Shown here: positions 1-41,897 of the stretch, one piece after another
Layout of the letters: each line of letters begins with the position of its first letter
Numbering within the stretch: position 1 is the first letter of the stretch
Origin: Roseburia sp.
Lineage (GTDB): Bacteria > Bacillota > Clostridia > Lachnospirales > Lachnospiraceae
NCBI GenBank assembly: GCA_023664685.1
Contig: JAMPFC010000018.1
Coordinates: 1-41,897, forward strand
Direction of reading: 5' to 3'
Length of the DNA stretch: 41,897 bases
Program-made: the position numbers and the translations under genes
Notes under the pieces: generated by a model
The model's database searches: none
What the model was told of the DNA's origin: nothing
Seen by the model: only the letters and a program-made list of their open reading frames with translations

Positions 1-634
1 GTCTGGACATTAAAATAACCGTCCTCTCCGGAATTTTTATGTCCAGACAGGTTGCATTTTCAGCGATATTGCGCTGGCTCAACATAACCCCTTTGCTTTT
101 TCCGGTCGTGCCGGAAGTAAACATGATCGTACAAAGACTGTCCGGGTCAATGCTGCACTTAAAACCGGTTTCCTGCTCGCTAAGACACTGCCAGAACGAA
201 TACATTTCCTCCTCATTTTCTTTTTTTTGCATGGAAATGACCGCTTCCAATTTGGGACACTTTTCTTTTAACAACATCGCGACATCTTTCCGCATCTCAT
301 CCAGTACCAAAACAGAAGCATCCGAGCGGTCGATCAGTTCACACATCTCTTCTGCCGGAAGGGAAAAGTCAAGCGGAACCGCTACACTGCCGCTGTTTAC
401 TGTACCGAGGTACGCAGTGATCCACTCATAAGAAGTCCGTCCCGTTATGGCAATGTGCTTTCCGGTCTTGCCAAACTTACAAAGAAGCGCAGAGAAACGT
501 TCACTGTCCTCTTTTAACTCCGTATAGGATTTTGTCTCAACGGTATCTTTGTTTACTTTATACCGAATGGCATCTTTAGGCCCGTATTTTTTTTCCGTAT
601 GCGCTAAAATTTCCTGAATCGTATGAAATAACAT
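1..634 (-). CDS. AMP-dependent acyl/aminoacyl ligase, N-terminal part (cut by window edge)
   Basis: Last visible gene of the TetR-controlled cluster; only the first 211 codons are present and the reading frame leaves the window at base 1. It starts at an ATG at 634-632 preceded by AAAAGGAGG. The visible part matches the N-terminal domain of the acyl-CoA synthetase / NRPS adenylation superfamily. The phosphate-binding motif FTSGTTGKSKGVM lies at about residues 172-184, and a TGRTSYEW..YLGTVNSGSVAVPLD segment at 64-89 is typical of the family. Such enzymes activate a carboxylic acid as acyl-AMP and pass it to CoA or a carrier-protein thiol. Because the neighbouring upstream gene encodes a free carrier protein, loading of that protein is the natural inference. 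The substrate cannot be read because the specificity pocket is outside the window. Confidence 0.88.
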   Translation of the reverse strand, partial: MLFHTIQEILAHTEKKYGPKDAIRYKVNKDTVETKSYTELKEDSERFSALLCKFGKTGKHIAITGRTSYEWITAYLGTVNSGSVAVPLDFSLPAEEMCELIDRSDASVLVLDEMRKDVAMLLKEKCPKLEAVISMQKKENEEEMYSFWQCLSEQETGFKCSIDPDSLCTIMFTSGTTGKSKGVMLSQRNIAENATCLDIKIPERTVILMSR

Positions 635-659
635 GTACTGCCTCCTTTTCCTGAATGGA

Positions 660-893
660 TCACTCTGCCAGTTTTTGAAGATACTCCACCGCTTCTCCTA
701 CTGTCCGGAGTTCAGAAACCTCAGATAGATCAACCTCAACATCCAGTTCCTCTTCCACCTCTCCAAGCATACTCATAAAATCAAAAGACGTAAACCCGAG
801 ATCTTCCATAAACCGGGAATCTGGTGTGATGTTTTCTCGTTCTACCTCCACATAGTTACATATGATTTCTGTTAGTTGTTCAAACATAGTCAT
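660..893 (-). CDS. Free-standing acyl/peptidyl carrier protein
   Basis: A 77-residue acidic protein of standard carrier-protein length. Ser36 in the segment EDLGFTSFDFM matches the phosphopantetheine attachment site (usual form D-S-L with a preceding G), and the helix after it is rich in Glu and Asp as in ACP and PCP proteins. The start at 893 follows AGGAGGAGAGA; a second ATG two codons later is possible. It sits between a condensation-type acyltransferase and an AMP-dependent ligase with 15-25 base gaps, so it is probably the dedicated carrier of this cluster. It is not beside fatty-acid synthase genes, which argues against it being the housekeeping ACP. Confidence 0.88.
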   Translation of the reverse strand: MTMFEQLTEIICNYVEVERENITPDSRFMEDLGFTSFDFMSMLGEVEEELDVEVDLSEVSELRTVGEAVEYLQKLAE

Positions 894-908
894 TCTCTCC
901 TCCTCTTT

Positions 909-2312
909 TTATATCAGTTTTATGATATCGCCGATCGGTAAATCTGGGTTTTCAATCCCCTTGAACATGATCTTGCACAGATAATAATAAAAATATTCTA
1001 ACTGCTGACGGTTTATTGCCTGAATCTGATGTTCAAAGTTAAAATCAAGTCCGTTATCCTCCGGACGGTGCATGACAGTCAGATACATTGCCTGTGTCGT
1101 AGCGCCATTTGGATACCATTTTGTCTTATATTGGATATCGCCGAGTTTTTCCAGATCCTTGTCCCGCATCGACATCGGCTGGTAGGTCAGCGACATCGGC
1201 TCATAAACCCGCCCGGGTTCTTTTTTCCATACTTTCGTCTGGTGCGCAAAAAATGCGACCGGATCATAATTGGCATGGCGGAAATACTCGTTCTGGCGGT
1301 CTCTGATCTCATGGATGCCCTCGATAAAAGTCTTATCCTCGGAGATGATCGTGCGGAATGGGAACGAATGGAGCCTTGTGCCGCCGCTCTTCTTCTCTTT
1401 TAGTGTTGCCCTTCTGGCGATCGTCGTCGTGATCGACACATCGTCATTGTGGTTCATTTTCTGGAAATAAGTGCGGATTCCCATCATAAGCAGGCAGACG
1501 AGGGAAATATGATATTCCTCGCAAAAGTCCATCAGCCTCTTTGTCGGCTCCTCCTCGAGATGGAAAATATCCAGCTCAGAATCCACAGAACCAGATACAT
1601 TGACCGCCGCTCTCGCATTGGGATTGCCGGAAGCTTCCCGTTCTGCCTCTAGTTTTCCCGGCCCGTCGATTCCATTGTAGATCGGCTCAGAGGACTCGAT
1701 CAGTTCATGGAAAAATGCTTCATCCCGCTCCTTCGCCTTTGTACCGGCCTCATATGCCAGATCTTTTTTCAACTGTTCGATATAGGAGTACATTTCTTTT
1801 GGATAAGGAACATCCTCATATACTTTGTTGCAGTAGATTTCGATGATATCTTTCAGAAAACAGATCATTGACTGCGCATCCATGATCCGGTGGTCAACGA
1901 GAAAATACACGCCCTGAAATCCGTCCGGCATCCGGATCATCACGAGCCGGCTCATGGAAATCTCCTGTTTTACAAAAGGAACCTGTGTCCATTCCCGCAT
2001 GGTCTTTTCTGCTTCCTCCATCGTCTGGTTTGAAAAATCTATATATTCAACTTCATACTCCGCTTTCTCATCCACATACTGATACCATGTACCATCCGAA
2101 TCCTTAAAAAAACGAATGCGCAGGCATTCACAGCGCCCAAATGCCTCCATGACCGACTCGCGGAGTACGTCAAAATCAAGCTCCACCCCGATCGTAAGGC
2201 TTGTACCAATGTTCAACACTTCTTTTTTCGGACAAAAATCCATATAATAAAAGTGAAATTTCTGTGCTACCGTAAGCGGATATACCGAATACCCTTTTCT
2301 TGTTTTTCGCAT
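909..2312 (-). CDS. Condensation-domain / PapA-like acyltransferase
   Basis: A protein of about 467 residues resembling the chloramphenicol-acetyltransferase fold shared by NRPS condensation domains and PapA/alcohol acyltransferases. The best evidence is the segment YFLVDHRIMDAQSM, with His141 and Asp145 in the HxxxD arrangement; the first His of the usual HHxxxDG is Asp and the final Gly is Ala. The N-terminal PLTVAQKFHFYYMD segment matches the usual opening of these enzymes. I place the start at 2312 (MRKTRKG) because GGAG lies six bases upstream; an ATG four codons earlier at 2324 would overlap that ribosome site. It would transfer a carrier-bound or CoA-bound acyl group to an alcohol or amine. 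The substrates are unknown. Confidence 0.78.
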   Translation of the reverse strand: MRKTRKGYSVYPLTVAQKFHFYYMDFCPKKEVLNIGTSLTIGVELDFDVLRESVMEAFGRCECLRIRFFKDSDGTWYQYVDEKAEYEVEYIDFSNQTMEEAEKTMREWTQVPFVKQEISMSRLVMIRMPDGFQGVYFLVDHRIMDAQSMICFLKDIIEIYCNKVYEDVPYPKEMYSYIEQLKKDLAYEAGTKAKERDEAFFHELIESSEPIYNGIDGPGKLEAEREASGNPNARAAVNVSGSVDSELDIFHLEEEPTKRLMDFCEEYHISLVCLLMMGIRTYFQKMNHNDDVSITTTIARRATLKEKKSGGTRLHSFPFRTIISEDKTFIEGIHEIRDRQNEYFRHANYDPVAFFAHQTKVWKKEPGRVYEPMSLTYQPMSMRDKDLEKLGDIQYKTKWYPNGATTQAMYLTVMHRPEDNGLDFNFEHQIQAINRQQLEYFYYYLCKIMFKGIENPDLPIGDIIKLI

Positions 2313-2332
2313 AATATTCTCCATTTCATTTT

Positions 2333-3286
2333 CTATTCTGCCAAAAAAGCATCCAATGCCTTTTCATACTGTTCCATGTCTTTATAATAGCTCTCTGCAT
2401 GTGCGGCGCCGGGAATGATCAGCTTGCGCTTTGGCCCCGCATAATTTTCATAGATCTCCTCACACATATCGCACGGTACAAACGTATCCCCGGAACCATG
2501 TATGAGAAGCACCGGAAGTTTTGCCTTTCTTACCTCTCTGGCGGCGTTGCACTCATCCAGTCCGTAACCGGCAAGGCGGCGGTTCACCCGGTCTGTGATT
2601 GCGATCATCGGAAATGCCGGTATGTGGTACATGGAGTGCAAAACATGGGTAAATACATATTTGGGAGACGTAAATGCGCAATCCGAAACAATACCTTTGA
2701 CCTGTTCCGGAAGCTCTAAGCCGCTGCACATGAGTACCGTCGCACCCCCCATTGATGTTCCATGAAGTAAAATCTCCACCTCCGGCCCGCACTGCTTGAT
2801 CACCCATTCGATCCACCGCAGGGCGTCCAGACGGTCAAGGCAGCCAAACCCGATATATGTCCCCTCGCTCTCTCCGTGCGCTCTCGCATCCGGAAGCAGC
2901 ATACCATATCCCCGCTTCATATAAAAATCCGACAAGCCGATATAATCCTTCGTTCCCTGACTCGTATATCCGTGAAAGCATATGACGACCTTTTTTTCAT
3001 CCGTTCCCGGAAAATATGTGCCATGAAGCTTTAACCCATCGTCAGAAGCAAGATAAACATCTTCATGTTCCCGTGAGAACATCGCTTCTTTCCTCTTCTC
3101 GATCAGGGGCATATATTGTTCCCAATCCGTCCCCGCCATTTTTATCGTTCGTTTTGTATCTGCGTCTCCTTCGTGGCGTCTCATCGTCCGGTGATATAAA
3201 TATGCCGAGCCGGCCGCTTCTGCGGCAGCTAGTACACCGAAGACCGTGAGCGCCCCTTTTCTCCATCCTGCCATATCCTCCCTCAT
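2333..3286 (-). CDS. Membrane-anchored alpha/beta hydrolase
   Basis: A 317-residue serine hydrolase of the alpha/beta fold. The nucleophile elbow HGTSMGG gives Ser178, HGSGDTFVP gives Asp267 and GAAHAESYY gives His296, so a complete catalytic triad is visible. The oxyanion region FHGYTSQGTKDY is at about 104-115. The N-terminus has a hydrophobic stretch at about 11-31 after basic residues, suggesting a membrane anchor or uncleaved signal. Its ATG overlaps the stop of the SCP2-like gene by four bases, so translation is probably coupled. The family includes esterases, thioesterases and peptidases. Within this cluster a thioesterase or lipid esterase role is plausible but unproven. Confidence 0.85.
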   Translation of the reverse strand: MREDMAGWRKGALTVFGVLAAAEAAGSAYLYHRTMRRHEGDADTKRTIKMAGTDWEQYMPLIEKRKEAMFSREHEDVYLASDDGLKLHGTYFPGTDEKKVVICFHGYTSQGTKDYIGLSDFYMKRGYGMLLPDARAHGESEGTYIGFGCLDRLDALRWIEWVIKQCGPEVEILLHGTSMGGATVLMCSGLELPEQVKGIVSDCAFTSPKYVFTHVLHSMYHIPAFPMIAITDRVNRRLAGYGLDECNAAREVRKAKLPVLLIHGSGDTFVPCDMCEEIYENYAGPKRKLIIPGAAHAESYYKDMEQYEKALDAFLAE

Positions 3287-3612
3287 TTCTTAGCAGCTAT
3301 CAAATCTTTCAGTTTCAGTGCTTTCTCAATATTTCCCTCTACTTTTAATTTCTGAAGGGTAAAAGCCATGACTGGATCTAATGTCCCGGCAGCGATCTTC
3401 ATCAATGTCTGTGCCGACGCTGTAAACATGGCGTCCCTGTCATAATACTCATATGGCTCTACATACAGAGTACCCTCTTTTACCTCCACATAAAAAATTC
3501 CCGCTTCTTCGCCGGTAATGTTAAACTGATACGCAAGATGCTCCTTCACATCGCTGACATCCGCTTTCATAAATTGTTCCTTGACCTCAGAAAAAAACTC
3601 CGCATACGTCAT
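3283..3612 (-). CDS. SCP2-like sterol/lipid-binding domain protein
   Basis: A 109-residue single-domain protein resembling the sterol carrier protein 2 family. Shared features are the FNITGEEAGIFYVEV strand pair, the short DAMFTASAQTLMKIAAGTLDPVMAF segment and the VEGNIEKALKL C-terminal helix that closes the lipid pocket. SCP2 domains bind fatty acyl chains or other hydrophobic ligands without catalysis. It is the first gene of the leftward operon: AGGAGG lies nine bases before the ATG, and a sigma-70-like promoter with two palindromic sites lies just upstream. Placing a lipid-binding protein first in a cluster of acyl-transfer genes suggests that the substrate or product is hydrophobic. Confidence 0.85.
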   Translation of the reverse strand: MTYAEFFSEVKEQFMKADVSDVKEHLAYQFNITGEEAGIFYVEVKEGTLYVEPYEYYDRDAMFTASAQTLMKIAAGTLDPVMAFTLQKLKVEGNIEKALKLKDLIAAKK

Positions 3613-3639
3613 TTTTTTAACCCTCCTATTGCCTTTTTT

Positions 3640-3654
3640 TCGACCACCAGTCGA
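3640..3654. promoter_or_regulatory. Probable TetR operator, site 1 (downstream of the transcription start)
   Basis: The sequence TCGAC-CACCA-GTCGA is a perfect 5-5-5 palindrome. It lies just downstream of the expected transcription start of the leftward operon and is nearly identical to site 2, whose centre is 44 bases away. Confidence 0.65.
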
Positions 3655-3669
3655 CTTTGTTTCTTTATA

Positions 3670-3698
3670 ACCATATCACTTTTTCGACCGCCAGTCAA
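3670..3698 (-). promoter_or_regulatory. Promoter of the SCP2-hydrolase-acyltransferase-ACP-ligase operon
   Basis: On the minus strand TTGACT (3693-3698) and TATGGT (3670-3675) are separated by 17 bases, a good sigma-A promoter. Transcription would start near 3663, about 50 bases before the first ATG. Confidence 0.75.
3684..3698. promoter_or_regulatory. Probable TetR operator, site 2 (over the -35 box)
   Basis: TCGAC-CGCCA-GTCAA differs from site 1 at two positions and covers the whole -35 hexamer of the leftward promoter. Binding here would block RNA polymerase. Assigning it to the adjacent TetR protein is inference from position and palindrome type. Confidence 0.65.
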
Positions 3699-3715
3699 TA
3701 TTTTTTTAAAACTAC

Positions 3716-3744
3716 TTAACATTTTCTCCCAAACATGTTATACT
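3716..3744 (+). promoter_or_regulatory. Promoter of the tetR-family gene
   Basis: TTAACA (3716-3721) and TATACT (3739-3744) are 17 bases apart, and TG one base before the -10 box gives an extended -10 element. It points toward the regulator gene starting at 3795. Confidence 0.65.
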
Positions 3745-3794
3745 TCTCTTGACAAAGCAAACAAAAAGCTTTCTGTTTTATGGGAGGAATCGTG

Positions 3795-4403
3795 ATGACA
3801 AACAATACTAAGTATGACCAGATTTTAGACGCACTCCAGATCTTATTAAAAAATAAAAAGCTGCAGACGATATCCGTACAGGAGATCGCCCAGACCGCCG
3901 GAATTGGAAAAGGAAGCATCTACTACTATTTTTCCTCAAAAAATGAAATTTTAGAAGCACTTGTTGAAAGAAGTTATAAAAAACCGTTGTCACTGGCAAA
4001 AAAATTGGCGGGACAGACCGAGATTCCGCCTTTTACGAGGATGGCGATGTTATTTCAGGCATGTCGGACTTCCTCGCAGAACTTTCTCAGCCACGGTTCG
4101 CCCTCACCGGGAAATGACGCAGAAAAAGCATTTATCCATCAGAAATATTTACGGTATCTGATCTCCGAATTAAAGCCGGTGCTTACCTCGATCATCGAGC
4201 AGGGAATTTCCGCCGGAGATATTGATTTTGAGTATCCGGAGGCATTGGCAGAGATCGTTCTCATCGTTTTAACGATAAAATTGGACAATACGATCGTCCC
4301 CTCCTCCGAAGAGGAAATCGCACAGACGATCCGCGGCCTGATCTCACTATTAGAAAAAGGCACCGGTAATCCTGCCGGCGCCCTTAATTTCCTGATGTCC
4401 TGA
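3795..4403 (+). CDS. TetR/AcrR-family transcriptional regulator
   Basis: A 202-residue protein with a TetR-type N-terminal DNA-binding domain. The helix-turn-helix segment SVQEIAQTAGIGKGSIYYYF is followed by SSKNEILEAL at about residues 27-56. The rest is helical and fits a ligand-binding, dimerising domain; its ligand is unknown. I take ATG 3795 as the start because GGGAGGA at 3782-3788 is at proper distance. An in-frame ATG at 3780 would overlap that ribosome site. The gene is divergent from the SCP2-led operon and the spacer holds two near-identical palindromes, so it very likely represses that operon. Confidence 0.92.
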   Translation: MTNNTKYDQILDALQILLKNKKLQTISVQEIAQTAGIGKGSIYYYFSSKNEILEALVERSYKKPLSLAKKLAGQTEIPPFTRMAMLFQACRTSSQNFLSHGSPSPGNDAEKAFIHQKYLRYLISELKPVLTSIIEQGISAGDIDFEYPEALAEIVLIVLTIKLDNTIVPSSEEEIAQTIRGLISLLEKGTGNPAGALNFLMS

Positions 4404-4432
4404 TTTCGTTTTTTTTTAATTGATTTTTATAT

Positions 4433-5725
4433 TTAGGTGTCAAACCGGACTGCAATCGAATTTGCATGGGCGGTCAGATGTTCTGCCTCTGCAAACTGGA
4501 TGATATCCTCATGGATCTCTTCCAGTGCTTCCCTTGAATACGAGATTAGACTGGATTTCTTAATAAAATCATCCACATTCAGCGGGGAAAAGAACTTCGC
4601 TGTCCCATTTGTCGGCAGCACATGGTTTGGCCCTGCAAAATAATCGCCGAGCGGTTCACTGCTGTATTCTCCGAGAAAGATCGCTCCGGCATTTTTGATC
4701 CGTGTCATCGTATCAAATGGATTTTTGGTCAGGATTTCAAGATGTTCCGATGCAATCTCATTTGTCACATGGATCGCATCCTCCATCGAATCTGCCACAA
4801 GAAGATATCCATAATTTTCCAATGACTTTTCTATGATCTCACGACGGCTCAACGTCTGTAAAAATCCTTCGATTTCCTTTTCTACCTTTTCAGCGAGTTC
4901 TACACTTGTCGTCACAAGGATCGCAGAAGCGAGTTCGTCGTGTTCCGCCTGTGATAAAAGATCCGCCGCCACATACTTTGGATTCGCTGTCTCATCGGCA
5001 AGCACAAGGATCTCACTCGGGCCGGCGATCGAATCAATACTCACATGACCGTACACGGTCTTTTTCGCTAACGCCACAAAAATATTTCCCGGGCCGCAGA
5101 TCTTCGCTACTTTTTTTATGGACGCCGTACCGTAAGCAAGCGCCCCGATCGCCTGCGCCCCGCCAACCTTATAGACCTCGGTCGCTCCGGCAAGATCCGC
5201 CGCTACTAACGTCGCAGGCGTCACCGTCCCGTCCGCTCCGGGCGGCGTCGTCATGACGATGCGCTCTACTCCGGCTACTTTTGCCGGAATGATATTCATA
5301 AGAACACTGGAGGGATATGCCGCCTTTCCGCCCGGCACATACACACCGATGCTTTCAAGCGGTGTAATCCGCTGTCCGAGAATTACGCCATCCTCTCTCG
5401 TCTCGATCCATGTATTCCGGAGTTGTTTTTGATGGAAATCGCGGATATTTTCGATCGATTTTTTCATCACCTCAACAAGTGATGCATCTACGAGGGAATA
5501 CGCCTGTTCGATCTCTTCTTTGGTCACGCGGATAGTTTCACTATGGATGTCTGCATGATCATATTTTTTCGTGTAGGCAAACAATGCCTCATCGCCTTTT
5601 TTCCTTACCTCGCTTAAAATTTCATTTACCTTGTCCTGATAGGAGTCATACTGGTTCGGACTCCTTTTCAACAGATTCTCCAAAATATTTTCCATCGAGT
5701 TCTGGTCAATTTTCATTCGCCTCAT
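4433..5725 (-). CDS. hisD: Histidinol dehydrogenase
   Basis: A 430-residue enzyme of normal length that oxidises L-histidinol to L-histidine in two NAD-dependent steps, the last reactions of histidine synthesis. Visible hallmarks are Glu327-His328 in ASEHLEI (the catalytic Glu-His pair), the zinc ligands Gln259 and His262 in SQAEHDE, Asp361 in GDYFAGPNHVLPT and His420 near the C-terminus. It follows hisG by 18 bases and is last in the hisZ-hisG-hisD group. The start at 5725 has AGGGAG about ten bases upstream; an ATG three codons later is possible. No terminator hairpin was found between it and the convergent regulator gene. Confidence 0.97.
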   Translation of the reverse strand: MRRMKIDQNSMENILENLLKRSPNQYDSYQDKVNEILSEVRKKGDEALFAYTKKYDHADIHSETIRVTKEEIEQAYSLVDASLVEVMKKSIENIRDFHQKQLRNTWIETREDGVILGQRITPLESIGVYVPGGKAAYPSSVLMNIIPAKVAGVERIVMTTPPGADGTVTPATLVAADLAGATEVYKVGGAQAIGALAYGTASIKKVAKICGPGNIFVALAKKTVYGHVSIDSIAGPSEILVLADETANPKYVAADLLSQAEHDELASAILVTTSVELAEKVEKEIEGFLQTLSRREIIEKSLENYGYLLVADSMEDAIHVTNEIASEHLEILTKNPFDTMTRIKNAGAIFLGEYSSEPLGDYFAGPNHVLPTNGTAKFFSPLNVDDFIKKSSLISYSREALEEIHEDIIQFAEAEHLTAHANSIAVRFDT

Positions 5726-5743
5726 AAAAAAACATCTCCCTTT

Positions 5744-6385
5744 CTAGTGGCCAAGTGCCTGTTTCAGATCCCGGATGATCTTCGTGATCCGTTCCCTCTG
5801 CATTTTCATACTGGCTTCGTTTACGACAACCCGCGCCGAGAGCGGACAGATTTCCTCGAGAACCTCCAATCCGTTTTCACGGAGTGTCGAGCCGGTCTCC
5901 ACGATATCGACGATGACCTCCGAAAGCCCTACGATCGGCGCAAGCTCCACTGAACCATTTAACTTTATGATCTCCACCGTCTGGTTCTTTTTATTGTAAA
6001 AATAATCTTTTGCAATCTTCGGATATTTGGACGCAACCCGGATGATCTCATTATTTTTCAAAAGTTCTTTTGCCGAGGCAGGTCCCGCCACGCACATGCG
6101 GCATTTCCCAAGGCCAAGATCAAGAACCTCCAGTATTTTCCGCCCTTCCTCAAGGATCGTATCACTCCCCACAACGCCGATATCCGCCGCTCCGTATTCT
6201 ACATATGTAGGAACATCTGACGTCTTGGAAAGGAAAAATTTTAATCCCATCTCTTCATTGACAAAAATAAGTTTTCTCGTGTCTTTATCCTTCATCTCTT
6301 CGCAGGTGATGCCTGTCTGCTCAAGAAGTTCTAACGTCTGTCTGGCGAGCCTTCCCTTCGCCAACGCTATCGTTATATATTTCAT
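5744..6385 (-). CDS. hisG: ATP phosphoribosyltransferase, short form
   Basis: A 213-residue HisG of the short class, which lacks the C-terminal regulatory domain and works in a complex with HisZ. It joins ATP and PRPP to give phosphoribosyl-ATP, the committed step of histidine synthesis. The opening MKYITIALAKGRL, the EYGAADIGVVGSD region and the VDIVETGSTLRENGL PRPP loop are characteristic. I start it at 6385 because the upstream in-frame ATG at 6397 forms part of the ribosome site GGAGGAG. hisZ lies directly upstream and hisD directly downstream, as expected for the short-form system. Confidence 0.96.
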   Translation of the reverse strand: MKYITIALAKGRLARQTLELLEQTGITCEEMKDKDTRKLIFVNEEMGLKFFLSKTSDVPTYVEYGAADIGVVGSDTILEEGRKILEVLDLGLGKCRMCVAGPASAKELLKNNEIIRVASKYPKIAKDYFYNKKNQTVEIIKLNGSVELAPIVGLSEVIVDIVETGSTLRENGLEVLEEICPLSARVVVNEASMKMQRERITKIIRDLKQALGH

Positions 6386-6425
6386 TTTCTCCTCCATTCC
6401 GGAACATTTCTTCTGCGGTCATCTG

Positions 6426-7640
6426 TCATTCGATCGTTATAACGTTTCCCTCTTCAATGGATACAACCGTCGAAACCCCATGTTCTGCCGCATAATCCTG
6501 ATATGCTTCCAATCCGGTATCCGCATCTTTACGCATAAGAAGTACCGTTCTTCCCTCCTCGCGGTAACGGTTTCCGGTCTGGATTGCTGTCCTTCTGTCT
6601 GCCGAGCGGTACAAAATAAGTACCCCGTTCTGTTCTGTCGGGATCGGCACATCTTGTCCCAAAAGGGCGTTCATCAACTGGTCTAATACGATCGCAAGCC
6701 CGATCGCCGGCGCTTTTTTGCCAAACTGCCCGATCAGGTTGTCATACCTGCCGCCGGTCACGATCGCCTCACCTGTTCCATAGGTATACGCCTTGAAAAT
6801 GATGCCGGTATAATACCCATAATGACTGAGCATGCTCAGATCAAAGGTGACGCTCTCCTCCAGACCATAGATCTCCAAGATTTCATACACGCGCTCTAAC
6901 CTCTCTAACGCCTCAAGAGCGGCGGCATGATGCACATTTTCTTTTGCGTACTCGAGCGTCTCGATTCCGCCAAACAGATCCGGAAGCCGGACAAGAAGTT
7001 CCTTTAACGAGGCGGAAAGATCACAGCTTTCCATCATCTCCTCCACGCCAAATATATTTTTGTTGGCGAGCAGTTTTTTATATTGTGCGATCTCCTCTGT
7101 GGAAAATCCGGTCTCCTCCATCAGTCCCTTGATAAATCCCGCGTGTCCGACGTCGATCTTAAATTCCTTCAAGCCGGATTTCGCCAGACATTCTACCGTG
7201 AGGGCGATCATCTCGGCGTCCGCATCCGAACTGCAGTCATTCATAAGCTCCGCCCCGATCTGAGAGATTTCCGAAAGTTTTCCCTGATAACCCCGCCGGT
7301 GGATAAATGTGCTGCCGGAATACGACAGGCGAAGTGGCAGTTCCTCCCTCGAATAATACTTGGCGGCGCACCGTGCGATCGACGGTGTGATATCCGGTCT
7401 CAGCACAAGCGTATTGTTGTACTGGTCAAAAAATTTAAACATTTCTTTGGATTGTACGGTGCCGCGCTCTCTATTAAAAATATCAAAAAATTCATACGTC
7501 GGCGTCTGTATATCCTGAAAGCCATACAGTTTCATGATCTTATGGATATCGGCCTCGATCTTTCTTCGCTTCTCGCACTCTAAGCCATAGATATCTCTTA
7601 CGCCCTCCGGGGTAAAGAGCAAATTCTGTTCATAATCCAT
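6426..7640 (-). CDS. hisZ: ATP phosphoribosyltransferase regulatory subunit
   Basis: A 404-residue paralogue of histidyl-tRNA synthetase. The class II-like core is recognisable from TPEGVRDIYG near the N-terminus, the RPDITPSIARCAA segment, and YYTGIIFKAYTYG..IVTGGRYDNLIGQFG, which matches the histidine-binding region of HisRS/HisZ. HisZ binds short-form HisG and makes it active and histidine-sensitive, and hisG lies 40 bases downstream. The C-terminal 75 residues (NGVLILYRS..VVSIEEGNVITIE) look like a trimmed HisRS anticodon-binding fold, making this protein longer than compact HisZ proteins. The context and short HisG argue against it being the real tRNA synthetase. Confidence 0.93.
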   Translation of the reverse strand: MDYEQNLLFTPEGVRDIYGLECEKRRKIEADIHKIMKLYGFQDIQTPTYEFFDIFNRERGTVQSKEMFKFFDQYNNTLVLRPDITPSIARCAAKYYSREELPLRLSYSGSTFIHRRGYQGKLSEISQIGAELMNDCSSDADAEMIALTVECLAKSGLKEFKIDVGHAGFIKGLMEETGFSTEEIAQYKKLLANKNIFGVEEMMESCDLSASLKELLVRLPDLFGGIETLEYAKENVHHAAALEALERLERVYEILEIYGLEESVTFDLSMLSHYGYYTGIIFKAYTYGTGEAIVTGGRYDNLIGQFGKKAPAIGLAIVLDQLMNALLGQDVPIPTEQNGVLILYRSADRRTAIQTGNRYREEGRTVLLMRKDADTGLEAYQDYAAEHGVSTVVSIEEGNVITIE

Positions 7641-7666
7641 TTTATAAAATCCTTCCGTTTCTGTTA

Positions 7667-8887
7667 TTAGTGATAGATCGATTTTGGCTGCTGGCTCTCT
7701 GCCTCAAATCCGGCGTCTTTCAGCGCCTGTATGATGGCATTCTTATGTTCATGGCCAAACGCCTCCATCGTGATCGTAAGCTCCACAGCGGCATTCCGGT
7801 TTATGCTCACAAACTGGTTATGCTCCAGACGGATGACATTTCCCTGTGCTTTTGCGATGACCTCTGCCACATGGAGAAGCTCGCCCGGCCGGTCTGGAAG
7901 TTCAATCGACACCGTAAAGACACGTCCTCTCTGGATTAGTCCGTGCTGTACGACAGATGAAATCGTGATCACATCCATATTTCCGCCGCTTAAGATCGAA
8001 ACGACCTTTTTGCCCTTGATATCCAGATGTTGAAGTGCCGCTACAGTCAGCAGGCCCGAATTTTCCACGACCATTTTATGGTTCTCCATCATATCAAGGA
8101 AATTTACGATCAGGTCATGGTCGTCAACCGTGATGATATCGTCGATGTTTTTCTGGATATATGGGAAAATATTCGTCCCGGGTGTTTTCACCGCAGTACC
8201 GTCAGCGATCGTACTGACCGACGGAAGGGAGACAACCTCTCCTTTTTTGAGCGATTCCTGCATGCAGTTGGCGCCGGCAGGTTCTACGCCGATCACCGTG
8301 ATATTCGGATTTAACAGCTTGGCAAGTGTCGAGACCCCGCAGGCAAGACCGCCGCCGCCGATCGGAACGAGTATGATATCCACGGTCGGCAGTTCCTTAA
8401 AAATTTCCATCGCGATCGACCCCTGTCCGGTCGCAACCGTCTCATCATCGAATGGATGGACAAATGTATATCCGTGTTCCTCCGCCAGTTTCAGGGCATG
8501 GCTGCAGGCGTCGTCGTATACATTACCATGTAAGATCACCTCCGCACCATAACTCTTCGTCCGGTTTACCTTGATGAGCGGTGTCGTATCCGGCATGACG
8601 ATAACTGCCTTGACGCCGAATAACTTCGCCGCATAGGCAACTCCCTGCGCATGGTTTCCGGCGGACGCTGTGATCAGTCCCTTTTCTCTCTCTTCTTCGG
8701 AAAGAGTGCTGATCTTATAATAAGCCCCTCTTACTTTATATGCGCCGGTATACTGCATATTTTCCGGCTTCAAATATACTTTGGCGCCAGTCTGGGCGCT
8801 GTAATACTCACTGTAGATCAGATTGGTGGGAAGAATGACCTCTTTTACCCGGTCACTCGCCTCCTCAAATTTTTCTAATGTCATCAT
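7667..8887 (-). CDS. ilvA: Threonine ammonia-lyase with C-terminal ACT domain
   Basis: A 406-residue PLP enzyme that converts L-threonine to 2-oxobutanoate and ammonia, feeding isoleucine synthesis or threonine catabolism. Lys51 in TGAYKVRGAYYK is the PLP lysine, ASAGNHAQGVA is the substrate loop, and the phosphate-binding GGGGL is at 177-181. A single ACT-like domain (FTVSIELPDRPGELLHVAEV) occupies about 330-400. This length matches the TdcB-like threonine dehydratase class with one ACT domain rather than the longer E. coli IlvA, so tdcB is an alternative name. The start has only a weak ribosome site; ATG at 8884 is equally possible. Confidence 0.93.
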   Translation of the reverse strand: MMTLEKFEEASDRVKEVILPTNLIYSEYYSAQTGAKVYLKPENMQYTGAYKVRGAYYKISTLSEEEREKGLITASAGNHAQGVAYAAKLFGVKAVIVMPDTTPLIKVNRTKSYGAEVILHGNVYDDACSHALKLAEEHGYTFVHPFDDETVATGQGSIAMEIFKELPTVDIILVPIGGGGLACGVSTLAKLLNPNITVIGVEPAGANCMQESLKKGEVVSLPSVSTIADGTAVKTPGTNIFPYIQKNIDDIITVDDHDLIVNFLDMMENHKMVVENSGLLTVAALQHLDIKGKKVVSILSGGNMDVITISSVVQHGLIQRGRVFTVSIELPDRPGELLHVAEVIAKAQGNVIRLEHNQFVSINRNAAVELTITMEAFGHEHKNAIIQALKDAGFEAESQQPKSIYH

Positions 8888-8937
8888 GGTTTGCTGTCAT
8901 CTGCCTTTCTTTCCATTGTCCCGAAACTCTATTATTT

Positions 8938-9879
8938 TCAAGACTCCTGTGGTTCTGTTATATCAAAAAGTGCATCGGTAAATGCATCTGCATCAAATTT
9001 CTGCAGGTCGTCAAGCTGTTCCCCGATCCCGATGTATTTAACCGGGATATTTAATTCCGACTGGATCGCGATCGCGATGCCGCCCTTTGCTGTCCCATCC
9101 AATTTTGTAAGGACGACGCCGGTAATATCAGCCGCTTCGCTAAACTGTTTTGCCTGAACGAGCGCATTCTGACCGGTCGTCCCATCGACGACGATCAACG
9201 TCTCGAGGCATGCCTCGGAATATTCGTTTTCAATGATCTTATAAATCTTATGCAGCTCTGCCATCAGGTTCTTTTTATTGTGGAGGCGTCCCGCGGTATC
9301 ACATAAAAGTACATCCGTGTTCCTCGCCTTTGCCGCCGCAACCGCATCATATACGACCGCCGCCGGGTCTGCGCCCTCCTGCCCGGCGATGATATCCACA
9401 CCGGCACGTACAGACCACTCCTTCAACTGCTCGATCGCTCCGGCACGAAACGTATCTGCCGCCGCCAGAAGCACTTTTTTTCCGTCCGCCTTTAACTGTC
9501 CTGCCAGTTTTCCTACACTTGTAGTCTTTCCGACGCCGTTCACCCCGATAAAAAGAATGACGGATTTTTTATGTTCAAAATCATAGGCGTCCTCATGTAC
9601 CTTCATCTGCTCCTTGATCGTATCGATGAGAACCGACCGGCACTGCGCCGCCTCTTTTATCTTTTCTTCTTTTACCCTCTCCTGTAATTCTTCGATGATC
9701 CGCATGGAATTTTCCACGCCGATATCTGCCATCACCAGCTGCTCTTCCAGTTCTTCATAAAAATCATCATCAATCTCCGAAAATCCGGAAAAGATCGAAT
9801 TGATCCCAGAGGAAAAACTAGTACGGGTCTTACTCAAGCCGCTTTTTAGCCGGTTAAAAAATCCCTTTTTTTCACTCAT
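8938..9879 (-). CDS. ftsY: Signal recognition particle receptor FtsY
   Basis: A 313-residue SRP-family GTPase that docks ribosome-nascent chain-SRP complexes at the membrane. The P-loop GVNGVGKTT is at 112-120, followed by DTFRAGAIEQL, DTAGRLHNK and TKLDGTAKGG, all in the expected order for an NG domain. It has only a short basic N-terminus in place of the long acidic A domain of E. coli FtsY, as in other Gram-positives. It overlaps the end of smc by eight bases and uses AGGAG within the last codons of smc, a common smc-ftsY coupling. Confidence 0.97.
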   Translation of the reverse strand: MSEKKGFFNRLKSGLSKTRTSFSSGINSIFSGFSEIDDDFYEELEEQLVMADIGVENSMRIIEELQERVKEEKIKEAAQCRSVLIDTIKEQMKVHEDAYDFEHKKSVILFIGVNGVGKTTSVGKLAGQLKADGKKVLLAAADTFRAGAIEQLKEWSVRAGVDIIAGQEGADPAAVVYDAVAAAKARNTDVLLCDTAGRLHNKKNLMAELHKIYKIIENEYSEACLETLIVVDGTTGQNALVQAKQFSEAADITGVVLTKLDGTAKGGIAIAIQSELNIPVKYIGIGEQLDDLQKFDADAFTDALFDITEPQES

Positions 9880-12800
9880 TGATGTTCTGCTCCTTTTTCT
9901 TTTCTTCCTCTTTTAACTGCTCTTCGATCAGCTTCACGGACACAAGGGTGGAAATCCCTTTTTCCTGCATCGTGATCCCGTAAAGCGCATCTGCTGCCGA
10001 CATCGTTCCCTGTCTGTGGGTGATCACGATAAACTGTGTATTCTTCGTCAGCTTGTGCAGATATTTAGCATACCTCTTTACGTTTGAATCGTCAAGTGCC
10101 GCCTCGATCTCATCCAGAAGACAAAATGGCGAAGGCTTGAGGTTTTGGATCGCAAACAAAAGCGAAATGGCAGTGAGTGCCTTTTCCCCACCGGAAAGCT
10201 GCATCATATTCTGCAGTTTCTTTCCCGGCGGCTGTGCGATGATCCGGATCCCTGCTTCCAGTACATCCTCCTCTTCCACTAACTCCAAGGTTCCTTTTCC
10301 GCCGCCGAACAGTTCCCGGAATACTTTATCAAATTGTATCCGGATCTGCGCAAATTTTTCATTAAACTGAATACGCATCTCCTCGTCCAGATCGGCAATG
10401 ATCTGTTTGAGGGCTTCCTCGGACTCGATCAGGTCGTCATGCTGTGTCTTTAAGAGTTCATAACGCTCCTTTACATTTTTATAATCCTCGATGGCATTTA
10501 CATTAACGTCTCCGAGGGAACGGATGTTACTCTTCGTCGTATTGACAAGGCTTTTGATCCTCGTATATGTAATATCGGTTTCGGCTGCGAGTTCCTTTGC
10601 ATTGTGGTAAGTGAGCTCATACTCGTTCCACATATAATTGATGCAGTTTTCGAGAAGCTCCTCCAGTTTTTCCTTTCTCGATCCCAGACGGAAACACTCC
10701 TTATCCAGTTCCCCGATCTGCTCCATCATCTCGTTTCTCTTGTCAAAGAAGTCTTTCTGTGAGGTCATAAGCGCTTCCTTCTTTTCGGCAGCTTCTACGA
10801 TCTCTTTTTCCAGATCTGCGATTTCCTGCTTACACATCTCGATCCGTTTCTCATACTCTGTGATGGAAGCTGTCATCTCCTCCACCTGCGAATCCGAACT
10901 GTTTTGTTCATCCTCAAGCGTTTTGTATTCCTCGTTCAGTTCCGCCAGACGCCCTTCTGTCTTTTCGAGGTTCTCCATCAAAAAGCTGTTTTTCTGTGTA
11001 AAGGAGGAAATCTCCAGACGAAGTTCCGCCAGTTTTTCCTGCGTCTTAGCAAGCTCTTCTTTGGCATTCTCCATCTCCCCGGTCGTTTTTTCTAACGTGT
11101 CTTTTGCATCGTCGTTTTCCTTCTGGCTCTCATCTAACTGCTCGTTGATCCGGGAAATCGTATCCGCCAGTATATTTTTCTGGTTTTCCAATTCTTTTCC
11201 ATCATTTACGATCGCTTGGAACTCTGCCTCTTTCTGCTCTTTTACTGTCACCGCCTGCTCGTATTTGATGTTTGCTGTATTCTCCTTTAATTCAAGTTCT
11301 TTTAAACGGCCCGCCTTTTCTTTTGCTTTCTCATCAGCAGCCTCGGCATTTGTCTCAAGCTTATGGATTTTATCCCGAAGCTTGTCCATCGAAGCACGGA
11401 GTTTTTCAATCTCTTCTTCTAACTTCTCCACCTCACGTCTTCTCCCGAGAAGATTACTGCTGTTTTTATAAGCGCCTCCCGACATCGAACCGCCCGGATT
11501 CAAAAGTTCGCCCTCCAGTGTCACGATTCTCAAAGAATGCTTATATTTTCTGCCGAGTGCGATCGCATGGTCGATCGTATCCACAAGCACAAACCTGCCG
11601 AGAAGATATTCGGTCAACCCATCAAAACGTTTTTCCTTCTGAACAAGTTCCGATACACAGCCGATCACGCCCTGCTCAGAAAAAACCTCCTCTTTGATCC
11701 GTCCTGTCTGGGCAGAAACTGTAGTCAACGGAAGAAAGGTAGCGCGGCCATACCGGTTCTTTTTCAGGAAACCGATCATTTCTTTTGCGGTCGTCTCATC
11801 TTCCGTAACGATATTTTGTATGCTCCCGCCAAGTGCTGTTTCTACAGCTGTCTCATACTTTTTGTCTACTTGGATAATATCTGCCACAACACCGACGATG
11901 CCGGAATGTTCCTTTTTCTGCTCCATGACACGACGGATGCTCTGCCCATATCCATCGTACCGCTCTGTCATATTTTTTACTGTGGCAAGCCTTGACGTTT
12001 TCATGTGATATTCGCGCTGATGTTCCTCCATCTGCCTCTGGATTTCTTTTATGGCGTCGCGGCACTCCTGCGCCTTTTTCTGGAACTCTTTGCGTTTTAC
12101 ATACTCCTCATCCAGTGAAGTACGGAGTTCATTCAATGCCTGTTCTTCCCGCTGCATCTCTTCTACAGCAGTAGACACCTGACTCTTATTCGACAAAAGT
12201 TTCTGGTTCAGCTCTGCCTTTCGTATGGCATTCTGTTCGATCATGGATTCCAGTTTTTGATGCTCAACACTGATTTCAGACGTCCGGTTCATCGCAGACA
12301 GCATCCGGTCATTCTGTGCGGCGATCCCCTCCTCCATCTCTGCGATCGCTTTTGTGAGACCGTCCGCTTCGTTCTGCCCCTCTTTCTCCTTTTCCTGCAT
12401 GGCAGTCAGTGTCTGTGTAAATTCGCTCTGGCTCGCCAGATACCCCTCTTTTTCCTTCTGCGCCTCATCGATCCCCGACTGGATGTTTTCCATGCGCTCG
12501 GTATAATATTCTTTTCCGTGGGAAAGGGAGGCGATCTTTTCCTTTGCGATCCGGATCTCTCCCTCGAGCTTCGTCATCGTCAGCCGGTCTCTGTTACATT
12601 TTTCTTTTTTATTCTCCAGAAGTTCATCAAATTCATGGATCTGGTTTTCTACCGCCTCAAACTCAGATTTTGTACTCTCTTGTTTTTCCTTGACTTCTGC
12701 CAGTTCCTCCTCCGTATTGGAGATATTCGTTTTGGTCTCAGTCAACTCTTCCTGAAAACTCTCATAGTCCTGAATAAACAAACTGATCTCATAATTTTTC

Positions 12801-13465
12801 AATTCTTCTTTCAGACGAAGATATTCTCTTGCCTTCTCCGACTGCTCCTCCAATGGCCCGACCTGTTTTTCCAACTCAGCAAGAATATCATTGACACGCA
12901 AAAGATTCTGGCCCTCTGCCTCCAGATTTTTTTCTGCTGTCGCTTTCCGTTTCTTGAATTTTACGATTCCGGCGGCCTCGTCGAAAAGTTCACGCCTCTC
13001 CTCGGGCTTTCCACTGAGGATCTTGTCGATCTGTCCCTGCCCGATGATCGAATACCCTTCTTTTCCGATACCGGTATCAAAAAAAAGCTCCTGAACATCT
13101 TTTAGGCGGCATGTCGTACCATTTAAAAGGTATTCGCTCTCACCGGAACGGTATACCCGCCTCGCCACCTGAACCTCTTCATATGGCACATTCAGTTTAT
13201 GGTCTTCATTCGTAATAGTAAGTGCAACATAGGCATAACTCTGCGGTTTGCGAAGCTCCGTCCCGGCAAAGATGACGTCCTGCATACTAGAGCCGCGGAG
13301 CTGTCTGGCACTCTGTTCCCCGAGTACCCATCTCACCGCATCTGCGACATTACTCTTTCCGCTTCCGTTTGGCCCGACGATCCCTGTTATACCGTTATGG
13401 AACTCAAATACTAATTTATTTGCAAAGGATTTAAAACCATGCACTTCTATACTTTTCAGGTACAT
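9872..13465 (-). CDS. smc: Chromosome segregation protein SMC
   Basis: A 1197-residue SMC ATPase of full length, which with ScpA and ScpB condenses and separates chromosomes. The head halves are intact: Walker A GPNGSGKSN near residue 32, the signature LSGGEKAL and Walker B CLLDEIEAALDD near the C-terminus. Two long coiled coils rich in Glu, Lys and Gln flank a hinge at roughly 510-640 that contains the GGSMSGGAY motif. I place the start at ATG 13465 (MYLKSIEVHGFKSF), eight bases after GGAG; a TTG two codons upstream is unlikely. The gene lies between rnc and ftsY, a conserved order in Firmicutes. Confidence 0.98.
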   Translation of the reverse strand: MYLKSIEVHGFKSFANKLVFEFHNGITGIVGPNGSGKSNVADAVRWVLGEQSARQLRGSSMQDVIFAGTELRKPQSYAYVALTITNEDHKLNVPYEEVQVARRVYRSGESEYLLNGTTCRLKDVQELFFDTGIGKEGYSIIGQGQIDKILSGKPEERRELFDEAAGIVKFKKRKATAEKNLEAEGQNLLRVNDILAELEKQVGPLEEQSEKAREYLRLKEELKNYEISLFIQDYESFQEELTETKTNISNTEEELAEVKEKQESTKSEFEAVENQIHEFDELLENKKEKCNRDRLTMTKLEGEIRIAKEKIASLSHGKEYYTERMENIQSGIDEAQKEKEGYLASQSEFTQTLTAMQEKEKEGQNEADGLTKAIAEMEEGIAAQNDRMLSAMNRTSEISVEHQKLESMIEQNAIRKAELNQKLLSNKSQVSTAVEEMQREEQALNELRTSLDEEYVKRKEFQKKAQECRDAIKEIQRQMEEHQREYHMKTSRLATVKNMTERYDGYGQSIRRVMEQKKEHSGIVGVVADIIQVDKKYETAVETALGGSIQNIVTEDETTAKEMIGFLKKNRYGRATFLPLTTVSAQTGRIKEEVFSEQGVIGCVSELVQKEKRFDGLTEYLLGRFVLVDTIDHAIALGRKYKHSLRIVTLEGELLNPGGSMSGGAYKNSSNLLGRRREVEKLEEEIEKLRASMDKLRDKIHKLETNAEAADEKAKEKAGRLKELELKENTANIKYEQAVTVKEQKEAEFQAIVNDGKELENQKNILADTISRINEQLDESQKENDDAKDTLEKTTGEMENAKEELAKTQEKLAELRLEISSFTQKNSFLMENLEKTEGRLAELNEEYKTLEDEQNSSDSQVEEMTASITEYEKRIEMCKQEIADLEKEIVEAAEKKEALMTSQKDFFDKRNEMMEQIGELDKECFRLGSRKEKLEELLENCINYMWNEYELTYHNAKELAAETDITYTRIKSLVNTTKSNIRSLGDVNVNAIEDYKNVKERYELLKTQHDDLIESEEALKQIIADLDEEMRIQFNEKFAQIRIQFDKVFRELFGGGKGTLELVEEEDVLEAGIRIIAQPPGKKLQNMMQLSGGEKALTAISLLFAIQNLKPSPFCLLDEIEAALDDSNVKRYAKYLHKLTKNTQFIVITHRQGTMSAADALYGITMQEKGISTLVSVKLIEEQLKEEEKKKEQNINE

Positions 13466-13478
13466 AAACAAACTCCAT

Positions 13479-14165
13479 TCATTTTTTTAATCTTAATAAT
13501 GCCTCATAAGCGGCATTCTGCTCGGCAGTTTTTTTGGACTTTCCCGTTCCGCTTCCGACGATCTCACCGGAAAGCCGGCAGTTTACTTCAAACACCTTGG
13601 CATGATCCGGGCCGGTCTCCGAAACCAGTTCGTACGTGATCGTATTTTCCCCGCGCTCTTGGACAACTTCCTGCAACGTCGTCTTGCTGTCATAAAACAG
13701 TTTTTTATGTTCGATATCCGAGAGGACAAACTGCCGGATAAACGCAGCAGCATGCTCGAGCCCTCCATCTAAGTAAATTGCTCCGATCACCGCTTCAAAG
13801 GCATCCGAAAGAATCGAATCCCTCTTATTTCCCCCTGTGGAAAATTCTCCTTTTCCGAGACGGATATAATTTCCGATCCCGATCTGTCTGGCAGAATCCG
13901 CAAGGCTTCTCTCGCACACGAGACTTGCCCGCAGCTTTGTCATATCTCCCTCCATATCGGAGCTGTGTTCGTGAAAAATAAAATCACTGCTCACCAGTTC
14001 CAATACCGCATCGCCGAGAAATTCGAGACGCTCATTATTCTTTTTGTATGGCCAGTGCCTTTCGTTCGCAAACGAGCTGTGTGTAAGCGCTGTCTCCAGA
14101 TAGCGGGTATCCCGGAATGTGTACCCGATCACTGCCTGAAATTCTAATAAACCTTTCATGATCAT
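13479..14165 (-). CDS. rnc: Ribonuclease III
   Basis: A 228-residue double-strand-specific endoribonuclease that processes rRNA precursors and other structured RNAs. The signature NERLEFLGDAVLEL gives the metal-binding Glu48 and Asp52, and DAFEAVIGAIYLD gives the second acidic cluster. A C-terminal dsRNA-binding domain follows from about residue 158 and ends in GKSKKTAEQNAAYEALLRLKK. The ATG overlaps the plsX stop by four bases. A second ATG two codons later is possible. rnc-smc-ftsY synteny supports the call. Confidence 0.97.
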   Translation of the reverse strand: MIMKGLLEFQAVIGYTFRDTRYLETALTHSSFANERHWPYKKNNERLEFLGDAVLELVSSDFIFHEHSSDMEGDMTKLRASLVCERSLADSARQIGIGNYIRLGKGEFSTGGNKRDSILSDAFEAVIGAIYLDGGLEHAAAFIRQFVLSDIEHKKLFYDSKTTLQEVVQERGENTITYELVSETGPDHAKVFEVNCRLSGEIVGSGTGKSKKTAEQNAAYEALLRLKK

Positions 14166-15163
14166 TCACATATGCTTTCTTTTATTTTTTCATTGATCTT
14201 CTGCTTCTTAAAGGAAATACATTGTTTGACCGCAATCTCAATCTCTTTCGCAGAAGAATTTCCATGCGCCTTTACGACAAGTCCCTTTAATCCGAGAAGC
14301 GGGGCGCCGCCCTGACTGCTCGTGTCAAACTGCTTCTTTAATCCCTTGAGCGCCGGTTTTATGAGAAGCGTACCAAGCTTCGTGCGAAGGCTCGACAAAA
14401 GGCCCTGCTTAAGACTGTCAAACATCGTAAGTGCCAGTCCTTCAAAGAATTTCAGCACGATATTTCCCACAAATGCCTCACAGACGATCACATCCGCCGC
14501 CCCCTTCACGATCTCACGCGCCTCAATGCTTCCGATGTAATTTATGTCAGAGCATTCTTTTAATAAAGGCTTTGTATCCTTTACAAGCTGATTTCCTTTC
14601 TCCTCCTCCGTTCCGATATTCAAAAGCCCGATGGTCGGATTTTTCTTTCCCATCACATTTTCAAAATAAATCGAACCCATCCGTGCAAACTGTACGAGAT
14701 GCTCCGGTCTTGCATCCACATTCGCACCGCAGTCGATCAGCAGGGAAAATCCTTTTGTGGTCGGGATAAACGACGCAAGAGGCGGCCGCTTGATTCCTTT
14801 CAATCGCCCTACCACAAGCTGTCCGCCGACAAGGATCGCTCCGGTACTGCCTGCCGATACCACCGCATCTGCCCTGCCTTCCCTGACTAACTTCATCGCC
14901 ACGACAAGAGAAGAATCCTTTTTATCCTTGATCGCTGACGTCGGCACATCACCCATGTCGATGATCTCCGTTGCATTCACGATCTCGATCCCGTTTTTGT
15001 CATATTCGTATTTGGAAAGTTCCTCTTTGATTGGCGCCTCCTTCCCCACAAGGATCACCTTGATCTCATCGCTTGAATTTACTGCGTTGACCGCCCCTTT
15101 TACGGTCTCTGCCGGAGCGTAATCTCCGCCCATAGCATCAAGGGCAACAATAACTTTTTCCAT
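14162..15163 (-). CDS. plsX: Phosphate acyltransferase PlsX
   Basis: A 333-residue enzyme that makes acyl-phosphate from acyl-ACP, the donor for PlsY in phospholipid synthesis. Characteristic segments are the opening VIVALDAMGGDYAP, VSAGSTGAILVGG, LLIDCGANVDARPEHLVQFA and CEAFVGNIVLKFFEG. It precedes rnc with a four-base overlap, as in many Firmicutes. No acpP lies between plsX and rnc here, and no FapR-type palindrome was recognised upstream. An 86-base spacer with a hairpin separates it from the cheR-like gene. Confidence 0.97.
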   Translation of the reverse strand: MEKVIVALDAMGGDYAPAETVKGAVNAVNSSDEIKVILVGKEAPIKEELSKYEYDKNGIEIVNATEIIDMGDVPTSAIKDKKDSSLVVAMKLVREGRADAVVSAGSTGAILVGGQLVVGRLKGIKRPPLASFIPTTKGFSLLIDCGANVDARPEHLVQFARMGSIYFENVMGKKNPTIGLLNIGTEEEKGNQLVKDTKPLLKECSDINYIGSIEAREIVKGAADVIVCEAFVGNIVLKFFEGLALTMFDSLKQGLLSSLRTKLGTLLIKPALKGLKKQFDTSSQGGAPLLGLKGLVVKAHGNSSAKEIEIAVKQCISFKKQKINEKIKESICE

Positions 15164-15216
15164 CGTTTTACCTCATTTCTATCTTTTGCGCAAGTTCCTT
15201 TTCGCAATCTTATTTA

Positions 15217-15242
15217 AAGCCACCCGATTGTTCGAGTGGCTT
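15217..15242 (-). terminator. Hairpin between cheR-like gene and plsX, weak terminator
   Basis: On the minus strand AAGCCACTCGA and TCGGGTGGCTT pair over 11 bases (one G-U) around a 4-base loop. Only a short T run follows, so termination may be partial. Confidence 0.5.
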
Positions 15243-15249
15243 ATCGAAT

Positions 15250-16029
15250 TCATACTTTTTTATAAAAAAATGATTGGAAGGAATCCAGACCATAGCGTTC
15301 TGCGCCAATGATCTGTTCCGTACTTCCTACAAAAAGAACACCATTCTTTTTTAATGACCGTACAAATTTTTTGTATATTCCATCCTTTGCCTCCTCGGTA
15401 AAGTAGATCATAACATTCCGGCAGACGATCAGATCCACATCGGTCGGATAGGAATCTTTTAACAGGTTATGCTCTTTAAACGTAATACAATACTTGAGCG
15501 AGTTTGACACCTGATATAATCCGCAGTCATCTTGTTTGAAAAAACTTTTAAGATACCGTTCCGGAAGGCCTTTGACGCTTTTTTCGCTGTATAGTCCCTT
15601 CTTTGCCTTTGACAAAACCTCTTTGTCAAGATCCGTTGCAATGATCTCCACTTGGCTCAAAGGAACAAAGTCACTGAGAACCATCGCCAATGTATATGGC
15701 TCATCTCCTGTCGAACATGCCGCACTCCATATCCGGATCTTTCGGCCGGACAGCTTCAAAAGATGAGGGATGACCTCTTTTTCCAACGTGTGCCACTGTG
15801 CCGGATTCCGGTAAAACTCGGAGACGTTGATCGTCAGATAAGTGATAAACCGATCGTAGACGTCACTCTCCTTTTTGATCTTTTGAAAAAAATCATCGTA
15901 TCCGTTGCAATGGTTTTTGGAAATAAAGTTATCGATCCTCCGCTTCATCTGGCTTTCTTTGTAAGAACTCAGATCGATCTTGGAAAGCCCCAAAAACTCT
16001 TTTTTAAAATCTTCGTAAGTAATCAACAT
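15250..16029 (-). CDS. CheR-type protein glutamate methyltransferase
   Basis: A 259-residue SAM-dependent methyltransferase of the CheR family. It has the all-alpha N-terminal domain (about 1-75), the TINVSEFYRNP segment at 66-76 that corresponds to the family TTNxTxFFR region, the SAM-binding SAACSTGDEPYTLAM at 102-116, and CRNVMIYFTEEAKDGIY. CheR methylates glutamates on chemoreceptors with S-adenosylmethionine. No other chemotaxis or flagellar gene is in the window, so its partner is unclear and it may serve a non-flagellar receptor. It follows the S1 gene by 35 bases and its own ribosome site is weak. Confidence 0.9.
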   Translation of the reverse strand: MLITYEDFKKEFLGLSKIDLSSYKESQMKRRIDNFISKNHCNGYDDFFQKIKKESDVYDRFITYLTINVSEFYRNPAQWHTLEKEVIPHLLKLSGRKIRIWSAACSTGDEPYTLAMVLSDFVPLSQVEIIATDLDKEVLSKAKKGLYSEKSVKGLPERYLKSFFKQDDCGLYQVSNSLKYCITFKEHNLLKDSYPTDVDLIVCRNVMIYFTEEAKDGIYKKFVRSLKKNGVLFVGSTEQIIGAERYGLDSFQSFFYKKV

Positions 16030-16064
16030 ATATCATATACCACCAAGCAGTCCCATCAGAGCCT

Positions 16065-17279
16065 TTATTCTGCATCCTCTTGTGTGGAAGCCTCTGTCTC
16101 TTCTGTCTCCACAGTCTCTTTCACTTCTTCCGGCGCTTCTGCTTCCACAGTTTCCTCCACCTCTTCCGGTGCTTCTGCTTCTACAGTTTCCGGCTCTTCT
16201 TCCTCTGCCGCTTCCTTCTGATTTTCGATTTCTAATGCCTTGATGCTAAGGCTGATCTTCTTTGCCTCCTCATTGAAATCCACGATCTTTGCTGTGATCT
16301 CCTGACCGGCTTTCAGTACATCAGATGGTTTCTCGACATGTTCGATCGAAATCTGCGATACATGCAAAAGTGCATCAATTCCCTCTTCTAGTTCAACAAA
16401 GGCACCAAAATCTGTCATGCGGGCAACTTTGCCGGTGACAACCGTTCCTTTTGCATACTTCTCTGCCGCATTTTTCCACGGATTGTTGGAATCCAGTTTC
16501 ATCGTAAGGGCAATCTTCGTATCGGAAATATCCTTGATCATGACAGATACCTGATCGCCTACTTTAAAGAGTTTCTTCGGATCGTCGACACGTCCCCAGC
16601 TCATCTCAGAGATATGTAACAGCCCATCGGCTCCGCCAAGATCGATAAAGGCACCGAAATCCGTAAGGTTTTTCACCGTACCCTCTACCATCATGCCGAC
16701 TTCGATGCGGGCGAACAACGCCTCCTGCATTTCCTTTTTCTTTGCTACGATCAGCTGTCTGCGGTCGCCAATGATCCTTCTCTTGCGTGGATTAACTTCC
16801 GTGAGGACAAACTCGATCTCCTGTCCTGCATACTTGGATAAGTCTTTCTCATATACATCTGAGACAAGGCTCGCCGGGATAAATACTCTTCCCTCGCCGT
16901 AATTTACGCTCAGACCGCCTTTTAATGCAGTAGCCACCGTGCCTTTCAGGACTTCATGGTTTTCCATCGCCTCTTCAAAGACTTTGTTCATCTTATCCTG
17001 CTGTAATCTCTTGTAAGTAAGAAGAACCTGACCTTCACCGTCGTTCACTTTAAGTACCTTGACAGTGAGTTTATCATCTACGTTGACTTCTTTTGTCAGG
17101 TCAACGTCCGGATTGTTGCTGTATTCATTCTTTGTTAATATACCGTCTGCTTTATATCCAATGTTTAAGATAATTTCACTATCCTTAACGCCGATGACTG
17201 TCCCTTCTACAACCTCATTATTATGGATTGTTACTAATGATTCCTCTAATAATTCTCCAAAACTTCTCTCTTCTGACAT
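16065..17279 (-). CDS. rpsA: S1 RNA-binding domain protein, ribosomal protein S1 homologue
   Basis: A 404-residue protein with four S1 OB-fold domains at about 22-90, 105-175, 192-262 and 278-350. The last two carry the classical TDFGAFIDLGGADGLLHISEMSWGR-type motif. The C-terminal 50 residues are highly acidic and contain a 12-residue repeat (TVEAEAPEEVEE then TVEAEAPEEVKE). Firmicute S1 homologues bind mRNA and may aid translation; essentiality differs from E. coli S1. The start overlaps the end of ispH by 34 bases in another frame, and AGGAGG lies within ispH ten bases upstream of its ATG. In several clostridia the two genes are fused; here they are separate. Confidence 0.94.
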   Translation of the reverse strand: MSEERSFGELLEESLVTIHNNEVVEGTVIGVKDSEIILNIGYKADGILTKNEYSNNPDVDLTKEVNVDDKLTVKVLKVNDGEGQVLLTYKRLQQDKMNKVFEEAMENHEVLKGTVATALKGGLSVNYGEGRVFIPASLVSDVYEKDLSKYAGQEIEFVLTEVNPRKRRIIGDRRQLIVAKKKEMQEALFARIEVGMMVEGTVKNLTDFGAFIDLGGADGLLHISEMSWGRVDDPKKLFKVGDQVSVMIKDISDTKIALTMKLDSNNPWKNAAEKYAKGTVVTGKVARMTDFGAFVELEEGIDALLHVSQISIEHVEKPSDVLKAGQEITAKIVDFNEEAKKISLSIKALEIENQKEAAEEEEPETVEAEAPEEVEETVEAEAPEEVKETVETEETEASTQEDAE

Positions 17280-18136
17280 GCCTCTAGAACCTCCTGAATA
17301 ATGTTTTTTGGGGTGGATGCCCCCGCAGTAATACCTAGGCTTTCAGAAAACTGGATGCCTTTCATATCCAGATCTTCCAATGTTTGTATAAAATAAGTGT
17401 TCTCACACTGATTTTTACTGATTTCAAATAACTTTCTAGAATTTGAACTGTTCCTCCCGCCTATAACAATCATGGCATCCGAAACGGAAGCAAGTTCCTT
17501 TGCCTCCTTCTGTCTTTCTGCCGTAGCATTGCATATAGTATTCACAGCAATTATATCATAACCTTTTTTTGAAATAATTTCAACTAAATCTTTAAATTTT
17601 TTGTAATTAAATGTCGTCTGTGCCACCACACATACTTTTTTTTCAGGATTTTCAGGCTCAAAGCCCCGAATTTCGGCTTCTGTCTCCATCGCTCTTCCTT
17701 TGCCGGCACACCATCCGAGGATCCCCTGCACCTCCGGGTGCTGTTTGCTTCCTATGATCAGGATATCATACCCCTCACTGGCATATTTCCAGACCGTATC
17801 ATGGATCTTCTTCACAAAGGGACAGGTGGCATCTACCATTTTACAGTTTTTTTCCTCGAGACATTCATACACCTGTTTGGATACTCCGTGGGAGCGTATG
17901 ACCACCGTCGCCCCACAAAGCCCCGTGTCCTCACGCAGCAGGTCGTCTTCTCCGATCACGGTCACGCCTTTCCCTGCAAGATCTGCCACAACCTCCTCAT
18001 TGTGTATGATCGGGCCAAGCGTAACGACTTTTTCCCCTTTCTCTGCTTCGCTGTACGCCAGCTCTACTGCACGTTCAACCCCAAAGCAAAAGCCTGCTGT
18101 TTTTGCCAGTGTTACGTTTCGCATGTCTGCGCTCAT
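17246..18136 (-). CDS. ispH: 4-hydroxy-3-methylbut-2-enyl diphosphate reductase
   Basis: A 296-residue iron-sulfur enzyme that makes IPP and DMAPP in the last step of the MEP isoprenoid pathway. The three cluster ligands are visible as Cys17 (TAGFCFGVERAV), Cys105 (DATCPFVKKIH) and Cys202 (NTICNAT). Substrate-binding His45, His83 and His133-x-Glu135 are also in place. The ATG at 18136 follows AAAGGAGG at eight bases. The 3' end overlaps the S1 gene by 34 bases, so the two are made from one transcript. Confidence 0.97.
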   Translation of the reverse strand: MSADMRNVTLAKTAGFCFGVERAVELAYSEAEKGEKVVTLGPIIHNEEVVADLAGKGVTVIGEDDLLREDTGLCGATVVIRSHGVSKQVYECLEEKNCKMVDATCPFVKKIHDTVWKYASEGYDILIIGSKQHPEVQGILGWCAGKGRAMETEAEIRGFEPENPEKKVCVVAQTTFNYKKFKDLVEIISKKGYDIIAVNTICNATAERQKEAKELASVSDAMIVIGGRNSSNSRKLFEISKNQCENTYFIQTLEDLDMKGIQFSESLGITAGASTPKNIIQEVLEACQKREVLENY

Positions 18137-18172
18137 GCCGAGTGCCTCCTTTGCCGGACGGTAAATTCCCGG

Positions 18173-18829
18173 TCAACTTTTTTTTACGATGGAAATGATC
18201 TTTTCCACCACTTCATCGATTCCCATATCGGATGAATCTAACAATATGGCGTCCTCCGCCTGTCTTAGCGGCGAGATTTTCCGGCTCATATCCTGTTCAT
18301 CCCGAAGTATGATATCTTTTTCAATCTGTGTGAGGTCGCATTCCATACCTTTTTCTTTCAGCTCTTTATACCGGCGTTTTGCCCGTACTGCGGAACTGGC
18401 TGTAAGATAGATTTTAACATCTGCCCCCGGAAGTACGACGGTTCCAATATCCCTGCCATCCATGATGACATCCGAACTTGCCGCCATTTCTCTCTGGAGT
18501 GCCACAAGCTTTTCCCGGACGCACCCGTAAGCGGCAACGACAGATGCCTGATTGCCAACCTGTTCGTTCCGGATCTCCGTGGATACATTCTCTCCATTCA
18601 AAAAAATCTGCTGGCTTCCGTCTTCATACGTGATCGTTATTCCAATTTCATCACAATGCGCACGAACCGCTTCCTCGTCCTTCGTATCAATGCCATTTTT
18701 TATAAAATAAAGCGCCATAGAGCGGTACATCGCCCCGGTATCGATATAAACAAACGACAGCTTTTTTGCCACAAGTTTTGCGATTGAACTTTTTCCTGCT
18801 CCGGCAGGCCCATCAATAGCTATATTCAT
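18173..18829 (-). CDS. cmk: Cytidylate kinase
   Basis: A 218-residue kinase that phosphorylates CMP and dCMP. The P-loop IDGPAGAGKSS is at residues 5-15, followed by YIDTGAMYRSMAL, DGRDIGTVVLPGADVKIYLTAS and RDEQDMSRKISPL, all standard for the family. The reading frame stays open far upstream, but the extra 85 residues are arginine-rich, overlap the preceding flavoprotein gene and match nothing in the family. I therefore start at ATG 18829, preceded by CAGGAGT. The order cmk-ispH-rpsA is common in Firmicutes. Confidence 0.96.
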   Translation of the reverse strand: MNIAIDGPAGAGKSSIAKLVAKKLSFVYIDTGAMYRSMALYFIKNGIDTKDEEAVRAHCDEIGITITYEDGSQQIFLNGENVSTEIRNEQVGNQASVVAAYGCVREKLVALQREMAASSDVIMDGRDIGTVVLPGADVKIYLTASSAVRAKRRYKELKEKGMECDLTQIEKDIILRDEQDMSRKISPLRQAEDAILLDSSDMGIDEVVEKIISIVKKS

Positions 18830-18879
18830 CTCTTTACTCCTGTTCTGTGATTTTATTCCCGCGTACGTAAACGCATGGG

Positions 18880-20145
18880 TCAAATACCCCGCCCATCTGC
18901 TGCACTTTTTCCGGCAAGATATCCGGTCGACCATGCGATCTGTAAGTTGAACCCGCCGGTAAGGGCGTGTACATCCAGTACCTCTCCGGCAAAATACAGA
19001 TTTTTTATCCGCCGGCTCTCCATCGTGGAAGGATTGATCTCTTTCACGCTCACGCCGCCGGCTGTGATGACTGCTTCGTTCCATCCCCGCAGGGAAGCAA
19101 CGCGAAACACCATGCCTTTCATCGTATTTACAAGGCGTTCCCGCTCTTCTTTTGTGATCTGGTTTACTGGTTTGTCCCCCTCTGCCTCCGCCATCTCAAG
19201 CATGACAGGGATCAGGCTCTTGGGAAGAAGGCCTCCCATCGCATTTTTTAGGCTGATCTTAGGCGCCGCCTCAAAATCGCGCACGATCCTTTTGTGGAGT
19301 TTTTCCTTTAAAAGAGCCGGTTTGCAGTCGAGCCGGACAAAGACCGGCTGGTTCGCAAGCTCCTTTCCGATATAACAGGAGGCAGACAAAACGACTGGGC
19401 CGGTGATCCCAAAATGCGTAAACATCATTTCCCCAAATTCACGGTACAACTCCTTTTCCCCGCCATTTTCTTTGCGTATAAAAAAAGATAACTCTACATT
19501 TTTCAGGGATAACCCCTGCATCTTTGCCGGAGCTCCTCCCTGAATATTCATCGGAACAAGTGCCGGGCTGCATGGTGTGATCCCGTGGCCGGTTTCTTTT
19601 GCAAAACGAAACCCATCTCCGTCCGAACCGGTACTCGGATAGGACATGCCTCCGGTGGTCACGATGATCTTTTCCGCAAAAAGTTTATTCCCATTCTCCA
19701 GTCTTACACCGGCCGCCTTACCGTCCTCCGTAATAATTTCTGTCACTTTGCTGTGGAATAAAAACGTTACTCCGTTTTTTTCACACTCCTTTTGTAATGC
19801 TTTTATGACATCGGAGGATTTGTCGGATTTGGGAAACACCCGGTTTCCACGCTCGACTTTCACCCCTATGCCGCATTTTTCAAAAAAATCCATCACATCA
19901 AAATTTGTGAACGAATAAAAACTGCTGTATAAAAATTTGCGGTTTGAAACCACATTCTGAAATAAGTTCTCCGTATCACAGGCATTTGTGATATTGCATC
20001 GTCCTTTTCCAGTGATGTAAATCTTTTTGCCGGCTTTTTCATTCCGCTCTGCGATGCACACGTCTGCACCTGCCGCCCCGGCTGCCGCCGCAGCCATCAT
20101 TCCTGCCGCTCCGGCCCCGACCACCAGTAATTCATATTTTTTCAT
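18880..20145 (-). CDS. HI0933/YhiN-family FAD-dependent oxidoreductase (BaiN-like)
   Basis: A 421-residue flavoprotein. An N-terminal dinucleotide-binding motif GAGAAGMMAAAAAG is at 10-23, the family-specific ITGKGRCNITN at 44-54, and the C-terminal FAD contact YFAGEVLDVHALTGGFNLQIA at about 390-410. The family is conserved in bacteria, but its general reaction is not settled; BaiN of bile-acid dehydroxylating clostridia is one named member. No other bai-type gene lies in the window, so I do not assign a bile-acid role. It lies between the GerMN lipoprotein and cmk, with a 50-base spacer to cmk. Confidence 0.9.
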   Translation of the reverse strand: MKKYELLVVGAGAAGMMAAAAAGAAGADVCIAERNEKAGKKIYITGKGRCNITNACDTENLFQNVVSNRKFLYSSFYSFTNFDVMDFFEKCGIGVKVERGNRVFPKSDKSSDVIKALQKECEKNGVTFLFHSKVTEIITEDGKAAGVRLENGNKLFAEKIIVTTGGMSYPSTGSDGDGFRFAKETGHGITPCSPALVPMNIQGGAPAKMQGLSLKNVELSFFIRKENGGEKELYREFGEMMFTHFGITGPVVLSASCYIGKELANQPVFVRLDCKPALLKEKLHKRIVRDFEAAPKISLKNAMGGLLPKSLIPVMLEMAEAEGDKPVNQITKEERERLVNTMKGMVFRVASLRGWNEAVITAGGVSVKEINPSTMESRRIKNLYFAGEVLDVHALTGGFNLQIAWSTGYLAGKSAADGRGI

Positions 20146-20159
20146 TCTTGTTCCTCTTT

Positions 20160-20203
20160 ATCTGGAGCTGTAGACTTCGTCATCTGGAGCTGTAGACCTC
20201 GTC
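20160..20203. repeat. 22-base tandem duplication at the lipoprotein 3' end
   Basis: Two adjacent copies (20160-20181 and 20182-20203) match at 21 of 22 bases. Each can encode DEVYSSR followed by a stop. The first copy in reading order ends the lipoprotein gene at 20180; the second is left untranslated. Confidence 0.9.
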
Positions 20204-20719
20204 TTCCCCAAACGCAAAATTATCCGACCGGTAAGCACCGTCTCCGGCACGGAATACTACTTCGTTGATATATGAAATGTTATCTAGGATACTATTGGAA
20301 ATACAGTCTAAGATCATCGTCTCAAACTTCTTGGAACATTTTTTAATCGGTGCATACTCACTGTCAAACGTGATATAAATACGTGATTTTTCTTCCTCAA
20401 TCTCAGTAACTTCTATTTTTTCCTCTAAATTCGCGACGACCTCATTGATGATAAAAGCAGGGGTAACCCGGGTATCCGAATCTACCGGAACCTTTAATGG
20501 GACAAGCTGTTCATTGATGCCATCCACCGTATAGACAGACAGGGTTTGGATTCCACTGACCCCGCTTCCGGACACAGCCGGCATCTCCGAATTTTCTGCC
20601 ATCTGTATATCCTCCTGTGTCAGTTCCATATCATCCTCCGGCTCATTCAGAAAACTGCACCCGGCCATAAGACAAAGAACCATAAAAAGGGCTGACAGAT
20701 ATAATGTGTGTTTTTTCAA
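20180..20719 (-). CDS. GerMN-domain lipoprotein
   Basis: A lipoprotein of about 179 residues. A basic start KKHTL, a hydrophobic stretch and the lipobox LMAGC (Cys21 from the TTG start) indicate lipid anchoring outside the membrane. The region from TRVTPAFIINEVVANL to the end resembles a single GerMN domain, seen in spore germination protein GerM and other envelope proteins. I choose the TTG at 20719 because AAGGAG lies at proper distance and a normal signal peptide results. An ATG at 20740 lies inside cinA and has no ribosome site. Its last 22 bases are duplicated just downstream, see the repeat at 20160-20203. Confidence 0.8.
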   Translation of the reverse strand: MKKHTLYLSALFMVLCLMAGCSFLNEPEDDMELTQEDIQMAENSEMPAVSGSGVSGIQTLSVYTVDGINEQLVPLKVPVDSDTRVTPAFIINEVVANLEEKIEVTEIEEEKSRIYITFDSEYAPIKKCSKKFETMILDCISNSILDNISYINEVVFRAGDGAYRSDNFAFGEDEVYSSR

Positions 20720-20724
20720 AAAGG

Positions 20725-21198
20725 TCACTCCTTCAGGCATTTTTTCGCAAGAGCCAGTGCCGCCTGTACAGAAGCATTCCTCACCGTTTGTCTGTCACCC
20801 TCAAACACATGGCGTTCTACAACTGTCTCCCCGAAGCAATAACACCCGATATAAACGAGACCAACTGGTTTTTCCGACGTTCCGCCATCCGGCCCGGCAA
20901 TTCCTGTGACGCTGATGGCAACTTCTGCTTTTGCCGCCTTCGCCGCCCCGGCTGCCATCTGCTCCGCCGTCTCCCTGCTCACAGCGCCGACGCTCTCCAA
21001 TGTCTCTTTTTTTACACCAAGCAGTTTTTCTTTTGCTTCGTTCGAGTAGGTGACAAAACTTTGTCCAAACACTTCCGATGCACCGCCCACATTTACAATG
21101 GCTGCTGATACAAGCCCTCCGGTACATGACTCTGCTGTTGTAATGCTAGCATGTCTTTTTGTCAATTCTTTGACAAGCCATTCTTCCAGACTTTCCAT
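20725..21198 (-). CDS. CinA C-terminal domain protein, nicotinamide-nucleotide amidase
   Basis: A 157-residue protein equal to the C-terminal domain of CinA (PncC family), which deamidates nicotinamide mononucleotide in studied members. Typical segments are TTAESCTGGLVSAAI, FGQSFVTYSNEAKEKLLGV, AVSRETAEQMA and VTGIAGPDGGTSEKPVGLVYIG. The N-terminal molybdopterin-like domain of full CinA is absent, as in the standalone PncC form. It lies 18 bases after pgsA; the pgsA-cinA neighbourhood is usual in Firmicutes. Confidence 0.92.
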   Translation of the reverse strand: MESLEEWLVKELTKRHASITTAESCTGGLVSAAIVNVGGASEVFGQSFVTYSNEAKEKLLGVKKETLESVGAVSRETAEQMAAGAAKAAKAEVAISVTGIAGPDGGTSEKPVGLVYIGCYCFGETVVERHVFEGDRQTVRNASVQAALALAKKCLKE

Positions 21199-21216
21199 AA
21201 TAGCCCCCTATTTTTT

Positions 21217-21762
21217 TCAAGATACATCTTTTAATACATCCCGGTTTTTATAAATATAATCAAAGAGAGAAATAACAGTCAGAACAAGTGCCGCATAGAT
21301 CAATACCTGTTCGATAATCCGAAAAACTGGATGCTGGAAATTAAAGATCAGAACGATCGCCATGATCATCTGTACCGTCGTTTTTACTTTTGCCCAGTAA
21401 CTTGCTGCGATGACGATTCCTTTTTCCGCCGCCACAAGCCGAAAACCGCTGATGATAAATTCCCTGCCGATGATCACGATGACCACCCATACCGGCATCG
21501 GGCAATCCGGATCTGCCACAAAACAGATCATCGCCGAACAGACAAGGATCTTATCCGCCAAAGGATCCATAAATTTACCAAACGTCGTCACAAGATTGTA
21601 TTTTCTTGCGATATATCCGTCAAAAAAATCTGTGATGCAGGCGAGTATAAACACCGTGGCCGCAATAATGTCCGAATATGGAAATGTTTTCCAGATCATG
21701 AACACGATCAACACAGGGATCATGATCACCCTGAGTATCGTCAGTCTGTTTGGCACATTCAT
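21217..21762 (-). CDS. pgsA: CDP-diacylglycerol-glycerol-3-phosphate 3-phosphatidyltransferase
   Basis: A 181-residue integral membrane enzyme that makes phosphatidylglycerol-phosphate. The CDP-alcohol phosphotransferase signature is complete: Asp45, Asp48-Gly49, Ala52-Arg53, Gly62, Asp66 and Asp70 in DFFDGYIARKY..FGKFMDPLAD. Several hydrophobic segments flank it, as expected. It begins three bases after the rimO stop and is probably translated from the same message. Confidence 0.96.
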   Translation of the reverse strand: MNVPNRLTILRVIMIPVLIVFMIWKTFPYSDIIAATVFILACITDFFDGYIARKYNLVTTFGKFMDPLADKILVCSAMICFVADPDCPMPVWVVIVIIGREFIISGFRLVAAEKGIVIAASYWAKVKTTVQMIMAIVLIFNFQHPVFRIIEQVLIYAALVLTVISLFDYIYKNRDVLKDVS

Positions 21763-21765
21763 CGT

Positions 21766-23103
21766 TTAATCCTCCTCATCATACAATTCTCCCATCAGAT
21801 CATATCCCATTGCCTCTGTCACCATAAGCTCCACGAACGTTCCGGACAGGATTTCAAAAGGTGCATGGAAAAATATACAGCCATCGACATCCGGCGCATC
21901 CCGGTACGTTCTCGCCACATAGACGTCATCCTCCGGCAGATAGCCATCTACGACAGCCCTGAGTTTTGTTCCTGTCATCCGGGCATTCTGTTCGAAAATA
22001 ACCTGCTGCTGTGCCTGCATGATCGCATCGGCACGCTCCCTCTTCGTCTCTTCGTCTAACTGCCCATCAAATTCCGCTGCCCTTGTTCCCTCCTCCGGCG
22101 AGTAGGGAAAGACGCCAAGACGGTCAAATTTCATCTCTTTTACAAATTCAATACACTCTTCATGCTGTTCTTTTGTCTCTCCCGGAAAACCGCTGATAAA
22201 TGTTGTCCGGAGTACGATATCCGGAATTGCTTCCCGGAGCATATGGATTTTCACATATAAGTTATGTTTGTTTGTAAGTCTGCCCATTTTTTTCAAAATT
22301 ACATCATTGCAATGCTGCACTGGAAGATCCAGATAGTGGCAGATTTTCTTGTTTTCACGAATCACCTCGATAAGTTCCTCCGTGATTTCCTCCGGATAAC
22401 AGTACAAAATGCGCAGCCATTCCACGCCCTCGATCTGGGAAAGCCTTGTCAAAAGTTCCGGCAGTTTTTTCTCTCCATACAAATCGATTCCATAAAGTGT
22501 TGTCTCCTGTGCGACCAATATCACTTCTTTTACACCTTTAGCGCTGAGACGAACCGTTTCCTCTACCAGCTCTTCCATCGGCACGCTGCGGTATTTTCCC
22601 CGCATAGATGGAATGATGCAGTAGGAACAATTTTTATTGCACCCTTCGCTGATCTTCAGATAGGCGACATGGCTGCATCCCGACAAATGACGTTCCGTGA
22701 GTTTGGAGGGAAGATATGACAGTTCTTTTGTCATCACTGCCTTCTCTCCCTGAAGCGCCTGTCGAACCACCTCAGAGACCGCATCATAAGCGGCTGTTCC
22801 AATGACGCCATCAAGTTCCGGCATCTCGTTCAGGATTTCCTCCCGATACCGCTCTGCAAGACATCCGGCGGCAATCAGGACTTTACAGATTCCGCTTTTT
22901 TTATACTCTGCCAGTTCCAGAAGGGTTTCGATACTCTCCTGCTTTGCATCGTGGATAAACGCACATGTGTTAACGATGATGACATCTGCCTCCTGCGCTT
23001 CGTCGGTAAGTACATATCCTTCATTGCCGAGTATGGCAAGCATCTTCTCGCTGTCTACCAGATTTTTGTCGCATCCAAGAGAGACAAAATACAGTTTCAT
23101 CAT
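21766..23103 (-). CDS. rimO: Ribosomal protein S12 methylthiotransferase RimO
   Basis: A 445-residue radical-SAM enzyme that adds a methylthio group to the conserved aspartate of ribosomal protein S12. Six cluster cysteines are visible: Cys11, Cys47 and Cys81 in the N-terminal domain and Cys155-x3-Cys159-x2-Cys162 (CNKNCSYC) for the SAM cluster. The opening LYFVSLGCDKNLVDSE and the IIPSMRGKYRS segment favour RimO over MiaB. A C-terminal TRAM domain covers about the last 65 residues. It starts directly after the folD stop (TAA then ATG). Confidence 0.95.
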   Translation of the reverse strand: MMKLYFVSLGCDKNLVDSEKMLAILGNEGYVLTDEAQEADVIIVNTCAFIHDAKQESIETLLELAEYKKSGICKVLIAAGCLAERYREEILNEMPELDGVIGTAAYDAVSEVVRQALQGEKAVMTKELSYLPSKLTERHLSGCSHVAYLKISEGCNKNCSYCIIPSMRGKYRSVPMEELVEETVRLSAKGVKEVILVAQETTLYGIDLYGEKKLPELLTRLSQIEGVEWLRILYCYPEEITEELIEVIRENKKICHYLDLPVQHCNDVILKKMGRLTNKHNLYVKIHMLREAIPDIVLRTTFISGFPGETKEQHEECIEFVKEMKFDRLGVFPYSPEEGTRAAEFDGQLDEETKRERADAIMQAQQQVIFEQNARMTGTKLRAVVDGYLPEDDVYVARTYRDAPDVDGCIFFHAPFEILSGTFVELMVTEAMGYDLMGELYDEED

Positions 23104-23937
23104 TTATTGCAGTCCTTTCGCCTCAACACAGTTGTTCATAAGCATTGCGATCGTCATCGGGCCGACGCCGCCCGGAACCGGGGTGATCGCCGATGTGACC
23201 GGCTCTACGTCGTCAAAATCAACGTCCCCGCACAATTTATTGTCAGCTCCTCTGTGGATTCCGACATCTATGACTACAGCGCCTTCTTTCACGTAATCTT
23301 TTGTGATAAATTTTGGTTTACCGATCGCTACGATCAGAATATCGGCACGTTTTGTCACTTCTTTTAAGTCTTTTGTCCGCGAGTGGCAGACCGTCACTGT
23401 CGCATTTTCACGGAGCATAAGGAGTGCCATCGGTTTTCCTACGATATTGCTTCTTCCCACGATCACACATTCTTTCCCCTCGATTTGTACCCCGGAACGC
23501 TTGAGAAGCTGAATGACGCCGGCCGGCGTACATGACACAAATCCCGGCTGTCCGATGCTGAGTGCGCCGACGCTCTGCGGATGGAAACCATCCACATCCT
23601 TCGCCGGAGAGATCGTCTTTATGACTTTGTCCTCGTCCATATGGGAAGGGAGGGGAAGCTGCACGAGGATTCCATCTACATCTGCCCTCTCGTTCAATTT
23701 GCCGATCAATTCAAGAAGTTCTTCTTCCTTTGTCTCCTCCGGCAGCTCATAAGACAGGGAACGGATCCCGATATACTCACACGCCTTTTTCTTATTTCCC
23801 ACATATACGGTAGACGCCGGATCTTCTCCGACTTGGATCACCGCCAGACAGGCATCTATCTTTTCTTTTTTTACACGCTCTTTTAATTCATCTTTAACCA
23901 TCTGTGAAATCGCTTTCCCATCAATCCGCTTTGCCAT
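23104..23937 (-). CDS. folD: Bifunctional methylenetetrahydrofolate dehydrogenase/cyclohydrolase
   Basis: A 277-residue enzyme that interconverts methylene-, methenyl- and formyl-tetrahydrofolate. It shows VGEDPASTVYVGNKKKACEYIGI (with the catalytic lysine region), DGILVQLPLPSHM, GRSNIVGKPMALLML and the C-terminal PVTSAITPVPGGVGPMTIAML. I start it at ATG 23937 (MAKRIDGKAIS), six bases after GGAGGAA. The frame is open for 20 more codons, but those are basic and unlike the family. It works in the same pathway as formate-tetrahydrofolate ligase encoded at 30579-32249. Confidence 0.96.
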   Translation of the reverse strand: MAKRIDGKAISQMVKDELKERVKKEKIDACLAVIQVGEDPASTVYVGNKKKACEYIGIRSLSYELPEETKEEELLELIGKLNERADVDGILVQLPLPSHMDEDKVIKTISPAKDVDGFHPQSVGALSIGQPGFVSCTPAGVIQLLKRSGVQIEGKECVIVGRSNIVGKPMALLMLRENATVTVCHSRTKDLKEVTKRADILIVAIGKPKFITKDYVKEGAVVIDVGIHRGADNKLCGDVDFDDVEPVTSAITPVPGGVGPMTIAMLMNNCVEAKGLQ

Positions 23938-23980
23938 TGTTTCCTCCATTCCTGCCCGGGGGCATTTTGCCTTTGATTTC

Positions 23981-24661
23981 TTATGAGTTTTCCACAATGC
24001 GGTCTCTCAAAGACTGCATATGATAATCTGTCCGGTTTATCACATCTGCGCACGCCCGGAGTTCATACATGATATTTTCCGCATCATCAATGTCTCTTTT
24101 ATATTTGAGCTGATGCTCGAGACTTGCCCAAAAGTCCATCGCGATCGTCCGGATCTGTACCTCAACCCGCATCTGCTCTTTATGGTCAGAGAAAAATACG
24201 GGGACTTCTACGATCAGATGAAGACTGCGGTATCCGTTCATCTTAGGATTTTTTATGTAATCCTTCCGCTTGATGAGTTCAATGTCGTCCTGTGCGTTAA
24301 GCATATCTGCCACTTTGTAAATATCATCAATAAACGCACAGATCACCCGGACGCCGGCTACATCCGACAAATGTTCCATTGCGGCTTCCACAGTGATCGG
24401 ATGCCCTTTCCGCTTTAATTTGGTGGCGATGCTCATCGGCTGCTTGATCCTTGATTTGATAAATTCAATGGGATTATGCTGCCTCGTAAGCGACAGCTCG
24501 TCATTTAAGACCTGAAGCTTTGTCTTTACCTCTTTGATCGCACAACTGTACATCATCATCATTTTTCTGAAATTTTTTTCTTCATCCACAAATACATGGG
24601 ATTCATCGGTTGGTATCTGAATGTGATTCAGAAGCGATGTGTTAAGTTCCTGTTCTAACAT
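23981..24661 (-). CDS. relQ: Small alarmone synthetase, RelQ type
   Basis: A 226-residue single-domain (p)ppGpp synthetase, much shorter than bifunctional Rel. The RelA/SpoT synthetase core shows IKSRIKQPMSIATKLKRKG, NGYRSLHLIVEVPV and VEVQIRTIAMDFWASLEHQ, and a helical C-terminal tail follows as in RelQ (YjbM) proteins. I start it at 24661 because AAAGGAG lies about ten bases upstream and a strong promoter (24717-24745) starts transcription inside the longer open frame. It is first in a run that continues to folD and rimO. Confidence 0.93.
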   Translation of the reverse strand: MLEQELNTSLLNHIQIPTDESHVFVDEEKNFRKMMMMYSCAIKEVKTKLQVLNDELSLTRQHNPIEFIKSRIKQPMSIATKLKRKGHPITVEAAMEHLSDVAGVRVICAFIDDIYKVADMLNAQDDIELIKRKDYIKNPKMNGYRSLHLIVEVPVFFSDHKEQMRVEVQIRTIAMDFWASLEHQLKYKRDIDDAENIMYELRACADVINRTDYHMQSLRDRIVENS

Positions 24662-24716
24662 AGTACACTCTCTCCTTTTTTCATCCCCCGGTGTTATGAA
24701 ATACACATACATTTTA

Positions 24717-24745
24717 ATTTTATAAGAAAACGGATATAAAGTCAA
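24717..24745 (-). promoter_or_regulatory. Promoter of relQ
   Basis: Minus-strand TTGACT (24740-24745) and TAAAAT (24717-24722) with a 17-base spacer. The expected transcript begins about 50 bases before the relQ ATG. Confidence 0.75.
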
Positions 24746-24752
24746 ATAATTC

Positions 24753-24781
24753 TTTACTTTTTCGCCATGCCAAAGTATAAT
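24753..24781 (+). promoter_or_regulatory. Promoter of the small hypothetical gene at 24824
   Basis: TTTACT (24753-24758) and TATAAT (24776-24781) are 17 bases apart and face right. It rules out starts before about 24788 for the downstream gene. Confidence 0.65.
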
Positions 24782-24823
24782 CATTCCAGAACGATGCAGA
24801 CAAAAATGAAATGGGGCAGACAT

Positions 24824-25096
24824 ATGTTTCGACTTTGGGCAAAAGAATTTAAAGAGAATAAGATGCTTCGGGATATGGTCGTTGAAAATGACAGACCGGA
24901 TCTAAACCGGACAAAAAAAGTATTTCAGGCGGTCGATGAGATCTGTTATGAATTTGATCTGTCAAAGCCGATCTGGCTGGATCACAATATATCTGAATTT
25001 AAACGAATCGACAAGACCCGTTTTACAAGCGATAATTTTATCGATGGCATTGATTTTGATTTTCTGGAGATTCATGTCATTGAAGAAGATAACTGA
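24824..25096 (+). CDS. Conserved-looking hypothetical protein, 90 residues
   Basis: A small soluble protein without a signal peptide or membrane segment, rich in Asp, Glu and Phe toward the end (FIDGIDFDFLEIHVIEED). It opens with MFRLWAKEFKENKMLRDMVV and has a central CYEFDLSKPIWLDHNISEF block. I know similar short proteins in Lachnospiraceae only as uncharacterised; no function is claimed. The start is uncertain: 24824 gives the most compact protein, 24806 adds six residues, and both have weak ribosome sites. It is divergent from relQ with its own promoter, and the ferredoxin gene follows 84 bases downstream. Confidence 0.65.
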   Translation: MFRLWAKEFKENKMLRDMVVENDRPDLNRTKKVFQAVDEICYEFDLSKPIWLDHNISEFKRIDKTRFTSDNFIDGIDFDFLEIHVIEEDN

Positions 25097-25180
25097 ATAT
25101 TTTCCCGGCTGTTGGACATACTTTCCTTAAAGAATGTGGGACAATTCAGTTCCCGGACAAAGGAAGGAGACAACAACTTT

Positions 25181-25369
25181 ATGAAAGCTGTAGTTGATGA
25201 AGATACATGCATTGCATGTGGTCTGTGTGTCGGTACATGTGAAACGGTTTTTACTTTTAATGATGACGGAAAAGCGACCTCTCAGGTCGACGAGATCCCG
25301 CCTGAATGTGAAGAAGATGCAAAGACAGCCAGAGACGGTTGTCCGGTGGATGCCATTTCCATTCACTAA
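25181..25369 (+). CDS. Ferredoxin, single [4Fe-4S] cluster
   Basis: A 62-residue electron carrier. Cys10, Cys13, Cys16 (CIACGLC) and Cys54 (GCPVDAI) are the expected cluster ligands. Cys20 and Cys43 sit where a disulfide occurs in the Thermotoga maritima-type single-cluster ferredoxin. The start at 25181 follows AAGGAGA; the open frame extends upstream but the extra residues are unrelated. A strong hairpin terminator follows the stop by four bases. The redox partner is not evident from the neighbours. Confidence 0.95.
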   Translation: MKAVVDEDTCIACGLCVGTCETVFTFNDDGKATSQVDEIPPECEEDAKTARDGCPVDAISIH

Positions 25370-25372
25370 TAC

Positions 25373-25445
25373 AAAAATCTCCCTGCGGTGCTATCGTCTG
25401 GTTGCAACAATCTGCCAGACTGCGGCTTCCGCAGGGAGATTTTTT
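25373..25445. terminator. Bidirectional terminator between ferredoxin and methyltransferase genes
   Basis: A perfect outer stem (AAAAATCTCCCTGCGG at 25373-25388 with its complement at 25429-25444) ends in T runs on both strands, so it can stop transcription of the two convergent genes. The loop holds a second stem, GTCTGG (25396-25401) with CCAGAC (25415-25420). Confidence 0.85.
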
Positions 25446-25454
25446 ATACCGGGA

Positions 25455-26267
25455 TTATTTATATATTTTCTCCACAGCCTCTTCTTTCCGGCATAGAAGC
25501 AATGCATGGTTGCTTAATGCTGTAGCATATTCACTCCCGGCTACAAGGTCTGCATAATGAAACCAGATGCGTCGCTGTTCCTCTGTAAATTCTCCGATCT
25601 TATCGTCCTCGATCAGAAAATCCAGCCCGGTCAGCCTGATTTTTGAAAGTCCAATCTCCTCGGCATCTTGTTCTATTTCTTCCGGCATTGTATAATAAAA
25701 AATATCCGTATGTACATCATCGGTTCCCCATGTCAAGACACAGTCATCAATCCTCGGGGTAAGCACCTTGTCCCATCCGAACACAGGAGCAAATTTTGCG
25801 ATCACTCCTGTTTTATTGATGAAAGCAAATGCAACAATGCCATTTATCCGGCAAATCCTATAGCATTCCGAAATGCATTTTTTCCGATCCTCCCGATTTA
25901 GGTGGTACATCGGCCCAAGACAGAGAACTACGTCATAGCTGTCATTCCTGATCTGCTCGAGTTCTGTCGCATCCCCGGTATGTACCTGCATGTTTTCATA
26001 GCCGGCTTTCTGAATCTGCTCACGAAATATACTGACATTTACAGGTGATAGATCCACACCATGATATTCCTTGCAAAGAGGCCCATAATGCATCCCATAA
26101 TAGCCTCCTCCGCATCCGAGTTCAATGACTTTTTTGTCTTTGCCAATATAGGGTTCCAGTGCTTTTTTCGTATACATAAATTCCATACCATATTCCCCAT
26201 ACTTTTTGGCTCGATCCACTTCTCCGCCTCCGGCATAAGCCTGAATTACTTTTTGTTTGTAGTCCAT
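25455..26267 (-). CDS. Class I SAM-dependent methyltransferase
   Basis: A 270-residue methyltransferase of the Rossmann-like class. Motif I KVIELGCGGGYYG is at 46-58, the acidic ribose-binding residue Asp72 is in HGVDLSP, GDATEL is motif II and YDVVLCLGPMYHL is the post-II region. This resembles UbiE/small-molecule methyltransferases, but the substrate cannot be told. Its ATG has AGGAG too close; AAAGGA eleven bases away may serve instead. A 42-residue gene with its own promoter lies upstream in the same direction, separated by a terminator-like hairpin. Confidence 0.88.
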   Translation of the reverse strand: MDYKQKVIQAYAGGGEVDRAKKYGEYGMEFMYTKKALEPYIGKDKKVIELGCGGGYYGMHYGPLCKEYHGVDLSPVNVSIFREQIQKAGYENMQVHTGDATELEQIRNDSYDVVLCLGPMYHLNREDRKKCISECYRICRINGIVAFAFINKTGVIAKFAPVFGWDKVLTPRIDDCVLTWGTDDVHTDIFYYTMPEEIEQDAEEIGLSKIRLTGLDFLIEDDKIGEFTEEQRRIWFHYADLVAGSEYATALSNHALLLCRKEEAVEKIYK

Positions 26268-26310
26268 CTCCTGTCACATCCTTTCCACAATTTCTATAAT
26301 TTTATGAATG

Positions 26311-26355
26311 AAAAAAGGAAACAGATTCCGATATTTACCCAGACATCTGTTTCCT
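26311..26355 (-). terminator. Terminator or attenuator between the 42-residue gene and the methyltransferase
   Basis: On the minus strand AGGAAACAGAT (26345-26355) pairs with ATCTGTTTCCT (26316-26326) and is followed by a run of T, an 11-base stem with an 18-base loop. It is placed to end the small transcript or to attenuate the methyltransferase gene. Confidence 0.75.
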
Positions 26356-26412
26356 GATTCACCTTATCATTCACGATCAATATCCAACAAAACCAAAATG
26401 AAAAATAAAGGA

Positions 26413-26541
26413 TCACGTCTGAACGAATGTCTGTGGCACACTGACAAGACCTGCTTCTTCCATCACGACATACATCATGTGGGACTTCAGGTCTCGGGAT
26501 GAAATCATGCTCATGTTATCTGATTTCAAATCCACAAACAT
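26413..26541 (-). CDS. Small unrecognised protein, 42 residues, with strong promoter
   Basis: A short gene opening MFVDLKSDNMSMISSRDLKS and ending VSVPQTFVQT. The ATG at 26541 is preceded by AAAAGGAG at seven bases, and upstream lies a near-consensus promoter (26559-26587). A hairpin terminator lies 58 bases after the stop. It contains no signal peptide, Cys motif or clear membrane helix; the middle stretch HMMYVVMEEAGLVSV is hydrophobic. I do not recognise a family. It could be a small regulatory protein, a peptide precursor acted on by the nearby methyltransferase, or a leader peptide. Those are inferences from position only. Confidence 0.6.
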   Translation of the reverse strand: MFVDLKSDNMSMISSRDLKSHMMYVVMEEAGLVSVPQTFVQT

Positions 26542-26558
26542 CTTCGTTCTCCTTTTCT

Positions 26559-26587
26559 TCTGATTTTTCACAACTATAACATCCTGT
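26559..26587 (-). promoter_or_regulatory. Strong promoter of the 42-residue gene
   Basis: Minus-strand TTGACA and TATAGT with a 17-base spacer, the best promoter match in the window. It lies about 20-25 bases upstream of the ribosome site, so the leader is very short. Box positions were read by eye and could be off by one or two bases. Confidence 0.8.
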
Positions 26588-26641
26588 AAATGTTTTGTCA
26601 AGAAAAATGTTTATGAAACAAACGATATAAAAAAAACGATA

Positions 26642-26670
26642 TTGTATTTTAAATTGAATTGTTGTACAAT
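26642..26670 (+). promoter_or_regulatory. Promoter of pyrBI
   Basis: TTGTAT (26642-26647) and TACAAT (26665-26670) with a 17-base spacer, about 30 bases before pyrB. The leader is too short for a PyrR attenuator, and none was recognised. Confidence 0.65.
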
Positions 26671-26699
26671 GTTAGAAAATGATTTTGTGAGGTAACTTT

Positions 26700-27620
26700 A
26701 TGCGACATATTATGAATGCACTTGATCTGTCTGTGGATGAACTGGATGATCTCATTTCACTTGCAGAGCAGATCATGGAAGCTCCGGATAAATATTCGGA
26801 ATGCTGTAAAGGGAAAAAACTGGCTACCTGTTTTTATGAACCAAGTACACGAACAAGACTTAGTTTTGAAGCCGCTATGCTTAATCTTGGCGGGAGTGTT
26901 CTTGGTTTTTCTTCTGCCGATTCGAGTTCTGCTTCCAAAGGAGAAAGCGTGGCGGATACGATCCGTGTCATTTCCTCTTATGCCGACATATGTGCGATGC
27001 GCCATCCAAAAGAAGGCGCTCCTCTCGTAGCTTCCATGTACTCCTCGATTCCAGTCATCAATGCCGGCGATGGCGGACACAACCATCCGACGCAGACCCT
27101 GACTGACCTTCTGACGATCAAAAATCTGAAAGGACGCTTTGATCATTTGAAAATCGGGTTTTGCGGAGATCTGAAATTCGGGCGCACGGTTCACTCGCTG
27201 ATTGACGCTATGGTTCGCTATCCGGGTGTGGAATTTGTCCTGATCTCTCCCCCGGAATTAAAAATCCCAGATTATCTCAGAAAAGAGACACTGGACGAGA
27301 ACAACATTCCGTACAAAGAGGTCAGTGATCTTGACGCTGTCATCGGTGAACTTGATCTCCTCTACATGACTAGAGTTCAGAGGGAACGCTTTTTCAATGA
27401 GGAAGACTACATCCGGTTAAAAGACAGTTTTATCCTCGACGCACAGAAAATGAAGCTTGCCAGAGAGGACATGCTTGTACTCCACCCGCTTCCCCGGGTA
27501 AACGAAATTTCTACAGAAGTAGACGATGATGAACGCGCTGTATATTTTAAACAGGCTCAGTATGGCGTCTACATACGAATGGCACTCATTCTCACACTGC
27601 TTCATATAACCGTAAAATAA
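26700..27620 (+). CDS. pyrB: Aspartate carbamoyltransferase, catalytic chain
   Basis: A 306-residue transcarbamoylase that makes N-carbamoyl-aspartate in pyrimidine synthesis. The carbamoyl-phosphate loop [14 protein letters not shown] is at 47-60, the SKGES loop at about 80-84, and the HPTQTLTDL motif follows. PLPRVNEIS near the C-terminus is the LPR-type substrate contact. The ATG at 26700 has GAGGT at seven bases; an ATG four codons later is possible. pyrI follows by 56 bases, so an allosteric PyrB-PyrI enzyme is expected. Confidence 0.97.
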
Positions 27621-27676
27621 ATAAAATCTGACAGGGATACCATTTGACTTGCCGGAATCAGAAAGGGATGAACTAT

Positions 27677-28108
27677 ATGTTAAATATCGGTGGATTAAAT
27701 CAGGGGGTCGTCATTGACCACATAAAGGCCGGAGGCGCTATGGAAATCTATCATTATCTGAATTTGGAAAAATTGGATTGCAGCGTTGCGATCATTAAGA
27801 ATGCAAGAAGCAATAAAATGGGGAAAAAGGATATTATCAAAATTGAGGGGCCTCTTCGTGTCGATCTTGATATTCTGGGGGTTCTTGACGAACACATCAC
27901 GATCAATATCATTGAAAATGATGAAATTGTAGAAAAGCGCACACTAAACCTTCCCAATGTAGTTACAAACATCATTAAATGCAAAAATCCGCGTTGTATT
28001 ACCTCGATCGAGCAGGAGCTTCCCCACCGTTTTAAGCTGACCGATAAGAAAAACCGGATCTATCGCTGTATGTACTGTGAACAAAAATTCAAGGGACAGT
28101 TTAACTAA
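27677..28108 (+). CDS. pyrI: Aspartate carbamoyltransferase, regulatory chain
   Basis: A 143-residue regulatory subunit that binds nucleotides and zinc. The N-terminal nucleotide domain includes VVIDHIKAGGAMEIYHYL. The C-terminal zinc site is complete: Cys102-x4-Cys107 (CKNPRC) and Cys131-x2-Cys134 (CMYC). I start at 27677 (MLNIGGLNQG) because AAAGGG is nine bases upstream; the ATG at 27668 overlaps that site. Its stop is two bases from the stop of the convergent decayed nuclease gene. Confidence 0.95.
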   Translation: MLNIGGLNQGVVIDHIKAGGAMEIYHYLNLEKLDCSVAIIKNARSNKMGKKDIIKIEGPLRVDLDILGVLDEHITINIIENDEIVEKRTLNLPNVVTNIIKCKNPRCITSIEQELPHRFKLTDKKNRIYRCMYCEQKFKGQFN

Positions 28109-28109
28109 C

Positions 28110-28449
28110 TTAATGCTGTAAGCTGACATATATTTTTTCCGGATTTTCGGTTCCCAGTTTTCTGGCTGTCATCCCGATCTTCCGGATTTTTTCTATGTCC
28201 TCTTCGAGTATTCCGGCAATTTCTTCCACTGTCATACCGTTACACTTCATTTTTATGATAATACGAATCAGCGCCAGTGCCGCTCCCTGTTCGATTCCCT
28301 CTTCTTTTCCTTCTTCATGGATCATACGCATATGCTGTTCCTGATCATATTCAAAAATACTCATCTGGATCACCTCCGAACGGTTTTTTGTAAAAAATTC
28401 AGCAAGACATCCTTCTTCGATGCATTCCCTTTGTTTCTCGTTCTTTCAT
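28110..28449 (-). pseudogene. Remnant of an Rpn-family recombination-promoting nuclease/transposase-like gene
   Basis: The C-terminal part is readable from about 28445: KNEKQRECIEEGC..AEFFTKNRSEV, then QMSIFEYDQEQHMRM and a Glu/Gly-rich helix. This is the usual tail of PD-(D/E)XK Rpn-type proteins abundant in Lachnospiraceae. At 28449 there is an ATG with a good ribosome site (GGGAGGAAC), but it runs into a different frame and soon stops. The start and the tail thus survive while the nuclease domain is gone, which fits an internal deletion plus frameshift. A GTG at 28373 could give an 87-residue product, but no catalytic domain remains. Confidence 0.75.
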
Positions 28450-28665
28450 ATAAGTTCCTCCCATTTGATACAGGCGAAAAACAAAGTATCTCTATATGTC
28501 CCCGCCTAAATTATTGTGATTTAAGCAAGAACAATTCCAGATCAATATGTGTAGAAAAATAGATTTCAGATATATACCAGATAGTAAACTTGCTTATTGC
28601 CATGATAACATGTATTTTCACAAATTGCAAGTAAAATTTTTTAAAAAAAGTTATTTCGGGTTCCG
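28450..28665. other. AT-rich spacer without recognisable gene
   Basis: About 215 bases upstream of the decayed nuclease gene. It is AT-rich with several T and A runs and a partial AAGCAAG/CTTGCTT inverted repeat. No open frame with a ribosome site was found. Confidence 0.5.
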
Positions 28666-28801
28666 TATGTCGTAGCGTACCCATCCCCTTACATGGGCAC
28701 TCTCGTTATTTAAGCACGTAGTGGTATGGATGTTGAAACCACCAACATCTCATACCAACGCGCTTAAAACCCATGTGCGGGGATGGGTACGCTATGACAT
28801 A
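28666..28801. repeat. 136-base imperfect palindrome, possible MITE-like or structured RNA element
   Basis: Outer arms of 32 bases (28666-28697 and 28770-28801) pair with three mismatches; each carries GTACCCATCCCC or its complement. Inner arms also pair: TTAAGC..GGTATG..ATGTTG against CAACAT..CATACC..GCTTAA, closing on a small loop near 28735. The whole unit could fold as one long hairpin. No coding potential was seen. Confidence 0.75.
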
Positions 28802-28810
28802 CTGGATTCC

Positions 28811-28864
28811 TGATAAAATCGGTGTCCATACATAGTGGAAGCTACGTTCCCACGCATTTTATCA
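28811..28864. repeat. Second inverted repeat in the same spacer
   Basis: TGATAAAAT (28811-28819) pairs with ATTTTATCA (28856-28864), and a smaller stem-like GTGGAA..TTCCCAC lies inside. It directly follows the 136-base palindrome. Confidence 0.55.
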
Positions 28865-28873
28865 TAACTATTA

Positions 28874-28970
28874 TGCATGAGTGCTCACCTCAAAACCTAC
28901 GGTTTTTTCTGTGCATATCGATGTTGCGCAGCAACTCGCATGGCTCAGCTTTGCTGAGACTATTTTATCC
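28874..28970. repeat. Dispersed intergenic element, copy B
   Basis: A 97-base segment that matches copy A (32267-32362) in length and in the order of blocks: TGCAT-AG--CTCAC at one end, CGGTTTTT, CATATCGAT in the middle, and GACTATT-TA-CC at the other end. It includes short hairpins GTTGCGCAGCAAC and CTCAGC-TTT-GCTGAG. It touches the stop codon of bioB. Confidence 0.6.
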
Positions 28971-29918
28971 TAATTCTTCCAACATCTGAAGATCCGTTTG
29001 GATGGATATTCCCATCGTAGTCAGAAAATCCCCACTGATCGCCGCATTTGCCCCGGAACGAAAACAGGATTTCCCTTTATCCGCCAGATATTCCCTCCCT
29101 GCCGCAAGACGTATGAAGGCATCCGGCAAAGCAAACCGAAGAATGGCAATGATTCTACGCATGTCGTCCATTTGCAGGGGACGCACACTCTCAAAGGGAG
29201 TTCCTGACACCGGATCCAACATATTTACAGGGACTGATTTCACGCCAAGTTCCCTTTCCTCCAGCGCCAGATCAATTCGATCCTCCATCGTCTCGCCTAC
29301 TCCAAAGAGCGCACCACTGCACACAGAAAGTCCGATGTCATTGGCAGCGCGGATAACTTCCTTCTTCTGCTCATATGTGTGGGTGGTACACAATGACGGA
29401 AAAAATGCCTCCGAGCTTTCAAGATTATTATGTATCATCTGCAGTCCCGCAGCCCGTAGCTTTTTCAGCTGCTCCCTATCAAGAAGTCCAAGAGAACCGC
29501 AGATTCTCAGATTCGTTTTCCTCCGCAGTTCTCGCACCGTCTTGCAAAGCCTGTCCGTATCTGCCACAGAAAGAACTCTTCCCGATGAGACAAGACCATA
29601 TGCCATGATGTTCTTTTTCTCCTTTTCCACAGCATCTTTTACAAGCTCCTCCGTGGAAAGAAGTGAAAATGAAGGAATCTCTTTACTAGAGCGGTTTGCA
29701 CAGGACTGGGCGCAGAATCGGCAGTCCTCTGGACATACACCGCCTTTTGCGCTGATGACGGCACAAAGATCAAAGACATTTCCGCAGAAATGCCTTCGTA
29801 TTTCATCCGCCGCCTGACAAAGCTCCTCCAATGGTTCCTCCACAAGTTCCATCAGCTCTTCTTTTTTTAACAATTCGCCCTCAAATAGTTTTTTCTGATA
29901 TTGTTCCAATTTCTTCAT
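28965..29918 (-). CDS. bioB: Biotin synthase
   Basis: A 317-residue radical-SAM enzyme that inserts sulfur into dethiobiotin. The cluster motif is Cys62-x3-Cys66-x2-Cys69 (CPEDCRFC), followed by AQS. The later segments SGALFGVGETMEDRIDLALEERELGVKSVPVNMLDP.. and RLAAGRE (second-cluster ligand region) match the family. It overlaps the end of bioY by 38 bases and is probably translated from the same mRNA. No bioF, bioA or bioD lies nearby, so the cell may rely on imported precursor or have them elsewhere. Confidence 0.95.
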   Translation of the reverse strand: MKKLEQYQKKLFEGELLKKEELMELVEEPLEELCQAADEIRRHFCGNVFDLCAVISAKGGVCPEDCRFCAQSCANRSSKEIPSFSLLSTEELVKDAVEKEKKNIMAYGLVSSGRVLSVADTDRLCKTVRELRRKTNLRICGSLGLLDREQLKKLRAAGLQMIHNNLESSEAFFPSLCTTHTYEQKKEVIRAANDIGLSVCSGALFGVGETMEDRIDLALEERELGVKSVPVNMLDPVSGTPFESVRPLQMDDMRRIIAILRFALPDAFIRLAAGREYLADKGKSCFRSGANAAISGDFLTTMGISIQTDLQMLEELG

Positions 29919-30453
29919 AATGATTCATCACCTTTATGAGTGGTTTTGCGACAAAGCTCGCTGCAACACATTTTACAGCATCCAGAGGAAGAAATGGTGC
30001 GCACCCAGTCAAAAATGCCGCCTTCAAGGACATTCCGGTCACGATCACCATCCATCCCACCGCAAAAATATACATGATCGGAATCCCGACAAAAACCGTA
30101 ATAAGCGCATAGCGGAAAATATTATATTTCTTTCCTTTCAAAAACGAAATCAGCACAACTGCTGCGAGAAAGCCGATAAAAAAACCGCCCGTCGGCCCAA
30201 ACAGATAATTCAATCCGCCTTTCCCGCCATTAAATACTGGAACACCGATCGCTCCCAACAAAATATAAACAAGTATGGATATCCCCGCCTCAAGGGGCGA
30301 AAGCAACAGGGCGATCAGGTTTACTGCCAAAGTCTGCAGGCTGAGCGCAGCTACAGCAAAAGGCAGCGGAATCACAATATACGATGCCACGATCAAAAAA
30401 GCTGTCATAAACGTAATTTTCGTAAGCATGCGTGTTCTTTTTGAAACATTCAT
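29881..30453 (-). CDS. bioY: Biotin transporter, S component BioY
   Basis: A 190-residue integral membrane protein of the BioY family, the biotin-binding part of an ECF-type importer. Hydrophobic segments alternate along the protein, and the signature GAIGVPVFNGGKGGLNYLFG with PTGGFFIGF is clear. Partner ECF ATPases are not in the window. The ATG follows AAGAGGT. The promoter region carries a BirA-type operator, so expression should fall when biotin is plentiful. Together with bioB it forms a biotin import and synthesis pair. Confidence 0.95.
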   Translation of the reverse strand: MNVSKRTRMLTKITFMTAFLIVASYIVIPLPFAVAALSLQTLAVNLIALLLSPLEAGISILVYILLGAIGVPVFNGGKGGLNYLFGPTGGFFIGFLAAVVLISFLKGKKYNIFRYALITVFVGIPIMYIFAVGWMVIVTGMSLKAAFLTGCAPFLPLDAVKCVAASFVAKPLIKVMNHYEEIGTISEKTI

Positions 30454-30454
30454 A

Positions 30455-30485
30455 ATGTTAACCTCTTTTCTCGTTAAGTTAACAA
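30455..30485 (-). promoter_or_regulatory. BirA (biotin repressor) operator
   Basis: On the minus strand TTGTTAAC, 15 bases, then GTTAACAT form the two half-sites known for Gram-positive BirA boxes. It lies over the expected transcription start of bioYB and next to the ribosome site. Confidence 0.85.
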
Positions 30486-30486
30486 T

Positions 30487-30515
30487 AGTATATCAAAGAA
30501 AAAGAAAAATGTCAA
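30487..30515 (-). promoter_or_regulatory. Promoter of bioYB
   Basis: Minus-strand TTGACA (30510-30515) and TATACT (30487-30492) with a 17-base spacer, close to consensus. Its -35 box lies inside the 3' arm of the fhs terminator hairpin. Confidence 0.85.
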
Positions 30516-30541
30516 CCATGCATGTTGACTGGTTGACATTT
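30507..30541 (-). terminator. Terminator of fhs overlapping the bioYB promoter
   Basis: Perfect 12-base arms (30507-30518 and 30530-30541) around an 11-base loop, followed on the minus strand by TTCTTTTTCTTT. It lies 38 bases after the fhs stop. Confidence 0.75.
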
Positions 30542-30578
30542 AGAAATTTTCTGTTCAATTTTTTCATACTAAACGATA

Positions 30579-32249
30579 TTAAAACAATCCCGTGATCCGT
30601 CCGGTATCATCCACATCGATCCGCTCTGCCGCCGGCACTTTTGGCAGCCCCGGCATCGTCATGATCGTTCCTGTGATCGCCACGACAAATCCGGCGCCTG
30701 CTGATACATACACCTCCCGAATGTGTATCGTAAAATCTTCCGGACGCCCAAGAAGTGACGGATCATCCGAAAGGGAGTACTGGTTTTTCGCCATACATAC
30801 CGGCATATTTCCAAATCCAAGCCTCTCTAGCCGGTCAAGCTCCCTCTCCACTGCCTTATCGTATACGACATCCTTTGCACCGTAGATTTCCTTTGCCACC
30901 GTTTCGATTTTTTCCCGCAGTGAAAGAGACGCTTCATACAAGCACTGGAAATGACTTTCTTTCGTCTCGATCGTCTCCACTACTTTCCGGGCAAGTTCAA
31001 GTCCGCCCTCTCCTCCTTTTTCCCACACTTGGGACAAGGCAAATTCACAGCCCCTCTCTTCGCAGAATTTCTTAACATATGCCAATTCCGCCTCCGTATC
31101 CGTTATAAACTGGTTCAATGTCACAACGCACGGAACATGATATTTGGAAATATTTTCAATATGTTTTTCCAGATTGACGATGCCCTTTTTCAGCGCCTCC
31201 AGATTTTCCTCTCCCAGATCGCTCTTTGCCACACCGCCATTGTATTTTAATGCCCTCACCGTAGCGACAAGTACGACCGCATCCGGCTTGAGACCGCCCA
31301 TACGGCATTTGATATCAAAAAATTTCTCAGCGCCAAGATCTGCCCCAAAGCCCGCTTCCGTAATCGTATAATCCGCCAGTTTCAGCGCAGTTCTTGTGGC
31401 ACGCATACTGTTACATCCATGAGCGATATTGGCAAATGGCCCGCCATGTACGATCGCTGGCGTATGCTCCAACGTCTGGATCAAGTTTGGTTTTAATGCT
31501 TCTTTCAACAGAGCCGCCATAGCCCCCACTGCATTCAGCTCTCCTGCTGTCACCGGCTCTCCGTCATAATTATAGGCAACGATGATCCGCCCCAAGCGTG
31601 CTTTCAGATCCTTCATATTTTCTGCCAGACAGAGAATCGCCATGATCTCAGAAGCCACGGTAATAATAAAATGATCTTCTCTCGTCACACCGTCTGTCTT
31701 TCTTCCAAGCCCGACTGTAATATTCCTAAGTACCCTGTCATTCATATCCTCACAGCGCTTCCACACGATCTGTTTTGTGTCGATCCGAAGGGAATTGCCC
31801 TGTTGGATATGGTTATCTAACATCGCCGCCAAAAGATTATTCGCCGACGTGATCGCATGAAAATCCCCGGTAAAATGGAGGTTCAGTTCGTCCATCGGAA
31901 CCACTTGGGCGTATCCGCCGCCTGCCGCTCCCCCTTTGATACCAAAACACGGGCCAAGAGATGGTTCCCTGAGAGCGATGACCGCCTTCTTTCCCAGTTT
32001 ATGCATCGCCTGTCCCAGACCGACTGTCGTCGTCGTTTTTCCTTCTCCTGCCGGAGTTGGATTGATCGCTGTCACTAGAACAAGTTTTCCATCCGGAGCA
32101 TCTTTTACCCTTTCCCACAGATCATCCGTCAGTTTCGCCTTATATTTTCCATACAGGTCAAGTTCCTCTTCTGAAATATCCAGTTTCCCTGCCACCTCTT
32201 TAATTGGTGCAAGCTCTGCCTCAAGGGCAATATCAATATCCGATTTCAT
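30579..32249 (-). CDS. fhs: Formate-tetrahydrofolate ligase
   Basis: A 556-residue enzyme that makes 10-formyl-tetrahydrofolate from formate, ATP and THF; it serves purine synthesis and, in acetogens, the Wood-Ljungdahl methyl branch. The P-loop [18 protein letters not shown] starts at 65, followed by [24 protein letters not shown] and [15 protein letters not shown]. The ATG follows AAGGAGG. It has its own promoter and a leader of about 100 bases containing a repeated element. FolD encoded at 23104-23937 acts next in the pathway. Confidence 0.98.
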
Positions 32250-32266
32250 CCTATACCTCCTTATCG

Positions 32267-32362
32267 TGCATAAGCACTCACTCCGGTTTTTCGGTGTTCG
32301 TTAGATGTTCATATCGATCATGCATAAGCACTCACTCCGAAACCTGCTTAGACTATTATACC
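32267..32362. repeat. Dispersed intergenic element, copy A, in the fhs leader
   Basis: A 96-base segment resembling copy B at 28874-28970. It contains an exact internal 19-base direct repeat (TGCATAAGCACTCACTCCG at 32267-32285 and 32321-32339, 54 bases apart). One end includes the -10 box of the fhs promoter. Confidence 0.65.
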
Positions 32363-32382
32363 ACAATATAATGATATTTCAA
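32355..32382 (-). promoter_or_regulatory. Promoter of fhs
   Basis: Minus-strand TTGAAA (32377-32382) and TATAAT (32355-32360) with a 16-base spacer. Transcription would start near 32348 and run through most of repeat copy A. Confidence 0.65.
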
Positions 32383-32389
32383 CGTGTTT

Positions 32390-33301
32390 TTACACAACAT
32401 GTAGCTTTTCTTCTACCAGATACCGGACATACTCCCTGACGATATCAAACTCCGGCGCACAGCGGTATAGCATCCTCGCTCCCACGACATCCTCGATTTC
32501 ATTTAAGATCATATTCTCCCCGTCGTCCAGTATAAAATCAATTCCTGCCATTCCAAAATCAAATTTGCTGATCACCCGGCGCACCGTTTCCATCTGGGAG
32601 GCCTCCAGCGAATACAAAGATACCGCTGCCCCTCTGGAATAATTTGCGCGAAAATCTCCGGCGCAACTGCGCATGACAGCCGCCACGATCTCCTGCCCGA
32701 TCACGTACACCCGCAGATCCCGGCCCGCCCGGTCAGTCCGTACCATCGGCTGAAGCACAAAATCCTGTCCCGGCATCTCTTTTCGGATTTTATCGCGCTC
32801 ACAAAAAAGGGAAAACACCTGACTGCCGCCATGACCATTTACTGTCTTGACCACAAAATCTTCTGCCTGTCCGATCAGCATGCGTTCTTGTTCTTCATGT
32901 GTAGAATATTTGAAATGCTCTAAAAAATAAGTACGAAGCTCTTCTTTCTCCTGTCCTAAAACACAAGATAAGTCTGAATGGGCAAACGATAAAGACGGAA
33001 CACACAGAACGGTCTTTTTCAGATACGAAAGTGTCTCCCCCTTGTCATTACAGATGCGGCTTACCTGATAGGAATTAAACACAGGAATCCCATGCTCTTC
33101 CAAAAAAAGATTTAGTTCCGGTTCGATCGTGCGCACAAGCGCAAATACCGGCGTTTCGCCGCCGGTAATCCGTCCTCTCACATGATGGGCATAAACGGTC
33201 TCCACCTCGATTCCGTATGGGGCACATGCCGCTTCATACAACGTAATATAATCCCGGTTCCGCGCCAGTCCCTCCCTGTCATAGATCATCCACATCTTCA
33301 T
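32390..33301 (-). CDS. RimK-like ATP-grasp ligase, second of a tandem pair
   Basis: A 303-residue protein with an ATP-grasp fold of the RimK group. Lys152 in FVVKTVNGHGGSQVF is the nucleotide-binding lysine with its glycine-rich loop, DLRVYVIG is at 195-202, DFRANYSRG at 216-224 and GIDFILDD at 253-260. The usual metal-binding E-x-N is replaced by Glu268-Ile-Glu270-Asp (NEIEDVVGARML). ATP-grasp ligases join a carboxylate to an amine or thiol via acyl phosphate; RimK-type members add amino acids to proteins or make peptides. The substrate here is unknown. It starts three bases after the stop of its neighbour, which is of the same family but quite diverged. Confidence 0.85.
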   Translation of the reverse strand: MKMWMIYDREGLARNRDYITLYEAACAPYGIEVETVYAHHVRGRITGGETPVFALVRTIEPELNLFLEEHGIPVFNSYQVSRICNDKGETLSYLKKTVLCVPSLSFAHSDLSCVLGQEKEELRTYFLEHFKYSTHEEQERMLIGQAEDFVVKTVNGHGGSQVFSLFCERDKIRKEMPGQDFVLQPMVRTDRAGRDLRVYVIGQEIVAAVMRSCAGDFRANYSRGAAVSLYSLEASQMETVRRVISKFDFGMAGIDFILDDGENMILNEIEDVVGARMLYRCAPEFDIVREYVRYLVEEKLHVV

Positions 33302-33304
33302 GAG

Positions 33305-34174
33305 TTATCCCCGTTCCTGTGATGAAATATATTCCATAATGTATTCCGCTGTATTCACTCCGGTACAGTCATACAGATTTTTAAAGTGGGCATTGGAATT
33401 TACCTCACATACCACGAACCCGTTTTCGCCAAACAAAAGATCGACGCCGCCAAAATCGCAGCCCACTGCCCGGCATGCCCGGATCGCCAGTTCGCACGCT
33501 TTTTCATCCGGTTCGTATTTCTCCTTGCTGCCGCCATATGTAATATTTGCCCGGAAATCCTGATCCGAAAAACGCCGCATCGCCGCAATCACCTTGTCGC
33601 CGACCACTTGGAGCCTAACGTCCTGCCCACAGCTCGTGCTGATATATTTCTGGAAAAGAAACGGGGTATGTTGAAGATCGCTCACGATTTTTTTCATCTG
33701 TTTGCGGTTATCCACCTTATAAACCTGCTCTCCAAAAGAACCAAATGCTTCCTTAATGATCATCGGATACCCGAGTCCTGCCTCAAACCGCCGGATAAAC
33801 TCAAGGGATGGAAAACCAATATTTTCATAAGTCATCGGAGCAGACACGGTCTGCGGAATCGGAAGTCTAGCCTCGAAAAGTGCGGTATACGTCTTTCGCT
33901 TATCATCGCAGATTTCAATCGCCTTGCTGCTGTTATACACCGGAATCCCGGACAATTCAAGGTATCTTGCCAGAATCACATCCTTGTCCCAGAAAAGAAC
34001 AAAATCCGGTTTCTTAAGCCCCTTCCTCATCTCAAAAACTCCAGTATAAACTTCAGAGTTAAATACCACATCCAGATGAATCTGGTATTTTTCCGCCGCC
34101 TCAAGAAACATCGTGGTAAGCTCTGAAAATTTGCTCGTATACAAAAAACCGTTTACTATGATCCATCCTCTCAT
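33305..34174 (-). CDS. RimK-like ATP-grasp ligase, first of a tandem pair
   Basis: A 289-residue ATP-grasp protein of the RimK group. Lys141 in [15 protein letters not shown] binds [18 protein letters not shown] is at 185-199, [10 protein letters not shown] at 206-215, Asp245 in GVDLLF and the metal pair Glu257-x-Asn259 (CEVNSNAHF) are all in place. The N-terminal 100 residues form a pre-ATP-grasp domain. The ATG overlaps the stop of spoIIIE by four bases after GGAGGAG, so it is translated with that gene. It keeps the canonical catalytic residues, unlike the second copy. The two proteins may act in sequence or as a heteromer; this is inference. Confidence 0.87.
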
Positions 34175-36606
34175 GCTTCTCCTCCGTTCTCTCCATTTTC
34201 CAGATAATTTTCAAACTGCTCCATCGACATCAGGATCGTTCTCGGCTTCGTCCCCTCCTCTGGGCCGACTACGCCCGCCTCGCAGAGCTGATCCATGATC
34301 CTTGCCGCCCGGTTAAAGCCAATGCGGAACACCCTCTGCAGCATCCCGATCGACGCCTTATCTTTTTCGATGATAAACCGTCCCACCTCGACAAACAATT
34401 CATCCTGCTCATTGCCGCCCGGTGCGCTTCCCGCAGCTCCCGCTTTTGTTCCAACCGGATTGGCATTAATATGCTTTGTCACCTCTTCGTTGTAAGAAGG
34501 CCCCGGCTGCTGCTGTTTCAAAAATGCCACGACGCCATCCCGCTCCTCATCCGAGACAAAAGCACCCTGAATGCGAACCGGTTTGGGATAATCCTGCGGC
34601 GCAAAAAGCATATCTCCATTTCCAAGAAGCTTCTCCGCCCCGGCACTGTCGATGATCGTCCGCGAATCGATCGCAGAAGAAACGGAAAGTGCGATCCTTG
34701 ATGGGATATTTGCCTTGATCAGACCGGTAATGACATTGACAGACGGACGCTGGGTCGCCAGTACAAGATGGATACCGGCAGCTCTCGCAAGCTGTGCAAG
34801 GCGGCACACCGCATCCTCGACCTCGCCCGGCGCCACCATCATAAGGTCGGCAAACTCATCCACGATAATGACGATCTGGCACATCCTCTCATATGTGTTT
34901 TCTTCATTATGTTTTAACCCTTTTATTTTCTTATTATAGCTCTTAATGTCCCTGACCCCGAGTTCCGCAAATTTATTATAGCGCACGGTCATCTCCTGAA
35001 CCGCCCAATTCAAAGCCGCCGAAGCCTTTTTCGGGTCTGTGACGACCGGGATCATCAGGTGGGGAATATCCGCATAGGCGGTAAGCTCGACCATCTTCGG
35101 ATCGACCATGATAAATTTAACTTCATCGGGATCCGCTTTATATAAAATACTCATGATCAGCGTATTGATGCAGACAGATTTTCCGGAACCCGTCGCACCC
35201 GCCACGAGCATATGCGGCATTTTCGCAATGTCTGTCACGATCGTTTTTCCGCTGATATCCTTTCCTACCGCAAAGGACACTTTCGATTTTGCACTCTGAA
35301 ATTCCTTGCTCTCAAGGAGTTCCCTCAGTGTCACCATGTTCCTTTTCGCATTCGGTACTTCGATCCCAACTGCCGCTTTCCCGGGAATCGGAGCCTCAAT
35401 CCGGATATCCGAAGCAGCCAAGCTCAATTTGATATCATCCGCCAGTCTTGTAATACTGCTCACTTTCACGCCCTGCTCCGGCACCAGTTCATACCTTGTC
35501 ACACTCGGCCCGCAGCTTACATCTCCCATCTTTACCCGGACGCCAAAACTCTCAAGCGTATCCTGCAATTTAGCGGCTGTCTCCAAAAGATCCGTATCAC
35601 TAAGTCCCTTTCCACCGGATTTTGGCTTTGAGAGAAGCTCTAACGACGGGAAAACATATGTACTCTCTTTTTGCTCGGGTTTCGCCGGCGTTTTTTGTAT
35701 TTCCGCCTGAATCTGAGCGGTTTCTTTTTCAAGCTGTCCGCTGTCCGTTTTTGCTTTCTTCGCCGGCGTCTTAGGGCTTTTCTCTGTTGTCTGTGGCGGC
35801 TCTGTATTTGTGTTTGACTCTTCTGCTACAGCCTTTTTCTTTTTCCCGCCGAATTTTGTCTCAAGCTCTTCCTGATAGACCGGAGGCTCCTCGGAAACAG
35901 GTGTATCATTTCGGATAATGGAAATATTTGGAATCTCCTTTTTCTTTTCGTCTTTCTTTTTCTTCGCCGCCTTCTTTTTATCAAATGTATGCACCTTCAT
36001 CTGGCGTTCTGACGCATTTGTCTCATCTTCTTCATAAGCTTCATACTCCACATATTCTCCGGAAGCCGCTCTTTTTTCTTCATACAGCTCACGGATCGCC
36101 GCAAAGATCAGCTTTCTTGTGATCAGCATGACAAATAAGAGCGTAAGACCCAGAATGATCACAAAGGAGCCAGCCCTGCCTGCGAGCAGCGTAAGCAGAT
36201 AAGAAAGGATGCCTCCTAGTAACCCGCCCCCAATGCGCTCACTGCTGCAGACTTTATAAATTTCGATGAGTCCGTCCGCCTTGCTGTCGATCACCCATTG
36301 AAAAAGTCCGCATATGCATAGGTACAGCGCCGAACTGTAAATGATCTTTCGTTTTAATTCCTTATTTTCCGGATTGGATATAAATAATCCGCTCGCGATG
36401 AGCAGACCGACCGGAAACACATAAGAAGCCGCTCCGAACAGTCCAAACAAAAGCCCGCTCAAGAGTTTTCCCACTGCGCCGCACAGATCAAACTGACTGA
36501 GCAGCAACAAGATGGAGAAAATAATAATCACTAAAAAAATAATCTCTCTCGAAAGCGGAGATGCGTCCTGAACTTTTTTCACCGGTCTTCTTTTTTTCTT
36601 TGCCAT
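34171..36606 (-). CDS. DNA translocase of the FtsK/SpoIIIE family
   Basis: An 811-residue DNA pump. The N-terminus has basic residues then four or so membrane segments within about residues 20-165. A charged linker rich in Lys, Glu and Pro follows. The motor domain carries Walker A GATGSGKS at about 470-477 and Walker [15 protein letters not shown], followed by [24 protein letters not shown]. The C-terminal gamma winged helix ([28 protein letters not shown]) recognises oriented DNA sites. I start it at ATG 36606 ([11 protein letters not shown]); an upstream TTG at 36630 has no ribosome site. It acts in chromosome transfer at division or sporulation septa. The name spoIIIE or ftsK cannot be separated here. 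Confidence 0.95.
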
Positions 36607-36626
36607 TTTCCCCTCAAACCTTTCCG

Positions 36627-37250
36627 TCAAATCATATTTTTTAAATACGCAAGCGCAGAAGAAATATTTCCCACTTCATTCACCAGTTTTTCCTCCACTG
36701 CCTCTTTTCCCACAAGCACAGTCCCAAGATCTTTAGACAGCATGCCTGTATTCATCATAAGTTCCTCGATCCGTTCCTTCCCCGCCCCGCTGTTTCGGAC
36801 GATAAAATCAATGATCCGGTCTTGGATCTGCTGAAACTGACCGTATGTCTGTGGCGCTCCGATCACCATTCCGCTCATGCGTACCGGATGGATGATCATC
36901 GTCGCACTCGGCACGATAAACGAATAATCCGTAGCTGTCGTCAGCGGCACGCCGATCGAATGGCTGTCCCCAATGATAAGGGATACGGTCGGTTTGCTTA
37001 ATCCTGCGATCATTTCCGCCAATGCAAGGCCGCACGACACATCACCGCCCACTGTATTTACAAGAAATAAAATCCCCTTTATCTCCTCGTCATCCTCTGC
37101 CGATGCGAGAAGCGGAAGCAGATGCTCATACTTTGTCGATTTCGTATTTTCCGAAACGCACTCATGCCCCTCGATCTCCCCAATGATGGAGAGAAGTTCA
37201 ATGCCCCCAAGCTGGCATTTTCCATATTCTTTGATATTATCTGTTCCCAT
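36627..37250 (-). CDS. tepA: ClpP-like serine protease, TepA family
   Basis: A 207-residue ClpP-fold protein. Ser98 in [13 protein letters not shown] and His121 in [11 protein letters not shown] sit at the positions of the ClpP nucleophile and histidine, and [14 protein letters not shown] is the expected oxyanion-strand region. It lacks the typical ClpP opening and is not beside clpX, which fits TepA/YmfB-type proteins encoded next to spoIIIE/ftsK in Firmicutes. TepA has been linked to protein export and to sporulation; which applies here cannot be told. Its ATG sits at the base of an inverted repeat (37250-37287). Confidence 0.88.
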
Positions 37251-37287
37251 GTCACACTCACCTTTTCTTTTTTCTTATAGTGTGACA
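37250..37287 (-). promoter_or_regulatory. Inverted repeat enclosing the tepA ribosome site
   Basis: Perfect 9-base arms TGTCACACT (37250-37258) and AGTGTGACA (37279-37287) with a 20-base loop. In the mRNA the AAAAGGTG ribosome site lies in the loop and the start codon at the stem base, so folding could limit translation. Confidence 0.5.
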
Positions 37288-37300
37288 GTTTTCCGGATAT

Positions 37301-38116
37301 TTATACCTCATAAAAGGTACGATAGATTTCTTTTCTCCGGTCTTTTTTTACCGGAAATCCGTTTCTTACTTTCTGCGAAAGTTCTGGATCGATTTCATAT
37401 AAAATACATTCATCTTTAAAGGAAGTGGTGATCTGTGTTCCCTCTAACCGATGTCCAAGACAGTCAAACGCCTCACTGGAAGCCTCGTATTCAAGACCTC
37501 CGCCGCTTCCCTTCCGGTTCACGCCGAGCATGACAGACTGTGTCTCGACCGCCCTTGCCTGAAGCAGACAATGCCAATGCGCCACCCTGTCCTTTGGCCA
37601 GTTTGCGATCACTGCTAAAACATCGTTTTCCTCACTGGATTTCTGAAAAATTTCAGGAAATCTCAAATCATAACATACGAACAGCCCGAACTTTACACCG
37701 TCAATCTCCACAGAAGCCAATTTGTCCCCGGCCTCATAAAAATGTGCCTCTTCCCCATAGGTAAACGGGTGCATTTTTTCATAGTCGCCAATTATTCTAC
37801 CATTGTCGACTACCACGAAATGATTTCTTCCCATCCCCCGCCGGTTTTCAATATAGCCAAAGCCGACTGCCATCCCGTATTCACTGGATTTTTCGGCAAA
37901 ATAAGAGACCGTCTCTGGTAAGCCATGTTCCTCTGCGGTCTCACCGCATTGCCCGACCTCCATCGTAAATCCGGTAAGCGTCATTTCTGGAAAAAGGATA
38001 AGGCGAGCCCCAAAATCCGAAGCCCGCTTTATCAGTTCCACACATTTTTTCCGGTTTACGGACTTATCCTCATAGCGGATGTCCATACTGGTAAGTGCTA
38101 TTTTCATCGTTCCCAT
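37301..38116 (-). CDS. Carbon-nitrogen hydrolase (nitrilase superfamily)
   Basis: A 271-residue amidase of the nitrilase fold. The catalytic Glu44 (LFPEMTLTGF), Lys114 (YEKMHPFTYGEE) and Cys148 (FVCYDLRFPE) are all present in correct order. The HPF segment after the lysine resembles omega-amidase and YafV-like members, which act on 2-oxoglutaramate or similar amides; this identity is tentative. Its ATG comes directly after the pnp stop (TAA then ATG), with no strong ribosome site, so coupling to pnp is likely. ATG at 38107 is an alternative. Confidence 0.9.
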   Translation of the reverse strand: MGTMKIALTSMDIRYEDKSVNRKKCVELIKRASDFGARLILFPEMTLTGFTMEVGQCGETAEEHGLPETVSYFAEKSSEYGMAVGFGYIENRRGMGRNHFVVVDNGRIIGDYEKMHPFTYGEEAHFYEAGDKLASVEIDGVKFGLFVCYDLRFPEIFQKSSEENDVLAVIANWPKDRVAHWHCLLQARAVETQSVMLGVNRKGSGGGLEYEASSEAFDCLGHRLEGTQITTSFKDECILYEIDPELSQKVRNGFPVKKDRRKEIYRTFYEV

Positions 38117-40213
38117 TTAATGATTCTCATTCACATCTTTCATGCTGAAAGAGATCCGGCCCATCTTGTCTTTTCCAAGACAGACAACTTTCACCTTATC
38201 ACCCAAGGTCAGTTCATCCTCAACATGATTGATCCTTCTCCGGCAGATGTTGGAAATATGAACCATTCCCTCCTTGCCCGGAGCAAACTCGATAAATGCG
38301 CCAAAATCTTTTATGCTGACAACGGTTCCCTCAAAAATCTGTCCTTTTTCAAAATCTGTCGTGATGATCCCGATCAGGCGGAGTGCCTCATCCATCATCG
38401 CCTTATCCGTGCCGCAGACAGATACCGCACCATCATCTGTAATATCGATCTTAACACCGGTACGCTCGATCAGTGTATTGATCGTCTTTCCGCGCTGGCC
38501 GACCACATCACCGATCTTCGACGGATCAATCATGATCTGCTTGATCTTCGGTGCATATTCGTTAACCTCTTTGCGAGGCTCTGCGATCGCTTTTGCCATC
38601 ACTTCATCCAGAATATAAGTTCTCGCCTCTTTGGTACGGTGGATCGCACCCTCTACGATCTCACGGGTCAGTCCGTGGATCTTAATATCCATCTGGATCG
38701 CTGTAATTCCTTTATGTGTACCGGCTACCTTAAAGTCCATATCGCCGAAGAAATCTTCCAAGCCCTGTATGTCCGTAAGGATCAGATAATCATCATCCGT
38801 ATCACCTGTCACAAGACCTACGGAAATTCCCGCTACCGGAGCTTTGATCGGCACGCCGGCAGCCATAAGCGAAAGCGTCGAAGCACAAATACTTCCCTGT
38901 GAAGTAGAACCGTTGGATTCCATGATCTCAGATACCGTACGGATCGTATATGGAAATTCCTCCTCGGTCGGAAGTACCGGAACAAGCGCTCTCTCTGCCA
39001 AAGCCCCATGTCCGATCTCACGACGTCCCGGCCCTCTGCTCGGTCTCGTCTCTCCCACCGAATAAGATGGGAAATTATAATGATGGATGTATCTCTTGGA
39101 TGTCACATGCTCATCCAAACCGTCTAATTTTTGTCTCTCAGCAAGCGGTGCAAGCGTCGTCACATTAAGCACCTGTGTCTGTCCTCTTGAAAACAAACCA
39201 GAACCATGAACGGTCGGAAGAACATCAACCTCTGCGGCAAGCGGACGGATCTGTGTGATTTCACGTCCGTCCGGACGCTTATGGTCTTTCAGGATCATCT
39301 TGCGGACGGTCTTTTTCTGGAATTTATATACTGCCTCATCGATCAGTTCAAGCCAGTCCGGATGCTCCTCTTCATATCGCTCCTCGAGCCTGTCTTTGAT
39401 CTGGCGGATATTTTCCTCACGCACCTGTTTTACATCAGTAAATACAGCCTCTTCCATCGCCTCCGGCGTAATAAAGGAAACCATATCGTTATACATCTCT
39501 TCCGGTGTATCACAATGCTCATACTCGTGCTTCTCTTTTCCACACTCGGCTACGATCTTATCAAAAAATTCAATGATCTGTCCATTTACTTCATGCGCCT
39601 TGTAGATCGCCTCGATCATCGTATCCTCCGGCACCTCATTTGCACCCGCCTCAATCATGATAACCTTTTCTCTCGTCGAAGCGACGGTAAGTGCCAGATC
39701 GGAAACCAATCTCTGCTCCGAAGTCGGGTTCACAACAAGCTCGCCCTCCACAAGACCGATCTGTGTCGCTGCGGTCGGCCCATCGAACGGGATATCCGAA
39801 ATGCAGGTGGCAAGTGCAGAACCAAGCATCGCTGTAAGCTCCGGACTGCAGTCCTGATCCACACACATAACGAGGTTTTCCAACGTCACATCATTTCTGT
39901 AATCTTTTGGGAAAAGCGGTCTCATCGGCCGGTCGATCACACGACATGTCAGGATCGCATTATCCGACGGTTTTCCCTCTCTTCTCGTAAATCCACCCGG
40001 AATCTTTCCTACCGAATACATTTTTTCATTGTACTCTACACTGAGCGGGAAGAAATCAATTCCCTCTCTTGGTTTTTCCGAAGCAGTCGCCGTTGATAAT
40101 ACAACGGTGTTTCCGTAGTGCATAAATACCGCACCATTTGCCTGTGCCGCCACACGTCCGATATCGATCGAAAGCGTTCTGCCGGCCAGTTCCATTGAAA
40201 ATGTCTTGTACAT
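38117..40213 (-). CDS. pnp: Polyribonucleotide nucleotidyltransferase (PNPase)
   Basis: A 698-residue 3'-5' phosphorolytic exoribonuclease of full length. Two RNase PH-like domains cover about 1-220 and 310-540, with FFPLSVEYNEKMYSVGKIPGGF in the first and GGRREIGHGALAERAL-type and GDMDFKVAGTHKGITAIQMD segments in the second. A KH domain (IMIDPSKIGDVVGQRGKTINTL) at about 555-605 and an S1 domain (GTVVSIKDFGAFIEFAPGKEGMVHISN) at about 620-690 follow. The ATG has AAAGGAG at seven bases. It lies downstream of rpsO, as in many bacteria, but a Nudix gene and an own promoter with a structured leader lie between. Confidence 0.98.
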   Translation of the reverse strand: MYKTFSMELAGRTLSIDIGRVAAQANGAVFMHYGNTVVLSTATASEKPREGIDFFPLSVEYNEKMYSVGKIPGGFTRREGKPSDNAILTCRVIDRPMRPLFPKDYRNDVTLENLVMCVDQDCSPELTAMLGSALATCISDIPFDGPTAATQIGLVEGELVVNPTSEQRLVSDLALTVASTREKVIMIEAGANEVPEDTMIEAIYKAHEVNGQIIEFFDKIVAECGKEKHEYEHCDTPEEMYNDMVSFITPEAMEEAVFTDVKQVREENIRQIKDRLEERYEEEHPDWLELIDEAVYKFQKKTVRKMILKDHKRPDGREITQIRPLAAEVDVLPTVHGSGLFSRGQTQVLNVTTLAPLAERQKLDGLDEHVTSKRYIHHYNFPSYSVGETRPSRGPGRREIGHGALAERALVPVLPTEEEFPYTIRTVSEIMESNGSTSQGSICASTLSLMAAGVPIKAPVAGISVGLVTGDTDDDYLILTDIQGLEDFFGDMDFKVAGTHKGITAIQMDIKIHGLTREIVEGAIHRTKEARTYILDEVMAKAIAEPRKEVNEYAPKIKQIMIDPSKIGDVVGQRGKTINTLIERTGVKIDITDDGAVSVCGTDKAMMDEALRLIGIITTDFEKGQIFEGTVVSIKDFGAFIEFAPGKEGMVHISNICRRRINHVEDELTLGDKVKVVCLGKDKMGRISFSMKDVNENH

Positions 40214-40237
40214 ATCTTTTCTCCTTTAAACTTATTT

Positions 40238-40370
40238 GGAGATTCCGAAACAACTGAAAAACACACCATTTTTACAGCCTGTCCCTGTGTCCTGCCTCGC
40301 ACCATGCCACCATTTATCTCTGGAAAACACAGGAAATCGTGTACTTTTCAGAAGTCTCGGACAAATCTCC
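40238..40370 (-). promoter_or_regulatory. Structured 5' leader of pnp
   Basis: The leader between the pnp promoter and its ATG is about 180 bases. GGAGATT at its 5' end (40364-40370) can pair with AATCTCC near the ribosome site (40238-40244). PNPase leaders are known to be RNase III and PNPase targets in other bacteria; such a role here is inference. Confidence 0.4.
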
Positions 40371-40397
40371 ATAATTACTTTTACACATACATATCAA

Positions 40398-40406
40398 TTA
40401 TAACAC
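40398..40406 (-). promoter_or_regulatory. Extended -10 promoter of pnp
   Basis: Minus-strand TGTTATAAT is a perfect extended -10 element (TGnTATAAT). No good -35 box lies upstream. It separates pnp from the Nudix gene. Confidence 0.55.
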
Positions 40407-40466
40407 AATTTTCCTCTAATGGGAAACATTTTTTTGAGGGAATCAATCTTTGATGCAATCTTTGAA

Positions 40467-40925
40467 TCAATCCTTCCCGGGATAACTGATATCCTCTCCA
40501 TCCCACAGCAAGACTTCATCGTGAAAATGCGGGATGCGCATCAGTCCTGCGCCAAACAGATAAGCCCTGTCCCGTTCCGCAATCTCATCCAGACGAAGCC
40601 ACTTTACCCCGACGATCGTCTGCTCCTCTTCTAACAGCTCCGGATCGATTCCTTTTACCGCTTTTGCATTTTCCGGTATTTCCACAAGAAATGTATATAC
40701 CCGGCTCTCAAGATCCGGCTTATATTCTACCGTCAGAGGCCTCACGACCGTACCCTCTACGCCACATTCCTCGGAAAGTTCACGCAGCGCCGCCTGTTCG
40801 GGCGTCTCGCCTTCCTCGATCCCGCCTCCGGGCAGATTGTAAAAATCCCGGCCAAACATTTCATGCTCAACAAGGAGGATCCGGTCACCGCGGACGACCA
40901 CCGACTGGCTTCTGTCTCTTTTCAT
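40467..40925 (-). CDS. Nudix hydrolase
   Basis: A 152-residue hydrolase of nucleoside-diphosphate-linked compounds. The Nudix box is complete: GGIEEGETPEQAALRELSEE followed by CGV, matching Gx5Ex7REUxEExGU. Substrate cannot be predicted from the box. I start it at ATG 40925 (MKRDRSQSV), eight bases after AAAGGAG; an ATG nine codons upstream overlaps that site. It lies between rpsO and pnp, an unusual insertion in a commonly adjacent pair. Confidence 0.92.
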   Translation of the reverse strand: MKRDRSQSVVVRGDRILLVEHEMFGRDFYNLPGGGIEEGETPEQAALRELSEECGVEGTVVRPLTVEYKPDLESRVYTFLVEIPENAKAVKGIDPELLEEEQTIVGVKWLRLDEIAERDRAYLFGAGLMRIPHFHDEVLLWDGEDISYPGKD

Positions 40926-40960
40926 ATATCCCTCTCCTTTATATCTATACATCTATACTT

Positions 40961-41007
40961 AAAAATGATAGTAAAACCGTATTTTTTCCGGTTCTACTAT
41001 CATTTTT
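40961..41007 (-). terminator. Terminator of rpsO
   Basis: On the minus strand AAAAATGATAGTA..GAACCG pairs with CGGTT..TACTATCATTTTT over an 18-19 base stem with one mismatch and a short A-rich loop, ending in T residues. It lies about 25 bases after the rpsO stop. Confidence 0.8.
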
Positions 41008-41030
41008 TATCCGCCCATAAGCGGGTACGA

Positions 41031-41297
41031 TTACTTTCTCAGTCCAAGCTTTGCGATCAGCGCACGGTATCCTTCCAGATCCGTTCTCTTTAAATAGTCG
41101 AGAAGTCCACGTCTTTTACCAACCATCTTCAAAAGTCCCCGCCGGGAATGATGGTCTTTTTTATTGTCCTTCAAATGCTCGGTCAGAACATTGATCCTCT
41201 CTGTCAAAAGAGCGACCTGAACCTCAGGTGAACCCGTATCATTCGGTGTTCTTCCATATTCTTTGATAATCTCTGCTTTTCTCTCTGTCGTCATCAT
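41031..41297 (-). CDS. rpsO: 30S ribosomal protein S15
   Basis: An 88-residue primary-binding protein of the small subunit that contacts the central domain of 16S rRNA. The family pattern is clear: [21 protein letters not shown], then [24 protein letters not shown]. Length is the usual 88-89. GGAGGT lies nine bases before the ATG at 41297; an ATG directly after is possible. It has its own promoter, a leader that can fold, and a strong terminator. Confidence 0.98.
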
Positions 41298-41327
41298 GTT
41301 TGATGTACCTCCATTTTTTTATAATTG

Positions 41328-41373
41328 CCAATTACCAAGAACCGGTTGGAGTATTCCAAGTTCTGAGTATTGG
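41328..41373 (-). promoter_or_regulatory. Foldable leader of rpsO, possible S15 autoregulation site
   Basis: In the leader CCAATAC pairs with GTAATTGG, CAGAAC with GTTCTTG, and TTGGA-ATAC-TCCAA forms an inner hairpin. S15 represses its own mRNA through leader structures in several bacteria; this one is only a candidate. Confidence 0.4.
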
Positions 41374-41390
41374 TTTTTTCTAACTCGCTT

Positions 41391-41419
41391 ATCTTATCAT
41401 AAAAAAACGATTCTGTAAA
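41391..41419 (-). promoter_or_regulatory. Promoter of rpsO
   Basis: Minus-strand TTTACA (41414-41419) and TAAGAT (41391-41396) with a 17-base spacer. The expected leader is about 85 bases. Confidence 0.65.
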
Positions 41420-41445
41420 GTTTTTTATTTTTTTGACAAATCTTT

Positions 41446-41897
41446 TTACGAAATCTTCTCGTTTTCTTTCTCACTGACATATTCCAGTATTGTTATGTTT
41501 CTTCTATCGCATTCCGCCACGAGTTCCTCTCTCTGCTTTCTGCTCCGGATGCTCAGACGGAACAATGCCCCCGCCGGGATCTCCGCTACAAGAAGGATCC
41601 CCGCAAAAAGAAACGTATCTGCCACCGTACTGGTAAGCGCTGTCTGGATAAGTACCACGACGACCACAAGCAAAACGAGCAGGATTCCGATCCAGTCTCC
41701 CCATGCCGCACGGACATTTGCTTTACGAAGGATTTCCATATATTCCTCTGCCGATATCGGCTCTTTTCCTTTCTTCTGACGCTTTTCATTTTTCTTGTGA
41801 AAACGTTTTACCAATTCCTCCGGCACGCTTTCGACAGCCTGTTTTATAATACCCCGAAATCCACTCTGTCCGGAAGCCGATTTTTCCCTGCGGATAC
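41446..41897 (-). CDS. Small membrane protein of unknown function (start beyond window)
   Basis: The frame is open to the window edge, giving at least 150 residues. A GTG at 41826 is possible but lacks a ribosome site, so the true start is probably outside. The N-terminal part is basic and helical (VKRFHKKNEKRQKKGKE). Two hydrophobic segments follow: GILLVLLVVVVVLIQTAL and FLFAGILLVAEIPAGAL, and then a charged C-terminus. This suggests a two-span membrane protein with a cytoplasmic N-terminus. I do not recognise the family. It stops about 150 bases upstream of rpsO and is probably in a separate transcript. Confidence 0.65.
   Translation of the reverse strand, partial: IRREKSASGQSGFRGIIKQAVESVPEELVKRFHKKNEKRQKKGKEPISAEEYMEILRKANVRAAWGDWIGILLVLLVVVVVLIQTALTSTVADTFLFAGILLVAEIPAGALFRLSIRSRKQREELVAECDRRNITILEYVSEKENEKIS

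Follow-up and report, generated by a model that had tools for sequence, protein, structure and literature searches.

Results

Gene content of the locus

The window, that is, the whole stretch of DNA analysed, is the complete contig JAMPFC010000018.1 (41,897 nucleotides) of Roseburia sp. The initial annotation had described five closely packed genes on one strand, and both their coordinates and Pfam scores above cut-off bear this out. All five lie on the minus strand and code for an SCP2-like lipid carrier protein (positions 3283-3612; Pfam SCP2, 57.1 bits, cut-off 21.3), an alpha/beta serine hydrolase with an N-terminal hydrophobic stretch (2333-3286; Hydrolase_4, 50.9 bits, cut-off 27), a free-standing condensation enzyme, C (909-2324; Pfam Condensation, 140.4 bits, cut-off 31), a free-standing acyl carrier protein, T (660-893; PP-binding, 51.4 bits, cut-off 21), and the N-terminal 211 codons of an AMP-forming acyl ligase, A (2-634; Pfam AMP-binding, 121.6 bits, cut-off 30). 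The SCP2 and hydrolase genes overlap by 4 bases and the later gaps measure 8, 15 and 25 bases. A TetR-family regulator is encoded divergently (3780-4403, plus strand; TetR_N, 42.3 bits); it is a conserved divergent neighbour, recognizable also by alignment, and it had been overlooked together with two operator-like sites. A Pfam scan of the six genes found a single carrier protein in the cluster, with no acceptor carrier protein beside it.

The residues on which the first functional assignment had relied are strictly conserved: H145 and D149 of the HxxxD motif are invariant in 38/38 aligned rows, and so is Ser36 of the carrier protein in 36/36. Ser178, Asp267 and His296, the triad of the hydrolase, are likewise invariant (36/36). 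The membrane anchor of this "anchored hydrolase" is likely, as judged from a single, modest N-terminal hydrophobic stretch with a mean hydropathy of 1.48 over 19 residues; relatives reach 1.95. The hydrolase is the only one of its kind in the window's genome at E 1e-5 (single-protein search). Relatives at E 1e-20 were found in 36 of 61 genomes, and relatives are present in genus members with no C match (G002, G007, G009, G011, G016 and G023). Because they are so widespread, the hydrolase was rejected as a pathway-specific marker. Comparison of the SCP2 protein with the PDB gave weak matches to SCP2 structures (best E 1.2e-5).

The ligase gene is truncated at the contig edge. Extension past base 1 located the remainder on a second contig of the same genome (G000:C43; L003:14180-15136), directly after a 100-N scaffold gap, and window bases 10-76 overlap this contig (98.5% over 67 bases). 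A broken ligase is thus ruled out: the gene is intact, and the joined protein has 504 residues and 73.9% identity to the ligase of locus L028 (498 positions, one gap). As to specificity, the best model is a fatty-acyl one with a score below its cut-off. The top NCBIfam model for the window fragment was long-chain-fatty-acid--CoA ligase, under cut-off, and that for the full-length L028 enzyme was a long-chain-fatty-acid ligase (246 bits vs a cut-off of 476), the L028 protein being under the cut-off of every NCBIfam model among the 25 of 32 matches listed.

The condensation protein and its relatives

The C protein has 471 residues, inside the 300-520 range of free-standing condensation proteins of the fatty-acid amide (FAA)/CTA type. 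Its top PDB relative was 12kh_A (354 bits, E 1e-104, residues 14-470), and the next match scored 29.6 bits. PDB entry 12KH is OaaC, to which the C protein is 37.8% identical over 458 positions; this was the sole comparison made against the published cut-off of 70% identity to catalogued C and A proteins (PMC13060934). The motif DHRIMDA (DHxxxDA) fits the published pattern, (D/H)HxxxD followed by S, A or G.

A tree of 103 rows, built by a quick method with SH-aLRT values and no bootstrap, placed the window and OaaC in one group with 80 CTA-type relatives (SH-aLRT 100), outside which stood 21 NRPS C domains on long branches. These 21 derive from 22 of 28 NRPS loci entered, after an empty row (L145) was dropped; two loci with a partial C (L060 and L138) are omitted from the tree. 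Within the group, the window's C protein lies on a branch, here called type II, that is sister to the OaaC branch, here called type I; L061 and family f2 join the window's branch with a support of only 81. The two labels are ours; a profile score of 550 bits separates the types, in agreement with the tree. One decayed locus (L064) fell under the score limit and was dropped.

Type II loci combine the C-T-A core with a divergent TetR gene, an SCP2 gene and an alpha/beta hydrolase gene. A search of the kind that the initial annotation had recommended found all six genes collinear in 42 of 60 type II loci by tblastn, a count that includes L123, where TetR is a 36-residue remnant. Profiles applied to open frames gave 39 of 59, the fragment L138 being classed as type I in this count and as type II in the tblastn and operator-site counts. 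Contig ends truncate at least four of the other 18 loci (L038, L048, L049 and L060), and the C protein is identical within each of three locus pairs. Neither SCP2 nor a divergent upstream TetR was found in the 22 type I loci, and the hydrolase gene lies within the operon in 58/60 type II loci, while 8/22 type I loci have one; 39 loci were selected with peptide patterns taken from the C protein of the window itself, a choice that favours the window's type. Fourteen of the 22 type I loci have a faint TetR-like profile match (18-31 bits) downstream of C. By its sister-branch C protein and its SCP2 and TetR genes, the window stands outside the OaaC-type sub-branch. The SCP2 gene was not found by tblastn in 12/60 type II loci; contig ends truncate some of these (e.g., L038 and L060) and others are uncut (e.g., L046, L053 and L137), and SCP2 is therefore not essential. 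The recurrence of one gene order in dozens of Lachnospiraceae loci with otherwise varying neighbours indicates that the cluster is not a chance assembly.

A mobile-element origin was also considered and rejected, as the C protein matched 0 of 50,697 phage records. It matched 20 of 72,556 plasmid records, all at less than 60% identity; among the five matches listed (20-21% identity), four carry annotations as NRPS or adenylation proteins and one has none.

Putative promoters and operators

The intergenic region holds a promoter-like site for the operon (3670-3698, minus strand), which matches the consensus with TTGACT, a 17-base spacer and TATGGT, and in which TG precedes the -10 box; relatives have a similar layout. 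The TetR gene is preceded by a promoter-like site of its own (3716-3744, plus strand; TTAACA, 17 bases, TATACT), also a consensus match. Two operator-like near-palindromes read on the minus strand: one, TTGACTGGCGGTCGA (3684-3698), contains the TTGACT that forms the -35-like box of the operon, and the other, TCGACTGGTGGTCGA (3640-3654), lies between the promoter and the SCP2 start. The exact operator-like pattern occurs in the window's genome at these two sites only.

Every type II locus whose TetR is intact (49/49) has paired 15-base near-palindromes; the motif was derived from the very loci used for this count. The two sites are usually 43-45 bases apart and the first overlaps the -35 box of the operon. 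The recognition-helix region of TetR is conserved in the alignment. L123, a type II locus in which only the last 36 TetR residues are left, has decayed sites (2 and 3 mismatches) and keeps the 44-base spacing, and two TetR-less type II loci with an identical C (L046 and L114) retain one degenerate site. A single one-mismatch match was seen in a type I locus (L134). Across 613,771 bases that lie downstream of the C start on the operon strand, the motif was not found.

The extended form TTGACCNNNGGTCGAAAA occurs 11 times in 39 genus genomes, each copy lying upstream of a type II C gene at a distance of 1.3-1.4 kb. The same genomes contain 0 copies of the reversed control. Other results speak against operators. 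For a longer trial pattern, shuffled sequence equalled L047 in 57/100 shuffles and L124 in 21/100. With one mismatch allowed, the window contains 5 motif matches vs 1.14 expected, a number reached in 2/100 shuffles; one of these matches (5695-5709) falls within a hisD-like coding sequence. A looser 15-base pattern was also found in 7/39 genus genomes where no type II locus with TetR exists. The reversed control of this pattern was present in 28 of 39, so that 15 bases alone are not rare. The argument for these predicted operators is one of place, pairing and the longer form of the motif. The paired near-palindromes are likely a dedicated switch of the operon, with TetR as the candidate regulator. 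Naming the TetR ligand from sequence was considered and rejected, since TetR gave weak PDB and NCBIfam matches to proteins that differ in function. The element TTGACCNNNGGTCGA may resemble the E. coli RutR box.

Discussion

Proposed function

We consider it probable, with good confidence, that this operon directs fatty-acid amide (acyl-amine) synthesis and represents a regulated and extended form of the CTA family. The reading follows from OaaC (12KH) as the top PDB match, the shared clade, the motif and the C-T-A order, as well as from the fatty-acyl model found for the L028 ligase, the recurrent six-gene order and the paired sites. As far as sequence comparison can tell, its most likely role is to conjugate fatty acids with a small amine when induced by a ligand. 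Since identity to OaaC is just 37.8%, the acceptor may differ from that of OaaC or may be no amine at all. The initial annotation had proposed the activation, holding and transfer of an acyl or aminoacyl group, as in a dissected NRPS; the acyl part agrees with our reading and the aminoacyl part is unlikely, given that a fatty-acyl ligase model is best.

By domain identity and the precedent of OaaA and OaaACP, the ligase would use ATP to activate a fatty acid of medium or long chain length and load it onto Ser36 of the carrier. As OaaC does, the condensation enzyme would then move the acyl chain to a small diffusible amine, yielding an N-acyl amide. The SCP2 protein may carry the hydrophobic substrate or product, which fits the hydrophobic ligand suggested at the outset, and the serine hydrolase could free fatty acid from lipids or else clear or turn over acyl products. 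TetR would occupy the two promoter operators, the first over the -35 box, until released by a ligand, for which a fatty acid, an acyl derivative or the amine is the most plausible candidate. The likely benefit would be that toxic free fatty acids are disarmed, with host-active lipids as a by-product. The former has been proposed for Blautia wexlerae in the available text of PMC13060934, and fatty-acid amides of gut Clostridia are described as acting at host receptors in that of PMC13142362 and PMC13060934.

More tentatively, and with rather less than even confidence, type II may be a self-contained inducible operon for both fatty-acid disposal and signalling. In this view TetR, acting at its two operators, responds to free fatty acids or the amine, SCP2 ferries the acyl chain to and from C-T-A, and this chain is supplied or recycled by the anchored hydrolase. 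If so, gut fat would set the output of host-active acyl amide, and the branch would have an amine of its own.

Alternative explanations

The HxxxD fold is also used for ester formation, and the C enzyme might be a PapA-like ester maker that transfers a fatty acyl group to an alcohol to give a wax- or glycolipid-like product, cleavable by the hydrolase and carried by SCP2. The modest identity to OaaC and the esterase-type families of the adjoining hydrolase would suit such an enzyme; however, the PapA5 model scored E 0.26 vs 1e-104 for OaaC and the tree places the C protein with OaaC, and we regard ester formation as unlikely. We rank slightly lower the idea that the acyl donor is an aryl or branched acid and the product an N-aroyl or N-acyl amide beyond the known FAA set. 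It draws on the top two PDB matches of the L028 ligase, which are 4-coumarate- and feruloyl-CoA ligases, but at about 112 bits these scores are low and practically equalled by the third match, a fatty-acyl-CoA synthase (111.7 bits). The top ligase profile is a long-chain fatty-acyl one, and a long hydrophobic ligand would suit SCP2.

Lower again we place an operon that mainly degrades fatty amides or lipids, in which the hydrolase acts first and C-T-A recycles the fatty acid. That the triad is intact and the gene is so regularly part of type II operons speaks for it, whereas the scarcity of the hydrolase in OaaC-type loci, its widespread relatives and the published link of OaaC to synthesis speak against it. 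Starter condensation domains are the nearest to OaaC-like enzymes, and the gene set could conceivably load the starter unit for a lipopeptide-making NRPS that is encoded elsewhere in the genome. This reading was rejected as very improbable: at E 1e-15 no other Condensation-domain match was found in the window's genome, which is 98.75% complete, the cluster has one carrier protein, and the six genes recur amid differing neighbours.

Comparison with known systems

FAA clusters were reportedly first described by Chang et al. in 2021. Free-standing condensation enzymes of the VibH type transfer a carrier-bound acyl chain to a soluble amine. VibH differs from the system proposed here in its aryl donor and siderophore product.

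The acyl-amide synthesis that we favour places the core, C, T and A, within known machinery. The initial annotation was aware of no described pathway with this gene set; in the available text of PMC13142362 and PMC13060934, the core is the published CTA/FAA system. What may be new is the extension, i.e., SCP2, the hydrolase, TetR and the paired operator-like sites. This variant makes the timing and reason of bacterial FAA production directly testable. It also marks a separate enzyme branch, which is carried by the isolates Lachnoclostridium sp. An196 (L034) and An131 (L036).

The OAA (oleoyl aminovaleric acid) cluster of Coprococcus eutactus comprises three proteins, OaaC, OaaACP and OaaA, and OaaC makes fatty-acid amides in vitro (PMC13142362, available text; PDB 12KH). 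It shares with the window a free-standing C, carrier and ligase, the noncanonical DHxxxD motif and full-length homology of C. In contrast, OaaC has DS after the motif where the window's C protein has DA, and the two belong to sister branches. The words sterol, hydrolase and TetR do not occur in the main text of that report (PMC13142362). The CTA operon of Blautia wexlerae and other Lachnospiraceae has three genes in the order C-T-A (PMC13060934, available text), the same order as in the window and likewise in Lachnospiraceae hosts; hydrolase, sterol carrier and TetR do not occur in the available text on this operon (PMC13060934). The FAA systems in these texts (PMC13142362, PMC13060934) comprise three genes and no regulator; type II brings in a candidate regulator with likely DNA sites for it, as well as two accessory proteins.

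Organization of the gene cluster

The window, which spans contig C41 from end to end, comes from a draft assembly totalling 2,998,971 bases (131 contigs, 98.75% complete). The initial annotation had described five genes on one strand, and gene calling and Pfam, which gave clear support for each, bore this out: SCP2 (3612-3283), a hydrolase (3286-2333), the free-standing condensation protein C (2324-909), the carrier protein T (893-660) and the AMP-ligase A (634 to the contig edge) are all encoded leftward, on the minus strand. A TetR gene (3780-4403, plus strand) runs in the opposite direction to the other five. A second SCP2-domain match in this genome (G000:C98:14431-14664) lies within a 340-codon open frame.

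The rest of the ligase gene, which the same annotation had proposed to look for past base 1, was located on another contig of this genome, C43. Window bases 10-76 match C43 at 98.5%, directly after a 100-N scaffold gap, and the frame combined from both contigs comprises 504 residues with 73.9% identity to the ligase of a close relative (L028). Because of this overlap and this resemblance, the ligase gene is, as read from the assembled sequences, cut by the assembly and unbroken, and the interruption beyond the edge that would have spoken against the cluster did not materialize. The join itself we infer from the base 10-76 overlap and the relatives. The 100-N gap (L003:14080-14179, on C43) links the C-terminal part of the ligase to a truncated gene that by eye resembles an acetyltransferase; since the window overlaps the right-hand side of the gap, C43 was probably scaffolded wrongly or incompletely at this point. 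Compared with loci L026-L063, the N-terminal part of the ligase (window 2-634) is less conserved than the C-terminal part (L003:14180-15136), with identities to L026 of 63% and 80%, respectively.

Recurrence and two branches of the C family

The best solved relative of the C protein was 12kh_A (354 bits, 37.8% identity over 458 positions), and the next scored only 29.6 bits. When 84,980 species, each represented by a single genome, were scanned with the C protein, 39 loci emerged. Among 392 genomes of the order, 33 had a match, and CTA-type matches, i.e., those of the published fatty-acid-amide gene set, were found in 21 of the 61 genomes of another search, in both cases one per genome. A 22nd match in the latter (G048) is an NRPS at 24% identity. 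The genes recurring around the C matches were TetR, SCP2, hydrolase, C, carrier and ligase; no other neighbor was shared by more than 6 of the 39 loci.

In a tree built from 103 C sequences, among them OaaC and, from the same order, 21 NRPS domains, the window, OaaC and 80 relatives formed one group (SH-aLRT 100). This group splits into an OaaC branch of 23 rows including OaaC (SH-aLRT 100), here type I, and a branch of 59 rows including the window (SH-aLRT 81), here type II. SCP2 was present in 48 of 60 type II loci versus 0 of 22 type I loci, the hydrolase in 58/60 versus 8/22, and a full divergent TetR in 49/60 versus 0/22. The search of other genomes for the same gene order, also suggested initially, recovered the series TetR-SCP2-hydrolase-C-T-A in 42 of the 60 type II loci by tblastn (a stricter count from profiles gave 39 of 59). 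By tblastn, five type II loci have TetR without SCP2 (L050, L053, L135-L137) and three SCP2 without TetR (L059, L105, L106); in L061, SCP2 lies at the opposite end of the locus, and L048 and L049 are cut by a contig end. Among 37 genomes of the window's genus, 11 carry type II, 10 type I and none both (probability about 0.015 if independent, kinship ignored).

Six close kin (L026-L028, L030, L031, L063) carry the unit next to the neighbors that it has in the window, so in them its chromosomal location is stable. We take these neighbors, by eye, to be hisG- and hisD-like genes, with a hisZ-like gene in addition in five of the six. In L055, L056 and L057, about 370-500 bases separate the carrier protein and ligase matches, versus tight packing in the window. 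At L064 (9433-11342) the cluster has decayed: TetR precedes what is left of C and ligase, fused to each other, and SCP2, hydrolase and carrier gave no match. Two loci are titled outside the family, L043 as Muribaculaceae and L052 as Thermoflexaceae. Their C proteins cluster tightly with Lachnospiraceae ones in the tree, and they are likely mislabelled bins, though transfer may account for them.

Paired operator-like sites

Two operator-like sites lie on the operon strand between TetR and SCP2, TTGACTGGCGGTCGA at 3698-3684 and, 44 bases on, TCGACTGGTGGTCGA at 3654-3640. With one mismatch allowed, at least two sites were found upstream of the operon in all 49 type II loci with TetR. Exactly two matches were found in 48 of these loci, and in 46 of the 48 the sites were 43, 44 or 45 bases apart. 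The remaining two, with a spacing of 22 bases, belong to family f2 (L135, L136, L137), whose third member, L136, has three matches, the last two 24 apart. The f2 sites, 22-24 bases apart or about half the usual spacing, end in TCAA instead of TCGA.

The 11 type II loci lacking a full TetR had no site in nine cases and one in two, 21 of the 22 type I loci had none and the other had one, and 613,771 bases of operon strand downstream of C starts contained no match. L123 is a natural test of the association: TetR is reduced to its last 36 residues (L123:8887-8994), and the nearby sites have decayed to two and three mismatches with the 44-base spacing kept. The exact pattern has no occurrence in the window's genome beyond the window's own two sites, and its reversed control has none. 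Across 39 genus genomes, the longer form TTGACCNNNGGTCGAAAA was found 11 times, in six of them, and always 1.3-1.4 kb upstream of a type II C gene, versus 0 occurrences of its reversed control; the window's own copy reads TTGACT and so is outside the 11. Neither the looser 15-base pattern nor its reversed control is rare elsewhere in the genus.

The TTGACC/T of the first site forms a -35-like box, with a -10-like element 16-18 bases after it; in f2, by eye, it is the second site instead that directly precedes the -10-like element. L061 keeps the sites, 43 bases apart, though its TetR is only 32% identical, and the alignment shows a conserved TetR recognition-helix region. These features fit a dedicated local regulator, with TetR predicted to bind the sites.

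Proposed function and relation to known systems

By homology to OaaA, OaaACP and OaaC, the ligase would likely load a fatty acid onto the carrier, and C would transfer the acyl chain to a small amine, upon which the product would depart. SCP2 is probably a carrier for a hydrophobic compound, either substrate or product. In the hydrolase, the Ser178-Asp267-His296 triad is intact and the N-terminus has a short hydrophobic stretch; candidate roles of the enzyme are fatty-acid release, carrier editing or amide recycling, and relatives of it are frequent outside clusters of this kind. Under the regulator, the operon would respond to an inducer, plausibly fatty acid or amine, in line with the toxicity of free fatty acids reported for these bacteria (PMC13060934).

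Chang et al. 2021 is reportedly the founding paper on FAA clusters. The C-T-A core is already described in two preprints (PMC13142362, PMC13060934), and the initial remark that no described pathway was known with this exact set does not hold for it. In vitro, fatty-acid amides are made by OaaC (12KH) together with its carrier and ligase (PMC13142362), and the C-T-A operon, in 36 species, every one Lachnospiraceae, is tied to the production of acyl amines and to protection from the toxicity of fatty acids (PMC13060934). The window's C motif, DHRIMDA, falls within the published form (D/H)HxxxD followed by S, A or G (PMC13142362). In the text covered of PMC13142362 and PMC13060934, and among the titles listed by literature searches, there was no mention of the extension by SCP2, hydrolase, TetR and a promoter with two sites.
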